This document shows, piece by piece, positions 1-64,000 of a DNA stretch of 64,000 bases. Each line of letters starts with the position of its first letter. Within the stretch, counting starts at the first letter, position 1. A model generated the notes under the pieces. That model worked only from the letters and a program-made list of their open reading frames with translations, did no database searches and was not told the DNA's origin. The translations under genes were made by a program, and so were the position numbers. The stretch is from the NCBI GenBank assembly GCA_018241765.1, contig JAFEDD010000002.1:62001-126000 (forward strand). The letters run 5' to 3'. Origin of the DNA: Pseudomonadota bacterium. Its GTDB lineage: Bacteria > Pseudomonadota > Gammaproteobacteria > Burkholderiales > Casimicrobiaceae.

Positions 1-1
1 G

Positions 2-2509
2 CTGCGACGCTTGCTTGCTGTATGGGTCCGGGTGCAGGTGTTCCCCGAGGCACCCTCCGCGCTGAACGACGAGCGAGGGGCGCCGGTTTGCTATGTGCTC
101 GCGCGACCGTCATTGATCGATGCGGCGTTGCTCGACTTGTTGACCGAACGTCGCGCCATGCCGTCTCCGTTTGCAGCGCTTGCGGGACTCGACGAGCGGC
201 GCGCGATCTTCGCCCTGCACGATGATCGTACGCGCTTGCCCGCGAAGCGCTTGCAACGGCTCGTCGAAGCCGTGCACGAGGGGCGAATCGCGGACGTTCG
301 CCTGATTCCGATCAGCATTTTCTGGGGGCGTGCGCCGGAGCGCGAAGAGCGGGATGATTCCCCGTTGCGTGGCATGCGCTTGCTGCGCCTGTGGGCGGCC
401 GAAGGCTGGGGCGCGCGTTCCCGGCTGCGCAAGCTGCTGTCGATTCTGTTCTATCGCAGCGCGGTCGTCGCGAAGTTCAGCGAGCCGCTCTCGCTCGCCG
501 AATGGGTGAACGTGGGCAGGCTGGAAGGGTTGGATCGAGATCGTCTCGTTCGCCGTGCGGCACGCCTGCTTCGCGCCGAATTCCGAAGCGTTCGCGAAGC
601 GGCGATCGGGCCGGATCTGTCGCATCGGCGCACGCTGATCGATGCGATGCTGCGTGACCCTCGGGTTCGCGCGGCAATCGATGCCGAGGCGCGCGCCCGC
701 AAGGTCGATGCGGCCAAGGTCGAGCGCCGCGCCGAGTCGATCGGGCGCGAGATCGCGGCGGACTACTCGTTTCTGGCGGTACGGATCGGTGCGCGTATTC
801 TGGGCCGACTATGGACGCGTATCTATCAAGGTGTCGAGGTGCGCGGAATCGAGCGCGTGCAGGCTCTTGCGAAGGACAATACGCTGGTCTATGTGCCCTG
901 CCACCGCAGCCATATCGACTACCTGCTGCTCTCTTACGTCGTGCACGGGGCTGGCCTGGTGGTGCCGCACATCGCGGCGGGCGCGAATCTGAATCTGCCA
1001 ATCATCGGCGGCCTGCTGCGTCGTGGTGGGGCATTCTTTCTGCGTCGCTCCTTCAAGGGAGACGAACTCTATGGCGAGGTGTTCGCGGCCTACCTCCACG
1101 AAGTGCTGAAGCGCGGATTTTCGCTCGAGTATTTCGTCGAGGGCGGGCGTTCGCGCACGGGGCGCATGCTGCCGCCGAAGGCCGGGCTGGTTTCGATGAC
1201 CGTGCAGAGTTTTCTGCGTGAACACACGCGACCGTTGTTGTTCATCCCTGTCTACATCGGGTACGAGCGATTGATCGAGGGAGGCAGCTATACGCAGGAA
1301 CTCTCCGGTGCCGCGAAGCGCAAGGAATCGCTATGGGGGTTGCTGGGCGCCGTTCGTGAGCTGCGCGGGCAGCACTACGGATCCGTAGGCGTCAGTTTCG
1401 CGCGACCGATTGCGCTCGGTGAACTGCTCGATGCCGAGGGCGCGCACGACATGCCGACGTGGCTGGCCGACAAGGGATTGCGGCGCTCCACGCTCACCGA
1501 GCTTTCGCGACGTATCGCCGAGCGCATCAATGGCGCGGCGCAGGTCAATCCGGTGGCGTTGATCGCAACGCTGTTGCTCGCCACGCCCAAACATGCCGCC
1601 GACGCTACGCTGCTCGCCGATATGGTGGCGAGCGTGCGGCGTCTGCTGTCCGTCGTGCTGCGCGACCCGGAGGCAAGCATCACGCCACTCGACGGTGAGG
1701 CCGCCATCGCCTACACCGCGCGCCTGGGCTACCTGCGCCGACAGCAGCATCCGCTGGGTGACGTGGTGTCGGCGGGTGACGATGCGGCGGTGGCGCTCAC
1801 GTACTTTCGAAACAACGTGTTGCACGGCTTTGCCTTGCCGGGGCTGCTCGCGTGCCTCGTCGTGCAACATGGTGTGATCGGTGAGACGAAGCTCGCACGA
1901 CTCTCGCGGGCTTGGTACGTGCTGTTCGAGGCGGAGTTGTTTTTGCCGCCGTGGCGCGATGCCGACACGATGGACGAGGAGCCCGATGACGGGTCGCCGA
2001 GGGGGCGGGGGAAGGCGTCCGGGGATGGCCGCTTCCCGCTCTTTGGGCACGTCCTGGCGGCGATGGAGCGCGAGGGTTGGCTGCAAGTTGAACGCGAGGC
2101 CCGCGTCATCAGCGCGCCGACACTCGGAAGCGATGCGGCGATGCGGCTGGAGCTCTTGGCCGCGACCATGCGCCCGACGCTGTTGCGCCACGCATTGATG
2201 CTGGCGCTTGCAGGACGGATGCCTACGGGCGAGCAGACGCGCGAACGCATCGAGACGCTGTGTCAGCAGTCGTCGCAGCACCTTGCCATGACGCACGTTT
2301 TCAACGCGCCCGAGTTTTCCGATCGCACGCAGTTTCGCTCGGCCTTCGAGGCGCTCGTGCAGGCCAATCTGTTGCGGGTCGACGAGGGGGGCGTCGTGCA
2401 CTATGGCGATGCGCTCAACGCTCAGGCGGAGGAGGCGATCTTTCTGCTGCCACCGGATAGCCGCGCGGCCGTGCTGCGGGCCGTTCAGCGGCCTGCGGCG
2501 AGCGCTTAG
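2..2509 (+). CDS. plsB: Glycerol-3-phosphate 1-O-acyltransferase PlsB (5' end beyond window)
   Basis: Acylates sn-glycerol-3-phosphate at position 1, the first step of phospholipid synthesis, at the inner membrane. The acyltransferase block HRSHID lies at residues 298-303 and the GGRSRTGR block at about 378-385, counted from a TTG at nt 11. The protein aligns along its whole length with PlsB of E. coli and Pseudomonas as I recall them. The frame is open to the left edge. The residues before the TTG (LRR, then LLAVWVR) match a segment that lies inside Pseudomonas PlsB, so the true start is probably some 15-20 codons upstream, outside the window. The stop at 2507-2509 is followed 74 nt later by leuC. 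PlsB is less typical of betaproteobacteria than PlsX/PlsY. Confidence 0.93.
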   Translation: MRRLLAVWVRVQVFPEAPSALNDERGAPVCYVLARPSLIDAALLDLLTERRAMPSPFAALAGLDERRAIFALHDDRTRLPAKRLQRLVEAVHEGRIADVRLIPISIFWGRAPEREERDDSPLRGMRLLRLWAAEGWGARSRLRKLLSILFYRSAVVAKFSEPLSLAEWVNVGRLEGLDRDRLVRRAARLLRAEFRSVREAAIGPDLSHRRTLIDAMLRDPRVRAAIDAEARARKVDAAKVERRAESIGREIAADYSFLAVRIGARILGRLWTRIYQGVEVRGIERVQALAKDNTLVYVPCHRSHIDYLLLSYVVHGAGLVVPHIAAGANLNLPIIGGLLRRGGAFFLRRSFKGDELYGEVFAAYLHEVLKRGFSLEYFVEGGRSRTGRMLPPKAGLVSMTVQSFLREHTRPLLFIPVYIGYERLIEGGSYTQELSGAAKRKESLWGLLGAVRELRGQHYGSVGVSFARPIALGELLDAEGAHDMPTWLADKGLRRSTLTELSRRIAERINGAAQVNPVALIATLLLATPKHAADATLLADMVASVRRLLSVVLRDPEASITPLDGEAAIAYTARLGYLRRQQHPLGDVVSAGDDAAVALTYFRNNVLHGFALPGLLACLVVQHGVIGETKLARLSRAWYVLFEAELFLPPWRDADTMDEEPDDGSPRGRGKASGDGRFPLFGHVLAAMEREGWLQVEREARVISAPTLGSDAAMRLELLAATMRPTLLRHALMLALAGRMPTGEQTRERIETLCQQSSQHLAMTHVFNAPEFSDRTQFRSAFEALVQANLLRVDEGGVVHYGDALNAQAEEAIFLLPPDSRAAVLRAVQRPAASA

Positions 2510-2583
2510 AATCAAACGTTTCGGCGCGCCTTGGTGCTCGCGCATGGTGCGCGATGCGGCGCCGCGGTGACGGGTAGTAGTAC

Positions 2584-3993
2584 ATGGCAGGCCGCACGCT
2601 CTACGACAAACTCTTCGATTCACACATCGTTCGCACAGAGGGCGACGGGACGGCGCTGCTCTATATCGATCGCCATCTGGTGCACGAAGTCACGAGCCCG
2701 CAGGCTTTCGAAGGGTTGAAGCTCGCTGGGCGCCAACCGTGGCGTGCAGCAAGCATCGTTGCAATGCCCGATCACAACACGCCGACGACGCCGGGTTTCA
2801 CGACGATCGCCGACCCGATCTCGCGTACGCAGGTCGAGACGCTGGACGCCAACGCCAAGGCGCACGGGCTGGCCTATTTTCCGGTGGGTGACGTTCGCCG
2901 CGGCATCGTGCATGTGGTCGGCCCCGAGCAGGGGGCTACGTTGCCGGGCATGACCGTCGTCTGCGGTGATTCGCATACCTCGACGCACGGGGCCTTTGCG
3001 GCGCTTGCGTTCGGCATTGGCACCAGCGAGGTCGAACATGTGCTGGCCACACAGTGTCTTCCGCAAAAGCGCTCGAAATCCATGTTGGTCCGCTGTGACG
3101 GGCGCCTGCCCGCCGGCGTCACGGCCAAGGACCTGGTGCTCGCCATCATCGGCCGCATCGGAACGGCGGGCGCGACCGGTCACGCCATCGAATTTGGGGG
3201 TGAGGCCGTGCGCGCGCTCTCGATGGAGGGGCGCATGACGATCTGCAACATGGCGATCGAGGCTGGCGCGCGCGCCGGGATGATCGCCTATGACGAGGTG
3301 ACCGAACGCTACGTTCAGGGGCGTCCGTTTGCCCCAAGGACCCCCGAACTCTGGGAGGCGGCCACGAAATACTGGCGCACGCTGCGCAGCGACGACGGCG
3401 CCGAGTTCGACCGCACCGTCGTCATCGATGCGAGCACGCTGGCACCGTTTGTCAGTTGGGGCACCTCGCCCGAAATGGTCGCCACGATCGATGCCCGCGT
3501 GCCTGATCCCGATCGGGAACGCGATGCCGTGAAGCGTGAGGGCATCGAGCGGGCGCTGCTCTACATGGGGTTGGCGCCGAACACGGCGATCACCGATATC
3601 GCGATCGACAAGGTGTTCATCGGTTCCTGTACCAATTCGCGGATCGAGGATCTGCGCGCCGCCGCGGCCGTCGTCAAGGGGCGTCGTCGCGCGGACCGGG
3701 TGAAGCTGGCCATGGTGGTGCCCGGTTCCGGCGTCGTGAAGGCGCAGGCGGAACGCGAGGGGCTCGACCAAATCTTCCTCGCGGCCGGTTTCGAGTGGCG
3801 CGAGCCGGGCTGTTCGATGTGCCTTGCAATGAACGACGATCGACTGGAACCCGGCGAGCGTTGCGCGTCCACATCCAATCGCAACTTCGAAGGCCGCCAG
3901 GGGGCGGGTGGGCGCACCCATCTGGTGAGCCCGGCGATGGCGGCGGCGGCCGGCATCGCGGGCCACTTCGTCGACGTGCGACGCATGCTTTGA
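2584..3993 (+). CDS. leuC: 3-isopropylmalate dehydratase large subunit
   Basis: Large subunit of isopropylmalate isomerase, which converts 2- to 3-isopropylmalate in leucine synthesis as a heterodimer with LeuD. The 469-residue length is normal. The three cysteines that hold the [4Fe-4S] cluster are visible: C349 (in GSCTNS), C410 and C413 (in PGCSMC). The ATG at 2584 gives the expected N-terminus ([10 protein letters not shown]). leuC, a short lipoprotein gene, leuD and leuB follow in one direction. No RNA leader or attenuator is evident upstream. Confidence 0.97.
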
Positions 3994-4034
3994 TCGACAC
4001 CGGCATATTTTCAACCCGATAGCAAGGAGTCTCC

Positions 4035-4169
4035 ATGAAAAAGTTCATTACGGCCGCCATGATCTCGGCGTTCGCATTCGTCGTCGGCGGCTGCAACACC
4101 GTTCAGGGCGTTGGCAAGGACGTGCAGAAGGCCGGCGAAAAGATCGAAGACGCCGCCAAGAAGAAGTAG
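4035..4169 (+). CDS. Entericidin-like small lipoprotein
   Basis: A 44-residue protein between leuC and leuD. It starts at ATG 4035 with a good ribosome-binding site (AAGGAG at 4024-4029). It has a lysine start, a hydrophobic stretch and a lipobox ending GGC, so C20 would be the lipidated first residue. The short mature part is charged, with a KDVQKAGEKIEDAAKKK-type tail. Entericidin A/B family lipoproteins have this size and layout, and one often sits between leuC and leuD in betaproteobacteria. The function in this family outside E. coli is unclear. Shared transcription with the leu genes is likely. Confidence 0.85.
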   Translation: MKKFITAAMISAFAFVVGGCNTVQGVGKDVQKAGEKIEDAAKKK

Positions 4170-4208
4170 CAACCCCTGCGCGGTGCGGGCAGCACCGCGG
4201 GAGCAAGC

Positions 4209-4847
4209 ATGGACAAGTTCACCGTTCACACCGGGCTCGTGGCCCCGATGGATCGCGCCAACGTCGACACCGATGCCATCATCCCGAAGCAGTTTTTGAA
4301 GTCGATCCAGCGTACCGGCTACGGGCCGAATTGTTTCGACGAATGGCGCTATCTCGATGTCGGGCAGCCCGGCATGGACAACAGCAGGCGGCCGCTGAAT
4401 CCGCAGTTCGTGCTCAATGCGCCGCGCTATCAGGGCGCCTCGATTCTGCTTGCGCGCCAGAACTTCGGCTGCGGGTCATCACGCGAGCACGCGCCGTGGG
4501 CGCTGCTGCAATACGGCTTCCGCGTCGTCATCGCACCCTCGTTCGGCGACATCTTTCACAGCAATTCGCTGAACAACGGTTTGTTGGCGATTCGTCTCGA
4601 TGACGCGCAGGTCGACCGCTTGTTCCACGATTGCCTGGCGTTTCCGGGGTTTCAACTCACGGTTGATCTCGATGCGCAGCTCGTGCGGGCGACCGACGGT
4701 GCGTTTGCGTTCCCGTTCGCGATCGATGCGTCACGTCGTGAGCGCCTGCTGAATGGTTGGGACGACATCGCCCTCACGCTGCGCCACTCCGATGTCATTC
4801 GAGCGTTCGAGGCGCAGCGGCATCAGAGCCAACCCTGGCTCGCCTGA
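4209..4847 (+). CDS. leuD: 3-isopropylmalate dehydratase small subunit
   Basis: Small (swivel-domain) subunit of isopropylmalate isomerase, pairing with LeuC. It has 212 residues, the usual size. The family segment [14 protein letters not shown] is present at about residues 86-99. The start ATG at 4209 has GGGAG a few bases upstream. It follows the small lipoprotein gene by 39 nt and precedes leuB by 163 nt. Confidence 0.97.
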
Positions 4848-5010
4848 CTTCGTTTTCGACTCGACGGCTGCGTCATCGCTGGTGGCGGAGCGTCCGCGCT
4901 CTGGCGCCAACTCGGTTGCACGATACGGCGCTGCGCGGCCATGATGCGTTGGCAGGCGCGACCGCGTGCCCCCCGATTCCATTCTTCACCTATCTCGATT
5001 GCGTTCGCTC

Positions 5011-6081
5011 ATGAAAATTCTCATCCTCCCCGGTGACGGCATTGGCCCTGAAATCGTTGGTCAAGCGGTACGCATCCTCGAACGCTTCAAGACCGAAGGC
5101 GTGCCCATCGAGCTTGAACACGGGCTGCTCGGCGGTGCTGCGTACGATGCCCATGGACATCCCTATCCCGAGGTCACGCGGCAACAGGCACACGCCGCCG
5201 ACGCCATCGTGCTCGGCTGCGTCGGCGGGCCGCGCTACGACACGCTGCCCCGTGCGTTGCGTCCTGAGCAGGGGTTGCTTGCCATCCGCAAGGATCTCTC
5301 GCTGTTCGCGAATCTGCGACCTGCGTTGCTCTATCCCGAGCTCGCCGCGGCCTCTTCGCTGAAGCCTGAGATCGTGGCGGGGCTCGACGTGCTGATCATC
5401 CGTGAGTTGACGGGTGACATCTACTTCGGGCAGCCACGGGGTCGACGACAGAACGCGGCAGGTGAGGACGAGGGGTTCGACACGATGCACTACGCGCGTA
5501 GCGAAATCGAGCGCATCGCCCACATCGGCTTCAAGTCCGCCATGAGACGCGGTCGGCGCCTGTGCAGCGTCGACAAGGCCAACGTGCTCGACACGTCGAT
5601 TCTGTGGCGGGAAGTGGTGACCGAGGTGGGCCGACTCTATCCCGAGGTCGCTCTGTCGCACATGTACGTCGACAATGCGGCCATGCAATTGGTGCGTGCA
5701 CCCAAACAATTCGATGTCGTCGTCACCGGAAATCTGTTTGGCGACATCCTGTCGGACGAAGCGTCGATGCTGGCCGGCTCCATCGGCATGCTGCCCTCGG
5801 CGTCGCTCGATGCGCGCAACAAGGGGTTGTACGAACCGATCCACGGGTCTGCGCCCGATATTGCAGGGCAGGATGCAGCCAATCCGATTGCGACCATTCT
5901 GTCGCTGGCGATGATGATGCGATATTCGTTCGATCGTGACGATCTCGCTCGTCGCATCGAGGCGGCCGTGCGTCATGCGCTCGCCCGTGGCATTCGTACA
6001 CGGGACATCGCGTTGCCGGGTGAAGGTGTCGTGGGCACCCAGGCGATGGGCGATGCGTTGCTTTCCGCGCTGTCGGCGTGA
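5011..6081 (+). CDS. leuB: 3-isopropylmalate dehydrogenase
   Basis: NAD-dependent oxidative decarboxylation of 3-isopropylmalate to 2-oxoisocaproate, the third leucine-specific step. The frame is open from a GTG at 4966, but the family N-terminus ([13 protein letters not shown]) begins at ATG 5011, giving 356 residues, the usual length. The metal/substrate segment [17 protein letters not shown] and the C-terminal cofactor region ([13 protein letters not shown]) are both present. In many betaproteobacteria asd lies between leuB and fimV. Here leuB is followed directly by a 245-bp gap and fimV. Confidence 0.96.
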
Positions 6082-6219
6082 GCGGTTGTCGCGGATTTTC
6101 AACACGAGTGTTGCATGACGATGACATGGCGGGCAGAATGATGGGCGCCACAACATGTGGGGCTACCAGCGTCGTGACAGCACAAGATATTGGGTCTGGA
6201 ACCACCCTTCCCTGCCGTA

Positions 6220-6269
6220 AAGTGTGCGCCCACTAACGGTGGCTCACACTTAAAGCTAATTCTTAGCTT
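6220..6269. promoter_or_regulatory. Adjacent inverted repeats in the leuB-fimV gap
   Basis: Two inverted repeats sit side by side in the 245-bp leuB-fimV gap. The first pairs AAGTGTG (6220-6226) with CACACTT (6245-6251) and has an inner CCAC/GTGG stem. The second is a perfect AAGCTAA-ttc-TTAGCTT at 6253-6269. Neither is followed by a T run, so they do not look like an intrinsic terminator. They could be an operator or an RNA structure in the fimV leader, ending 57 bp before the fimV start. A third short hairpin, CAACAC-ga-GTGTTG, lies at 6100-6113 just after leuB. Confidence 0.4.
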
Positions 6270-6326
6270 GCGGCGGCAACTCCATGATGTTATTTTTCTT
6301 CTAGTTTCCGAAATCAAGAGGGCGGC

Positions 6327-9002
6327 ATGCTTCGCCAAAAACCACTCGTCGTATCGCTCGCGTTGGCCGGTTGCATCGTCGCTGCCGATGTTGCTGCGCT
6401 CGGTCTAGGTCGGCTCAACGTGACCACATCACTCGGCCAACCGCTCGTCGCCGAAGTCGATCTTTCGGTCGCGTCCGGCGATGATGTCGATTCGATCAAG
6501 GCCAGCATCGCCTCGCCCGCGGTATACCGTGCGTCGAATGTCGAATATCAGGGTGTTCTGCAAACGGTTCGCGCGCAAGTGTTGAAGCGCGCCAACGGGC
6601 AACCCTACATTCGGCTGGCCAGCAATCAGGCCATCAACGATCCCTATCTCGACATCCTGCTCGAAGTGAATTCGAGCACCGGGCGCATGGTGCGCGAATA
6701 TGTCTTCCTGCTCGACCCGCCGGGCGTCGGGGCCGCGCAGAACATCGAACCCACGCAGCCGGCGCGCCCCCCCATGGCTCCGGTGACGGCGGGGCCAGCG
6801 CCCGCGCCGGCCCCCGCAAAGGCAGCGCCGCCGTCGGCGGCCCCGGCGACGACCTCCGCGAGTGGAAGCAGCTACAAGGTCAAGTCCGGCGATACGCTGT
6901 CGGGTATTGCGGGCCGAAACGCGCAGCCCGGCATCACGATCGAGCAACTGATGATCGCCATCCAGCGCGCGAATCCCGATGCGTTCGCGGGTGGCAACAT
7001 CAATCGCCTTCGTGCTGGCGCTACGCTCGGCTTGCCTTCCGCCCAAGAAGCCCAAGCGGTCACGCAGTCGAGCGCCGTGAGTGAAGTGCGTGCACAGGCC
7101 GCGAGTTGGCGCGGACACGTCGCGCGAGTTGCGGATTCGGTGCCGACGGTCGCTCAAGACCGACCCAGCGCGCGCGCCAGTGGCCGGGTTTCCGGCGCCG
7201 TTGCCGATACCGGCACGGCGGCGTCGAGTGGCGACAAGCTGAAGGTGTCGCAGGCCGAGCGCGGCAAGCAGTCAAATACCGAGTCGAAAGTTGCCGCGAC
7301 GAAGGCGCTCAAGGAAGAGCAGGATCGCATTGCGCAACTCGAAAGGCTGAAAGCCGAACAGGAAAAGGCGCTCAGCATCAAGAATCAGGCGCTTGCCGAA
7401 GCTCAGGCGAAGGCCAAGGAAGCGGCGAAGGCACCGCCACCGGCGCCGCCTGCACCGAAAGTCGAGCCGCCCGCCGCTGTCGCGGTGGCTCCGAAGGCCA
7501 CCGAACCCCCCAAGGCCGCACCGGCGCCGGCGCCGGCACCGGCACCGGTCGTCGCGCCTGCGCCTGCTCCCGCCGCAGCACCCGCTCCGTCGCCCGCGCC
7601 GACCGTGACGCCCGCGCCCGCTGCGCCGGAAGCGAGCCCCGCACCGGCACCGGCACCGGTAGCTCCGCCGCCAGCGGCAGCGCCACCCACGCCGGCACCT
7701 GCGCCGGCACCGGCGCCAGCCAAGGCCGTACCCAAGGCGCCGCCGCCCGCGGCCGACGACGGCATCATGGGCTTCGTTGCCGACAACGCGTTGCCCGTTG
7801 GCGCTGCCGGACTTGGCGTTGCTGGGCTGTTGGCCTACCTGCTGTTCGGACGGCGTCGCAAGGTCGATGTCCCGACCGTCACGACGCAAATGCCGGAGCC
7901 AGTCGTTCACACGGCGAATCCTGACACGGTGTTCGGCACGTCGGGGCTCGGTGTGGTCAAGACCAACGATGTACCCGTACAAAGTCAATTCAGTCGTTCC
8001 GGCATGGGCACGATCGACTCCGGCGAGGTCGACCCCGTGGCCGAGGCGGAGGTCTACATTGCCTATGGCCGCGAGGCGCAAGCCGAAGAAATTCTTCGTG
8101 AAGCTCTGCTGCGCGACCCGCATCGCGCCGATGTGGCAACCAAGCTGGCCGAGATTGCCGCCACACAAGGCAAGCGCGACGCGTTCGACAAGTTGGCGAA
8201 CGACATCGCGGCGATGCCCGCTGCGGGAGAGTACAAGGGCAAGCTTGCCCAGATCGCGCATGCGCACTTCCCTGGTCATCCGCTCGCTGGCGCGGACGTT
8301 GGCGCCGTCGCACACGCGGCGACGAGTCCGGCCGCAGCACCCGTGGTCGCTGCCGCCGCCACGGCCGCGGCGGTGACCATCGCGACGCACACAGCGCTCG
8401 ACACTCCGACGGCGCCCGGAATGCGCAGCGTGCCGCACGAGCCCTTGCATGACGCTCCTGCGGCCAGTTCGCTCGATTTCGTCCTCGACGGCATGACGAT
8501 CGCGAAGCCGAGCGGCGCCCCGTCGCCAATACCGACACCTGCGCCGGCGGAGCCGCCATCGCCTGCCAAGGCGAAGACACCTTGGAACGAGGCGGTCACA
8601 GTGACTCCGTCGCCGAGCAAAAAATCGCTCGAGACCGATCTCGCAGAGCTCGAGGCCTCCTTGAAGAAGGCGACCACGGCGGGGCAGATTCCGGATGCAA
8701 CGGCGGACTTCACCGATTTCTCGACCGCCACACCGACCAATCTCGGCACCGTAGGGCCGTCGATGCGTCCGGAGATGCTCGATCTGAGTTTCGACTCGGG
8801 ACGTCAGGGGTTCGTGGATCCGACGCCGTCGATTCTCGATGGGCAGTGGCACGATGCTTCGACGAAGCTCGACTTGGCGCGCGCCTACGAAGAAATGGGC
8901 GACCGTGAAGGCGCGCGCGAAATTCTTCGCGAAGTGCTGCACGATGGCGACGAGGCGCAACAGGCCGAAGCCAAGGCGCTGCTCGCCAAGCTTGGCGGCT
9001 GA
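6327..9002 (+). CDS. fimV: FimV-type polar peptidoglycan-binding hub protein
   Basis: Large inner-membrane protein that binds peptidoglycan and organises the pole, supporting type IV pili and motility in Pseudomonas and relatives. The 891 residues contain: a signal-like N-terminus; the FimV N-terminal domain (about 25-130); a LysM domain (about 182-240); a coiled-coil-prone segment (about 310-365); a Pro/Ala-rich stretch encoded by about 7430-7760; one membrane span (about 488-508) followed by GRRRK; an acidic cytoplasmic part with a TPR-like repeat; and the FimV C-terminal motif (about 845-891). ATG 6327 has an AGAGGGCGG ribosome-binding site. The position between leu and truA/trp genes is conserved in betaproteobacteria. 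Confidence 0.93.
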   Translation: MLRQKPLVVSLALAGCIVAADVAALGLGRLNVTTSLGQPLVAEVDLSVASGDDVDSIKASIASPAVYRASNVEYQGVLQTVRAQVLKRANGQPYIRLASNQAINDPYLDILLEVNSSTGRMVREYVFLLDPPGVGAAQNIEPTQPARPPMAPVTAGPAPAPAPAKAAPPSAAPATTSASGSSYKVKSGDTLSGIAGRNAQPGITIEQLMIAIQRANPDAFAGGNINRLRAGATLGLPSAQEAQAVTQSSAVSEVRAQAASWRGHVARVADSVPTVAQDRPSARASGRVSGAVADTGTAASSGDKLKVSQAERGKQSNTESKVAATKALKEEQDRIAQLERLKAEQEKALSIKNQALAEAQAKAKEAAKAPPPAPPAPKVEPPAAVAVAPKATEPPKAAPAPAPAPAPVVAPAPAPAAAPAPSPAPTVTPAPAAPEASPAPAPAPVAPPPAAAPPTPAPAPAPAPAKAVPKAPPPAADDGIMGFVADNALPVGAAGLGVAGLLAYLLFGRRRKVDVPTVTTQMPEPVVHTANPDTVFGTSGLGVVKTNDVPVQSQFSRSGMGTIDSGEVDPVAEAEVYIAYGREAQAEEILREALLRDPHRADVATKLAEIAATQGKRDAFDKLANDIAAMPAAGEYKGKLAQIAHAHFPGHPLAGADVGAVAHAATSPAAAPVVAAAATAAAVTIATHTALDTPTAPGMRSVPHEPLHDAPAASSLDFVLDGMTIAKPSGAPSPIPTPAPAEPPSPAKAKTPWNEAVTVTPSPSKKSLETDLAELEASLKKATTAGQIPDATADFTDFSTATPTNLGTVGPSMRPEMLDLSFDSGRQGFVDPTPSILDGQWHDASTKLDLARAYEEMGDREGAREILREVLHDGDEAQQAEAKALLAKLGG

Positions 9003-9038
9003 CGGGCGTCGAGCGCGTCGGCAGCCTGAGGTCGACCG

Positions 9039-9836
9039 ATGAGCGCTGTGCCCGACGCGCAGCGCTGGGCGCTTGGCCTCGATTACTTCGGCGGCGCCTA
9101 TTGCGGTTGGCAGCGTCAGGCGCACCAGCGCTCCGTGCAGCAGGCACTCGAAGAGGCGTTGTCGTGCGTTGCCGACGCTGGCATCGGCGTCGTTGCTGCG
9201 GGCCGCACCGACACGGGCGTGCATGCGGCGCTGCAAATCGTGCACTTCGATACGACGGCAGCGCGCGAGGCGACGGCTTGGGTTCGCGGAGGCAACCAGC
9301 ACCTGCCCCGTGACGTCGCCATTCGGTGGGCGGTGCCGGTCACGACGGACTTTCATGCCCGCTTTGCGGCTCGCTCACGGCGCTACGTCTACTGGCTGGC
9401 GGCACAACCCCAACGTCCCGGTCTGCACGCGGGGCGTGTCGGTTGGACGCACTGGCCGCTCGATGTCGCGCGCATCGAGGCTGCGTTGCCTGCCCTATGG
9501 GGAATGCATGACTTCACCAGCTTCCGTGCCGCCGAATGCCAGGCGAAATCACCCGTCAAGACATTGCACTCGGCCACGGTGGCGCGCCATGGTTCGCTGC
9601 TGCGTTTCGACTTCCATGCCGATGCTTTTCTGCACCACATGATTCGCAACATCGTAGGTGCCTTGGTCTACATCGGCAGTGGGCGACAACCCATCGAGTG
9701 GATGCGCGAACTGCTGACGATGCGCGACCGCACGCGCGGGGCGCCAACGTTCGCTCCCGATGGTCTCTATCTTGCCGGCATCGAATACGATCGGGTCCAC
9801 GCGCTGCCGGAAGCATTCGTCGAACCCACGCCATGA
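9039..9836 (+). CDS. truA: tRNA pseudouridine(38-40) synthase
   Basis: Converts uridines 38-40 of the anticodon stem-loop of many tRNAs to pseudouridine. The catalytic aspartate lies in GRTDTGVHA as D58, and the rest of the 265-residue protein follows TruA (HHMIRNIVGALV near the C-terminus). The start ATG 9039 has GAGG upstream. The stop TGA shares bases with the trpF start (ATGA at 9833-9836), so the two are probably translationally coupled, as in many proteobacteria. Confidence 0.96.
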   Translation: MSAVPDAQRWALGLDYFGGAYCGWQRQAHQRSVQQALEEALSCVADAGIGVVAAGRTDTGVHAALQIVHFDTTAAREATAWVRGGNQHLPRDVAIRWAVPVTTDFHARFAARSRRYVYWLAAQPQRPGLHAGRVGWTHWPLDVARIEAALPALWGMHDFTSFRAAECQAKSPVKTLHSATVARHGSLLRFDFHADAFLHHMIRNIVGALVYIGSGRQPIEWMRELLTMRDRTRGAPTFAPDGLYLAGIEYDRVHALPEAFVEPTP

Positions 9837-10510
9837 CGGGCCACGCCACCCATCGGACGCGCATCAAGATCTGCGGCTTGCGCTCCGCCGAGCACGTCGA
9901 CGCGGCGCTCGACGCCGGCGCCGACGCGGTGGGCTTCGTGCTCTATCCGCCGAGCCCACGAGCCGTGACGATCGACGAGTGCGCCTCGCTCGCGGCGCGG
10001 GTTCCGGCGATGGCCACCACCGTTGCGCTGTTCGTCAATCCGACGCGAACCGAGGTCGAGGCCGCGTTACATGGTGCGCGCATCGATCTGCTGCAATTTC
10101 ATGGCAGCGAGTCGGAGTCGTTCTGTGCGGGGTTCGGTCGCCCGTACATGAAGGCGCTCGCTGTGGCCGCCGGGTTCGATTTACTAGAATCAGCACAACA
10201 CTACCGCACGGCGGCGGCGCTGCTGCTGGATACGCCCAGCGCCTCGCACGGCGGCAGCGGCCAAACCTTCGACTGGACGTTGATCCCTTGCCACGAGCCC
10301 ATCACCACCACAAGCACACCCGACGTGCACGCGCCTCGGGTCGTTTTGTCTGGTGGCTTGACTGCTGCAAATGTGGCCACCGCGATTGACGCGGTCCGCC
10401 CCTGGGCGGTCGATGTGTCGAGTGGGGTCGAAGTGACGCGCGGCGTGAAGTCGTCGATGCTGATCCGCTCCTTCTGTGACGCCGTGCGCGACGCCGATCG
10501 TCGGCGCTGA
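9833..10510 (+). CDS. trpF: Phosphoribosylanthranilate isomerase
   Basis: Third-pathway-step enzyme of tryptophan synthesis; isomerises N-(5-phosphoribosyl)anthranilate. The general base cysteine is C14 (in KICGL), and the general acid aspartate lies in VDVSSGVE near residue 194. The long open frame begins further upstream, but ATG 9833 gives the family N-terminus and a 4-nt overlap with the truA stop. The 225-residue length is normal. Confidence 0.95.
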   Translation: MTGHATHRTRIKICGLRSAEHVDAALDAGADAVGFVLYPPSPRAVTIDECASLAARVPAMATTVALFVNPTRTEVEAALHGARIDLLQFHGSESESFCAGFGRPYMKALAVAAGFDLLESAQHYRTAAALLLDTPSASHGGSGQTFDWTLIPCHEPITTTSTPDVHAPRVVLSGGLTAANVATAIDAVRPWAVDVSSGVEVTRGVKSSMLIRSFCDAVRDADRRR

Positions 10511-10588
10511 TCGATCGCCCGCATCCGCCTGATGGGAGCGGCAGTACGCCGCCCACAGGCCATCCTTGTCCCGACCGGAGAAGAACCG

Positions 10589-11790
<1,202 letters not shown>

Positions 11791-11791
<1 letters not shown>

Positions 11792-12609
11792 TGAACCGCA
11801 TCGACGCAACCTTCCAAGCGTTGCATGCCGCGGGCCGTACCGCGCTGATTCCGTTCATGACGGCGGGAGACCCCTCGATCGAGTCGACACTGCCGACGAT
11901 GCACGCGCTCGCCTCTGCGGGGGCCGATGTCATCGAACTTGGCGTGCCGTTCTCGGACCCGATGGCGGACGGGCCGGTGATTCAACGCTCGTCCGAGCGC
12001 GCACTCGCTCGCGGCATGTCGCTTCGCGGCGTGCTCGCAATCGTCGCCGAATTCCGGCAGACGAACACGCGAACGCCTGTCGTGCTCATGGGTTACGCCA
12101 ACCCGATCGAAGCCATCGGACAGCGCGCCTTCGTCGACGCCGCGGCGCAAGCCGGCATCGACGGCGTGCTGGTCGTCGACTATCCTCCGGAGGAGGCGCA
12201 CGACTTCGCCGCCATGCTCACGGCGCGCGAGCTGGCGCCGATCTTCCTGCTCGCGCCGACGTCGACGCCGGAGCGCATCGCTCAGGTGGCGTCGCTTGCA
12301 CGTGGCTATGTGTACTACGTCAGCCTTCGCGGCGTGACGGGCGCCGGACACCTCGACGTCGCCGACGTCGGCGACAAGGTGGCGGCGATCAAGTCGGCGC
12401 TGTCGATTCCGGTCGGCGTCGGTTTCGGCATTCGCGACGCGGTGACCGCGCAGCGCATTGCCCGCGTCGCCGACGCCATCGTGATCGGATCGGCGCTGGT
12501 GCAGACGATGCTCGACGCGCCAGCCGATGCCGTGCCCGGCACCGCCGGAGCCTGGTTGCACGAGATACGGATCGCGCTCGACGAAGCGCAAATCAATCGT
12601 GGCGAATGA
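11791..12609 (+). CDS. trpA: Tryptophan synthase alpha chain
   Basis: Cleaves indole-3-glycerol phosphate to indole, which is channelled to TrpB. Two ATGs are possible: 11788, overlapping the trpB stop, and 11791. The second gives 272 residues, places the catalytic acids at E49 and D60 exactly as in E. coli TrpA, and leaves 8 nt to the GGAG at 11779-11782, so it is chosen. The phosphate-binding GFGIR segment follows. The 3' end overlaps the convergent aldehyde dehydrogenase gene by 17 bp. accD and folC, often downstream in betaproteobacteria, are absent here. Confidence 0.96.
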
Positions 12610-14029
12610 CGACGGTTTTCAGAACGCTGAACCCGGCGAGTGCCGTCAAACCCTTCTCGCGGCCATATCCCGATGACTTGACGCCGCCGAAGGGCAGTTC
12701 GACACCGCCGCCGGCACCGTAATCGTTGATGAAAACCTGCCCGCTGCGCACGGCGCGTGCCACGCGCAGCGCGCGGCCGCCGTCAGCGGTCCATACGCCG
12801 GCGACCAGTCCGTACGCCGTCGCGTTGGCGAGACGGATGGCGTCGGCTTCATCCTCGAACGGCATGGCGGCAAGCACCGGGCCGAATACCTCTTCGCGGG
12901 CGAGCGCAGCCTCGGGTTTCACGTCCGCAAGCAATGTCGGGCGCGCGTAGAAGCCGTTCGCGGGTGCGTCGGGCACGATCTGCCCCTGCGCCACGGTGCG
13001 GGCGCCGTCGGCATGGGCCGCGGCGAGAAAGCGCTCGACGCGCTGCAATTGGCTCGCGCGAATCAGCGGCCCGACGTCCAGATCACGCGCCGCCGGTCCG
13101 ACTTCCAGTGCCGAGAAGCGCGCCGCCAGTGCGTCGAGCACCCGCGCGTAGGCGCTGCGCTCGACCAGCAGCCGCGATCCGGCGCTGCACGTCTGCCCGG
13201 CGTTTTGCACGATGGCATTGACGATGGCGGGCGACGCGCGGTCAAGGTCGGCATCGGCAAACACGATCTGCGGGCTCTTGCCACCGAGTTCGAGCGTGAC
13301 CGGCACGTGGCGCAGCGCCGCGCTTTGCGCGACGCGCGTGCCGATTGCCGCCGAGCCGGTGAATGACAAGTGATCGACGCCTTCCGCCTCGGCGAGCGCC
13401 TGACCCGCCTCGTGCCCATAGCCGGTGACGATGTTGATCGCGCCATCCGGGAAACCGCATTCCGCGGCAAGCTCCGCGACCCGCAGCAGCGACAGGCAGG
13501 CGTCTTCCGCTGGCTTCACCACGCACGCGTTGCCGGCGGCGAGCGCGCCCCCCACCGAGCGGCCGAAGATCTGCATGGGGTAATTCCACGGGATGATGTG
13601 CCCGGTGACACCATGCGGTTCGTACCACGTCATCACCGCATAGCCCGGTGTGTACGGAAGCGTTTCGCCGTGCCACTTGTCGCAGGCGCCGCCGTAGAAC
13701 TCGAAATACCGGGCAAGCGCGCTCGCATCGGCGAGAGCCTGCCGGCGCGGCTTGCCGCAGTCGCGCATCTCGATGGCTGCCAATTCATCGCGATGTGCGG
13801 CGACCGCTTCGTGCAGCCGATGCAGCAATCGCCCGCGGTCGGCCGGAGCCATGCGGCCCCACGCACCACCATCGGCGGCGCGGCGGGCCGCGGTGATCGC
13901 CGCCCGCACGTCGGCGGCCGTGCCGCGCGCCAGTTGCGCGAATGGTGCGCCGTCACTCGGGTCGATGACGTCGATGTGGCCACCCTCGATGGCGGCGACG
14001 CGGCGATTGTCGATGAAGTGCGTGGTCAT
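12593..14029 (-). CDS. NAD(P)-dependent aldehyde dehydrogenase
   Basis: Member of the aldehyde dehydrogenase superfamily, oxidising an aldehyde to its acid. The catalytic residues are all visible: N149 (IPWNY), E247 (LELGGKSP) and nucleophile C281 ([10 protein letters not shown]). ATG 14029 is preferred over the upstream in-frame start because it gives a normal N-terminus and 478 residues. The sequence most resembles betaine-aldehyde and gamma-glutamyl-aminobutyraldehyde type enzymes, but the substrate cannot be read from it. It is divergent from an aspartoacylase-like gene across 88 bp, which may hint at amino-acid or amine catabolism. Confidence 0.92.
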
Positions 14030-14117
14030 GCTCGAAGCCTCGCGTTGCGTTGGAAGCGCCGCAGAACGGCGAGGCGGCAGAATAGCCGATGCCACGACGA
14101 GCGCGGAGGAGCCGACG

Positions 14118-15110
14118 ATGAATGTGCCGATCGAAGTCAAGTTTCCCGACATCGAGCGCTGGAAGCGCGGTCGTGTTGCCGCGCCGGGCGAGCGCGCGCT
14201 GCCTTGGGTTTGGACTTACGCAGCGCCGATCGCCGGCCCGCACGTTTGCGTGACGGCGCTGGTGCATGGCAATGAAGTGTGCGGGGCCATCGCCGCGGAC
14301 GCGTTGCTCGACGCACTGGAGAGCGGCTTGCGGCCACAGCGCGGTCGATTGTCGGTGGTGTTTGCGAACGTCGAGGCGTATCGTCGCTTCGACGCGGCGC
14401 GACCGTTCGCATCGCGCGCGGTCGACGAGGACTTCAATCGCTTGTGGGACGGTGCGACGCTCGACGGGGCCCGGGATTCGATCGAATTGCGACGCGCACG
14501 TGAGTTGCGCCCATTCTTCGACGGTGTCGATCATCTGCTCGATCTGCATTCGATGCAGGAGCCGGCGCCACCGATTGCGCTGGCCGGGGACACGGAGAAG
14601 GGTTTGGCTCTTGCACGCGCGCTTGCCATGCCGGAGCACATCCTCGTCGATTCCGGGCACAAGGCGGGGAAGCGTTTACGCGATTACGCCGATTTCGGTG
14701 CTGCGGAGCGTTCACGCAGCGCGCTGCTGATCGAATGTGGTCAGCATTGGGAGGCCAATGTCGGCAACGTCGCCAGGCAGGCGACGCTACGCTTCCTCGA
14801 ACATTTCGAGGTTTGCGATCACGCCGCGCTGCAGCGGTTGGGGCGGGGGCTGGCTCCGGTGCCGAGATCGACGCAACGTGTCATCGATATCACGGCAGTG
14901 GTGACGGTGCGCAGTGCCGGGTTTCGTTGGCGGCGGCCATTGCGCGGTCTCGAGGTCATCGCCGAGGCTGGCACGTCGATCGCCCTCGACGGCGACACGG
15001 ACGTGCGAACGCCGCACGCCGACGCCGTCATGGTGATGCCCTCGCCGGAGCCGAAGGTCGGACAGACGGCGGTCCGTATCGGTCGTGTTCGCGCGATGAC
15101 CGCTGCATGA
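14118..15110 (+). CDS. Succinylglutamate desuccinylase/aspartoacylase-family zinc hydrolase
   Basis: Zinc-dependent hydrolase of the M14-like AstE/AspA family, expected to deacylate an N-acyl amino acid. The zinc ligands are visible as H50 and E53 (HGNE) and H144 (DLHSM). The catalytic glutamate is probably E206 in IECGQHWE. ATG 14118 has a strong ribosome-binding site, GGAGGA at 14105-14110, and gives 330 residues. The C-terminal third is a beta-rich domain typical of the family. Not next to an arginine-succinyl (ast) operon, so the AstE role is unlikely and the substrate is unknown. Confidence 0.85.
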   Translation: MNVPIEVKFPDIERWKRGRVAAPGERALPWVWTYAAPIAGPHVCVTALVHGNEVCGAIAADALLDALESGLRPQRGRLSVVFANVEAYRRFDAARPFASRAVDEDFNRLWDGATLDGARDSIELRRARELRPFFDGVDHLLDLHSMQEPAPPIALAGDTEKGLALARALAMPEHILVDSGHKAGKRLRDYADFGAAERSRSALLIECGQHWEANVGNVARQATLRFLEHFEVCDHAALQRLGRGLAPVPRSTQRVIDITAVVTVRSAGFRWRRPLRGLEVIAEAGTSIALDGDTDVRTPHADAVMVMPSPEPKVGQTAVRIGRVRAMTAA

Positions 15111-15144
15111 TCGAAGAGGCGCACCATTGCCGCGCACGGGCAGG

Positions 15145-17628
15145 TCAGTCCATCGCGCGCTGATCTTCCGGGTCGGGCCGATCGAGCCAGTAGCGACGGC
15201 GCTGCGAACGGTACGCACGCAGGGCGTCCACTCCGGTCAGGGAGTCGAGCGTGATGGCGCCCGACCAATCGGTGCGGGCAACGACGATGCCGCGCTCGGC
15301 GTAACGAGCGAGCACGTCGCTGCGAGGATGTCCGAAGCGGTTGCGATAGCCTGCCTGAATGAGCGCGAGTTTCGGCGCGACCGCATCGAGAAACGCCGCG
15401 CTCGACGACGTGCGACTGCCGTGATGCGGCACCCAGAGCACGTCGCTGCGCAGCGCGGCTGCGCCGAGGGAGCTGATCAGTTCTTGCTCGCTGCGCATCT
15501 CGATGTCGCCCGTGAGCAAGGCACTGAGACGGGCGTTCGCGACCCGCACGACGCATGACCGATCGTTGCTGCGCACCCGGGCATCGGCGTGGCTTTCGGC
15601 CGCCGGATGCAGCACCTCGAAGCGCACGCCATCCCATTGCCAGGATTGTCCGCGCACGCAGGCGATGGCGGTGACGCCGCGGGTGCGCGCCGCGGTGACG
15701 ATGTCGGTGTCGGCGGCGATCGATGTCAGCAACCAACCGGTCGGGACGCCGTTCAGCAGCGATAGCGCCCCGCCGCTGTGATCGAGATCGAGGTGGCTGA
15801 CCACGAGGCCATCGATGCGGCCGAGTCCCGATGCGCGCAGCCAAGGGGCGATCAGGCGCGAGCCGACGTCACTCTGGTCGTTCCAGCGCGCCCCGGTGTC
15901 GAAGACGAGCGTGTGCTTCGCGGTCTGCACGACAGCGGCCGTGCCCTGCCCGACGTCGAGCGCTACCAGCCGAAACTCGCCCTCTGCAACACCGGTCGGT
16001 GTGATGGCGAAGAGCGGCAAACACCAAAGTGCGCCGAGCCACCGACGCGGCCAACCGCGCGGCGCGAGCAGCAACGCGCCGCCAAGCAGCGCCAGTGCGA
16101 CACTCCACCACGGCGGCGCATGCTGCGACCAGACGGCCGCAGGCCAGGTGATGAGCCATTGCAACCACACCACGAGCCATGCAATCAGTTGCTGCGCCAG
16201 CGCGAGCAGCGCATCGATCGGCAGCACGAGCCAGAGCAGCGTGAGCGGCACCACCAACATCGTGATGAGCGGAATCGCCACCGCGTTGGCGATCGGCCCG
16301 ATCAAGGACACCTGGCCAAAGAGCGCGATGGTGATCGGCGCCAACCCGAGCGTGACGGCCGCCTGGCTGGCGAGCACGGTGCGCCACCAGCGGCGTGCCC
16401 CGACCCGCCCGACGTTGACGTAGAGCAGAAACGCGACGGCCAGGAAGGAAAACCAGAAACCGACGGCGAGCACGGCCCACGGGTCGAGCAGCAGCACGGC
16501 GACGAGGGCGTAGACGAGGATCAGCGACGGCGCCAGTGTCCGCCGCAGGCACAGGGCGAGCGCGGCGGCGAGCAGCATGTAGCACGTGCGTTGCGCTGGC
16601 ACTTCGAATCCGGCGAGCGCCGCATAGGCGACGGCGATGATCGCCGCGACCAAGGCGGCCGCCTGCTGGGCCGGTAGCCGCTGCATCAGACGCTGCGAAC
16701 GCCGCCACAGCGCGAGGACGAGCCAACCCACCCAGCCGGCGAAGAGCGTGACGTGGGCCCCGCTGATCGACAACAGGTGGGAGACGGCGGTGGCGTTGAA
16801 CAGCGCCCATTGTGCTGCCGGCACCGCGCGCTGATCCCCGATCGCCAACGCGATCAGCACGCCGCCGTGGGGCTGACCCGCGAGGGCCATTTGCATGCGC
16901 TGGCGGATGCGCTCACGGAGTCGGTTCAGATGGTCGATGGCGCGACCGGCGTTCGCGGTGAGCCGACGGTTGGGTTCATCGCCGCGCACGCTGCCGGTGG
17001 CGCGCAGATCGTTTTCGAGGAGCCACGCCTCGACGTCGAAGCTGCCCGGATTGGCGTAGCCATGGGGCCGCTTGAGGCGCACCGTCAGCTGCCAGCGCTC
17101 GCCCGCGTGGATTTCTGCGGGTGGCTCCGTCTTGCCGTCGCTGCGCTCGCGATACCAGCCAAGCGCGATGCGGGACGGGACGTGGGCGTCGGGCGTCAAC
17201 ACCCGCTCGACGGCGAAGGCGAAGCGCGTGCCCTGCTCGTCGCTTTGCGGTAGTTCGTCGACGATGCCGACGATGTCGATGTCGCGCCCCTCCCACGCCC
17301 GCGGCAGTGCATCGGCGAGACGCAGATCGGCGCGCAACCAGGCGTAGTTGGCGCCGATGATCGCGGCCAACAGCATGGCCAGCGCGAGCGGAGGCGGTCG
17401 ACGACGCAGCAGCAACGCGACACCGAGTGCCAGTGCGATGCCGAGGGCGGCGACGCTCCACGCGCGTGGCGGCAACGAGGGTGCGAGTTGTGCGAGGCCG
17501 AGGCCGATGCAGCCGGTCAGCAGCGTGAGGAGAGTCGGCATCGCGGCGGCGCGCAGTGCAGAGGCTGCGCCGTGCAGCGCGTGCCTGTCGGCGCGGTCAG
17601 TCCGCGCGCCAGTGGCCGGATTTGCCAC
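15145..17628 (-). CDS. comEC: DNA internalization-related competence protein ComEC/Rec2
   Basis: Inner-membrane channel for single-stranded DNA uptake in natural transformation. The layout is typical: N-terminal hydrophobic helices and an OB-like domain (to about residue 210), a polytopic competence domain (about 220-510), then a metallo-beta-lactamase-like domain with [10 protein letters not shown] (near residue 611) and [13 protein letters not shown]. The full open frame starts at GTG 17628, overlapping moaC by 32 nt. ATG 17541 ([10 protein letters not shown]) is an alternative; neither has a clear ribosome-binding site. With FimV it hints at a type IV pilus/competence capability. Confidence 0.92.
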
Positions 17629-18085
17629 CGAGCTTTTCGCGCAGCCGTAGGTCGCCGATGCACATGCCGCGATCGAGCGCCTTGCACATGTCGTAGACGG
17701 TGAGCAGCCCGACGCTTGCGGCGGTCAGCGCCTCCATCTCGACGCCGGTGCGTCCGACCGTCTCGGCGGTCACTTCGATGTCGAGCCGGTGTTGTTCGGT
17801 GTCGATGACGAACGCGACCGCGACGCGGGTGAGTGCGATCGGATGCGCGAGCGGGATCAGGTCGGCGCAGCGTTTGGCGCCCTGAATGGCGGCCAGGCGC
17901 GCGACGCCGAGCACGTCGCCCTTTTTGTGGCCGCCGCTCGCGATCAGTGCGAGCGTTGCCGGTTGCATGCGGATGCTGCCGCTGGCGCGGGCGACGCGTC
18001 GACTCTCCGGTTTGGCGCCCACATCGACCATGTGGGCCTGTCCGGCAGCGTCGAAATGTGTAAGCGTTTGTAACGGTTCGGACAT
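17597..18085 (-). CDS. moaC: Cyclic pyranopterin monophosphate synthase
   Basis: Second step of molybdenum cofactor synthesis, converting 3',8-cyclo-7,8-dihydro-GTP to cyclic pyranopterin monophosphate. Family segments [24 protein letters not shown] and [12 protein letters not shown] are present in 162 residues. ATG 18085 gives the usual N-terminus ([11 protein letters not shown]); a GTG three codons upstream is possible. It is upstream of comEC in the same direction and divergent from the BepA-like gene across 61 bp. Mo enzymes fit the anaerobic respiration suggested by the ubi cluster. Confidence 0.95.
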
Positions 18086-18146
18086 GCGCTGCACCCTGCG
18101 GTGGACCGGCGCGGAACCGGCGGGGGTTTTAGGCTATCTTAGCAAG

Positions 18147-19634
18147 ATGCGCAGCCGAAGCCCCATGCTCGTCAGGCCGTTCGCAGCGGCGCTTGGCGTG
18201 GCTGCGACGATGTCGTGGTCGACGCTCGGCGCGGCGCAATCCGACCTCCCGGAGCTCGGGGACAGTTCGGGCGCCGTCGTCTCCAGCCAGCAGGAAAAGA
18301 AGCTCGGCGCCGACGCCATGCGCGAACTGCGCGCGAGCGGCGCCTATCTGACCGACCCGGAAGTCAACGCCTATCTGAACGAACTCGGTCGGCGCATTCT
18401 CGACGCCAACCCCACGGTGCGCGAGCGCTTCGAGATTTTCGCGGTGGCCGACACCTCGGTCAACGCGTTCGCCATCCCCGGCGGTCATATCGGCGTGAAT
18501 CTCGGGCTCATCTTGCTCACGCAGTCCGAGAGCGAGCTCGCCAGCGTGCTCGCGCACGAGATGGCGCACGTCACGCAGAAGCACTATGCGCGCATGATGG
18601 ATGACCAACGAAAGACGGCCTGGATCGGCATCGCCGGCCTCGCCGGTGCCGCGCTCGCTGCCGCCAAGGGCAAGGGGGACGTCGCGCAGGGCGCGTTGCT
18701 CGGCTCGCAGGCGGCCCAGGTGCAGAACTACCTGAACTTCTCGCGCGACAATGAGCGCGAAGCCGACCGTGTCGGGTTTCAGTACCTGTCGCGCGCGCAG
18801 TTCGATCCTTCCGGCATGGCGACCTTCATGGAGCGGTTGCAACGTTCGACTTCGTTGACCGACACCGGCATCGTCCCCGGCTATCTGCGCACCCATCCGG
18901 TCACGACCGAGCGCATCGCCGACGCCCGCGCGCGCATGGGCGAAGGGCAATTCAAGCTCGCCCACGAAAGCGTCGATTTCCACTACGTGCGTGCCTTGCT
19001 GCGCAGCTACGTGGGCGACGCCCGTGAGGCGGTTGGCTATTTCGAGGCGGCGTTGCGCGAGCGCCGCTATGCCTCGGAGGCGGCGACCCGCTACGGTCTG
19101 GCCGCAGCGCTCTTGCGCGCGCGAGACTTCGACCGCGCCAAGCGCGAACTGCGCGCGTTGGAGGCGAGCGGCGTGCAGCATCCGATGATCGCGGCGATGC
19201 TCGGGCAGGTGTTGCTGCAAAACGGCGAGATCGCGGCGGCCGTCGCGCAGTACGAGCGCGCGCTCGCGCAGTACCCGAACCATTGGCAGTTGCGCTATGA
19301 CCTGCCGGAAGCGCTGATGCGCGCGAACGAGCCGCGACGTGCGCTGGCCTCGATCGAAAAAAGTCTTGCGCTGCGGCCACGCGATGTCATGCTGTTCGAG
19401 CTCGCGGCGCGCGCCTCGGCGCAGGCCGGCTTCACCATGCGCCAACACCGCTTTCTGGGTGAGCAATATGCGCAGCAGGGCAATCTGCGCGGGGCCATCG
19501 ATCAGTTCGAGCTCGCCGCCAAGGCGACCGACGGCGACTATTACGAAGCGAGCTACGTCGAGGCGCGGCTGCGCGAACTGAAGCGGGATTGGCAACTCGC
19601 GCAGCGCGAGAATCGACGCTCGCTGCTCGATTGA
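18147..19634 (+). CDS. bepA: Periplasmic M48 metalloprotease/chaperone with TPR domain (BepA-like)
   Basis: Periplasmic quality-control protease that promotes or degrades outer-membrane assembly intermediates such as LptD in E. coli. It has a signal peptide (hydrophobic stretch ending LGAAQ), a zinc site HEMAH (H137, E138, H141) with the third ligand likely E203 in NEREAD, and C-terminal TPR helices (about 290-495). The frame is open well upstream. ATG 18147 gives a plausible signal peptide and 495 residues, close to E. coli BepA; ATG 18165 is an alternative. The ribosome-binding site is weak. Confidence 0.9.
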   Translation: MRSRSPMLVRPFAAALGVAATMSWSTLGAAQSDLPELGDSSGAVVSSQQEKKLGADAMRELRASGAYLTDPEVNAYLNELGRRILDANPTVRERFEIFAVADTSVNAFAIPGGHIGVNLGLILLTQSESELASVLAHEMAHVTQKHYARMMDDQRKTAWIGIAGLAGAALAAAKGKGDVAQGALLGSQAAQVQNYLNFSRDNEREADRVGFQYLSRAQFDPSGMATFMERLQRSTSLTDTGIVPGYLRTHPVTTERIADARARMGEGQFKLAHESVDFHYVRALLRSYVGDAREAVGYFEAALRERRYASEAATRYGLAAALLRARDFDRAKRELRALEASGVQHPMIAAMLGQVLLQNGEIAAAVAQYERALAQYPNHWQLRYDLPEALMRANEPRRALASIEKSLALRPRDVMLFELAARASAQAGFTMRQHRFLGEQYAQQGNLRGAIDQFELAAKATDGDYYEASYVEARLRELKRDWQLAQRENRRSLLD

Positions 19635-19694
19635 CTCGACGCGCGGCGGGCCTGCGAAGTGACTCTCGGTACGAATTTTTTGGCAACAACTTTT

Positions 19695-19795
19695 CGATCA
19701 AATGGCGTTCATAACAGGCTTGCGGCGCAATTTACTCGAAAGTCGACTTTTGGCGATTCTTCGCTCCAAGCCCGTTATGGATGCGCATTTCATGA
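19695..19795. repeat. ~100-bp imperfect palindrome upstream of the RND operon
   Basis: The gap 19635-19864 between the BepA-like gene and the RND adaptor gene holds nested inverted repeats that share one centre (19744.5). A perfect AAAGTCGACTTT lies at 19739-19750. Outer arms 19708-19722 (TTCATAACAGGCTTG) and 19767-19781 pair at 13 of 15 positions, and weaker pairing continues outward for roughly ten more bases. It could be a relic miniature transposable element, a large RNA hairpin, or an operator. No run of T follows, so it is not a simple terminator. Confidence 0.55.
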
Positions 19796-19864
19796 AAAAG
19801 CTGATATTCCAATGAACGATTCCAGGCAACGATCACGGGGGTCGCGGATGACCACGCCTACATC

Positions 19865-21274
19865 ATGACGGACGGCGCGGCACCATCGCGCTCGTGGCTG
19901 CGCTGGGTGGTGCTCGCCTGCGCCGTCGGCGCGCTCGGCGGCGGGCTCTGGTGGTGGCAGGCGCGCCCGACGCCGCCTGCGGTCGGCGGCGACGCCAGCG
20001 CCGTGGCGGGCAAGGGCGGGCCGGCGCCGGGTGCGGCGGGGCCGGGGCGCGGTGGAGGCCGTGGCGTGGTGCCGGCCGTGATCGATCAGGTGCGACGCAG
20101 TGATGTGCCGGTCATCGTCGGTGCGATCGGCACCGCGAGTGCGCCGGCGACGGCCGCCGTGCGCGCGCGGGTCGATGGCCTGCTGCTGGGTGTGGCCTTC
20201 CGCGAAGGGCAGTTGGTGCGGGCGGGCGACGTCATCGCGCGGCTCGACCCGGCACCGTATCGGGCCGCGCTCGAGCAGGTTCAGGCGCAGCTTGCCAAGG
20301 ACACGGCGCAGTTGGAGTCGGCCCGGACCGACCTCGTCCGCTATCGCAAACTGCTTGAGCAGGACAGCATCGCGAGCCAGCAGGTCGACACCCAGGCGGC
20401 TCTGGTCAAGCAGCTCGAGGCGACGGTTGCCGCCGATCGCGCGCAATTGGCCACGGCGCAGCTCAACCTCGGCTATACGCAGGTGACGGCGCCGATTGGG
20501 GGTCGCACCGGGTTGCGCCAGGTCGACCCGGGCAACATGGTGCGCGCGTCCGACGCCAACGGCATCGTCGTCATCACCGAAGTGCAGCCGATCGCCGTCG
20601 TGTTCTCCGTACCGCAGGAAGTGCTCCCCTCCGTGCTGGCCCGCATGGGCGCGGCTGGCGCGAAACCGCTCGCCGTGCAAGCGATCGACCGCGACGGCCG
20701 CACCGAGCTCGACCGCGGTGAACTGCTCGCCGTGGACAATCAGATCGACCCCGCCACCGGCACCGTCAAACTGAAAGCGATCTTTCCGAACCGCAACAAC
20801 CGGCTGTTCCCCAATCAGTTCGTCAACGTGCGGCTTGAACTGGAAACGCTCGAAGGCGCGCTGACGATCCCGCAGAGCGCCGTGCAGCGCGGCGCACCCG
20901 GCACCTTCGTGTATCTGGTGACGCCGGAGCAAACGGCGAGCGTGCGCCGGGTGCAACTCGGCGTGACGAGCGGCGACCGTGTCGTCGTCGCCAGCGGCCT
21001 CGATGCCGGCGATTCGATCGTCATCGACGGCGCCGACAAGCTGCGTGACGGCGCGGCCGTGACCTCCACGCAGGCGCCACCCCCGGCACGGCGCAGCGGG
21101 CCGCCCGGCGCCGGCAAGGCGGGCAACGGCAGCGGCGCGACCCGGGGCGCATCGACCGCGTCGACGGTGGCAGCGCCAGGTGCGGCGCCGCCGGGTCGCG
21201 AGCCGCCCGCAACGGGGGGCGCGACAGGCGAGCGCTCGCGCGGCGACGGTGCGGCCGCCGGCAAGCGACCCTGA
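19865..21274 (+). CDS. mdtA: RND efflux periplasmic adaptor, MdtA/MuxA type
   Basis: Membrane-fusion protein linking an RND pump to an outer-membrane channel. One N-terminal membrane anchor (about residues 12-35) is followed by biotinyl-lipoyl-like, alpha-hairpin (about 125-200) and beta-barrel domains. The last 60-70 residues are rich in Gly, Pro and Ala. First gene of a four-gene operon with two distinct RND pumps, the MdtABC/MuxABC arrangement, so an MdtA-type name is reasonable. ATG 19865 lacks a strong ribosome-binding site. No regulator gene is adjacent. Confidence 0.9.
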   Translation: MTDGAAPSRSWLRWVVLACAVGALGGGLWWWQARPTPPAVGGDASAVAGKGGPAPGAAGPGRGGGRGVVPAVIDQVRRSDVPVIVGAIGTASAPATAAVRARVDGLLLGVAFREGQLVRAGDVIARLDPAPYRAALEQVQAQLAKDTAQLESARTDLVRYRKLLEQDSIASQQVDTQAALVKQLEATVAADRAQLATAQLNLGYTQVTAPIGGRTGLRQVDPGNMVRASDANGIVVITEVQPIAVVFSVPQEVLPSVLARMGAAGAKPLAVQAIDRDGRTELDRGELLAVDNQIDPATGTVKLKAIFPNRNNRLFPNQFVNVRLELETLEGALTIPQSAVQRGAPGTFVYLVTPEQTASVRRVQLGVTSGDRVVVASGLDAGDSIVIDGADKLRDGAAVTSTQAPPPARRSGPPGAGKAGNGSGATRGASTASTVAAPGAAPPGREPPATGGATGERSRGDGAAAGKRP

Positions 21275-21301
21275 GCGCGACAGGAAACGGGGCGAGACGC
21301 C

Positions 21302-24300
21302 GTGAATCCCTGCGAACCGTTCATTCGGCGTCCCGTCGCCACCAGCCTCTTGATGCTCGCGATGTTCATCGTCGGCGTCATCGGCTATCGGCTGCTGCCG
21401 CAGTCGGCGCTGCCGCAGGTCGACTACCCGACCATCCGGGTCAGCACGCTCTATCCGGGCGCGAGCCCCGACGTCATCGCCTCCTCGATCACCGCGCCAC
21501 TGGAAAAGCAGTTTGGCCAGATGCCGGGGCTGGAGCAGATGTGGTCGACCAGCTCCGGCGGCGCCTCCGTCATCGCGCTGCGCTTTGCGCTCGACCTGCG
21601 CCTCGACATCGCCGAGCAGCAGGTGCAGGCTGCCATCAATGCGGCCACGACGCTGCTGCCCAACGACCTGCCGGCACCGCCCACCTACAACAAGGTCAAC
21701 CCGGCCGACGCACCCATCCTCACGCTCGCGCTGACCTCTGACACGTTGCCATTGCCGCGCGTGCAGGACCTGGCCGACACTCGCATCGCGCAGAAACTCT
21801 CGCAGGTCAATGGTGTCGGGTTGGTCACGCTCGCCGGCGGGCAGAAGCCCGCCGTCCGCATCCAGGTCGATCCGCGCGCGCTCGCCCAACTCGCGCTCTC
21901 GCTCGACGACATCCGCACCGTCATCGGCAACCAGAACGTCAATCAGGCCAAGGGCAGCTTCGATGGCCCGCTGCGCGCGAGCACCATCGACGCCAACGAC
22001 CAGCTCAAGGACGCCAACGAATACGCCAAGCTCGTGATCGCGTACCGCAATGGCGCCGCCGTGCGCCTGCGCGATGTTGCCGCCGTCGTCGACTCCGCCG
22101 AGAACATCCGGCTCGCGGCCTGGGCCACGCTCGACCGCGACGGCAAACGGTTGCAGCACCCCGGCATCATCATCAACGTGCAGCGGCAACCCGGCGCCAA
22201 CGTGATTCAGACGGCCGACGCCATCAAAGCCTTGCTGCCGCAATTGAAGGCGGCGTTGCCCGGCGCCGTCGATCTCACCATCCTCACCGATCGCACGGTC
22301 ACCATCCGCGCCTCGGTGCGTGACGTGCAGTACGAACTGCTGCTCGCCGTCGCCCTCGTCGTGCTCGTGATCTTTCTCTTTCTGCGCAGCCCGTCGGCCA
22401 CGCTGATCCCGAGCGTCGCGGTGCCGCTTTCGCTGGTTGGCACCTTTGCCGTGATGTACGGCATCGGCTTTTCGATCAACAACCTCTCGCTGATGGCGCT
22501 GACGATCGCCGCCGGCTTCGTCGTCGACGACGCCATCGTCATGATCGAGAACATCGCCCGTCGCATCGAGGACGGAGAGGCACCGTTCGCCGCCGCCATC
22601 CACGGCTCGAAGCAGATCGCCTTCACCATCGTCTCGCTGACCGTTTCGCTGCTTGCCGTGCTGATCCCGCTGCTGTTCATGCAGGATGTGGTCGGTCGGC
22701 TGTTTCGCGAATTCGCCATCACGCTCGCCATCGCCATCATCCTGTCCGCCTTCGTGTCGTTGACGCTGACCCCGATGATGTGCGCGCGACTGCTCACGAG
22801 CGAGCGCGAACGCGAGCGTCGCGCGCCGCGCTGGCTCGACGCCGTCGGGCGCAGCTATGACGCGCTGGCGGCGCTCTACGCACGCGCGCTCGACTGGGTG
22901 CTGGCGCGGCAGACGCTGACGCTCCTGATCGCCACCGCAACGGTGGCGCTGACCGTGCTCCTCGCATGGATCGTCCCGAAGGGGTTTTTTCCGGTGCAGG
23001 ATACGGGCACCCTCACCGCCATGACGGCGGCGCCGCAGAGCGTGTCCTTCGCGTCGATGAGCGAGCGGCAACAGGCGCTGGTCGATGCGCTGATGGCGGA
23101 TCCGGCCGTGCGCAGCATCTCTTCGATCATCGGCGTCGACGGCGTCAACGCGACGATCAATCAGGGGCGGTTGCAGATCGACCTGCAACCCTTGGAGAGC
23201 GGGCGTCCACGCGCTCAGGCGCTCATCGACCGGCTCAATGAGCGTGCACGGGTAGTGACCGGCATTTCGCTCGCGCTGCAACCCGTGCAGGATCTGACCA
23301 TCGACGATCGGGTTGCGCGCACGCAGTATCAATTCACGCTCGACAGCACGGACCCCGTCGCGCTCGGCGATTGGACGCCGCAACTGGTCGCCGCGCTGCA
23401 ACGATTGCCGCAGATCACCGACGTGTCGACGGAGCTGCAACGCGACGGCTTGCAGGCCTATGTGCAGATCGACCGTGACGCCGCCGCACGGCTCGGCGTC
23501 ACCGTTGCCGCCATCAACAGCGCGCTCTACAACGCCTACGGACAGCGGCTCATCTCGACCATCTTCACGCAGGCGAGCCAGTATCGTGTCGTGCTCGAAG
23601 TGCAGCCGCAATCGGGGCGTCCGGGGGGGGCGACGACGGGCCCGGACGCGATTGCGCAGCTCTACGTACCGGGGACGGTCGCCGGTGTCACCTCCCAGGT
23701 GCCGCTGGCGTCGGTTGCGCGGATCATCGAGCGCCCGGCCGAATTGCAGATCAACAAGTTGAACCAGTTCCCGGCGACGACCGTGTCATTCAACCTCGTG
23801 CGCGGTGTTTCGCTCGGCGAAGCGGTGCGCGCGATCGACGATGCCGCTGCCGCGCTCGCGATGCCGGCGAGCATCCGCATGCGCTTCCAGGGGGCGACCC
23901 TCGCCTTTCGTGCCGCGCTCGCCAACGAGGTCTGGCTCATCCTTGCGGCGATCCTGACGATGTACATCGTGTTGGGCGTGCTCTACGAGAGCTACATCCA
24001 CCCGATCACGATTCTGTCGACGCTGCCTTCGGCCGGCATCGGCGCGTTGCTCGCGCTGATGGTGTCAGGCAACGATCTCGGAGTCATCGCGATCATCGGC
24101 ATCGTGCTGCTGATCGGTATCGTGAAGAAAAACGCGATCATGATGGTCGACTTCGCGCTCGCCGCCGAGCGCGAGGAGGGCAAGACACCCTTCGACGCGA
24201 TTCGCCAGGCCTGCCTGTTGCGGCTGCGGCCGATTTTGATGACCACCATGGCGGCGCTCCTCGGCGCATTGCCGCTGATGCTCGGCAGCGGCATGGGCAG

Positions 24301-24454
24301 CGAACTGCGCCACCCTCTGGGCTGGACGATGGTCGGCGGGTTGCTCGTGAGCCAGGTGCTGACGCTCTTCACGACGCCGGTCATCTATCTGGCGTTCGAT
24401 CGTCTCGCGCGACGGTGGCGTGGCGCCGCCGTCGCATCGGTGGCGGCAGAGTAG
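21302..24454 (+). CDS. mdtB: RND efflux pump subunit, MdtB/MuxB type
   Basis: Inner-membrane proton-driven exporter of the HAE-1 family, 1050 residues with the expected twelve membrane spans and two large periplasmic loops. The paired aspartates of the proton relay are seen in span 4 ([14 protein letters not shown]). The start is GTG 21302, which gives the family N-terminus ([19 protein letters not shown]). It lies 27 nt after the adaptor gene and 3 nt before the second pump gene. In MdtABC and MuxABC systems the two pumps form a heterotrimer. Confidence 0.93.
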
Positions 24455-24457
24455 GTC

Positions 24458-27400
24458 ATGAATATCTCACGGCCGTTCATCGCGCGACCCGTAGCCTCCA
24501 CGCTGCTTTCGCTCGGCGTCGCACTGGCCGGTGTGCTTGCCTTTCTGCTGCTGCCGATCGCGCCGTTGCCGCAGGTCGAGTTTCCGGTCATCATGGTCAC
24601 GGCCAATCTGCCTGGAGCGAGTCCGGAAACGATGGCCGCGACCGTGGCGACGCCGCTCGAGCGGGCACTCGGGACGATCGCCGGTGTCAACGAGATCACG
24701 TCGTCGAGTTCGCTGTCGTCGACTCGCGTCGTGCTGCAATTCGATCTCGGCAAGAACATCGATAGCGCAGCGCGCGAAGTGCAGGCTGCGATCAACGCCG
24801 CGCGGGCGACGCTGCCGAGTGGCCTGCCGGGCAATCCGGTCTATCGCAAGGCCAACCCCGCCGACGCACCCGTGATGATCATCTCGCTGACGTCGAAGTC
24901 GTTGTCGCGGGGCCAGATGTATGACGTGGCCTCGACGGTGCTCGCGCAGCGCATCTCTCAGATCGAAGGGGTCGGCAACGTCAACGTCGGCGGTGGCGCA
25001 TTGCCTGCCGTTCGCGTCGCGCTCGACCTGCCGACGCTTGCGGCGACGGGTGTGGCGCTCGAAGATGTGCGCGCCGCCATCGTCAACAACAACGTCAACC
25101 GACCCAAGGGAATCGTCGAGATCGGCGAGCGGCAGTGGCAGATCGGTGCCAACGATCAGGCGAAACGCGCGAGCGAGTATTTGCCGCTGGTCGTGAGCTG
25201 GAAGAATGGCGCAGCGCTGCGACTGGCCGATGTCGCCGATGTCACCGATGGCGTGCAGGACGCGCGCAACATGGGGCTCACCGATGGCGAGCCCTCGGTG
25301 CAACTGGTCGTCTATCGGCAACCGGGCGCCAACATTCTCGACACGGTGGAACGCGTCAAGGCGTTGTTGCCCCGACTGCAGCAGACGATCCCCGAGGCCA
25401 TCGACATGCAGTTGGTCATGGAGCGCACGACGACGATCCGCGCATCACTGCGCGAAGTGGAACGCGCACTCGCCATTGCCATCTCGTTGGTCGTGGTCGT
25501 CGTGTTCGCCTTCTTGCGCAGTGGCCGGGCAACGATCATCCCGGCGATCTCGGTGCCTTTGTCGCTGCTGGGCACCTTTGTCGCCATGTATTTGCTTGGC
25601 TACAGCCTGAACAATCTGTCGCTGATGGCGCTCACCATTGCCACCGGCTTCGTCGTCGACGATGCCATCGTCGTGCTCGAGAACATCATGCGGCACATCG
25701 AGGAAGGCATGCGGCCGTTCGATGCGGCGCTGCGCGGCGCCCGTGAAGTGGGCTTCACGGTGCTCTCGATGAGCCTTTCGCTGATCGCGGTGTTCATCCC
25801 GATTCTCGCCATGGGGGGCATCGTCGGCCGTCTGTTCCGGGAATTCGCGGTGACGTTGTCGGTGGCGATTCTCGTCTCGCTCGTGGTGTCGCTGACGGTG
25901 ACGCCGATGCTCTGCGCGCACTGGTTGCGGCGTGGGCGGTTGCCTGATTCAGACGTTGCGCCTGCACGTGGCGTGTTCGCGCGCATGCAACGTGGCTACG
26001 CTCGCTCGCTCGGCTGGGCGCTGCGCCATCCGGCGCTGATTCTCGGGGCGCTGGCGCTCACCATTGCGGCCAACGTCTGGCTCTATCGGGAAATACCGAA
26101 GGGGTTCTTTCCGCAGCAGGACACCGGGTTGATGATGGGTTTCATCCAGGCCGATCAGGCAACGTCGTTCCAGTCGATGAGCCAGAAGGTGTCTCGCTTC
26201 GTCGAGATCGTGCGGCAGGATCCGGCGGTCGCGCACGTGACGGCCTTCACCGGGGGCGGACAGCGCAATTCGGGGTTCATGTTCGTCGTGCTGAAGCCGC
26301 TGCGCGAACGCGGCGCGACGGCCGATGACATCAGCAATCGGCTGCGTCCGAAGACGGCGCAGGTGGCAGGCGCGTCGTTGTTTCTGGTGGCTGCTCAGGA
26401 CTTGCGCGTCGGCGGTCGCCAAAGCAATGCGCAGTATCAATACACGTTGCAGTCGGATGATCTCGCTTTGCTGCGCCAGTGGGAGCCGGCGATCCGGGCA
26501 ACGCTCAGCACGCTGCCCGAGCTGACCGACGTCAACACCGACGCCCAGGACAAGGGATTGCAAACCTCACTGACGCTCGATCGCGATGCCATGGCGCGTC
26601 TGGGCGTGACCGTGCGCAACGTCGACGCAACATTGAACGATGCGTACGGGCAACGACAGATCGCGACGCTCTATGAACCGCTCAACCAGTATCGCGTCGT
26701 CATGGAGGCCAGGAGTCGGTTTCTGCAGGACGCCGGCTCGTTGCGCAATGTCTACCTGAGCGGCAGCGGGGGGCGCCAGATCCCGCTTGCGGAAGTGGCC
26801 ACCGTCGCACCGACCAGCACGCCGCTGGCGGTCAACCATCAGGGGCAGTTCGCGGCGAGCACCGTGTCGTTCAATCTGGCGCCGGATGTGTCGATCGGGC
26901 AGGCGACGGCGGCGGTGGATGCCGCACTCGCGCGGATCGGTGTCCCGAGCGCGGTGACCGCGAGCTTTCAGGGCAGCGCCAAGCTGTTCCAGCAGTCGCT
27001 GTCGAGCCAGCCGCTGCTGATACTCGCGGCGCTGGTGAGCATCTACCTCGTTCTCGGCATGCTCTACGAGAGCCTCGTGCATCCGCTGACGATTCTCTCG
27101 ACGCTGCCCTCGGCCGGCGTCGGGGCGGTGTTGGCGCTGATGATGTTCAAGATGGAATTCAGCCTGATCGCGCTGATCGGCGTCATTTTGCTGATCGGCA
27201 TCGTCAAGAAGAACGCGATCATGATGGTCGATGTCGCCATCGCGACGGAGCGACACGAGGGGCTCGATCCGCGCGAGGCGATTCACCGCGCCTGTCTGCT
27301 GCGGTTCCGTCCGATCATGATGACGACGGTGGCCGCCCTGTTCGGTGCCTTGCCGCTCGCTCTGGGCTCCGGTGACGGCGCCGAACTGCGACAACCGCTT

Positions 27401-27562
27401 GGCGTATCCATCGTCGGCGGCCTGATCCTATCCCAATTGCTGACGCTCTACACGACTCCGGTCGTCTATCTCGCCCTGGACCGCCTGCGCAATCGCGTCA
27501 TGCGCCGAGGGACATCGGTCCCCACCCTGCTTGCGGCGGCCACGGCGCGCGGCGAAGATTGA
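24458..27562 (+). CDS. mdtC: RND efflux pump subunit, MdtC/MuxC type
   Basis: Second HAE-1 family pump of the operon, 1034 residues, clearly related to but distinct from the preceding gene product. It carries the same proton-relay pair ([14 protein letters not shown]) and the family N-terminus [18 protein letters not shown]. It starts 3 nt after mdtB, indicating coupled translation. Expected partner of MdtB in a heteromeric pump; in E. coli and Pseudomonas such systems export bile salts, novobiocin and related compounds, but the local substrate is not known. Confidence 0.93.
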
Positions 27563-27574
27563 ACTTTGAACCTC

Positions 27575-28987
27575 ATGGCCATCACCCGACATCTCCTGCC
27601 ATGGCTTGGCGCGGTCTCGTTGCTCGCCGCGTGCGCACCGCTCGGCCCCGACTACCAGCGACCATCGTTTCTGCCCGCTGGCGGCGCGAGCGCCGAGCAG
27701 GCGGCGCTCGTCCGCTACAAGGAAGCCGCGGCGTTGCTGCAACCGGTAACGACGGCCGTGCCAGCGAGGGCGTGGTGGCAGGAGTTTGCCGATCCGACGC
27801 TCGATGCGATGATGGGCGAGCTGATTGCAAACAACCCGACCCTTGCGCAGGCCGCAGCGCGCGAACGACAGGCACAGGCGACTCTGGTGCAGGCGCGTTC
27901 GGCGCGCGTCCCGACGTTGGGCGGCAACCTTGCCGTCACCCGCAGCTCCCAACCCGGCGTCGGAGGCCGCACGACCATGACGGGCACGAGCCTCGGTCTT
28001 GCTGCCAGTTGGGAGGTCGATCTGTGGGGACGGGTGCGGCGTACCATCGAAGCGGGCGAAGCCAGTGCAACGGCGAGCAAGGCTGATTTCGACGCGGCAA
28101 CGCTCAGCATGCGCGCACAGTTGGTGACGGCGTACGGCAACCTTCGTGCGCTCGATGCCCAGGCGGCGTTGCTCGACGAGGTCGTCGTCGCCTATGAGCG
28201 CACGCTCTCGCTGACGCGCAACCGATATGAGGCGGGCGTTGCGGCACGGGCGGACGTCGCGCAGGCAGAGTTGCAATGGCTCAACGCAAAAGCTCAGCGC
28301 ATCGACGGCGACAGCCAACGCGCCGCGCTGGAGCACGCAATGGCCGTGCTGCTCGGACGCCCGCCTTCCGCATTCTCGCTGCCTCGGGTGGGGCAGTTCA
28401 CGCTGGCGGTGCCGCCCGTTGCCGCGTCACTGCCGTCGGAACTGCTCCGGCGCCGTCCGGATATCGTGGCGGCTGAAAGGCGGGTGGCTGCGGCGAACGC
28501 GCAGATCGGCATCGCGGTCGCAGCCTGGTACCCGACGCTCAGCCTGAGCGGTTCGTTCGGTGAGCGCGGCACGACGCTGGCCGATCTCGCCGCGTTGCCG
28601 AACCGAATCTGGTCGCTCGGGCCGGCGCTCGCGCTGTCGCTCTTCGATGGCGGCGCGCGAGATGGCGCTCGCGCTCAAGCGATGGCGGCTTATGACCAGA
28701 CAGCTGCATCCTACCGCCAAACCGTGCTGTCCGCACTGGCCGATGTCGAGGACAACCTTGCCGCGCGTCGCGTGCTGGTCGAGGAGATGGAAGTGCAGCG
28801 CGAAGCCGTGCGCGCCGCCCAGCAGGCGTTGACCATCGCCCTGAACCAGTACAAGGCGGGTACCGTGAGTTATCTCAATGTGGTGACGGCGCAAACCGCC
28901 GAGTACACGGCGCGGCGCAGCGAAATCGCGCTTCGCGCACAGTTCTTTGCGACCACGGTGTCGTTGCTCCGGGCGCTCGGCGGCTGA
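27575..28987 (+). CDS. Outer-membrane efflux lipoprotein, NodT/OprM family
   Basis: TolC-like outer-membrane channel of the RND system. The N-terminus carries a signal peptide with lipobox LAAC (C20 from ATG 27575). Two repeated outer-membrane-efflux domains follow (about 60-250 and 270-465), including the typical LRRRPDIVAAERRVAAANAQIG segment. ATG 27575 is chosen; a TTG at 27566 is also in frame. It begins 12 nt after mdtC, completing the export complex within one operon. Confidence 0.93.
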   Translation: MAITRHLLPWLGAVSLLAACAPLGPDYQRPSFLPAGGASAEQAALVRYKEAAALLQPVTTAVPARAWWQEFADPTLDAMMGELIANNPTLAQAAARERQAQATLVQARSARVPTLGGNLAVTRSSQPGVGGRTTMTGTSLGLAASWEVDLWGRVRRTIEAGEASATASKADFDAATLSMRAQLVTAYGNLRALDAQAALLDEVVVAYERTLSLTRNRYEAGVAARADVAQAELQWLNAKAQRIDGDSQRAALEHAMAVLLGRPPSAFSLPRVGQFTLAVPPVAASLPSELLRRRPDIVAAERRVAAANAQIGIAVAAWYPTLSLSGSFGERGTTLADLAALPNRIWSLGPALALSLFDGGARDGARAQAMAAYDQTAASYRQTVLSALADVEDNLAARRVLVEEMEVQREAVRAAQQALTIALNQYKAGTVSYLNVVTAQTAEYTARRSEIALRAQFFATTVSLLRALGG

Positions 28988-29022
28988 CAATGTCATCAGG
29001 AAGAGACACGTCGGCGCTGGCG

Positions 29023-29047
29023 AAAAAAAAGCCCGCGCAGGGCGGGC
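29023..29047 (-). terminator. Intrinsic terminator on the minus strand
   Basis: Read on the minus strand, GCCCGC-ccctgc-type stem-loop (29047 to 29031) is followed by eight T residues (29030 to 29023). The stem pairs 29031-29036 with 29042-29047. It ends the candidate small RNA below and may also stop transcripts from the Spy-like gene. On the plus strand the A run precedes the stem, so it is unlikely to serve the RND operon. Confidence 0.85.
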
Positions 29048-29140
29048 GTGAGGCCTTTGAGACCTGATAAGACCGGAGGTGTATCGAGGGGGTGGTCTCA
29101 AAGGTACATACCCAGGTAGAGAAGTCAGCCAAGGCATGCG
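29023..29140 (-). ncRNA. Candidate stand-alone small RNA with anti-Shine-Dalgarno loop
   Basis: The minus strand between the RND operon and the Spy-like gene carries a complete small-RNA unit: a near-consensus promoter (29147-29175), a predicted start near 29140, a perfect 11-bp stem (29094-29104 paired with 29054-29064) and an intrinsic terminator. The 29-nt loop (29065-29093) contains CACCTCC (29081 to 29075) and a C-rich ACCCCCTC, both able to pair with ribosome-binding sites. An ATG near 29137 opens a frame through the stem and terminator, but its codon content is unconvincing and the hairpin and terminator argue against coding. I cannot assign it to a named RNA family. Confidence 0.7.
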
Positions 29141-29146
29141 GATAGC

Positions 29147-29175
29147 ATATTAGCGCTTGCGTATGACGTTGTCAA
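29147..29175 (-). promoter_or_regulatory. Sigma-70-type promoter for the small RNA
   Basis: On the minus strand the -35 hexamer is TTGACA (29175 to 29170) and the -10 hexamer is TAATAT (29152 to 29147), separated by exactly 17 nt. This is the best consensus-like promoter I found in the window. It lies just after the stop codon of the Spy-like gene (29198) and points at the small RNA, not at a recognised protein gene. Confidence 0.75.
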
Positions 29176-29197
29176 GCCTTCATACGGAGTGCTTCGC

Positions 29198-29695
29198 TCA
29201 GCCACCATGCCGTTTCGCGAACTGTTCACGCAGTGCCTCGGCGCGGGTGACACGCTCGAGCAGTTGTGCGCGGATGAGTGACTTCTGCTCGACGCTGAGC
29301 AACTGCGTGAACTTCACCCACTCGCGGATGGCCGTCTTTCGCTCGCTCGCCGACCGTTCCGCGAATTCGTCGCGCATGTTCAGCAGGCGTTCGAAATCCG
29401 GTTCGGCCTTGGATAGCTCGGCCTTCGCTGCTTCCGCAGCCGCGGTGCGACCGCGCCGTGCCGCGTCGTTGGCTTTCACCGTCGCCTTGAGCGCAGCGGT
29501 GTACTGCGCGTCCTGTTCGGCATTCAGTTTCAGTTTCGCCTTGACCGCCGCGAAGTAATTGCCGTAGGGCAGGCCGATGGGGGGCATGCCGGGCGGTACC
29601 TGCGCGAGGCCTGTGCTCGCGGTCAGGGCAAAGGCGAACGCGGACGCCGCGGTAGCGAGCATGGTGCGGACCGGTTGGATGTGGGTGGCGCGCAT
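29198..29695 (-). CDS. Spy/LTXXQ-like periplasmic protein
   Basis: A 165-residue secreted protein with a signal peptide (basic start, hydrophobic stretch, cleavage near GLAQ). The mature part is almost wholly alpha-helical and rich in Ala, Lys, Glu and Arg, with features like EQKSLIRAQLLERVTRAEALREQFAKR. It resembles periplasmic helical chaperones of the Spy/CpxP (LTXXQ) class, though the motif itself is not exact. ATG 29695 has a GAGGGA ribosome-binding site. It is divergent from ompR across 147 bp, which suggests envelope-stress control by that system; this is inference. Confidence 0.65.
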   Translation of the reverse strand: MRATHIQPVRTMLATAASAFAFALTASTGLAQVPPGMPPIGLPYGNYFAAVKAKLKLNAEQDAQYTAALKATVKANDAARRGRTAAAEAAKAELSKAEPDFERLLNMRDEFAERSASERKTAIREWVKFTQLLSVEQKSLIRAQLLERVTRAEALREQFAKRHGG

Positions 29696-29786
29696 GATGG
29701 TTTCCCTCGGTATTTCAGGTCGGTCGATGTTGTGTTGCCTGAATTGTGCTGCAACCGACCCGACACTCCCGTCTGGCGCGCTGCGT

Positions 29787-29801
29787 TGTAACGGGATGTA
29801 A
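29787..29801. promoter_or_regulatory. TGTAA-N5-TGTAA direct repeat, candidate OmpR-family site
   Basis: Two TGTAA pentamers at 29787-29791 and 29797-29801 are spaced 10 bp apart, one helical turn, in the 147-bp region between the Spy-like gene and ompR. Direct repeats with this period are typical of OmpR-family regulators (compare CpxR GTAAA-N5-GTAAA and RstA boxes). The site lies about 42-56 bp before the ompR ATG, a position suited to autoregulation. Confidence 0.5.
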
Positions 29802-29842
29802 GGGCGGCTCCGCGAAGCCACCCCGTCTGGTATGTTTGCGTG

Positions 29843-30550
29843 ATGAGCAATGCAGCGCACATTCTCATCGTTGACGATGACCAGCGTCTGCGCGATCTGC
29901 TGCAACGCTATCTCGCCGAGCAGGGATTCCGCGTCACCGGGTTGGCTGATGCCCGCGAACTGTCGCGTCGCCTCGACCGCGATCCGCCGCATCTGATCGT
30001 GCTCGACTGGATGATGCCGCATGAGGATGGCATCGCGGTGTGTCGGCGACTGCGTGCCAGCGGAGATCACACGCCCGTCATCATGCTCACGGCCAAGGGC
30101 GAGGAAGACGAGCGCATCGACGGGCTCGAGGCCGGCGCCGACGACTATCTGCCAAAACCGTTCAACCCGCGCGAACTGGTCGCACGCATCCAGGCCGTGC
30201 TGCGCCGCGCGGCCGTGGCGGCCCCGGGGGCACCGGAGCCGAGCGACGGTCCGGTACGCTTTTCCGATTGTGCGGTCGACTTCACGACACGCACCGTGAC
30301 TCGGGCCGGAGTCGTGCAGGAGTTGACCACGAGCGAATTCGCCATGCTCAAGGTGTTCTTGACGCACCCGCACGAGGCGCTTTCACGTGAGCGGTTGTCG
30401 CTGCTGGCGCGTGGCAAGGAGCATGAGGTGTTTGATCGGGCCGTCGACGTGCAGGTTTCGCGGCTGCGCAAGCTGGTCGAGCCGGATCCGGCCAAGCCTC
30501 GCTACATCCAGACCGTTTGGGGGCGTGGTTATGTGTTCGTCCCGGACTGA
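29843..30550 (+). CDS. ompR: Two-component response regulator OmpR
   Basis: DNA-binding response regulator with a receiver domain (about 6-120; phosphoacceptor D55 in VLDWMMP, acidic pair D11-D12, K near 104) and a winged-helix C-terminal domain ending RYIQTVWGRGYVFVPD. The sequence is close to E. coli OmpR throughout. 235 residues from ATG 29843; a GTG directly before it is also in frame. No ribosome-binding site is visible, and a TG-G-TATGTT extended -10 at 29828-29836 would place the start of transcription almost on the ATG, so a leaderless mRNA is possible. It is followed 16 nt later by its sensor kinase. Confidence 0.95.
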   Translation: MSNAAHILIVDDDQRLRDLLQRYLAEQGFRVTGLADARELSRRLDRDPPHLIVLDWMMPHEDGIAVCRRLRASGDHTPVIMLTAKGEEDERIDGLEAGADDYLPKPFNPRELVARIQAVLRRAAVAAPGAPEPSDGPVRFSDCAVDFTTRTVTRAGVVQELTTSEFAMLKVFLTHPHEALSRERLSLLARGKEHEVFDRAVDVQVSRLRKLVEPDPAKPRYIQTVWGRGYVFVPD

Positions 30551-30566
30551 ACGCGCCTGAGCCCTC

Positions 30567-31958
30567 ATGTGGTCGCCCGCACCGAAGAGCCTGTTCTGGC
30601 GCATGGCGTGGTTGCTGCTTGCGGCGGTCGCGCTCGCCGTGGTGGCGATCGTGTTGCTGTTTCGACAGGACCGCGCAGGCCTGATCGCGCGCAACCTGAC
30701 CGAAGCGAAGATCGCGCAGGTTGAAGCATTGCGCGACGCGTTGAACGCCCGTCTGGCGGAAGGGCCTGCGGCCCGGCCGCTGACCGGGTTGTCGGCCATT
30801 GCCCGGCAGTATGGCGTGTTGCTGGTTCCGGTAGAGCGGCGCCCCGAGATTGGTCAGCCGCCACGCGGTCAGGGCCTGCGCGCGCTGGTGGAAAAACTGC
30901 AGGAACAGCTGGGCCGCGACACGGAAGTGCGCCTGGGCATGCGCATGGACCAGCCGGTGGTGTGGATTCGCCTGCGTATCGGCTCGGAACCGAACGTGCG
31001 TGCGGTTTGGGCTGGTATTCCGATTCGCAGGATGGATGCCGACGAAGTGCCGCTTCGACTATGGATGGCGCTTGCGGGCGTTCTCGCGCTGTTGCTGGCG
31101 GCAACCTATGCCTTTGCGCGGAAGCTGACCACACCGCTCGCCGAGCTTGCCGATGCCGTCGACATGGTCGCTGAAGGCAAACGACCGGATCCGCTGCCTG
31201 AGGACGGACCGGAGGAAATTTCGCGGGTCGCACGCAATGTCAACCGAATGGCCGTCAATCTCGATCGGCTCGAACGAGACCGTAGCACGATGTTGGCGGG
31301 CATCTCGCACGATATCCGGACACCGCTCACGCGTCTTCGGCTGGCGAGTGAACTTGCAGTCGCCGATGCGCGCAGCCGCGAGGAGATGGCGGCCGACATC
31401 GACGAAATCGATCGCATCGTGACGCAGTTCCTCGACTTTGCAAGAGGAGTGCCCGAAGCGCCGCCGCCGATCGTCGATCTGACCGCAGTTGCCGAGGAAG
31501 TCGCAGCGAGGGCCGCTACGAGAGATCTGCCGGTGCAATGGCAGCGGCCGCCAGGTGTGCTGTGCGCGGCCGTGCACGCCGCAGCGTTCGAACGGATGCT
31601 TCTCAATCTGATCGAAAACGCCCATCGCTACGGTCGACCGCCCGTCATCCTGCAGATGGATGGCCGCGGCGACACCGTGGTCATCGAGGTGCTCGATTCA
31701 GGGTCGGGGATCGCGGCATCGGACGTCGAGCGACTCAAGCAACCCTTCGTGCGGGGTGATCATGCGCGTGGCGGCGTGATGGGCGCCGGACTCGGCCTTG
31801 CCATCGTCGAGCGTCTGGCGCAGTGTTATCAGGGCCGATTCGAGCTGTTGCCCCGCACGGTCGGTGGCACGACCGCGCGCATCTCACTGCCGATGGCCCA
31901 CGCGGACGTGAGCAGTGGAGGGGCCGCCGTTCAGCCAAACAGCGGCAGCGTCGCGTAG
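30567..31958 (+). CDS. envZ: Sensor histidine kinase EnvZ
   Basis: Membrane kinase partner of OmpR. Two membrane spans (about residues 12-33 and 165-187) enclose a periplasmic domain, followed by HAMP (about 188-240), the phosphorylated histidine H248 in GISHDIRTPLTRLR, and an ATP-binding domain with N-box NLIENAHRYG and glycine loops. 463 residues, normal for the family. Its 3' end overlaps the convergent DUF1501 gene by 28 bp. Confidence 0.94.
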   Translation: MWSPAPKSLFWRMAWLLLAAVALAVVAIVLLFRQDRAGLIARNLTEAKIAQVEALRDALNARLAEGPAARPLTGLSAIARQYGVLLVPVERRPEIGQPPRGQGLRALVEKLQEQLGRDTEVRLGMRMDQPVVWIRLRIGSEPNVRAVWAGIPIRRMDADEVPLRLWMALAGVLALLLAATYAFARKLTTPLAELADAVDMVAEGKRPDPLPEDGPEEISRVARNVNRMAVNLDRLERDRSTMLAGISHDIRTPLTRLRLASELAVADARSREEMAADIDEIDRIVTQFLDFARGVPEAPPPIVDLTAVAEEVAARAATRDLPVQWQRPPGVLCAAVHAAAFERMLLNLIENAHRYGRPPVILQMDGRGDTVVIEVLDSGSGIAASDVERLKQPFVRGDHARGGVMGAGLGLAIVERLAQCYQGRFELLPRTVGGTTARISLPMAHADVSSGGAAVQPNSGSVA

Positions 31959-33130
31959 CGACCGCCCAACACCGCTGCGCTCTGTGCAGCCGAGAATCCC
32001 CACCACTGGCTGAGGATCGTGTGGTAGATCGAGCGATAGTCGGTTGCGAAGCGCAGATTGCCATCGCCAGTCAGGTCAGTGAGTGACGGGTGTTCTCCAT
32101 AGAGCCCGCCCTTGACCGCGCCACCGATGACGAAATGAGTGTTCGCCGTGCCGTGGTCGGTGCCTGCGCTTTGGTTCTCGCGAGCGCGCCGACCGAACTC
32201 GCAGTAGGTAACGATTGCCGTGTCGCCCCAACGCCCGAGTTCGACGCATGCGCGCTTGATCGCGTCGATGCCTTCACCGAGTTGGCGCAGCAGGGCTTGC
32301 TGGGTTCCCGCCTGCCCCTGATGGGTGTCGAACGACCCCAGGCTGATTCGCACGGCAGCGACGCCTGGCGAGGCGGCGATGACCTGCATGGCGGTTTTTG
32401 CCTGTTGCCCAAACGCATGATTGGGAAATGCGCTCGCCAGCGTTACTTTGGGATCGAGATTGAGCGCAGCGGACTGCACTTCGCTCTCGAGGCGCAGGAT
32501 GTGCTGAAGCGCCTCGTTCTTCGCCCGCCCGTTGGCGTCGTTGGCGTCCGCGAGGCGCGCTTGGCGCAGGAAAGCGTCGGTGGACTGGATCGAGAGCGCG
32601 CGGCGACCGTTGGCTAGCGGGCCGAGGTCACCGCCACCCACGGCGATGCCATCGGCCACGAAGCTGCGGGGTGGTGCGACTGCCGCGAAGGCGCGCGCGA
32701 GCCAACCGTCGGCCAGGTAGTCGCTCGAGTTCGAGGCCGTGTCCCAAATTTCGATCGACCGAAAGTGGGACAGGTTCGGATTCGGGTAACCGACGCCTGT
32801 CACCGCCGCGAGTTCGCCTTGCGACCAAAGCGGCATGAGCGGCTCGAGTGAGGGATGCAGCCCGAAGCGCTCGCTCAGTTGCAGAACCTGATCGCGCTTG
32901 ATTCCGATGGTCGGTCGCAGTGCGTGATAGGCCTCGTCGGCGTAGGGAATGAACGTGTTGAGGCCGTCGTTGGCGCCTTTCAGCTCGACGAGGATCAGCA
33001 GGCGGCGATAGTTGCTCGATGCGGCGCGGCCAGGCGTTTGTGCCCAGACGCCCGGTGCGAGGCAGGCGCCGGCGCCGAGCGCGAGCGTGCCCGCGCAGGC
33101 ATTGAGAAAGTCACGGCGATTGCGGCTCAT
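31931..33130 (-). CDS. DUF1501 family protein, Tat-exported
   Basis: Sulfatase/alkaline-phosphatase-fold protein of unknown function. The N-terminus has a twin-arginine signal (NRRDFLNACAG followed by a hydrophobic stretch), so it is exported folded. Conserved-looking segments include ELKGANDGLNTFIPY and SLGSFDTHQGQ. 399 residues, with a GGGAG ribosome-binding site upstream of ATG 33130. It lies 12 nt after the DUF1800 gene. DUF1800/DUF1501 pairs recur across many bacterial phyla, so a shared process in the periplasm is likely but its nature is unknown. Confidence 0.88.
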   Translation of the reverse strand: MSRNRRDFLNACAGTLALGAGACLAPGVWAQTPGRAASSNYRRLLILVELKGANDGLNTFIPYADEAYHALRPTIGIKRDQVLQLSERFGLHPSLEPLMPLWSQGELAAVTGVGYPNPNLSHFRSIEIWDTASNSSDYLADGWLARAFAAVAPPRSFVADGIAVGGGDLGPLANGRRALSIQSTDAFLRQARLADANDANGRAKNEALQHILRLESEVQSAALNLDPKVTLASAFPNHAFGQQAKTAMQVIAASPGVAAVRISLGSFDTHQGQAGTQQALLRQLGEGIDAIKRACVELGRWGDTAIVTYCEFGRRARENQSAGTDHGTANTHFVIGGAVKGGLYGEHPSLTDLTGDGNLRFATDYRSIYHTILSQWWGFSAAQSAAVLGGRYATLPLFG

Positions 33131-33142
33131 GATGGGCTCCCT

Positions 33143-34783
33143 TCATTTGAGCTCGTACATTGGATCCAGCGCAGCGCTACGCAATCCGGCAAGCGTGTGC
33201 GGTAGCGGCGGTGAGACTTGCAGGGGCGGGCCGGCGAACAGCGCACTGGCGATTCGTGCGTCGTCCATGTCGCGCGGCAGTTGGGCGAACCATTGGTCGG
33301 CACTGAAGAAGTACTGTCCGCGTAGTTGGTTGCTGACGCCAAACGGTGGAAGTTTCCCTGTCCCGCCGCGCAGCGCGAGTTGCGCTTGCCTGCGCGCACG
33401 ACCATCGCCCAGCATGGCGCGGTCGATGACCGTGGTTGCGGGTTGTGCCGTCGTGTCGGCATTGCCGGTCGGGGCCGAGTTGCCCGCGGACATCGCGCTT
33501 TGCATTTCGTCGGCGCGGAAGAGGCGATTGAGGAATCCCTTGCGCGCGAGCAGCGTGCTCGTGTTGAGCCAGCTTTCACCACCGGGCCAGCCCTTGACGT
33601 TGGGAGGGGCGAACAGGTCCTGTCCAAGCTGACGCAGTGCGATCGCGAATGGTGCCGGGTCTTCGACCGAGAAGCCGAACTGGCGCAGTGAGCCGATGAC
33701 GAGTTCGACGGGTGATTTCACAAGCGACGCGCGATTCGTGGGGCTCCAGAAGGCATCAGAGAGCAGCATCGCCCTGAGCAGCGGCTTGATTTCGTAGTTG
33801 CTGCTTCGCCAAACGGCGGCGAGCTGACGAACACCGGCCGGGTCTGGCTGCGCCGAAATGAATTCGCGCCACAGTTTGCCAACGACGAACTCCGCCGTGG
33901 CGGGCTGCCGCAGCAACAGCGTGATGACGTCATCGCCGTTGAAGCGCCCGCGTTGGCCAAAAATCACCTTCTCGCCATCATCGTGCAACGCACGACGAAA
34001 ACGGAACTCGCCGCGATCCGGGTCGATGCTCCAACCGGTGAATGCACGCGCGACTTCCTTGATGTCGGCTTCGGTGTAATGCCCTTCGCCCAGCGTGAAC
34101 AGTTCCATGACTTCGCGCGCGAAGTTCTCGTTTGGGGCGCCCTTGCGGTTTTGTGCGCCGTCCAGATAGATCAGCATCGCCGGATCCTTGCTGACCGCGC
34201 GCAGCAAGGCACCGAAGTTGCCCAGCGCGTACTGGCGCAGCAGCGCGTTTTGTGCGTACATCAACTGGGCCGTGCGCACTTTCTGCTGGGAACTCACAAA
34301 ATGGTTGTGCCAGAAGAGCGTCATCTTCTCGGTGAGCGGTGTGGGTGTTGAAAGCATCTCCGCAACCCACCAAGTCCGAAGTTCGAGGCCGCGTTCAACC
34401 AACTCGCGCCGATTGGCCTCTTTGCGCTGCTCAGGCGTCATGCCGGGGCGGAACGGACGTTCATAGATCGCCGCCCACGGAGGGGCGGGGTATTGCGCTC
34501 GTGTGCGGGTCTCGGCGAGCAGTCGATCCACCGCATCGACACGGGACAGCCGCGCGAACGTTTCGATGTCTTCGGGGCGCGCGCCGAAGCTGGTTCGCGA
34601 AAGCAGATGCCGTGCCTCCTCGAAACCCATCCCGACTGCGGGCATTGGTGACGCTTGCACCTTCTGCGCCGGAGCCGGCGTTTGTGCGGAGGCTATCGTC
34701 GCCGCCAGCGCCAACGCGATGAGACACACGAGCAACCACCCCACCGTGGCGGGGAATGACAACGGGGCGCGACGATGCAGCAT
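33143..34783 (-). CDS. DUF1800 family protein, exported
   Basis: Protein of unknown function, helical, with family segments LLSRTSFGARPEDI, MTLFWHNHF, ENFAREVMELFTLGEGHY and NVKGWPGGESWL. A hydrophobic N-terminal segment ending AATIASAQ suggests secretion. Of the in-frame starts, ATG 34783 is chosen because GGAGG lies 6 nt upstream; ATG 34789 directly abuts that site and is too close. This gives 546 residues. First gene of a two-gene operon with the DUF1501 gene. Confidence 0.88.
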   Translation of the reverse strand: MLHRRAPLSFPATVGWLLVCLIALALAATIASAQTPAPAQKVQASPMPAVGMGFEEARHLLSRTSFGARPEDIETFARLSRVDAVDRLLAETRTRAQYPAPPWAAIYERPFRPGMTPEQRKEANRRELVERGLELRTWWVAEMLSTPTPLTEKMTLFWHNHFVSSQQKVRTAQLMYAQNALLRQYALGNFGALLRAVSKDPAMLIYLDGAQNRKGAPNENFAREVMELFTLGEGHYTEADIKEVARAFTGWSIDPDRGEFRFRRALHDDGEKVIFGQRGRFNGDDVITLLLRQPATAEFVVGKLWREFISAQPDPAGVRQLAAVWRSSNYEIKPLLRAMLLSDAFWSPTNRASLVKSPVELVIGSLRQFGFSVEDPAPFAIALRQLGQDLFAPPNVKGWPGGESWLNTSTLLARKGFLNRLFRADEMQSAMSAGNSAPTGNADTTAQPATTVIDRAMLGDGRARRQAQLALRGGTGKLPPFGVSNQLRGQYFFSADQWFAQLPRDMDDARIASALFAGPPLQVSPPLPHTLAGLRSAALDPMYELK

Positions 34784-35151
34784 GAACATCCTCCATGGCG
34801 CAGCGACGCAATCGCTGCACATCACTGACACCTTTTCCAGATTGAAGCGCCCCGGCGCTGCACGGCAGTCGTTTTGGGCGTCGCTCTCGCGTCGGGCCGA
34901 TTGGCGTTTCGTTCGATCTGAAATCAGGCTGACGCCATCGTAATGCCGGTGGGCGTGATGGCGATGACGGTCAGGGGCGACAGTGTGTAAGCAGGTGTTT
35001 CGCGCGTTCGGTTGGCGACGGGCGGTCGGTGATGCGCCGACCGACGGTCGTCACGGTGCAGCGCGCGGCCCGATCAACGCGGGAGCCCGCGTGCGACGGG
35101 CGCGGTGAACCGATTGGTTGTCGTCGAATGGAGACGCAATAAGCGCAATTA

Positions 35152-35164
35152 AATCAATGGGTTG
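35152..35164 (+). promoter_or_regulatory. IHF-like binding site
   Basis: AATCAATGGGTTG fits the IHF consensus WATCAANNNNTTR at every fixed position, within an AT-rich tract. It lies 135 bp upstream of the sigma-54-like -24 element. IHF bends DNA to bring bound activators to sigma-54 polymerase, but usually sits between activator site and promoter. Here it lies on the far side of the inverted repeat at 35184. Confidence 0.45.
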
Positions 35165-35183
35165 CATTAAACCCGCAGCCACT

Positions 35184-35201
35184 TGTCGGGTGCTGCCGAC
35201 A
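35184..35201. promoter_or_regulatory. TGTCGG-N6-CCGACA inverted repeat, candidate activator site
   Basis: A perfect 6-bp inverted repeat with a 6-bp spacer. Its centre is about 130 bp upstream of the transcription start predicted from the sigma-54-like promoter, the usual distance for an enhancer-binding activator. The activator is not encoded in this window. Confidence 0.4.
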
Positions 35202-35297
35202 TAGTTCGCGGCGCAAGGCTCCGATCGTGGCTCAAGGTTTCCGCTCCGGTTGCGTCGATGTCGTACAAGTCGTTGAAAAAGCGTCTGTTTATTTGAG

Positions 35298-35313
35298 TGG
35301 CACGAAACACGCT
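35298..35313 (+). promoter_or_regulatory. Candidate sigma-54 (-24/-12) promoter
   Basis: TGGCACGAAACACGCT matches the left half of the RpoN consensus (TGGCACG) in full and keeps the essential GG (35299-35300) and GC (35311-35312) ten bases apart. The TT of the -12 element is replaced by AC. Transcription would begin near 35324, 19 nt before the ATG at 35343. Confidence 0.5.
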
Positions 35314-35342
35314 ATACGACAGGCGTCACGAAGAGGTTAGTC

Positions 35343-35504
35343 ATGGACACGTTTACTCCCCGCACCGATGAGTTTGCTCTGCAAGGAGCTCAGCAGGGCG
35401 TTGTTCCCGCATCCGGCGCTTCAGCCGACGACGGTGAGAGCAAGGCTCTTCGCGAGCTTGCGGCGTTGGGAGAACGCGTGTCTGCGGCGCGCCTGGTCGC
35501 CTGA
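35343..35504 (+). CDS. Uncharacterised 53-residue protein
   Basis: A short open frame with strong support: AAGAGG ribosome-binding site (35331-35336) six bases before ATG 35343, a promoter candidate directly upstream, and an intrinsic terminator starting at the stop codon. The protein is acidic in the middle (ADDGESK) and ends in a predicted helix (KALRELAALGERVSAARLVA). There is no signal peptide, membrane span or cysteine. I do not recognise a family. It may be a small stress or regulatory protein made in quantity under sigma-54 control; this is inference. Confidence 0.7.
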   Translation: MDTFTPRTDEFALQGAQQGVVPASGASADDGESKALRELAALGERVSAARLVA

Positions 35505-35505
35505 C

Positions 35506-35549
35506 CACGCGGGGGTGCTTTCCTCCCCCGGTCGCCCCCGCGTGTTTTT
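35506..35549 (+). terminator. Intrinsic terminator after the 53-residue protein gene
   Basis: CACGCGGGGG (35506-35515) pairs perfectly with CCCCCGCGTG (35535-35544) and is followed by TTTTT (35545-35549). It begins two bases after the stop codon at 35502-35504. Confidence 0.9.
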
Positions 35550-35564
35550 CTCGTGATCCCCTCG

Positions 35565-35589
35565 GAGCCCGCTTGCGGGCTCTTTTTTT
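35565..35589 (+). terminator. Second, tandem intrinsic terminator
   Basis: GAGCCCG (35565-35571) pairs with CGGGCTC (35576-35582) around CTTG and is followed by seven T residues (35583-35589). The T run overlaps the last codon of the convergent dodecin gene, so it insulates dodecin from antisense reading. On the minus strand the stem lacks a following T run. Confidence 0.9.
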
Positions 35590-35791
35590 ATTCTTCGAGA
35601 ATGAACGTCACCTTCATGTTGACGCGATATTCGACGATCTTGTTGTTCTTGATGACGACCTTCTGATCCTGAATCCATGCCCCTTCGACGCGGTTGAGCG
35701 TCTTGCAGGCACGGGCGACGCCAACGGTGAGGGCGTCCTCGAAGCTCTTGGTCGACGAGGCGGTGATTTCGGTAACGCGAGCGACGGTCAT
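35588..35791 (-). CDS. Dodecin, flavin-binding protein
   Basis: A 67-residue protein with the dodecin fold pattern: one beta-alpha-beta-beta unit, W39 (GAWIQDQ) at the flavin-stacking position, and the ending YRVNMKVTFILEE. Dodecins assemble as hollow dodecamers that store or buffer riboflavin or FMN. ATG 35791 has an AAGGAG ribosome-binding site. The gene is followed by convergent terminators from the small gene next door. Confidence 0.93.
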   Translation of the reverse strand: MTVARVTEITASSTKSFEDALTVGVARACKTLNRVEGAWIQDQKVVIKNNKIVEYRVNMKVTFILEE

Positions 35792-35976
35792 GAGGTTCTC
35801 CTTCGGTGAGTTGCAGGGGCGGCGACAAATCGCGGCGTCTGGGGACGCCTGTCGACCGAGTCCTGTTTCTACATCGCGCGCGCTCCGCTGTCCACGTCCA
35901 GAGGGGTCCGTGGCGCTTCGCCGTTGGAAATCGGAGGGATCCTACCGCCCGCTGGGGGGGCGTCATGGCGCGGTCG

Positions 35977-36435
35977 TCAGAGACCGAACACGGCTTCGGC
36001 AGCCACGTAGCCGGTCTGTCCGTCGCGATGACGGACCTGGGCCCAGGCGCCGACGCTAGGCGTCTGCGGCGAAACCAGTTGCAGCAGAACGCCCTGTTCA
36101 GCCCGAAAAACGATCGGGCTCGAGGCATCGGCTGCGCCGTGGACATCGGCGGTTGCAGCTTTCACTTGAACGATGTTGCGCTCGCCCAGTGCCTTGCGCT
36201 CGAACCATGCCAGCGCGCCACTGGCGTCACGTGCCTTGATCCAACCTTCGATGCTGACCACGATCTCGAGCGGTGTGCCGCGGCTGTAGAGCCATTGCGC
36301 TGCCGCCTTCAGTGACGGACCCTCGTAGCCGATCGTGGCGCTATCGAGGGTTTGTCGATACTCCGCCAGCGCCACGTTGCTGCCGACGCCGAGCGCGAGC
36401 GCAAGCGCGAGGATCCAAGGGCTGCGTAGCTTCAT
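35977..36435 (-). CDS. Secreted bacterial SH3-domain protein
   Basis: A 152-residue protein with a signal peptide (KLRSPWILALALALGVGSNVALA) and an SH3-like region in its second half, with WIKARDASGALAWFERKALG and a GAWAQVRHRDGQTGYVAAEAVFGL ending. Such domains usually bind cell-wall components. The long open frame begins upstream inside secB, but ATG 36435 gives the clean signal peptide. It lies 34 nt after secB in the place where gpsA often occurs in betaproteobacteria. The 185 bp to the dodecin gene hold nothing I recognise. Confidence 0.8.
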   Translation of the reverse strand: MKLRSPWILALALALGVGSNVALAEYRQTLDSATIGYEGPSLKAAAQWLYSRGTPLEIVVSIEGWIKARDASGALAWFERKALGERNIVQVKAATADVHGAADASSPIVFRAEQGVLLQLVSPQTPSVGAWAQVRHRDGQTGYVAAEAVFGL

Positions 36436-36469
36436 CGTGACGCTCTCAATGGCGGCGGCGCGAGTCGAA

Positions 36470-36949
36470 TTACTGCTTTGTGGCGCCTGCGGCTTGCTCC
36501 AGTTGTTGCTGGATGCGGGCCTGATAGATGCCTTCGAAGTTGATCGGTTGCAGGTAAATCGCAGGGTAGCCCATGCGTTGCACCGCATCCGAAATCACCT
36601 CTCGTGTATACGGGAAAATGATGTTGGCGCAGTGCACGGCCAGCAGCGGTTGCAGCTCAGGTTCCGGGATGTTGCGAATCTGGAAGATGCCTGCCATTGC
36701 CGCCTCGACAAGGAACATGGTCTTGTCGGCGATCGTCGCGGTGACGGTGATCTTCACGACGACGTTATGAAATCCGTCTTCGATCGTCGCCTGATCCTGT
36801 TCGAGCCCGATCTCGACCGTGGGCGCTTCTCGCCAGAGATAGCTCTGCGGGGCGTTCGGGTTTTCGACGGAAAGATCTTTCAGGTAGATCTTTTCGATCG
36901 AAAAATGGGGGGCGTTCGGATCTTGTTGTTGTGCGGGCGCGTCGGCCAT
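36470..36949 (-). CDS. secB: Protein-export chaperone SecB
   Basis: Cytoplasmic tetrameric chaperone that keeps preproteins unfolded and hands them to SecA. Family segments FSIEKIYLKDLSVENPNAP, LVEAAMAGIFQI and ANIIFPYTREVISDAVQRMGYP are present. ATG 36949 gives the usual N-terminus (ADAPAQQQ) and 159 residues; an in-frame start nine codons upstream is less likely. Third gene of the rhodanese-grxC-secB group. Confidence 0.97.
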   Translation of the reverse strand: MADAPAQQQDPNAPHFSIEKIYLKDLSVENPNAPQSYLWREAPTVEIGLEQDQATIEDGFHNVVVKITVTATIADKTMFLVEAAMAGIFQIRNIPEPELQPLLAVHCANIIFPYTREVISDAVQRMGYPAIYLQPINFEGIYQARIQQQLEQAAGATKQ

Positions 36950-37028
36950 GATGAGCTTTCGATAATCGTGGTGCAACTTGGCATTTTAGCTGGCGCGCCA
37001 AGCCGTCGCCGACAAGGCGGCGCCGCAC

Positions 37029-37286
37029 TCAGGCGGCGAGCAGTGGATCGAGTCCGCCCGCCCGGTCGAGCGCCGAGAGGTCGTCGAATCCGCCGACGTG
37101 GGTGCCGCCAATGAAAATCTGTGGCACGGTGCGCCGCCCCGTTGTCGCAATCATCTGTTCACGTTGAGCCGGATCGAGGTCGACGCGGATCTTCTCGATC
37201 GTGTCGACGCCCTTGGCTTTGAGGAGCCGCTCCGCCTGGATGCAGTAGGGACAAACTGCCGTCGAATACATCAACACCTTGGCCAT
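37029..37286 (-). CDS. grxC: Glutaredoxin 3
   Basis: An 85-residue dithiol glutaredoxin with active site CPYC (C12, C15), the cis-proline segment TVPQIFIGG and the glutathione-binding HVGGFDDL segment. It reduces disulfides using glutathione. It lies 9 nt after the rhodanese gene and 79 nt before secB, the standard order in betaproteobacteria. Confidence 0.96.
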   Translation of the reverse strand: MAKVLMYSTAVCPYCIQAERLLKAKGVDTIEKIRVDLDPAQREQMIATTGRRTVPQIFIGGTHVGGFDDLSALDRAGGLDPLLAA

Positions 37287-37295
37287 CGCTACTCC

Positions 37296-37712
37296 TTATT
37301 GCTTTTCGGTCGGCAGACCCGCTTCGGCCCATGCCTTGAAGCCACCCGCCAAACTGTAGAGTTGGGTGAAGCCGGCGCGTTTCAAGGCGCCGCCGGCCAT
37401 GAGGGAACGTTGACCGCGGGCACAGTAGACGACGATCGGCTTGCCTTTGTCGCACCCGAGCGTCGCCGCCCGCTCCTTGAGTTGCGATAGCGGCACGTGT
37501 TGCGCCCCAACGATCTTGCCTGCGGCTTCGAGCTCGCGCGTCTCACGCACGTCGATGATGGCCGCTCCTTCACGATTCACGAGCTGCGTCAAGCGTACGT
37601 TCCCCACTTCGCGCATGCCGGACGTGTAACGTTGCACCCAAGGGAAAATCAGCATTGCGCCCGAGGTCAACATGACCAGCACGAGCATCCAGTTGTTGGT
37701 GAGAAATTGCAT
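37296..37712 (-). CDS. Membrane-anchored rhodanese-like protein
   Basis: A 138-residue protein with one N-terminal membrane span (about residues 7-25) and a single rhodanese domain carrying the catalytic cysteine C97 in the loop CARGQRS. It probably transfers sulfane sulfur or acts in thiol chemistry at the inner membrane face. First gene of the group with grxC and secB; divergent from gpmI across 95 bp. Confidence 0.92.
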   Translation of the reverse strand: MQFLTNNWMLVLVMLTSGAMLIFPWVQRYTSGMREVGNVRLTQLVNREGAAIIDVRETRELEAAGKIVGAQHVPLSQLKERAATLGCDKGKPIVVYCARGQRSLMAGGALKRAGFTQLYSLAGGFKAWAEAGLPTEKQ

Positions 37713-37770
37713 CGATGAACCGCTTTGGTTGGGAGGTCGCCAGCGTTTAGGGGGCTCGCTGACGCAGACT

Positions 37771-37786
37771 ACCTAAAATTTTAGGT
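37771..37786. promoter_or_regulatory. Perfect 16-bp palindrome between rhodanese and gpmI
   Basis: ACCTAAAATTTTAGGT is a perfect palindrome, strikingly AT-rich for this genome, in the 95-bp divergent intergenic region. It lies 22 bp before the gpmI ATG and 59 bp before the rhodanese ATG. It contains TAAAAT on both strands, so it may combine back-to-back -10 elements or be a repressor operator. Confidence 0.55.
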
Positions 37787-37807
37787 GTTTCCTCCGGACG
37801 AACCGCC

Positions 37808-39355
37808 ATGACCCCGACCCAAGCTCCCGCTGTCCAACCCGTCATCCTGTTGATCCTGGATGGTTTTGGCTGGCGAGAGGCGGCACCCGACAACGCTGTG
37901 TCGCTCGCCAGAAAGCCGATCTGGGATGCTTTGTGGCGAGACTGCCCGCACACGCTGATCGATGCGTCGGAGCATTTCGTCGGGCTTCCCGACGGGCAGT
38001 TCGGCAACTCCGAAGTCGGGCATTTGAATCTCGGCGCTGGTCGTGTCGTCTATCAGGATCTCACGCGAGTCGATCACGCCATCGAAACCGGTGAATTCGA
38101 GCGAAACCCGGCGCTCGTTGGCGCTTGCGATGCGGCGATCGCGAGCGCTGGCACGATACACGTCATCGGGCTGCTGTCGCCAGGCGGGGTGCACTCGCAC
38201 GAGCGGCATATTCACGCGTTCGTTCGCATGGCGGCCGAACGAAGGGTGCCGTCGATCGCCGTGCATGCCATTTTGGACGGCCGCGACGTTCCTCCGCGCA
38301 GCGCCGAACCGTCGCTAAAGGCGATGCAGACGGTATGTGAGCAGACGGGCGCGCGCATCGCGACCGTGGCAGGGCGCTTCTTTGCGATGGATCGCGATCG
38401 TCGATGGGAGCGGGTCGAACCAGCCTATCAGGCCATCGTCGAAGCCCGCTCGGATCGCCGAGCCGCTACCGCCGGTGACGCGCTTGCCATGGCCTACGCC
38501 CGAGGCGAGACGGATGAGTTCGTCGCGCCAACGGTGGTTGGCGCGGGGGTTCCCGTCGCCGACGGTGACGTCGTCGTGTTCATGAATTTCCGGGCGGATC
38601 GCGCTCGTGAATTGACGTCGGCGCTCACCGATGATGCGTTTGTCGGCTTCACCCGCCGACGGCCGAAACTCGCCGACTTCGTCTGCCTTTCGTACTACGG
38701 TGACGCCTACGCGCATCTAGCCACTGCGTTTCGAAACGAGCGGATCGACCATGGTTTTGGCGAAGTACTCGCGGCGAGCGGGTTGCGCCAACTGCGCATC
38801 GCGGAGACCGAGAAGTATGCCCATGTCACGTATTTTTTCTCCGGTGGCCGCGAGCAACCTTACGCGGGGGAGGAGCGGATCCTGGTTCCATCGCCGAAAG
38901 TCGAAACCTACGACCTCGCGCCCGAAATGAGTGCCGAAGAGGTTACCGATCGGTTGGTGGCTGCAATCGAATCGCGACAGTACGCGGCCATCATCTGCAA
39001 CTATGCAAACGGCGACATGGTCGGCCACACGGGGGTGTTGAGCGCTGCCGTGAAGGCCGTTGAAATGCTCGACCGGTGCATCGGACGCGTGATCGCGGCA
39101 GCCGCCGCGACTGGTGCGCAGGTCATCATCACGGCCGATCACGGCAACTGTGAGCAAATGTATGACGTCGTCGCCGGACAACCCCATACGCAGCACACGA
39201 CCGATCGCGTGCCGCTGATCTACTTTGGCTCCCCGCGCATGCGGTTGAGCGAGAGCGGTGCGCTGCGTGACGTCGCGCCAACGTTGCTCGCAATGATGGG
39301 GCTGCCGCAGCCGGATGAGATGACGGGGCGCTCATTGCTGCATGCCGGCGGATGA
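37808..39355 (+). CDS. gpmI: 2,3-bisphosphoglycerate-independent phosphoglycerate mutase
   Basis: Manganese-dependent enzyme interconverting 3- and 2-phosphoglycerate in glycolysis and gluconeogenesis. The metal ligand D18 (LLILDGFG), the phosphorylated serine S68 in GNSEVGHLNLGAGR, and the C-terminal HGNCEQM and QPHTQHT segments are present. 515 residues, the usual length. No obvious ribosome-binding site other than CTCCGG, but ATG 37808 matches the family start. Confidence 0.96.
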   Translation: MTPTQAPAVQPVILLILDGFGWREAAPDNAVSLARKPIWDALWRDCPHTLIDASEHFVGLPDGQFGNSEVGHLNLGAGRVVYQDLTRVDHAIETGEFERNPALVGACDAAIASAGTIHVIGLLSPGGVHSHERHIHAFVRMAAERRVPSIAVHAILDGRDVPPRSAEPSLKAMQTVCEQTGARIATVAGRFFAMDRDRRWERVEPAYQAIVEARSDRRAATAGDALAMAYARGETDEFVAPTVVGAGVPVADGDVVVFMNFRADRARELTSALTDDAFVGFTRRRPKLADFVCLSYYGDAYAHLATAFRNERIDHGFGEVLAASGLRQLRIAETEKYAHVTYFFSGGREQPYAGEERILVPSPKVETYDLAPEMSAEEVTDRLVAAIESRQYAAIICNYANGDMVGHTGVLSAAVKAVEMLDRCIGRVIAAAAATGAQVIITADHGNCEQMYDVVAGQPHTQHTTDRVPLIYFGSPRMRLSESGALRDVAPTLLAMMGLPQPDEMTGRSLLHAGG

Positions 39356-39388
39356 CGACTGGCGCGGCGCGCTCGACTTGCGTGGGCG

Positions 39389-39985
39389 CTACACGAGACC
39401 AAGAATGCCCAGCACCGCGCCGGCCGCGATCAGCCAAAGCAAATGCAGGCGCGTGCGCCACACGATCACGGCCACGACGGCGGTCAGTGCATACAGCGGC
39501 CAGTCACGCTTCGGTTGATCGTTGGCGACCGTCAGCAGCCATCCCGTCGCGATCAACAGGGCGATGACCACGGGCGCCATGCCGGCCTTGAAGGCGCGCA
39601 CCGATCGAAGTTCGCGATTCTGGTGAGCCCAGCGCGTCGCCGTATACGTGAGGATGCCCGACGGAAGCAGCATGCCGGCCATGCAGATGAAGACCCCGAG
39701 CAGCGCAAAGAGGTAGGCATGCCAGCCTGCGGTGGCGCCGCCCCCCGCATTGAGTCCGACGTTCCAGCCAAGTAGCGCGACAAACAACACGTTCGGACCT
39801 GGCGCCGCCTGCGCAATGGCGATCGACGACGTGAACTGTGCGTCGTTCAACCAGTGTTGGCTATCGACCAAATAGCGATGCATGTCCGGCGCTGTGGCGA
39901 TCGCTCCGCCGACGGCGAGCAATGAGAGCATCAGAAAGTGCAGGAACAGGGCCAACCAGTCCGGCGGCGCCAGTGCCACGCTCAC
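39389..39985 (-). CDS. Chromate transporter, second half of a two-gene ChrA pair
   Basis: A 198-residue membrane protein with one CHR domain (segments LSLLAVGGAIATAPDMHRYLV and IAQAAPGPNVLFVALLGWNVG) and about six spans. Short-chain CHR proteins work in pairs of opposite membrane orientation to export chromate. The GTG start at 39985 overlaps the stop of the partner gene (GTGA at 39982-39985) with GCGGAG upstream, so translation is coupled. An upstream open frame is out of place relative to the partner. Confidence 0.87.
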   Translation of the reverse strand: MSVALAPPDWLALFLHFLMLSLLAVGGAIATAPDMHRYLVDSQHWLNDAQFTSSIAIAQAAPGPNVLFVALLGWNVGLNAGGGATAGWHAYLFALLGVFICMAGMLLPSGILTYTATRWAHQNRELRSVRAFKAGMAPVVIALLIATGWLLTVANDQPKRDWPLYALTAVVAVIVWRTRLHLLWLIAAGAVLGILGLV

Positions 39986-40608
39986 GAACGGCTCCGCGGT
40001 TCGTCGCCGCGCGTCGTCGCGGTCGACGCACGCAGCCGGTAGAAGGCCCAGGCGCAGGCCCCACCGCCGATGACAAGCAGCACCCATCCGAGCGGCAGAC
40101 GAAGCCAAGCGACAGCGACAAAGGTTGCCGCGGCGAGCCCGACGCACGCCGCCATGCCCATCACATTCTCGCGAAGCGCGGCGATGAGCTTGATGCCCGT
40201 GGCGATGATGAGCCCGGCCGCGACGGCGCCCATGCCGCGCAGCGCCTGTTGCGCAACGGGATGGTCAGCGACCGTGGCGAAGAGCATCGCGATGGCGAGC
40301 ACGATGACCGTGGGTACGGCGAGCATGCCGGCCAACGCGGCCAGCGCCCCTGAAATGCCGAAATGACGGTCGCCGATCATCATCGACAAATTGACGACGT
40401 TGGGGCCGGGCATGATTTGCGCCACGGCCCAGTCTTCCACGAATTGCTCGCGTGTCAACCAGCGCTTCTTCTCGACCAGCTCGCGCTGCACGACGGCCAG
40501 CACGCCGCCGAAGCCTTGCAGCGCAAGCCACGTAAAGGACCAGAAGAGATCGGAGCGCGAGCGCGGCGCGTTGGGTGGTTCTGTCGTCCCTGGGTTGTCC
40601 GTGGCCAT
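39982..40608 (-). CDS. Chromate transporter, first half of a two-gene ChrA pair
   Basis: A 208-residue single-CHR-domain membrane protein with the motifs LALQGFGGVLAVVQRELVEKKRW and AQIMPGPNVVNLSMMIG. ATG 40608 gives the usual soluble N-terminal tail. The frame is open further upstream, overlapping the metH start, which is unlikely to be coding. It is the promoter-proximal gene of the pair and divergent from metH across 85 bp. Substrate could be chromate or another oxyanion. Confidence 0.88.
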   Translation of the reverse strand: MATDNPGTTEPPNAPRSRSDLFWSFTWLALQGFGGVLAVVQRELVEKKRWLTREQFVEDWAVAQIMPGPNVVNLSMMIGDRHFGISGALAALAGMLAVPTVIVLAIAMLFATVADHPVAQQALRGMGAVAAGLIIATGIKLIAALRENVMGMAACVGLAAATFVAVAWLRLPLGWVLLVIGGGACAWAFYRLRASTATTRGDEPRSRS

Positions 40609-40693
40609 CGTGGCGCAATCATAGCGGCGCGGGGGTGGCGTTGCGCAGGCGGTGCTCGGTGCGCCGCGACAGGCATCGGACAAAATAGCGCGC

Positions 40694-43369
40694 ATGAACG
40701 ATGTAATGCACCTTGCCGGCCTCGAACCCCTCGCCATCGGCCCGGGCTCTCTTTTCGTCAACGTGGGCGAACGAACCAACGTCACAGGGTCGCGCGCATT
40801 CGCCCGTCTGATTCTCAACGGCGACTATGCCGGCGCGGTCGAGGTGGCGCGCCAGCAGGTCGAAAACGGCGCACAGATCATCGACGTCAATATGGACGAA
40901 GCGATGCTCGATGGTCGTGCCGCGATGATCAAGTTTCTCAACATCATTGCGACCGAACCGGATATCTCGAAGGTTCCCGTGATGATCGATTCATCGCGAT
41001 GGGATGTCATCGAGGCGGGGCTCAAGTGCGTCCAAGGCAAGTGCATCGTCAACTCGATTTCGATGAAAGAGGGTGAAGAGTCGTTTCTGCGACAAGCGCG
41101 TCTGCTGCGACGTTTCGGCGCGGCCGCCGTGGTCATGGCTTTCGACGAGAGCGGACAAGCGGACACCTACCAGCGACGTATTGACGTCTGCGCACGCGCC
41201 TACCGGCTGTTGGTGGACGTGGTCGGTTTTCCCTCAGAGGACATCATCTTTGACCCCAACGTGTTCGCGCTCGCCACCGGCCTCGACGAACACGTCAACT
41301 ACGGCGTCGATTTCATCGAGGCGGTGCGCTGGATTCATCAGCACCTCCCTGGGGCGAAAACCTCGGGTGGCATCTCGAACATGTCGTTCAGCTTCCGTGG
41401 CAATGATCATGTGCGTGAGGCGTTGCACACGGTGTTTCTCTACCACGCGATCAAGGCCGGGTTGACGATGGGGATCGTCAACGCCGGGCAGATTGGTATC
41501 TACGACGAACTTGAGCCGGCGCTTCGGGAGCGTTGCGAGGACGTGATTCTCAATCGCCGCTCCGACGCCACGGAGCGCCTGCTCGTATTCGCGGAAAGGG
41601 TGAAGGCGGGCGGCAAGGCGAGAAGCGAAGATCTCGGTTGGCGCGAGCTGCCGGTGAATGAACGCCTCAAGCATGCGCTCGTCAAGGGCATCACGACGTT
41701 CATCGTCGACGATACCGAGGAGGCGCGGCTGGGTTTCGAGCGGCCGTTGCAGGTCATCGAGGGGCCGCTCATGGAGGGCATGGACGTGGTGGGTGACCTC
41801 TTCGGGCAGGGCAAGATGTTTTTGCCTCAGGTCGTCAAATCCGCGCGCGTCATGAAGCAGGCGGTCGCACATCTGGTGCCATTCATCGAGGAGGAGAAGC
41901 GTCTGCTCGGCACGGAGGCGAAGAGCAAGGGAAAGATCGTTCTCGCCACCGTGAAGGGCGACGTACACGACATCGGCAAGAACATCGTCGGCGTAGTGCT
42001 TCAATGCAACAACTACGAAGTCATCGATCTCGGCGTGATGGTGCCGTGCGACAAGATACTCGCCGTCGCCAAGGACTCCAACGCCAACATCATCGGCTTG
42101 TCGGGCCTGATCACACCATCGCTCGAAGAAATGGCGCATGTCGCGAAAGAGATGGAGCGTCTGGATTTTCACCTTCCGCTGCTGATCGGCGGTGCCACCA
42201 CATCACGCATGCACACGGCGGTGAAGATTGCGCCAAACTATCGTAACGCTGTCGTTCACGTGGCCGATGCCTCGCGCGCCGTTGGGGTCGCGACGGCCTT
42301 GCTGAGCGCCGAACAGCGAGATGACTTCGTCCAGGGCACGGCGAGCGAATATGCCCAAATCCGCGAGCGCCACGCACGACGCAAGGGCGCTCCCATGCTG
42401 ACGCTCGATGCGGCGCGAAGCAATCGTTTTCAGGGCTTTGCGGGCGACTATGCTCAGTATGCGCCACCCACGCCGCTGCAGATCGGCTGCCATCATCTGC
42501 GGGATTACCCATTGTCAGCGCTCGTGCCGTACCTCGACTGGACGCCGTTCTTCGTGGTGTGGGGTCTGGCCGGCAACTATCCGAAGATTCTCGCTGACGA
42601 AGTCGTTGGTGTAGAGGCACAGCGGGTGTTTCGTGACGGGCAGGAGATGCTCAAGCGCGTCGTGCAGGAGAAGTGGTTCACCGCAAACGCGGCCTACGCG
42701 CTGTTGCCGGCGGCCAGTGACGGCGACGACATCGTGATCTACACCGATGCCAGCCGACGCACCGTGGCCATGCGCTTGCAGACGCTGCGACAGCAGGCGG
42801 TCAAGGAGGCGGCGTTGCCCAACTATGCGCTGGCCGATTTCGTGGCCCCGATCGACAGCGGGCGCGCCGACTACATCGGCCTCTTCGCGGTCACCGCGGG
42901 CATCGGGGCCGAAGCGCGACAACAAGGTTTCGTTGCGGCGAATGACGACTACAACGCCATCATGGTGCGGGCGTTGGCGGACCGGATGGCGGAGGCGTTT
43001 GCGGAGCATCTGCACGAACGCGTGCGCAAGGAATTCTGGGGTTACGCAAGCGACGAGCGGCTCGATAGCGACGCCTTGATTGGCGAGCAGTATCGTGGCA
43101 TTCGCCCCGCGTCGGGATACCCTGCTTGTCCGGATCATCGGGCGAAGGGCGATCTCTTCCGCGTGCTTGATGCGGGCGCGATCGGCATGGCGCTCACCGA
43201 GAGCTTTGCGATGACACCGCCAGCCAGCGTCAGCGGGTTCTACTTTTCGCATCCGGGATCGTGCTACTTCACGGTGGGGCGGCTCGGTGACGATCAGTTC
43301 GCCGATTTGGCGCTGCGGCGTGCCGAGGACATCGACACTCAGAAGCGGGCACTGACGACGCTGGTCTGA
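40694..43369 (+). CDS. metH: Methionine synthase MetH, pterin/B12/activation modules only
   Basis: Cobalamin-dependent methionine synthase lacking the N-terminal homocysteine/zinc module. The 891 residues contain a methyltetrahydrofolate-binding barrel (about 15-285, [20 protein letters not shown]), the cobalamin cap and Rossmann modules (about 310-540, with cobalt-binding H425 in DVHDIG), and the AdoMet activation domain (about 560-885, [15 protein letters not shown]). E. coli MetH has about 330 further residues at the front. In several Burkholderiales the homocysteine module is a separate gene, often adjacent. Here the upstream neighbour is the chromate transporter, so the partner must lie elsewhere. 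Confidence 0.94.
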
Positions 43370-43844
43370 TGGCTCGTCCGCAGGCCATTGCGTCGGCTGA
43401 ACCAGCGCCAGCGGGGCGAGGGTAGTTCGCTCCCCGATCGCCACGCGGACCGGTTTGCATTTCACGAATCGCATTTGCGTCGGCGCGTTGCAGTGAGGCC
43501 GCAGTGCGCTCGATTGGCCCCCAATATTTCACTGCGAACCACCCTCGCGCGTCGCGCAGGCTGTAGCATGTGAAGTCGTCGAGGCGCATGCTGCGACCCC
43601 CGCGCCGCAAGCGACGGCGGCCCCTTTCTGTCAACGCGACATCGCGCGGTCTCGAAGTGCCGCAGTGTCCAGCCCACGTGATGAGCCCGATACTTCGAAT
43701 GCTCACCGCAGCGTGCCGGACGCGCACGAAGCGGCATCACGCACCTTCGGAATGCCCGGTCGCGCTCCCCGGTCGCGGGCAGTTTTTCTATCGTTCGCAG
43801 CGCAGCGTTGGCCGCCGCGGGCATACCCGTCGAATGAGGTCACT
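43370..43844. other. Gap between metH and the MFS gene; nothing firm
   Basis: 475 bp in which no gene can be supported. A minus-strand frame from ATG 43589 to 43269 starts plausibly (RLDDFTCYSLRDARGWFAVKYWG) but runs 101 nt into the end of metH, lacks a clear ribosome-binding site and matches nothing I recognise. It could be a gene remnant. The right end carries the MFS ribosome-binding site. Confidence 0.4.
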
Positions 43845-45158
43845 GTGCCGTCGTTGCAACGTCTTTTCCTTTCATTGTGTGCCCGGGTCGGGGCACGACT
43901 ACCAGCGATTGCGCCGGGTGATTTGTTGCATGATCGAAATTACCGTCGAATCTTCGGCTCTGTAGTCATCACCCACTTTGGTGCGCAGATCACGATGCTC
44001 GCATTGCCGCTCACGGCGGTGACTGTGCTCAATGCCACGCCTTCGCAGATGGGCTACCTGATGACTGCCGAAATCGCGCCGTTCGTTCTGCTGTCGCTTC
44101 CGGCGGGGGTGTGGCTCGACCGCGTGCGCAAACTGCCGGTCTACGTCGTCGGGGAATCGATGTTTGCGGTCACGTTGATGTCGGTGCCACTCGCCGCGTG
44201 GTCGGGGGTGTTGACCATGGCGTGGCTCTACGGCGTCGGCTTTGTGCTGGGTTGTGTCCACGTCTTTGGCGGCTCCGCGGCGCAGATCGTCCTCACCCAG
44301 ATCGTTTCGCGGGAGCGGCTGGTTGAGGCGCATAGCAAAAACGCCTTGGCGGTTTCCGGCTCGGAGATAGCCGGCCCTGGCATAGCCGGCGCATTGATCA
44401 AGGTCCTTGGCGCCCCGTTTGCCATCGCCTTTGATGCGTTGCTGATCGCGGCCTCTGTGATGTTGTTGCGCGGTGTCCGCAGTCCCGAGTCGACGCCGAC
44501 GCGCTCGGGTGCGAGCTTTGGACAACAGCTACGCGAGGGCGTCCGCTTCGTATTCCGCACGCCGATGCTCTGGATGCTTGCCCTGTTCGTTGGTTGCTGG
44601 CAACTGCTGCACCACATGGCGAACGTCGTTCAGATTCTGGTCGCGTCGCGAGAACTGGGCATGTCTGCCCAGTCCATCGGCCTGTGCTACGTTGGCATGG
44701 GCGTAGGCACCATTGCGGCCAGTCTGTATGGCCGACGCGTCAGCGAGCGGTTTGGCCCAGGACCCACGATCGTCGCGGGCTTCGCCGTGAGTTCCGTGGG
44801 TTGGCTTTCGCTCGCTGCGGCCCCCGTGGGCGGCTTGGGTGTGTTGCTGTTTGCACTCACGCTGACCTGTTTTTCGAGCGGCGCGACGCTGATCTTCGTG
44901 AATTTTCTCGCTCTGCGTCAGGCAGCGACTCCCGAGCCGCTGCTCGGACGGATGACCAGCACCATGCGCTGGCTGATTCTCATCGGAGCGGGCCCCGGGG
45001 CGCTCCTTGGTGGCTACATTGGCGAGCATCTCGGCTTGCGCACCGTGTTGGGACTCGCGTCGCTGGGCGCGGGCGCTCTCGCGTTGGTCGCCTCACGCAA
45101 TGCCATGCTCATGGGTACGCGCCGGCTGCCAACACCGGCGCCGGTGTCGAGCTGCTAG
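43845..45158 (+). CDS. MFS transporter, EntS/MFS_3-like exporter
   Basis: A 437-residue major facilitator with about twelve membrane spans, related to the MFS_3 exporters that include enterobactin exporter EntS. It carries LPAGVWLDRVRK, which matches the family loop between spans 2 and 3. The frame is open from 43665, but GTG 43845 is preceded by TGAGGT at proper spacing and gives a normal N-terminus (PSLQRLFLSL). The stop TAG (45156-45158) directly abuts the first palindromic element. Substrate unknown. Confidence 0.88.
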   Translation: MPSLQRLFLSLCARVGARLPAIAPGDLLHDRNYRRIFGSVVITHFGAQITMLALPLTAVTVLNATPSQMGYLMTAEIAPFVLLSLPAGVWLDRVRKLPVYVVGESMFAVTLMSVPLAAWSGVLTMAWLYGVGFVLGCVHVFGGSAAQIVLTQIVSRERLVEAHSKNALAVSGSEIAGPGIAGALIKVLGAPFAIAFDALLIAASVMLLRGVRSPESTPTRSGASFGQQLREGVRFVFRTPMLWMLALFVGCWQLLHHMANVVQILVASRELGMSAQSIGLCYVGMGVGTIAASLYGRRVSERFGPGPTIVAGFAVSSVGWLSLAAAPVGGLGVLLFALTLTCFSSGATLIFVNFLALRQAATPEPLLGRMTSTMRWLILIGAGPGALLGGYIGEHLGLRTVLGLASLGAGALALVASRNAMLMGTRRLPTPAPVSSC

Positions 45159-45328
45159 ACACTAGTGCCCTGAATTGGAAATTCGATGAACAAATCACCC
45201 GAAAATCGGCACCATGCGGTGTTGCGAATCCTCGCCATCGCTACGGCTATGGCTGCAGTTTGCGCCTTGCCTGACACCGATCTCGGTCGATTTGTCTTTC
45301 AACGAACCTCCAACTCACGACACTAGTG
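45158..45328. repeat. Palindromic element, copy 1
   Basis: About 170 bp bounded by GACACTAGTG at 45158-45167 and again at 45319-45328. Its two arms form an imperfect inverted repeat of roughly 50 nt: the left arm reads CACTAGTGccCTGAaTTGGA and the complement of the right arm reads CACTAGTGtcgTGAgTTGGA, with similarity continuing past a 3-nt gap. The centre carries a TCCTCGCCAT..GGCTATGGCTGC core shared with copy 2. No open frame; it resembles a miniature inverted-repeat or REP-like element. Confidence 0.7.
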
Positions 45329-45490
45329 TCTCAACCCATAAGTTTCGCTATGTTCGACGCGCCCCGCATCGCCGACTGCTTTGTCGCTCATCCTCGCCAT
45401 AGCGAGGGCTATGGCTGCGGTTCGCTTCGCGCACTCGGCGCGCGGATGCGCGTCTCGGCATGTACGCAAACTTATGGGCTGAGACACTAG
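45319..45490. repeat. Palindromic element, copy 2
   Basis: A second element sharing its GACACTAGTG tip with copy 1. Terminal inverted repeats of 23 bp (45323-45345 and 45468-45490) match at 22 positions. The centre contains GCCATAGC-gag-GGCTATGGC, a near-perfect hairpin, within the same core as copy 1. It ends 10 bp before the ABC exporter start and so replaces that gene's expected promoter and ribosome-binding site. The tetranucleotide CTAG occurs at the outer left (45155-45158), middle and outer right (45487-45490) junctions. Confidence 0.72.
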
Positions 45491-45499
45491 GCCGCCGCG

Positions 45500-47365
45500 A
45501 TGTTCAAGTACTTCGAACGCTTGGTGGAGACGTATCCACGCGAATCACCCAGCGTCGTTCCCAACGGGTTGTGGCCCTTTCTTTGGTCATGCACACGAGG
45601 CGTTCGTCCGTACATGGTGGTCGTGACGCTCACCGCCGGCCTCATCGGGTTGATCGAGGCCACGCTCTTTGCGATGCTCGGGCGACTTGTCGATTGGCTT
45701 GCGAAAACCGAACCGGCGCAGCTATGGACGCAGCACCGGGAGGGGTTGCTGCTGCTGTTCGGGCTGTTGATCGCGAGCCCGGTTCTGGTGTCGGTGTTTG
45801 CGTTCTACAAGCATCAGGTCATCATGGGCAACTTTCCGATGCGATTGCGCTGGAATTTCCATCGCATGATGCTGGCGCAAAGCATGAGCTTTTTTCAGGG
45901 TGAATTCGCCGGACGCGTCGCCACCAAGGTCATGCAGACGGCGCTCGCGGTACGCGATACGTGGATGATCCTTACCGATGTCATGGTGTTCGTGACAATC
46001 TATTTTGCGACGATGGTGATTGGCGCCGGCGGCTTCGACTGGCGCATCGCGATTCCATTCATCGGATGGGTGTTCGCCTACGCCGTTGCATGCCGGTACT
46101 TCGTGCCGCGTCTGGCCAAGGTTGCCCAGGCCCAGGCCGACGCTCGTTCGTTGATGACGGGGCGGATCACCGACGCCTATACGAACATTGCGACCGTGAA
46201 GCTCTTTTCGCACGCGCAGCGCGAAGCAAGCTACGCAAGGAGCGCCATGCAGGAGTTCATGAGCACCGTATACACGCAATGGCGCTTCATTACCGCCTTC
46301 GACATCGTGCATCACGTGTTGATCATCGGCCTCACACTATCGACGGTTGGTGTCACGCTCTGGCTGTGGTCCGATGGCTCCACGGGGATAGGCGCCGTGG
46401 CCGCGGCCGTGGCGATGACGCTTCGTCTCAACGGCATGTCGAATTGGATCATGTGGGAGCTCGCCAATCTGTTCGAGCAGATCGGGACCGTGCGCGATGG
46501 GCTGGACACGCTGTCGCGACGGCAGTTGGTGGTGGACAGGCCGCTGGCAAAGGAGATCTTCGTCCCGAAGGGTGAAATTCGCTTTGACGAAGTCACCTTC
46601 AGCTACATTGCCGAACCGCAGCGCTCGGCCGCAATGACTGCGGCGGCGCCGATTCGCCCGGTGTTTGACAGGTTGTCGTTCACCATTCGACCGGGAGAGA
46701 AGATCGGACTGGTCGGACGATCGGGCGCGGGGAAGTCGACCATCGTCAACCTGCTGTTGCGGTTCCACGACATCGAGAGTGGGCGCATCCTGATCGATGG
46801 TGTGGACATTGCCGGCGTCACCCAGGATAGCCTGCGGGCGCACATCGGCATGGTCACGCAGGATACGTCGCTACTCCACCGCTCGGTGCGGGACAACATC
46901 CTCTACGGGCGCCCCGAAGCCGATGAGGCGGCGATGCTTGCTGCGGCCGTCCGCGCCGAGGCACACGATTTCGTGCTGCATCTGACCGACCCCGCAGGGC
47001 GAAGCGGGTACGACGCACACGTCGGGGAGCGCGGCGTCAAACTCTCTGGCGGTCAGCGACAACGGATCGCCATCGCCCGAGTGATGCTGAAGGACGCCCC
47101 GATCCTGGTGCTCGACGAGGCGACCAGCGCGCTCGACTCGGAGGTCGAGGTGGCGATTCAGCAAAGTCTGTACCGACTGATGGAAGGCAAGACCGTCGTC
47201 GCCATTGCGCACCGGTTGTCGACGATCGCAGCGATGGATCGACTGCTCGTGCTCGACGACGGACGTATCGTGGAGGAGGGCGATCACAAGTCGCTGCTTG
47301 CGCGCAAGGGGCTCTACGCGCGGCTCTGGGCGCACCAGAGCGGAGGGTTTCTCGGCGAGGAATGA
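45500..47365 (+). CDS. ABC exporter, fused permease and ATPase
   Basis: A 621-residue half-exporter of the MsbA/multidrug class: six membrane spans in the first 330 residues and an ATPase domain with Walker A G406-T414 (GRSGAGKST), signature LSGGQ at 515-519, Walker B ending D539-E540, and the switch histidine in AHRLST. It probably works as a homodimer exporting a lipid or drug. ATG 45500 has no ribosome-binding site because the palindromic element ends 10 bp upstream. The MFS and ABC genes may once have been directly adjacent. Confidence 0.92.
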   Translation: MFKYFERLVETYPRESPSVVPNGLWPFLWSCTRGVRPYMVVVTLTAGLIGLIEATLFAMLGRLVDWLAKTEPAQLWTQHREGLLLLFGLLIASPVLVSVFAFYKHQVIMGNFPMRLRWNFHRMMLAQSMSFFQGEFAGRVATKVMQTALAVRDTWMILTDVMVFVTIYFATMVIGAGGFDWRIAIPFIGWVFAYAVACRYFVPRLAKVAQAQADARSLMTGRITDAYTNIATVKLFSHAQREASYARSAMQEFMSTVYTQWRFITAFDIVHHVLIIGLTLSTVGVTLWLWSDGSTGIGAVAAAVAMTLRLNGMSNWIMWELANLFEQIGTVRDGLDTLSRRQLVVDRPLAKEIFVPKGEIRFDEVTFSYIAEPQRSAAMTAAAPIRPVFDRLSFTIRPGEKIGLVGRSGAGKSTIVNLLLRFHDIESGRILIDGVDIAGVTQDSLRAHIGMVTQDTSLLHRSVRDNILYGRPEADEAAMLAAAVRAEAHDFVLHLTDPAGRSGYDAHVGERGVKLSGGQRQRIAIARVMLKDAPILVLDEATSALDSEVEVAIQQSLYRLMEGKTVVAIAHRLSTIAAMDRLLVLDDGRIVEEGDHKSLLARKGLYARLWAHQSGGFLGEE

Positions 47366-47394
47366 TGGCGCAAAGCGCACCTCACCGCACGTCA

Positions 47395-48162
47395 TCAGCC
47401 GTAGGCCTCCGTCGTGATTTGCCCCGGCTGATCGTGACGATGTGGCCGCAAACCGAGTGCCATCAGGGCGGAGACGGTATCGGCAACCATCCTTGTACTG
47501 CCGCATACCATGCAATGGGCGTCGCTTGCGGTCAACATGAGGCCGGTCTTCTTGATGAGGCGACCATCGGTTATCGCTGCCGGAATGCGCCCGGACAAAC
47601 TCCCTGGATGCGTGTCGCCGGTCAGCATCGAAACGTATCGGAAGCGTTGGCCATACCGACAGGAAAGCGCCTCCAAGCGTTCTCGATACGCCAGTTCGGG
47701 CACATGGCGTGCTCCGTGCACGAGAACGATTTGGCTGAACTTTTCCCATGTCGGCGTGCTGCGCAACAACGACAGGAACGGGCCGATTCCGGTGCCTGCA
47801 GCGAAGCACCACAGCGTGTTGGCGGGCGGAATCTTCTGCAATGTGAAGCCTCCGTTGCAGCGAGGCCCGAACCAGAGCCGATCTCCCGCCGTCAACGCGT
47901 GCAGGTGAGGCGAGAGCACGCCACCTTCGGCCGCCGCTACCAACGAAAGCAGAATTTCATGCGGGCGATCCTCGGGCGAGTTGACCAGGGAGTAAGGCCG
48001 CAACGTCAAGACGCGCGGTGCTGCGTCACCCAGAAACAATCCTGCGCGGCAGTATTGACCCGCGGAAAAGTTCGGAAGATCCGCCTCGAAGCGAAGCGCG
48101 AACAGGGAATTCGTGAAATCGACGCGCTCAACGATGCGCCCTTCGATAAACTTGTCGGTCAT
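47395..48162 (-). CDS. fpr: Ferredoxin-NADP reductase
   Basis: A 255-residue flavoprotein passing electrons between NADPH and ferredoxin or flavodoxin. FAD-binding LRPYSLVNSP, NADP-binding CFAAGTGIGPFLSLL and the family ending ITTEAYG are present; related enzymes often end with an aromatic residue. ATG 48162 is chosen over an in-frame start ten codons upstream. It is divergent from the HAD gene across only 35 bp. Confidence 0.92.
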   Translation of the reverse strand: MTDKFIEGRIVERVDFTNSLFALRFEADLPNFSAGQYCRAGLFLGDAAPRVLTLRPYSLVNSPEDRPHEILLSLVAAAEGGVLSPHLHALTAGDRLWFGPRCNGGFTLQKIPPANTLWCFAAGTGIGPFLSLLRSTPTWEKFSQIVLVHGARHVPELAYRERLEALSCRYGQRFRYVSMLTGDTHPGSLSGRIPAAITDGRLIKKTGLMLTASDAHCMVCGSTRMVADTVSALMALGLRPHRHDQPGQITTEAYG

Positions 48163-48197
48163 CTTCGATTCGACGCTCGGCGAAGGGCGCATTCTAC

Positions 48198-48845
48198 GTG
48201 GCTGTCACCACGCTGTTTTTTGATCTCGATGGTACCGTCACGAACAATGTCGACGGGATTGCGCGTTGTCTGAACTACGCGCTGGAACAGCTCGGCTTTC
48301 CGGCGCTCGCCGACGACGAGGTCACTGCATTCATCGGTCCTCCGTTTCGCGAGTCGCTGCCGCGCCGCTTTCCCGGCATTGACGCCGAAGCCGCGCTGCA
48401 TTACTACCGCCACCGCTACGAGCACACCGGATGGCGTGAAAACAGTCTCTACGACGGCATGGCCGAGGTCATTCGCCAATTGCATCTGCAAGGCTTCACG
48501 GTGGCCTTGTGCACGAGCAAACCGCGCGTCTTCGCCGAAAAGATTCTCGACCACTTTCAATTGACCCGATATTTCGATGGCATCCACGGCCCCGAGCTCG
48601 ATGGACGCTTTGATCACAAGAGCGACCTTCTGGCGCACTTGCTCGCGCACTACAAGGTGGCGCCTGCCAACGCCGTGATGATCGGCGATCGAGACAAGGA
48701 CATCATGGCCGCGCTGCAGGTTGGCGTACATCCGCTGGGTGTGCTCTGGGGCTTCGGCAGTCGTGACGAGTTGCTGGGCGCAGGTGCGGAGCGACTCATC
48801 GATTCGCCCGCACAGCTGGTGCACACCGTCCACTCGATCACCTGA
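48198..48845 (+). CDS. HAD hydrolase, phosphoglycolate phosphatase-like
   Basis: A 215-residue haloacid-dehalogenase phosphatase with nucleophile D9 and acid D11 in FFDLDGT, a helical cap, and the third and fourth motifs TSKP and GDRDKDI. Sequence and size fit the Gph/PpaX group, which hydrolyses 2-phosphoglycolate or pyrophosphate. The start is GTG 48198. It precedes the panC gene by 61 nt in the same direction. Exact substrate unknown. Confidence 0.87.
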
Positions 48846-48906
48846 ATCCGCACCGTCCCGTCTGCTGCATGGGTCGGTGCGCCCCTGGATTACCGAAGGC
48901 GCCGCG

Positions 48907-49737
48907 ATGGAACTGATCCACACCGTAGCCGAGCTGCGCAAGTACCTGCGTGGCATGCCCAACAACGTGTTCGTGCCGACGATGGGCAACTTGCACGAAG
49001 GACACTTGCGCCTCGTGGAGGAAGCCGCGCCGCGCGGCGCCTGCACTATCGTCAGCATCTTCGTCAATCGGTTGCAGTTCGGGCCGAAGGAAGATTTTGA
49101 TCGCTACCCGCGGACTCTTGCCGACGACTGCGCGAAGCTGTCGAGCATCGGCTGTGACGTCGTATTCGCTCCCAACGAGGCGGAGCTGTACCCGGAGCCG
49201 CAAACCTATACCGTGCAGCCGGATGCGCTCGAACACATGCTCGAGGGTGCGTCGCGACCGGGTCACTTCCGGGGCGTGGCGACCGTGGTGCTGAAGCTCT
49301 TCAACATGGTGCAGCCGCACGCGGCCGTGTTCGGCAAAAAAGACTATCAGCAGTGCCTCGTGCTGCGCAACATGGTGCGGCAATTGGCGCTTCCGGTGGA
49401 GATCATCCTCGCCGAGACCGTGCGTGCGCAAGACGGGCTTGCCTTGTCCTCGCGAAATCAGTACCTGTCGGCCGCCGAGCGCGCGGAAGCACCGCGACTC
49501 TATCGCGTGCTGCAGGAAGTGCGCGACGCGGTGCGTACGGGAACCCACGCCTGGACGACCATCGAGGCGGAGGCGATGACGCAGCTCGAGCGGCATGGAT
49601 GGCGCGCCGATTACATCACCGTGCGCCGTCGCAACGACCTCCATCTGCCGCGCGACGACGATCGAGAGTTGGTCGTTCTCGGCGCCGCCCGGCTCGGTGT
49701 TCCCCGTCTCATCGACAACCTCGAGATGACGCTCTGA
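48907..49737 (+). CDS. panC: Pantothenate synthetase
   Basis: ATP-dependent condensation of pantoate with beta-alanine, the last step of pantothenate synthesis. The HIGH-type motif reads [10 protein letters not shown] (H30, H33); most family members have Ala or Tyr in place of N. The ATP-binding segment GKKDYQQ and the [13 protein letters not shown] segment are present. 276 residues from ATG 48907. panB and panD are not nearby. Confidence 0.92.
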
Positions 49738-49750
49738 CGAGCCCGCGTCG

Positions 49751-51235
49751 CTACAGTCCGAACGCCGCTGCAAGTTCATCCATGCGCGCCTGAACGCTTG
49801 CGTCCATCGTTGCGACACGCCCCCACTCTCGCGTCGTCTCAGCGGGCCACTTGTGCGTTGCATCGAGCCCCATCTTGCTGCCAAGCCCGGCGGCAGGAGA
49901 GGCGAAATCGAGATAGTCGATCGGCGTATTGTGTAGCGTCGTGGTGTCGCGCACGGGGTCGCATCGCGTCGTGATGGCCCAAATGACGTCGCTCCAGTGC
50001 CGAACATCGATGTCGTCGTCCACGACCACGATGAACTTGGTGTACATGAACTGACGCAGGCTGCCCCAGATGCCCATCATGATGCGCTGCGCGTGGCCGG
50101 GGTAGGCCTTCTGGATGCTGACGATTGCCATGCGATAGCTGCACGCTTCCATCGGCAGGTGGAAGTCGACGATCTCCGGGAACTGCCGCTGCAGCAGCGG
50201 GATGAACAGTTCATTCATGGCTAGAGCGAGCATCGCTGGCTCGTCCGGCGGGCGTCCGGTGTAAGTCGAGTGATAGATCGGCGAGCGCCGGTGGGTGATG
50301 CGCTCCACGGTCAGCAGCGGAAATTCCATCAACTCGTTGTAGTAGCCCGTGTGATCGGCGAACGGTCCTTCCATGGCGTGCTGGAAGCCGCTGGGGTGGC
50401 TGTTGTCTGGCAGGATGCGCCCTTCGAGGACGAATTCCGCGCCCGCGGGCACTTGCAGCGAACTGCCGAGTGCATCCACGACATCGCTGCGCCCGCCTCG
50501 CAGCAGACCGGCGAACTGGTATTCGGAAACATTGTCCGGAATCGGCGCCACGGCAGCGAGTATCGTCGCCGGATCGGCACCAATCGCGATGGCGACAGGG
50601 AACGCGCTGCCAGGCTGCGCCAACGCGTGATCGCGAAAGTCGAGGGCTCCGCCCCGATGGGGCAGCCAGCGCATGATGAGCGTGTTGCGAGAATGAACCT
50701 GCAACCGGTAAATGCCGAGGTTCTGCCGCGGTTTGTTGGGGCCACGCGTGATCGACACGCCCCATGTGATCAGGGGGGCTGCATCGTCGGGCCAGCAATG
50801 TTGCGCCGGCAGCTTCGCGAGATCGACGAACTCGGCTTCGTGCACGACTTCCTGGCAGGGCGCGTGACTGACGCGTCTTGGTGTGGCGCTCCATAACTGA
50901 CGCAGCAGGGTGCCCACGCCACGCACGTCGCGCAAGGTCCCTGAAGGCTGCGGATCGCGCAATTCGGCGAGCATCACGCCGAGCGCTCGCAACCCGACCT
51001 GATCGTGGGCGCCCATCGCGCGGGCAACGCGGGCGGTCGTGCCGAACAGATTGGCCAGCACCGGAATGGCTTGTTCGCCGGCACGCTCGAAGAGCAGCGC
51101 CGGGCCACCGGAGCGCAGCACGCGACTGCACAGCGCAGTCATTTCGAGGTAGGGCGACACCGGCTCCGTGACGCGACGCAGTTCGCCGTCACGTTCGAGC
51201 TGCGTTATGAAGTCCCGCAGGTCGCGATAGGCCAC
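49751..51235 (-). CDS. ubiD: 4-hydroxy-3-polyprenylbenzoate decarboxylase UbiD
   Basis: Prenylated-FMN-dependent decarboxylase that removes the carboxyl group from 3-polyprenyl-4-hydroxybenzoate in ubiquinone synthesis. Family segments include [23 protein letters not shown] and [19 protein letters not shown]. 494 residues, normal. It begins 3 nt after ubiX, which makes its cofactor, so the two are translated together. Last gene of the ubiU-V-T-X-D operon. Confidence 0.95.
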
Positions 51236-51238
51236 GGT

Positions 51239-51835
51239 TCAGCCTCGGGTTTGGCACTCGCCTGTCCAGCGGGAGGCAAGCGAGTGTTCGATTTCGAGGA
51301 GATCGAGTAGCCGTGCGACACCTTGGTCGACGATGTCGGCGAGACTCGTCGGTCGCAGGTAAAACGCCGGCATCGGAGGGCAGACGATGGCGCCCGCTTC
51401 GGTGGCGCTCACCATGTTGCGCAGATGCGTCAAATGAAGCGGCGACTCGCGAACGAGCAACAGCAGGCGCCGTCGCTCCTTCAACGTGACATCCGCCGCT
51501 CGCGTGATGAGGTTGTCGGCAAGCCCGTGTGCAATGGAGGCTAGCGTGTGCATCGAGCAGGGCGCGATGACCATGCCGCTTGCGCGGAACGAACCACTCG
51601 CGATGCAAGCGCCGACGTCATCGATCGCGTGGACGTGGTCGGCGAGCGCCTCGATCTCGGCGGGTGATTCGCGGCACTCGATGGCGATGTTGCGCCAGGC
51701 GGCGATCGAGACGATCAGATGCGTCTCGATGTTCGGCGTTTGCGCCAGAATCTGAAGCAGGCGAACGCCGTAACAGGCACCGCTCGCGCCTGTCAGCGCA
51801 ACGATGATTCGCCGCTTCGTTGGCGATGCGTTCAC
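51239..51835 (-). CDS. ubiX: Flavin prenyltransferase UbiX
   Basis: Makes prenylated FMN from FMN and dimethylallyl phosphate for UbiD. The nucleotide-binding TGASGACYGVRLL, the central PCSMHTLASIAHGLADNLITRA and the RESPLHLTHLRNM segment are all present. 198 residues. It lies between ubiT and ubiD, 15 nt after ubiT. Confidence 0.96.
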   Translation of the reverse strand: MNASPTKRRIIVALTGASGACYGVRLLQILAQTPNIETHLIVSIAAWRNIAIECRESPAEIEALADHVHAIDDVGACIASGSFRASGMVIAPCSMHTLASIAHGLADNLITRAADVTLKERRRLLLLVRESPLHLTHLRNMVSATEAGAIVCPPMPAFYLRPTSLADIVDQGVARLLDLLEIEHSLASRWTGECQTRG

Positions 51836-51850
51836 GCTGTTCGGGTCGGT

Positions 51851-52357
51851 TCAACGACGAGGAAGAGGGAGCCAGTCGCGCAACGCCGACAGCGCTGCGG
51901 CGGGTTGTGGTCCGAATCGAGTCCGCACCCAGTGCTCAGGGTCGAGCACCGGCAGATCCATCGCGTCGATGGCATTCTTGACGATCAACCCGAGTTCGGT
52001 GTCACCTTCGGAGCGCAGGCGTCGATGAAAAAACAGCATGTCGGGATCGACCTGACGCGCGGCCAGGCGCATGAAATCATGACCACTTGCCGTCAGCGTC
52101 AGATCCGCCGGTGATTGCGGCGGGGAGGGTGTGAAACGTTCGCCATCCCAGGAGAGATCGAAAACCATCCCCGCGTCGCTCACCACGATGCGCAACCGTC
52201 GATGACGCAACGCTTCACGGGTATCGGCTGGCAGTTGGGGCGCAAGAATCCGATTCAGCGCCAGAACGAGCAGCACGGAGCCCGGGTAGCGTGGAAGGCG
52301 AGACAGCACCTGGCGGACGGGCGGAGGCAGTTCGATCGGAGTTGAGGTTTTCAGCAT
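51851..52357 (-). CDS. ubiT: SCP2-domain ubiquinone accessory protein UbiT
   Basis: Lipid-binding SCP2-like protein that partners UbiU and UbiV in O2-independent ubiquinone synthesis, probably by holding prenylated intermediates. 168 residues with the SCP2-like segment PADLTLTASGHDFMRLAARQVDPDMLFFHRRLRSEGDTELGLIVKN (quoted only by its ends elsewhere: LTASGHDFMRLA and GDTELGL). ATG 52357 is 8 nt after the ubiV stop. A frame open upstream of this ATG runs inside ubiV and is not used. Confidence 0.92.
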   Translation of the reverse strand: MLKTSTPIELPPPVRQVLSRLPRYPGSVLLVLALNRILAPQLPADTREALRHRRLRIVVSDAGMVFDLSWDGERFTPSPPQSPADLTLTASGHDFMRLAARQVDPDMLFFHRRLRSEGDTELGLIVKNAIDAMDLPVLDPEHWVRTRFGPQPAAALSALRDWLPLPRR

Positions 52358-52365
52358 TTGCGAAC

Positions 52366-53298
52366 TCACAACGTTTGCACCACGTGATCGAGGCCGGGTC
52401 GACCATGCCAGTAGCCGTTGCAGGCGGGTGCCACCTGCAGCGCGCAAGCGTCGGCAAGCGCGCGGCCGGCGCCGGTGGCCTCGTGCCGCGCGACGTCGAA
52501 GAGATCGATGATGCCCGCCATGTTGGACGATTGCGGCGACAGGCGCAGCACATCGACGCGCAGGCGGGTGAGATCGGGCATATCGGCCAGCAGGTTGTAC
52601 ACGCGTGACGATTGGGTCTGGATGCCGTTCAGTACCAGGAAATCCTCGCCTTCGCGCGTCTTCATCAGCAGACCATCCGGGTGAGCGAGGCAACTGAAAC
52701 GGCAATCGTCCTTGGGTAAATCGAGGTGCCGCGCCGTGAAGCAACGCGCTGAAAACGCGAGCGGAAGGCGTCCAAAGGCGAATACCTCGGTGGCGAGGGA
52801 CGCGGGTCGTTCTGCCTGCAACGTCGCCAGGTCATCGCGGTTCATTTCGAGCGGCATGACCCAGCGCGTCGCACCCCACTGCGCGAACAAGCGCAGCGTA
52901 TCAGCGTTGAAAATGTTGAGGTGCGGGCCCGCGATGAACGGCACATGGCCGGCGAGTTGGCGCACCGCGCCCATGTCGTTCGCCTCGACGATGAAGTCGC
53001 CGTTGCCGGTGACCTTGTGCATGGTCGAAACGTCGCCGCCGGACTCGAGCAACACCTGGGTGGACAGCACGACCTCCTTGCCCGCATTGCGCAACGAACG
53101 GGCGATGGCCAGCCAGTCGGCGAGTCGCAATTCATGGCGGCGTGAACACACCGTCTCCCCGAGATAGACGATGTCGAGCGCGGTGTCTGCCATCGCCTCG
53201 TAGAACGCAAACATGGTGGCGCGTGGCCAATAGTAGAGCGGAGGGCCGAGCGCAAGCCGGGGCATGGCGTGCGTTGCCGGAGCGCTGCTTGCGATCAT
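52366..53298 (-). CDS. ubiV: O2-independent ubiquinone hydroxylation protein UbiV
   Basis: U32 peptidase-family iron-sulfur protein that forms a complex with UbiU and introduces hydroxyls on the ubiquinone ring without oxygen, using prephenate as oxygen source in E. coli. The cluster cysteines are visible: C51 (GETVCSRR), C186 (SARCFTAR), C199 and C203 (DDCRFSC). ATG 53298 shares bases with the ubiU stop (ATGA), giving 310 residues; ATG 53304 is two codons longer. Confidence 0.93.
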   Translation of the reverse strand: MIASSAPATHAMPRLALGPPLYYWPRATMFAFYEAMADTALDIVYLGETVCSRRHELRLADWLAIARSLRNAGKEVVLSTQVLLESGGDVSTMHKVTGNGDFIVEANDMGAVRQLAGHVPFIAGPHLNIFNADTLRLFAQWGATRWVMPLEMNRDDLATLQAERPASLATEVFAFGRLPLAFSARCFTARHLDLPKDDCRFSCLAHPDGLLMKTREGEDFLVLNGIQTQSSRVYNLLADMPDLTRLRVDVLRLSPQSSNMAGIIDLFDVARHEATGAGRALADACALQVAPACNGYWHGRPGLDHVVQTL

Positions 53299-54359
53299 TT
53301 CCATGGCCGGTGATAGGCGCCCAACGTATGTTGGCGACCCTCCGCGAATTGCTCGAGGCTGACCATCCACGGCGCCTTCGCGATGTAGCGATGGCCCTTG
53401 AGATGGCTCTGATCGATCGCTTCACGCCAGACGCGGGTGACTTCGGCGACGTACGCCTGACTGCGTTGTCGCCCCTCGATCTTGACCGCACGCACGCCGA
53501 TTTCCATCAGCTTGGGCAGAAGTTCGAGTGTATTGAGGCTGGTGGGTTCTTCGATGGCGTAGTAGTTGCGGTCCTCGGCGACATCGAAGCGCCCTTTGCA
53601 CAAGGTGGGATACCCCGCCTGTTCGTTGCTTCCGAAGCGATCGATCAGTACGCCGTTCAACCGCGCTTCGAGTCCCCGCGGCGTTTCCTGCCAGCGGACT
53701 GCCTTCGCGGGAGAGCAAACGCCATGCGTGTTCGGTGATTCGCCAGTGACGTACGATGACAGGGCGCAACGACCCTCCACCATCACACATAGGCTGCCGA
53801 AGCCGAATACTTCGATTTCGACCGGCGTTCTTGTCACGACGTATTCGACCTGTTCCATCGACAGTACGCGTGGCAGCACGGCGCGACGGATCCCGAACTG
53901 TTCATGGTAGAAGTTGATCGCGTCGTGATTGGTCGCAGAACCCTGGACCGACAAATGCAGGCGCAGATTGGGGTGCTGTGTCGCCGCGTAGCGCATCAAC
54001 CCGGGGTCGGCGAGGATCACGGCGTCGACGCCGCTCGCCGCAGCATGATCGAGTGCCCGTCGCCACAGCGCGGGGTTCGTCGCTTGCGGGTAGGTGTTCA
54101 GTGCCATGAACACCTTGCGATGGCGGGCGTGCGCGTAGGCGATGCCCGTGGCCATCGCGGCATCATCGAAATTGAGGCCCGCGAAATTGCGCGCGTTCGT
54201 TGCGTCGCGCAATCCAACGTACACGCAGTCGGCGCCGTTATCCACGGCCGCCTTCAGGGCCGGCAGGCTTCCGGCCGGGCAAACCAGTTCGAAGGGTTCC
54301 AAGGTCGCTCTCGTCGCTTTGGGGTCCAGGCGCGCGGTCACCGTCGCGCGGCATGACAT
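53295..54359 (-). CDS. ubiU: O2-independent ubiquinone hydroxylation protein UbiU
   Basis: U32-family partner of UbiV. Cysteines C191, C198, C215 and C254 have exactly the spacing (7, 17, 39) of the four E. coli UbiU cluster ligands, within GSLCVMVEGRC, HGVCSPAKAVRW and GYPTLCKGR. The 354 residues carry about 23 more at the N-terminus than the E. coli protein, from ATG 54359. First gene of the operon. A 295-bp gap with an FNR-like box lies upstream, matching the anaerobic role. Confidence 0.95.
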   Translation of the reverse strand: MSCRATVTARLDPKATRATLEPFELVCPAGSLPALKAAVDNGADCVYVGLRDATNARNFAGLNFDDAAMATGIAYAHARHRKVFMALNTYPQATNPALWRRALDHAAASGVDAVILADPGLMRYAATQHPNLRLHLSVQGSATNHDAINFYHEQFGIRRAVLPRVLSMEQVEYVVTRTPVEIEVFGFGSLCVMVEGRCALSSYVTGESPNTHGVCSPAKAVRWQETPRGLEARLNGVLIDRFGSNEQAGYPTLCKGRFDVAEDRNYYAIEEPTSLNTLELLPKLMEIGVRAVKIEGRQRSQAYVAEVTRVWREAIDQSHLKGHRYIAKAPWMVSLEQFAEGRQHTLGAYHRPWK

Positions 54360-54654
54360 CGATCATTCCACCAACCAGGCAACGGACACGCGTTCGCTTC
54401 GGCGCCATCGGAGGCCGGCCCTGACGGCAGGCGCCCCCGAAGGCTCGACATCGCGACCGATTGGTTGCTCAGGTGATGGGCATCAAATGGGGCAGGTTGC
54501 ACCAAAGAGGAAACGATAGGCGGACGGTTCGTGTCATTCCATGAACCAGTTCAACATTTCGCGCGAAAGCCGAATCGTCAGCATGCAACGGCCAACGCTC
54601 CAACGGCGCGCGCTGGCCGTGAGCGCCCGAGGCGCGGGCCGGTCATGGGCGGCT
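54360..54654. other. Regulatory region between ubiU and ubiA
   Basis: 295 bp without a gene. It contains an FNR-like box at 54473-54486 and a perfect palindrome TTTCGCGCGAAA at 54557-54568. A plus-strand frame from 54541 runs antisense into ubiA and is not credible. No intrinsic terminator for ubiA is visible. Confidence 0.5.
54473..54486 (-). promoter_or_regulatory. FNR/ANR-like box upstream of ubiU
   Basis: GTGAT-GGGC-ATCAA matches the FNR-family consensus TTGAT-N4-ATCAA at nine of ten positions. Its centre is about 120 bp before the ubiU start codon. FNR controls ubiUV in E. coli, so the location fits. No good -10 hexamer at the standard distance is obvious, so the transcription start is not predicted. 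Confidence 0.55.
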
Positions 54655-55554
54655 TCAGTGCGGCCACGCACCTCTGCGCAGTGCGTAGTCGAGCGCAATG
54701 CCGGCAAACAGCACGAGCCCCAGCAAATTGTTGCCGCGGAACGCGGCAAAGCAATTGGCGCGCTCGCGCCCGCGCAACAGCACGATGTGACGCAACGCGA
54801 TGAGGGAGGCGAGCACCAGCGCGACGGCATACCCATGGCCGAGCCCGATGTCGCGGCCGATCCACGCCATCGACGTCAGGAACATCGCGTAACAGATGCC
54901 GACGGCGAGGACGTCGAAGCGCCCGAAGAACAATGCTGACGTGTGAATGCCGATGCGCACGTCGTCGTCGCGATCGACCATCGCGTACTCGGTGTCGTAG
55001 GCCATCACCCAGAAAAAATTGGCGAACATGAGCCACCCCGCGAGCGATGGGGTGTCACTGCGCACCGCGGCGAAGGCCATCGGAATGCCCATGCTGAATG
55101 CGATGCCGAGAAATGCCTGGGGCACCGAGAAGAAGCGTTTCGTGAAGGGATAACACGCCGCGATCGCGAGCGCCGGTATCGCCCAGAGTCGTGCCGCATG
55201 GTTGAGCGCGATGAGCAGCGAGGCCGCCGCTGCGGCGCAAACGGCTGCGACCGCCATCGCCTCGCGGCCGCTGATTTCGCCCGCGGCGAGTGGGCGCATC
55301 GCCGTTCGCTTGACGGCGCCGTCGAAGTCACGATCAGCCCAGTCGTTGATGGCGCAACCGGCCGAACGCATCAGGATCGTGCCGAGCGCGAAGATCACAA
55401 TGAGATGCGGCGCCGGGGCACCCTGCGCCGCGATCCAGAGCCCCCACAGCGTCGGCCACATCAGCAGCATGAAGCCAACCGGCTTGTCGAGCCGGATCAG
55501 TCGCAGATAGGCGTCGAAGCGCAGGCGCAGCGAGGTGGTGCGATCGGCCGTCAT
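54655..55554 (-). CDS. ubiA: 4-hydroxybenzoate polyprenyltransferase
   Basis: Integral-membrane enzyme that prenylates 4-hydroxybenzoate, the first committed step of ubiquinone synthesis. The two aspartate-rich motifs that bind Mg-diphosphate are NDWADRDFD (about residue 70) and DTEYAMVDRDDD (about 190). About eight or nine membrane spans in 299 residues. It is upstream of ubiU in the same direction, and 9 nt after the epimerase-like gene. Confidence 0.95.
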   Translation of the reverse strand: MTADRTTSLRLRFDAYLRLIRLDKPVGFMLLMWPTLWGLWIAAQGAPAPHLIVIFALGTILMRSAGCAINDWADRDFDGAVKRTAMRPLAAGEISGREAMAVAAVCAAAAASLLIALNHAARLWAIPALAIAACYPFTKRFFSVPQAFLGIAFSMGIPMAFAAVRSDTPSLAGWLMFANFFWVMAYDTEYAMVDRDDDVRIGIHTSALFFGRFDVLAVGICYAMFLTSMAWIGRDIGLGHGYAVALVLASLIALRHIVLLRGRERANCFAAFRGNNLLGLVLFAGIALDYALRRGAWPH

Positions 55555-55563
55555 GCAGGTTCG

Positions 55564-56580
55564 CTACAGCAAAGGCCGTTGCAGCGCAGCGGCCGCGCTC
55601 ATCGTGGTCAAGAACTGCTCGGGCGTGGCGTGCATGAGGCGCATGCGAAGCTCTCGCTTCAGCCGCGTGTTGCCGATCCGTCGCGATTCACGCAGAAAGG
55701 AATAGGCCAGCGGTGACATCATCGCGGCAACCTCGGCGCGCGGCGCACGGGGCGGGCGCGGCAGGCCCAGACGGTCAGCCACCAGATCGAAGTAATCCCC
55801 CATTCGAACATCACTGTCGTCGACGACATTGATGATGCGTCGCGGGCGTCCGCGAAAGAGCGCAAGCCAGACGGCATGGGCGAGATCATCGGCGTGAATG
55901 TGATTGCTGACGACGTCGTCAGCCTCGATCAGCGACGGCGTGCGCGCCTGCAGGCGGGCAACCGGCAACCGCTCGGCCGCATAGATACCGGGTGCGCGCA
56001 AAACGCTCGCGTGCCGATGGCGTCGCGCGCGCAGTCGGCGCTCCGCGGCAACGCGGCGACGCGCGCGATCACTCAAGGGGTGCACTCGTCGTACTTCGTC
56101 GATGATGGCCCCGCCGCAATCGCCGTAGACGCCGGTCGTGCTCACATAGACGTCGCGCAGCGGACGCGACGCGTGCGGCGGACGCGGACGCAGGCGCGGT
56201 GCCGCCTGACCCGTGGCAGGGCGGCCCGCTCGAGCGCGCTGGCGTGGCCGACGACGACGCGGCCTTGGCGCGGCCGCTGCGAGCCACCGGCGCATGCGGT
56301 GGTCATCAGCGCCGACATTGGCGGGAGGGGCGAGCAGGACGGTCGCCGCCGCGCTGCGCGCGAGTGCACCGGCGCGACGCAGGCTCGCGCGACGGTCGAG
56401 GTCACCGGCGACCGGTAAAATTCCGCCTTGTCGCATGGCGTCGAGCGCATCGTGTCGGCGCGCGAGACCAAGCCAGCGAATCGAGTGCGCGGCACCCACG
56501 CGGTCGTTGGTGCGACGAACCAGACGTTGCGCCACGTCGCCCGCACCGACGACCAGAATTTGCAATTTCCGCCGCTTCAC
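55564..56580 (-). CDS. NAD(P)-binding epimerase/dehydratase-like protein
   Basis: Rossmann-fold protein of the extended short-chain dehydrogenase superfamily with nucleotide-binding loop VVGAGDVAQRL, VYVSTTGVYGD at the catalytic serine/tyrosine region, and IINVVDDSDVRMGDYFDLVA near the C-terminus. The Tyr-x-x-x-Lys pair is not clear, since the expected lysine region is arginine-rich. It resembles YeeZ-like proteins. 338 residues; divergent from the 2Fe-2S reductase gene across 20 bp. Function unknown. Confidence 0.78.
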   Translation of the reverse strand: MKRRKLQILVVGAGDVAQRLVRRTNDRVGAAHSIRWLGLARRHDALDAMRQGGILPVAGDLDRRASLRRAGALARSAAATVLLAPPANVGADDHRMRRWLAAAAPRPRRRRPRQRARAGRPATGQAAPRLRPRPPHASRPLRDVYVSTTGVYGDCGGAIIDEVRRVHPLSDRARRRVAAERRLRARRHRHASVLRAPGIYAAERLPVARLQARTPSLIEADDVVSNHIHADDLAHAVWLALFRGRPRRIINVVDDSDVRMGDYFDLVADRLGLPRPPRAPRAEVAAMMSPLAYSFLRESRRIGNTRLKRELRMRLMHATPEQFLTTMSAAAALQRPLL

Positions 56581-56600
56581 CGTTCTTGCATCTCTACGAC

Positions 56601-57629
56601 ATGCCTCAAATCACCCTCGAACCCGGTGGCCATGTGTTCACCTGCGAGACCGATGTCACTATTTTGACAGCAGCGCTGCGCGCCGGTCTGCTGATTCCCT
56701 ACGGCTGCAAGAACGGCGCTTGCGGTTCGTGCAAGGGGCGCGTGCTGGCGGGCGAGGTGGAATTGGGTCCGCACCAGGCCACCACGCTCACGGCGATCGA
56801 GCGGACGCAGGGCAAGGCGCTGTTCTGTGTCGCCCGACCGCTGGGTGATGTCACGATCGAGGCGCGCGACGTGCGCAAGCAGGGCGATGTCGTACTGAAG
56901 ACGTTGCCGTGCCGCGTCGAGCGTACCGCGCGGGTTGCCGACGATGTGATGATCGTGCACATCAAATTGCCAGCCAGTGAACGGCTGCAGTACCGCGCTG
57001 GGCAATACCTCGAATTCCTGCTGAAGGACGGCCAGCGGCGCAGCTTCTCGATTGCCAATGCACCGCACGATGATGCGCTGCTCGAATTGCACATCCGGCA
57101 TCTGCCGGGCGGGCTGTTCACCGATCGCCTCTTCGGCGTGGGGCAGCCCGCCATCAAGGAGCGCGACATCCTGCGCTTCGAGGGCGCGCACGGAGGCTTC
57201 TACCTGCGTGACAGCGACAAACCGATCATCCTGCTCGCGAGCGGCACGGGCTTCGCACCGATCAAGGCGATCATCGAACACATGCGCCATACCGGCGACC
57301 CGCGAGCGGTGACGTTCTATTGGGGCGGGCGCCGACCGCGCGATCTCTACCTCGATGCGCTCGTGCGACAGTGGGCGTCGAGCGAGCCCGCGCGTTTTCG
57401 CTACGTGCCGGTGGTGAGCGATGCGCTGCCCGAGGACGGCTGGACCGGCCGAACCGGCTTCGTGCATCGCGCGGTCATGGAGGACTTCGCGGATCTCTCG
57501 CAGCATCAGGTCTACGCCTGCGGCGCACCGATCGTCGTCGATTCGGCGCAGCGTGACTTCACCACACAATGCGCGCTGCCGGAGTCGGAGTTCTTCGCCG
57601 ACAGTTTCACCGTCGCGGCAGCAATCTGA
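56601..57629 (+). CDS. 2Fe-2S/FAD/NAD(P)H reductase (CDP-6-deoxy-glucoseen reductase-like)
   Basis: Single-polypeptide electron-transfer reductase: plant-type ferredoxin domain (1-90; cluster cysteines C36, C41, C44, C76), FAD domain (about 100-200; RRSFSIANAP) and NAD(P)H domain (about 205-342; LLASGTGFAPIKAI). Proteins with this layout are often labelled CDP-6-deoxy-delta-3,4-glucoseen reductase, but no deoxysugar genes are nearby and the same layout serves oxygenases. The frame is open far upstream, but ATG 56601 gives the normal start. Its place beside the ubi genes raises the idea of electron supply to UbiU/UbiV clusters, which is untested. Confidence 0.85.
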   Translation: MPQITLEPGGHVFTCETDVTILTAALRAGLLIPYGCKNGACGSCKGRVLAGEVELGPHQATTLTAIERTQGKALFCVARPLGDVTIEARDVRKQGDVVLKTLPCRVERTARVADDVMIVHIKLPASERLQYRAGQYLEFLLKDGQRRSFSIANAPHDDALLELHIRHLPGGLFTDRLFGVGQPAIKERDILRFEGAHGGFYLRDSDKPIILLASGTGFAPIKAIIEHMRHTGDPRAVTFYWGGRRPRDLYLDALVRQWASSEPARFRYVPVVSDALPEDGWTGRTGFVHRAVMEDFADLSQHQVYACGAPIVVDSAQRDFTTQCALPESEFFADSFTVAAAI

Positions 57630-57641
57630 TCGGGCGAGGTC

Positions 57642-58277
57642 ATGGCATTCGACACCTGGCTCACGTATTTCGCGGCCGCCTGGATCATCTCGTTGTCGCC
57701 AGGGACGGGGGCCGTGTTTGCCATGAGTTCGGGCCTGAACCATGGGTTTCGCCGCTCCTGGCCCGGCACGCTGGGCCTCGTGATCGGCGTCTGGACGGCA
57801 CTCGCGATCGTCGCCATCGGCCTTGGCGCGCTGCTCAACACGTCGGCACATGCCTTCAATGCGCTCAAGTGGCTTGGCGCGGCGTATCTGGCCTACCTTG
57901 GCGTGCAGCAGTGGCGTGGGCCGGCCAAACCACTCACGACGGACAGCGAGCGACGTGAGGACGTCGACGCGCGCACGCTCTTCGCGCGAGGCTGGGCCGT
58001 CAATGCCGGCAACCCGAAGGGCATCGTCTTCATGATGGCGGTGATGCCGCAGTTCATCGACAGCCATGCACCGCTGCTGCCGCAGTATCTGGCGATCGGC
58101 GCCACCTCCGGCGTCACCGAGTTGGTCGTGATGGCGCTCTATGCGGCGCTCGCCGCCCGTGTGCTGGGCTTCTTTCGTTCAGCCCGTCAACAGCGCCTGT
58201 TGAACCGCATTTTCGGCGGGCTGTTCATCGCGGCGGCGGTCGCGTTGCTGACCTTCAAGCGAGACGTGGCGGCGTGA
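57642..58277 (+). CDS. LysE-family amino-acid exporter
   Basis: A 211-residue membrane protein with about six spans and the LysE/RhtB signature near the N-terminus (SLSPGTGAVFAMSSGLNHGFRRS). Such proteins export amino acids or homoserine derivatives. ATG 57642 has GCGAGGT upstream, 12 nt after the reductase stop. Substrate unknown. Confidence 0.9.
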   Translation: MAFDTWLTYFAAAWIISLSPGTGAVFAMSSGLNHGFRRSWPGTLGLVIGVWTALAIVAIGLGALLNTSAHAFNALKWLGAAYLAYLGVQQWRGPAKPLTTDSERREDVDARTLFARGWAVNAGNPKGIVFMMAVMPQFIDSHAPLLPQYLAIGATSGVTELVVMALYAALAARVLGFFRSARQQRLLNRIFGGLFIAAAVALLTFKRDVAA

Positions 58278-58292
58278 GGTTGCGCGATGGCG

Positions 58293-59060
58293 TCAACCGC
58301 CGAGCGCGAGGTCGGCGTAGCATGCCTCCGCCTTGCCGCCGAGACTATCGGTGTCGGTCATGAGCCCGATGCTTTCGATCTCGCCGGCCTCCTCGCCGGG
58401 AAATGCACGACGGTAATCGGCGCGAACGTCACGATCGAAGCTTTGCCAGGACGCGAGCCCGACACCACCTTGCCGCACCACGATCTTCTTGATGCGTGTG
58501 GTGTTGGCGTTCCCGAGCACCGTTTCCGGCGCCGTCTTGGCGTCCCAGATGTACTGGATGGCGGCAAACGGCATTTCGACACCGCCGAGCGCGCGCGCCA
58601 TGTTCATCGTGGCGCGATCGGCGGCATCGAGACGACTGCGATCGCCCTTGAACGCCACGACGACGCGGGCAGGCGCATCGTCCTTGCCGATGGTGGCGGG
58701 ATCGGCGTCCGGGATCGCCGCGGGAATGAACCAGCGCCACGACAGATGTGACGCGCCGGCGTACGACGGCGGCACCGGCGCTGCCCAGATCGACCATGCG
58801 CCGTTCGCCTCGGCGCGGATGCAGGGCACTCCGGCTACCGAATCGCTGCGGTATGACGTCGGCGTCTTGAAGCGGATGTTCACTGCTTGCCACGGAGGCG
58901 ACGCGCCATCGTTGGGCAGCAGCAGGCGGCCGCTGGGCGTCGTCGCATCGAACACGGGTGCGGGCATCTGTGTGCAGCCAGCGAGCAGCGTGGCCGTCGC
59001 CATCAGTGCGCTCGCCATGATGCGGGCGGGTCGGGACGTCGTGGGGCGGGATGGGTGCAC
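58293..59060 (-). CDS. DUF3047 lipoprotein
   Basis: Secreted protein of unknown function in the DUF3047 family (segments SWRWFIPAAIPDADPATIGKDDAPARVVVAFKGD and FAAIQYIWD). GTG 59060 is chosen because GGAGG lies 7 nt upstream. It yields a basic N-terminus, a hydrophobic stretch and lipobox LAGC with C29 as lipidation site. ATG 59018, 14 codons later, would also keep the lipobox. 255 residues. It converges with the LysE gene, 15 bp apart. Confidence 0.83.
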   Translation of the reverse strand: MHPSRPTTSRPARIMASALMATATLLAGCTQMPAPVFDATTPSGRLLLPNDGASPPWQAVNIRFKTPTSYRSDSVAGVPCIRAEANGAWSIWAAPVPPSYAGASHLSWRWFIPAAIPDADPATIGKDDAPARVVVAFKGDRSRLDAADRATMNMARALGGVEMPFAAIQYIWDAKTAPETVLGNANTTRIKKIVVRQGGVGLASWQSFDRDVRADYRRAFPGEEAGEIESIGLMTDTDSLGGKAEACYADLALGG

Positions 59061-59214
59061 GCGCTTTCCTCCGGGGCCATGAACGTGTGGCCTGCGCTTT
59101 TTAACCGATTCCGCGCGACTTGGGCAGGGGGCTATCCCGTTCGCCGACATGGAGGTTGCGCGCCACGGGGCGGCGCACGAAAATACGGCCTCCCCTTGAG
59201 CACAGGAGCCCCGC

Positions 59215-59580
59215 GTGTCGCACATCTCGATCAAGCGCACTCACCACTCGTCCCTCGCCGAGGCAACCAAGACGGCCGACCGCATGGCGGCGAAGCTCGC
59301 GCGCGACTACCAACTGCGCTCGCAGTGGGATGGCAACGTGCTGCATTTCGATCGCAGCGGACTCAACGGCACGCTGGTGGTGACGGTCAACGACATTCAA
59401 GTCGACGTCAAGCTCGGCTTGCTGATGGCCGCGTTCAAGGGGCCGCTGCAGGCCGCGGTCGAGCGCGAGCTCGATGCGTTGATCGTGCCGCCGGCGTCGG
59501 GCAAGGCGGCCGCGCCCGCCACGAAACCCGCGTCCAAGGCGGCCGCGAAGCCCAGGGCGGCGCAAAGCAAGTCCCGGTGA
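59215..59580 (+). CDS. Polyhydroxyalkanoic-acid system family protein
   Basis: A 121-residue protein of the PHA granule-region family. A compact beta-rich domain (about 1-88; ends FKGPLQAAVERELDALI) is followed by an Ala/Lys/Pro tail like those of granule-associated or DNA-binding proteins. GTG 59215 has AGGAG six bases upstream. No phaC, phaA or phaB lies in the window, so the link to PHA is by family only. Confidence 0.82.
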   Translation: MSHISIKRTHHSSLAEATKTADRMAAKLARDYQLRSQWDGNVLHFDRSGLNGTLVVTVNDIQVDVKLGLLMAAFKGPLQAAVERELDALIVPPASGKAAAPATKPASKAAAKPRAAQSKSR

Positions 59581-59641
59581 CGTCGCAGCCGAGGCAGCGC
59601 GAACGATTCGTTCGGCGGTGACTCGGACACGGTGGCCAGCG

Positions 59642-61246
59642 TCACCCCGCGAGTGCAAACTGCTCGGCGCGTGAACGCTCCCAGTAGTAGCCGAACACCT
59701 TGTGCTCGGCGCTGCCGTCGAGCAGCGTTCCGGTGCCGAGAAAGCGGTAGAGCGTGGCGAGCGAGGTGACCTGGGTCGGGCTGGTGCGGCGGATGATGTG
59801 TTCGGGCCCGAGTTCGCTCGGGTGGGCCAAGCCGGCGGCGGCGATCAGTTCGGCCAGCGCGTCGAGCGTGCTGCGGTGGAATTCGTGCACGCGTTCGGCC
59901 TTGGTGGGCACCACCAGCGCTCGCTGCCGCAGCGGGTCCTGCGTGGTGACGCCGGTCGGGCAGCGCCCGGTATGGCAGGCCTGCGCCTGGATGCAGCCGA
60001 GGGCGAACATGAAGCCGCGTGCCGAGTTGCACCAGTCGGCGCCCATGGCCAGGGTCTTGGCGATGTCGAAGGCGGAGACGATCTTGCCGCTGGCACCGAG
60101 CCGGATGCGCTCGCGCAGGCCGATGCCGATCAGCGTGTTGTGCACCAGGAGCAGCGCCTCGCGCAGTGGCACGCCGACGTGGTCGGTGAATTCGACCGGC
60201 GCAGCACCCGTGCCGCCTTCCGAACCATCGACGACGATGAAGTCGGGCGTGATGCCGGTCTTCAGCATGGCCTTGGCGATGGCGAAGAATTCCCACGGGT
60301 GGCCGATGGCGAGCTTCATGCCCGCCGGCTTGCCGCCCGACAGTTCGCGCAGGCGGGCGATGAATTCGAGCAGTTCGATCGGGGTGGAGAAGACGCCGTG
60401 CCGCGCCGGCGAGACGCAGTCGACACCGACGGGAACGCCCCGCGCCTCGGCGATTTCGGGCGTGACCTTGGCGCCGGGCAGCACGCCGCCGTGTCCCGGC
60501 TTGGCGCCCTGCGAGAGCTTGAGTTCGACCATCTTCACCTGGGCTTCGCGCGCCTGCTCGGCGAAGCGCACCGGGTCGAACCGGCCGTCGGCCGTGCGGC
60601 AGCCGAAGTAGCCGCTGCCGAGCTCCCAGATCAGATCACCACCCATCTCCCGGTGATAGCGCGAGATGGAACCTTCGCCCGTGTCGTGCGCGAAGCCGCC
60701 GAGGCGCGCGCCCTGGTTGAGGGCGCGGATGGCGTTGGCGGAGAGCGCGCCGAAGCTCATCGCGGAGATATTGAAGATCGAGGCCGAATAGGGCTGGGCG
60801 GTGTGTTCGCCGATGGTCAGCCGGAAGTCGGACGAGGCGGCCACCGGTGCCGGCGCGATGGAATGGTTGATCCATTCATAGCCGGTGTCGTAGACGTCGA
60901 GCTGGGTGCCGAAGGGTCGTTTGTCCGAGTCTTTCTTGGCTCGCTGGTAGACGAGCGAGCGGGCGGCGCGCGAGAAGGGCGCCGATTCGGTGTCGCTCTC
61001 GATGAAGTATTGCCGGATCTCGGGACGGATGTATTCGAAGAAGAAGCGAAAGTGCGACAGGATCGGGTAATTGCGCCGGATTGCCTGCTTCGTCTGCGTC
61101 ACGTCGACGATGCCGACGACGCTCAAGAGCGCGCCGACGATCAGCACGCCCCATTTCAGCGGCGAACCGCCGGTGAGGATGACGAGGCCGGCGCCCAGCA
61201 CGCAAAGGCCGATGGCGATGAGGAGTGCGAGATAGCGGGTTGGCAT
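59642..61246 (-). CDS. FMN-binding glutamate synthase-family membrane protein
   Basis: Stand-alone homologue of the FMN/synthase domain of glutamate synthase large subunits. Two N-terminal membrane spans (about residues 5-50) precede the barrel, which carries SQGAKPGHGGVLPGAKVT, the FMN-site segment VVDGSEGGTGAAPVEF, and a cysteine cluster near the C-terminus (CIQAQACHTGRCPTGVTTQ) fitting a 3Fe-4S site. No glutaminase domain. ATG 61246 is chosen; 534 residues. Physiological reaction unknown in this subfamily. Confidence 0.9.
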   Translation of the reverse strand: MPTRYLALLIAIGLCVLGAGLVILTGGSPLKWGVLIVGALLSVVGIVDVTQTKQAIRRNYPILSHFRFFFEYIRPEIRQYFIESDTESAPFSRAARSLVYQRAKKDSDKRPFGTQLDVYDTGYEWINHSIAPAPVAASSDFRLTIGEHTAQPYSASIFNISAMSFGALSANAIRALNQGARLGGFAHDTGEGSISRYHREMGGDLIWELGSGYFGCRTADGRFDPVRFAEQAREAQVKMVELKLSQGAKPGHGGVLPGAKVTPEIAEARGVPVGVDCVSPARHGVFSTPIELLEFIARLRELSGGKPAGMKLAIGHPWEFFAIAKAMLKTGITPDFIVVDGSEGGTGAAPVEFTDHVGVPLREALLLVHNTLIGIGLRERIRLGASGKIVSAFDIAKTLAMGADWCNSARGFMFALGCIQAQACHTGRCPTGVTTQDPLRQRALVVPTKAERVHEFHRSTLDALAELIAAAGLAHPSELGPEHIIRRTSPTQVTSLATLYRFLGTGTLLDGSAEHKVFGYYWERSRAEQFALAG

Positions 61247-61412
61247 GGCGGTCGCATCGCGGTGGCAAAGCCGAAAGGCTACGTGATTTCGAATGCGGCG
61301 TGGACGGCTTGCGCGGTCGCGGGATAATGGCCACCCTCCGTCGTCTTCGTCCGCTACCGATGAATCAGGCCATGTCGCGATCGCCCGCAGCGCTGCCTCG
61401 GGTGCCCCGGTC

Positions 61413-61925
61413 ATGAGCAGCGCGGACGTCGTCGTGCGGCCACTGCGCGAGGGCGATCTCGATGCGGTGCTGGCGATTCAGGCGCAGGGCTACGATGCGG
61501 CGACACAGGAGGCGGCCGCGACGTTCAGCGCGAAACTGCGGGTGGCGGCGCAGAGCTGCTTCATCGCGTGTCTCGATGGCCGCGCGATGGGCTACCTGAT
61601 CGCGCTGCCGGCGGATGCGAACCTGCCGCCGCCGTTGCACAGCACCGAGGCGTCATCGTTGGCGACGGCCGATGCGCTCTATCTGCATGATCTGGCGGTC
61701 GCGCCGCAGGCCCGTGCCACCGGCGTGACGCAGCGCCTGCTCGCGGCCTACTGGCGATGCGTCCACGAGGGCGGGTTTCGCTTTGCCTGTCTGACCGCGG
61801 TCAATGGTTCACGCCCGTTCTGGGAGCGGCATGGCTTTCGCGTGGTGGCCGCCGATGCGGCGTTGCGCGCACGCCTCGTCGGCTATGGAGACGGGGCGAC
61901 GTTCATGCGCCAGGCGATCGGCTGA
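61413..61925 (+). CDS. GNAT-family N-acetyltransferase
   Basis: A 170-residue acetyltransferase. The acetyl-CoA-binding region is LYLHDLAVAPQARATGVTQRLLAAY, where the usual R-x-x-G-x-G/A reads RATGVT, and the C-terminal part has NGSRPFWERHGFRVV. ATG 61413 gives the normal domain start. Its 3' end overlaps the convergent C45 gene by 23 bp. Substrate unknown. Confidence 0.88.
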   Translation: MSSADVVVRPLREGDLDAVLAIQAQGYDAATQEAAATFSAKLRVAAQSCFIACLDGRAMGYLIALPADANLPPPLHSTEASSLATADALYLHDLAVAPQARATGVTQRLLAAYWRCVHEGGFRFACLTAVNGSRPFWERHGFRVVAADAALRARLVGYGDGATFMRQAIG

Positions 61926-63069
61926 GCGCCACCGCTTCGAAATCGACGGCGGAGGGCAGGCCGGGCGCGACCAGCATGCAGCGGGCGTTGCAGTCGATGA
62001 TGACGCCGAAGATGCTCTCGACGCGAAGCTCGGGTGGCGCCGAAGGGTCGGGGTGGCGGCACACGGCGCCCAGTCGCGCCTCGACGCCGGGCGCGGTGCC
62101 CACGCCCGATTCATCGCGCAGCAGCGCCGCGAGGTCGACGTCATCGATGTGGTCGGGCCAGCTGACGATGTGCCGGTTGGCGCAGTCCAGGCGCGGCTCG
62201 GTGGTCAGCATCTGCGCGAGCGGCGCCTGCCATGTCGCAAGGCGGCCATCGCAGAAATGGTTGGTGTGGGCGACGACGCCATCGTCGGGGCCGATGGCAG
62301 CGGCGCCGCTGGGACTGTATTCGAGGGACGTCACGTGCCCGCTCGGGTCGCCGAGGATCGCGTTGGACGATGCGGCGAATTGCAGTGAGTTCGCCAGCGA
62401 CACGACGTCCTCGACGTTCGCGCAGTCGAGCGCCATGCGCTGAAAGATGTGCACCGGGATGCCGGGCTGGTCGCGGTCGTTGCGGGCGCGCAGGATGTTG
62501 AGCCCGACCGCGAGGCCGTGCTCATTGACGCCGATCTTGGCGATGATGCCCGCCTCGGTCAGCGTCAGGTAGTCCGGCCAGCCCTCGCGCTCGACGCGCA
62601 GCACGATGACGTTGGCGCGCTGGAAGCCGACCCAGTCCCAGTTCTGCGCCACGCGGGTGTGGCCGTCCGCCGTGCGCTCCCCGGATACGGCCACGCTTGT
62701 GCATTCGCCGAGATCGAAGAGCCCCATGGCGGCGTTGCGCGAGCGCGCCTGGGCGCTGTCCGGGTAGTCCATGCCGAGAAAGGAAGGCGGCAGGATTTCG
62801 GTGCGGCAGTTGAGCGCGAGAATTTCGTTGACGTGGAAGCCGCTGCCGGTGGCCAGCCCCTCGATCTCTTCGATGATGCCACCGCCGCAGCCTTCGACGA
62901 TGTCGCGGTACTGCGCGGCGCGCTGCTGGGCGTGGCGCCAGTCGACGCCGCAGGCGGCGAACAGCGCCGCGTAGCAGCGGATGGATCCGGCGATCTGGGT
63001 GCGCGCGGTGCGCCCGCATTCCAGACCGCGAGCGAAGGGTTCACCGGAGAGAGTCAGCGTCGGGAACAT
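61903..63069 (-). CDS. C45-family Ntn hydrolase/acyltransferase
   Basis: Related to acyl-CoA:6-aminopenicillanate acyltransferases and peptidase C45, which cleave themselves to expose a catalytic cysteine. The likely cysteine is C123 in GECTSVAVSG; downstream family segments are QNWDWV, LTEAGIIAKIGVNEHGLAVGLN and VVAHTNHF. Natural substrates of bacterial members are mostly N-acyl amino acids or peptides. ATG 63069 gives 388 residues; the frame is open further upstream. Exact substrate unknown. Confidence 0.87.
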   Translation of the reverse strand: MFPTLTLSGEPFARGLECGRTARTQIAGSIRCYAALFAACGVDWRHAQQRAAQYRDIVEGCGGGIIEEIEGLATGSGFHVNEILALNCRTEILPPSFLGMDYPDSAQARSRNAAMGLFDLGECTSVAVSGERTADGHTRVAQNWDWVGFQRANVIVLRVEREGWPDYLTLTEAGIIAKIGVNEHGLAVGLNILRARNDRDQPGIPVHIFQRMALDCANVEDVVSLANSLQFAASSNAILGDPSGHVTSLEYSPSGAAAIGPDDGVVAHTNHFCDGRLATWQAPLAQMLTTEPRLDCANRHIVSWPDHIDDVDLAALLRDESGVGTAPGVEARLGAVCRHPDPSAPPELRVESIFGVIIDCNARCMLVAPGLPSAVDFEAVALSRSPGA

Positions 63070-63203
63070 GGCGGTTCGCGGGATCGTGAATTTGGCCGGG
63101 CAATGGCGTGACGATGGGGCAGAGGATAGGCGATGAACGGGGCGTTGGTGGCGTTGGGCGACGAGCGGCGGTCGTTCGCGCCATGATCGGTGAGCGGGGT
63201 TGT

Positions 63204-63884
63204 TCAGGGCGACGGTGGCGCCGCCGCGAGGCTCTGCCGCAGCGCGTCGAGCATGACCTCCGGTGGCTGTGCGCCCGACAGCGCGAGCCGCTGGTTGAAG
63301 ATCAGGAAGGGCACGCCGCTGATGCCCTGACGGCGGGCGTCGGCGTCCTGGGCGGCGACCGCTTCGAGACGCGCCGGATCGGTGATCGCCGCGCGCGCGG
63401 CGTCGCCATCCAGACCACATTCGGTGGCGATGGTGACGAGGGTGTCGACGTCGCCGACGTAGCGACCGTCGATGAAGTACGCGCGAAAGAGCCGCTCGAC
63501 GACGGCATCGGCGGCGGCAGCATCGGCGCTTCGTTGCGCGTGCTCGATCAGCGCGTGCGCGGCGCGCGTGTTGGGCTGGCGCTCGATGCGGTCGAAATCG
63601 AAGGCGAGTCCGGCGTTGCGGCCGGCGGTGATGACTCGCGCGTAGATCTGTGCGGCACGCTCGGGGCCGCCGAACTTCTGTTCGAGGTACTGGCGCCGAT
63701 CAGCCCCCTCGGTCGGGAGTTCCGGGTTCAACTGAAAGGGATGCCACACGACGCGAACGGCCACTTGCGGCGATTGCTCGGCGAGGTGTGCAATCGCCGC
63801 TTCGAGGTGGCGCTTGCCGATGTAGCACCAGGGGCAGACGACATCGGAGACGACGTCGATCGTGAGCGGGGTCGGAGCAGTCAT
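63204..63884 (-). CDS. DsbA-family oxidoreductase, FrnE-like
   Basis: A 226-residue thioredoxin-fold protein with a long helical insertion. Active site CPWC (C17, C20), cis-proline loop GISGVPFLIF. No signal peptide, so it acts in the cytoplasm, as FrnE-like and 2-hydroxychromene isomerase-related proteins do. It stands alone, 134 bp upstream of the C45 gene in the same direction. Confidence 0.93.
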   Translation of the reverse strand: MTAPTPLTIDVVSDVVCPWCYIGKRHLEAAIAHLAEQSPQVAVRVVWHPFQLNPELPTEGADRRQYLEQKFGGPERAAQIYARVITAGRNAGLAFDFDRIERQPNTRAAHALIEHAQRSADAAAADAVVERLFRAYFIDGRYVGDVDTLVTIATECGLDGDAARAAITDPARLEAVAAQDADARRQGISGVPFLIFNQRLALSGAQPPEVMLDALRQSLAAAPPSP

Positions 63885-64000
63885 GGTGGTGCGCGGGGTC
63901 GGCGCCAGGGGCGATGGGATCAGCCCAGATCATGCCACGCCGCCCGGGGCCGGCGTACGCACGGGTTCGCACCGGCGCGAACGACACGAAAAATGAAGCA

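Follow-up and report, generated by a model that had tools for sequence, protein, structure and literature searches.

In the present study, we analysed a stretch of 64,000 nt (the window) and found on its minus strand what is almost certainly the gene of a genuine small RNA family without prior description. Judged from sequence comparison, the gene has so far been found in one genus of Burkholderiales. The explanation that we consider best, at somewhat better than even confidence, is that the RNA is made from its own promoter and uses its loop to block ribosome-binding sites, probably together with Hfq, with a Spy-like gene as one of its targets. The new elements are the RNA family and the complementarity between its loop and the Spy-like gene; the mode of action is already known from other RNAs.

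The unit was read directly on the minus strand. A -35 element TTGACA (29170..29175) and a -10 element TAATAT (29147..29152), separated by a 17-nt spacer, precede a predicted RNA of about 118 nt (29023..29140), the start of which was inferred from the -10 element. The RNA is predicted to form a 5' hairpin of variable sequence (29106..29139), a central hairpin (29054..29104) and an intrinsic terminator (29023..29047), in which a GC stem (29047-29031) is followed by eight T residues (29030-29023). In the central hairpin, the arms CCTTTGAGACC (29104-29094) and GGTCTCAAAGG (29064-29054) form an unbroken 11-bp stem around a 29-nt loop (29093-29065). The core CCACCCCCTCGATACACCTCCGGTCTTATCAGG (29063..29095) was the same in 15 genomes save for one C more or less, and the anti-Shine-Dalgarno motif CACCUCC (29075..29081, CACCTCC in DNA) lies inside the central loop. 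The TTGACA-N17-TAATAT promoter, the CACCTCC loop and the GC stem with eight T residues, all reported in the initial annotation, were found in place. The perfect 11-bp stem with a 29-nt loop, also reported there, holds for the window; among the relatives, the stem is unbroken in G003 only.

A promoter scan of 28500-29700 returned the RNA's promoter as the sole match, with 0.2 expected, and a terminator scan of the same stretch gave 1 match against 0.9 expected, which alone is not above chance. The 118-nt RNA folded at -45 kcal/mol (z = -5.3), and none of 200 shuffles was equally stable. The sequence CACCTCCGG, with at most one mismatch, occurred 21 times in the window and 20.5 times in shuffles, indicating no enrichment. 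As chance alone would be expected to yield terminator-like sites in the scanned stretch, the unit could be viewed as a fortuitous mix of promoter-like and terminator-like sequence. This view was refuted by conservation and covariation over 16 genomes and has virtually no probability left, because the unit recurs in 16 of the 17 genomes of the genus while its flanks sit at shuffled identity.

The distribution of the RNA was narrow in each search. When 60 related genomes were searched at the DNA level, 15 gave matches, the window's own included, all belonging to one genus. With a covariance model built on the hairpin (R1), a single copy each was detected in 16/17 genomes of the genus and, with stricter filters, no copy in 47 other genomes of the family. 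Six sister genera gave no copy of the RNA. A broader model (R2), applied across the order with stricter filters, matched 6 of 399 genomes, all in this genus. An exact 25-base pattern retrieved 13 records from a collection of 84,980 species; all were metagenome-assembled, with titles naming Betaproteobacteria, Burkholderiales or Pseudomonadota. The RNA was not matched in the phages and plasmids searched. G016 (97% complete) held no credible copy, and its weak model match (E 2.9) was taken as chance. The copy in G009 (L032 1453-1583) was divergent, with a shorter loop in which CACUUCC replaces CACCUCC, and occupied another genomic site, between molybdopterin oxidoreductase-like and CheA/ChpA-like genes (named by reading). 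A second model match in this genome (E 4.3) was rejected as chance. The covariance-model search thus bore out the earlier expectation of a stem conserved as structure in the relatives, with CACCUCC kept in the loop of 15/16 copies.

We then compared the promoters and folds of the 16 copies. The -35 element was TTGACA in 15 of them and TTGACG in G009; the -10 element was TAATAT in 14 and TACTAT and TACAGT in the other two; the spacer was 17 nt in 15. All 16 copies, 112-131 nt in length, folded as a 5' hairpin, a central hairpin and a terminator. The terminator stem and T-run were present throughout, with a C interrupting the T-run in L007, L008 and L032. The 5' hairpins shared little sequence, and each was on average stabler than its own shuffles (z -1.5 to -5.0). 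The central hairpin alone had z values between -0.5 and -3.7, several copies being not clearly stabler than shuffled sequence. The central stem was supported by covariation: 8 of its 11 pairs showed changes on both sides, so that the arms vary with the compensation demanded of a real stem, and the covariation score was 0.233 against 0.110 in shuffles, none of 500 reaching it. Shuffles were also exceeded by four whole-structure measures, which 0, 2, 0 and 0 of 500 reached, but not by the count of further pair types (209 of 500), and the signal was lost when the pairing partner was slid. Two middle pairs of the stem were open in 7 of 11 distinct sequences, the window copy being among the 11. The inner seven-pair helix of the loop was invariant, so it was neither supported nor refuted by the covariation count; the G009 loop folded without this small helix, two of its bases being missing and another changed. 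Upstream of the promoter no sequence was conserved, which leaves regulation of the RNA by OmpR without support. Directly after the -10 element, TAATATGACATC or a close variant was common in L002-L010 and L032 and absent in the window. The G009 version contains the palindrome ATGACGTCAT, and the element could be an operator.

To locate the conserved part, pairwise identities were calculated for 14 of the 16 sequences (91 pairs), L003 and L010 being left out as near duplicates. Identity was 0.96 in the loop (0.51 shuffled), 0.54 in the 5' hairpin (0.47), 0.63 and 0.67 in the stem arms (0.40 and 0.43), 0.61 in the promoter (0.49) and 0.78 in the terminator (0.49); the upstream and downstream flanks both stood at 0.50 (0.48 shuffled in each case). 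This profile indicated that the loop is the constrained part of the RNA. The CACCUCC motif is not absolute, given its one replacement, and the core ends CCACC and UAUCAGG are equally invariant, yet occur in none of the predicted spy helices. Loop length differed by one base among copies, which speaks against a coding gene. A contiguous conserved loop on a freely changing scaffold would also be expected of a protein binding site, and the conservation might reflect such a protein or another RNA for which the loop acts as a sponge. We consider this improbable, since no second RNA with long complementarity was found in 17 genomes and the complementarity to spy would stay unexplained. An antisense partner was rejected: a 19-base complement of the core, with at most three mismatches, was found in the 17 genomes as the gene itself in 15, plus five scattered, imperfect sites in G009, G010, G014, G013 and G006, and a reversed control pattern gave seven.

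The gene neighbourhood placed the RNA next to an envelope-related locus. A gene for a 165-aa Spy/CpxP-like protein (29198..29695, minus strand), the proposed target, has its stop codon 22 nt from the RNA's -35 element. Divergent from it is an OmpR-type response regulator gene (29840..30550, plus strand; NF007005 OmpR, 349 bits, cut-off 331), and on the same strand as the latter is a gene for an EnvZ-like sensor kinase (30567..31958), the best match of which was NF007004 EnvZ at 275 bits, below the cut-off of 415. Among 15 Spy-like orthologues, 12 matched Pfam Metal_resist (best E 3.9e-8) and 12 matched LTXXQ (best E 6.3e-7) at a threshold of E 0.01; we take the LTXXQ family to include CpxP and Spy. 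The window's own protein reached 28.0 bits for Metal_resist, under the cut-off of 29.2, and a sequence search against solved structures gave no credible match, the best being thioredoxin (E 0.036). The RNA lies 3' of the Spy/CpxP-like gene on the same strand in 13/16 genomes; G003 and G008 have the Spy-like/ompR pair on the same contig as the RNA, about 16 kb away.

With this arrangement, the RNA might be taken for the 3' untranslated region of the Spy-like mRNA together with its terminator, rather than for a separate gene; in the window and 3/12 other genomes, a search of the stretch from the Spy-like stop codon to the RNA promoter found no terminator. We regard this as very improbable. All 16 copies retain the promoter, a few of them with minor changes, and it is present in G003, G008 and G009, where the RNA is not beside the Spy-like gene. 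Moreover, the Spy-like gene has a separate terminator before the RNA that is strong in 7/13 genomes and weaker in two, the window being one of the four with none found. A role as leader or attenuator was rejected for the 11/16 loci with a recognised downstream neighbour, since the neighbour faces the RNA in all 11. This neighbour is an efflux operon or a BepA-like protease gene (the latter under its cut-off) in 10 of the 16 loci and a CheA-like gene in G009. In the window, an MdtC-like efflux operon (19865-28987, plus strand) lies between the RNA and the BepA-like gene. The BepA-like gene follows directly after the RNA in five relatives (G010, G002, G011, G007 and G003), indicating that the MdtC-like operon was gained or lost at this site.

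The Spy hypothesis was formed after inspection of several gene families, and it was evaluated by the best contiguous helix energy between the loop and the 22 bases before each start codon. Spy-like start codons were picked by eye; for background genes, the start with the best 16S pairing was taken, a choice that is biased towards strong sites and also admits miscalled starts. The target test and its controls used the five-C loop for all genomes, and an earlier pairing run used each genome's own loop length in 13 genomes. RNA duplex folding without a seed constraint gave uninformative energies. For the Spy-like gene, the mean over 15 genomes was -14.0 kcal/mol, with 11 genomes at -13.3 or lower. 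Loops in which CACCUCC was kept and the rest shuffled had a mean of -11.05 (sd 0.74); none of 1000 was as low as the Spy-like mean, and 2/1000 reached the count of 11 genomes. When the means of eight lineages were used, 3/2000 shuffles were as low, and 12/2000 when the lineage with a 10-bp match, that of G014, was removed; the lineage groups were set by eye, and a later tree of the 15 proteins agreed with them. Only 10 of 172 background genes lay at -13.3 or lower, one of the ten being G003's Spy-like gene, the inclusion of which makes the comparison conservative. With the background restricted to genes with 16S pairing at -7.6 or lower, the count was 8/76. The control families showed no excess: as many as 373 of 500 shuffles were as low for ompR (n=15), 437 for envZ (n=11), 493 for DUF1501 (n=3) and 173 for porins (n=29 start regions, from loci covering 69/70 porin matches, one G006 fragment being left out).

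The manner of pairing was also examined. In the window, CGAGGG in the ribosome-binding region of the Spy-like gene (29704..29709, minus strand) is complementary to CCCUCG of the core. The loop segments used vary by lineage (CCCUCG, CUCCGGU, ACCUCCG and GAUACACCUC), which makes a single shared accident less likely. The signal was kept where the gene is about 16 kb from the RNA (G008, -15.1; G003, -14.4 with wobble pairs), and the loop paired better than the 16S tail in 12/15 genomes. Four of the 15 genomes fitted poorly: in G005, G012 and G006 the pairing involves only GGAGG(U) and is predicted to be weaker than that of the 16S tail, and in G013 there is almost no pairing (-8.6). Taken on sequence complementarity, the Spy-like gene appears to be the best-supported target of the RNA, short of proof.

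Alternatively, the RNA may act broadly, as an anti-Shine-Dalgarno RNA on many mRNAs, for example those of transporters, in which case the Spy-like match is incidental or one of dozens. That a loop of about 30 nt hardly varies suggests numerous partners, many targets are described for known RNAs of the kind in the accessible portions of two reports (PMC10746234, PMC11722255), and trpB in the window also has an 8-bp loop match. We nevertheless consider this reading unlikely, though worth keeping in mind, because the excess seen for the Spy-like gene is absent in the four control families and in the background genes (-9.08 against -9.48 shuffled, n=172), and because narrow searches with strict patterns showed no recurring target among the sites read. 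In those searches, the patterns CCGGAGGTG, GGAGGTGTA and CGAGGGGTG occurred shortly before ATG at 87, 19 and 44 sites, and their reversed controls at 30, 16 and 8; this excess is not specific, since ribosome-binding sites are themselves G-rich. Inspection of 79/150 sites as loci yielded one related pair only, the ATG of which lay within a longer frame. Among the sites read in the pattern searches of the genus genomes, there was no target to which the complementarity is long or strictly conserved. The region before trpB (10567-10588, plus strand; start at 10589, named by reading) contains GACCGGAG, the 8-bp complement of the loop, and trpB is a possible second target. A tandem porin pair recurs in the genus (L180, L172, L184 and others); the leader of the first gene is nearly constant, with ACTGAGGAGAGACTG or a close variant before its ATG.

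Under the preferred reading, that of a loop RNA acting on ribosome-binding sites with the Spy-like gene among its targets, a sigma-70-type promoter would give rise to a three-hairpin RNA of about 118 nt. The 5' hairpin and stem arms would form a freely changing scaffold, and the C-rich middle loop would be the working part. The loop, probably with Hfq, would pair with G-rich ribosome-binding sites of mRNAs and block ribosome entry; repression by occlusion of these sites is the likely mode of action. The RNA would thereby hold down an envelope-stress protein of Spy/CpxP type, encoded beside an OmpR/EnvZ-type system, and probably further mRNAs too. Hfq is encoded in 16/17 genomes and was not found in G006 (90% complete). 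The U8 tail suits Hfq, which probably takes part in the action of the RNA. ProQ, named as a candidate partner in the initial annotation, is unlikely, as none of the 17 genomes gave a match.

More speculatively, and at less than even confidence, the RNA might be a dedicated arm of an envelope response that is linked to EnvZ/OmpR in Burkholderiales. Transcribed from its own promoter in the neighbourhood of the Spy/CpxP-type gene, it would feed back on that gene, the mRNA site drifting along an unchanging loop while pairing is kept, in parallel to CpxP/CpxQ and with a separate origin. If the Spy-like link is true, a second lineage has evolved non-coding control next to genes of CpxP/Spy type, and the drift of the site shows how a loop can stay invariant without losing a partner whose target site shifts. 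The work adds a well-supported RNA family to a lineage with 13 named records, every one of them metagenome-assembled, and the Spy-like gene offers a concrete target for testing.

Comparison with known families supported the earlier claim that a small RNA not described before is encoded here under its own promoter, as the unit is conserved and no Rfam cut-off was reached. For the window and 15 related loci (L002-L015 and L032), Rfam 15 gave no match at the gathering cut-off. The best sub-threshold match was anti-hemB (RF02837; 19.1 bits, cut-off 49.5); RF02278 (betaproteobacterial toxic small RNA/S17) scored 11.2 bits (cut-off 50) and RF02344 (alpha-r14) 13.4 bits (cut-off 58.8). No publication on this RNA was among the matches listed in searches for anti-Shine-Dalgarno RNAs and Spy/CpxP small RNAs, which covered open-licence literature and not subscription journals. 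By sequence, the RNA shares with the anti-Shine-Dalgarno kind its own promoter, an intrinsic terminator and a conserved loop complementary to ribosome-binding sites. RNAs with exposed CCUCC had been noted as known in alphaproteobacteria; this is correct, but the available parts of the literature place them in betaproteobacteria too (PMC10117139, PMC5688073, PMC11722255).

Several of these systems resemble the new RNA in part. From what the accessible text of the reports describes, S17 of Bordetella and bdhR1/ncS27 of Burkholderia are betaproteobacterial RNAs with an invariant 27-nt stretch that starts in a C/U-rich loop, a predicted block of ribosome binding and a terminator (PMC11722255, PMC5688073). 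The new RNA is likewise betaproteobacterial, with an invariant C-rich loop stretch, a predicted ribosome block and a terminator. It differs in its large loop on a covarying stem, S17 being compared by description, whereas, in the same partial sources, RNase E releases the short form of S17 from a longer transcript, and its neighbouring genes are different ones. NfeR1/alpha-r14, in the portion of the report available, is an alphaproteobacterial, Hfq-independent RNA of about 120 nt that has three hairpins, a conserved anti-Shine-Dalgarno motif and changeable stems and represses at ribosome-binding sites (PMC10746234). Size, hairpin number, motif and variable stems are shared; unlike the new RNA, which has one CACCUCC in one loop, alpha-r14 is described there with CCUCCUCCC in all three hairpins. 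Anti-hemB (Burkholderia RNA 7) also has CCUCC in a hairpin loop, a spacer and a terminator, but its C-run lies mostly in a stem, whereas that of the new RNA lies in the loop. NcS25 of Burkholderia cenocepacia, according to an excerpt of its report, uses a single-stranded 7-nt segment to complement the Shine-Dalgarno site of an envelope target (PMC10117139). A single-stranded anti-Shine-Dalgarno segment and a proposed envelope target are common to both RNAs; the NcS25 target, compared by description, is a porin, and porins showed no excess here.

In the passages available, CpxQ derives from the cpxP 3' end and is linked to an envelope two-component system (PMC9438474), and OppZ and CarZ repress the gene that they lie behind (PMC7398697). 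The new RNA resembles CpxQ in its position 3' of a CpxP-type gene tied to an envelope two-component system, and OppZ and CarZ in the proposed repression of the gene just upstream. Unlike the new RNA with its own promoter, all three are described in these passages as products of RNase E cleavage of the parental mRNA, and the CpxQ targets listed there are other mRNAs, in contrast to the Spy-like target proposed here. Within locus L014, positions 1252-1318 gave sub-threshold Rfam matches to Hrs13 (21.4 bits) and rsmX (21.1 bits); the stretch resembles a terminator and follows the Spy-like gene, and the matches are probably due to chance.
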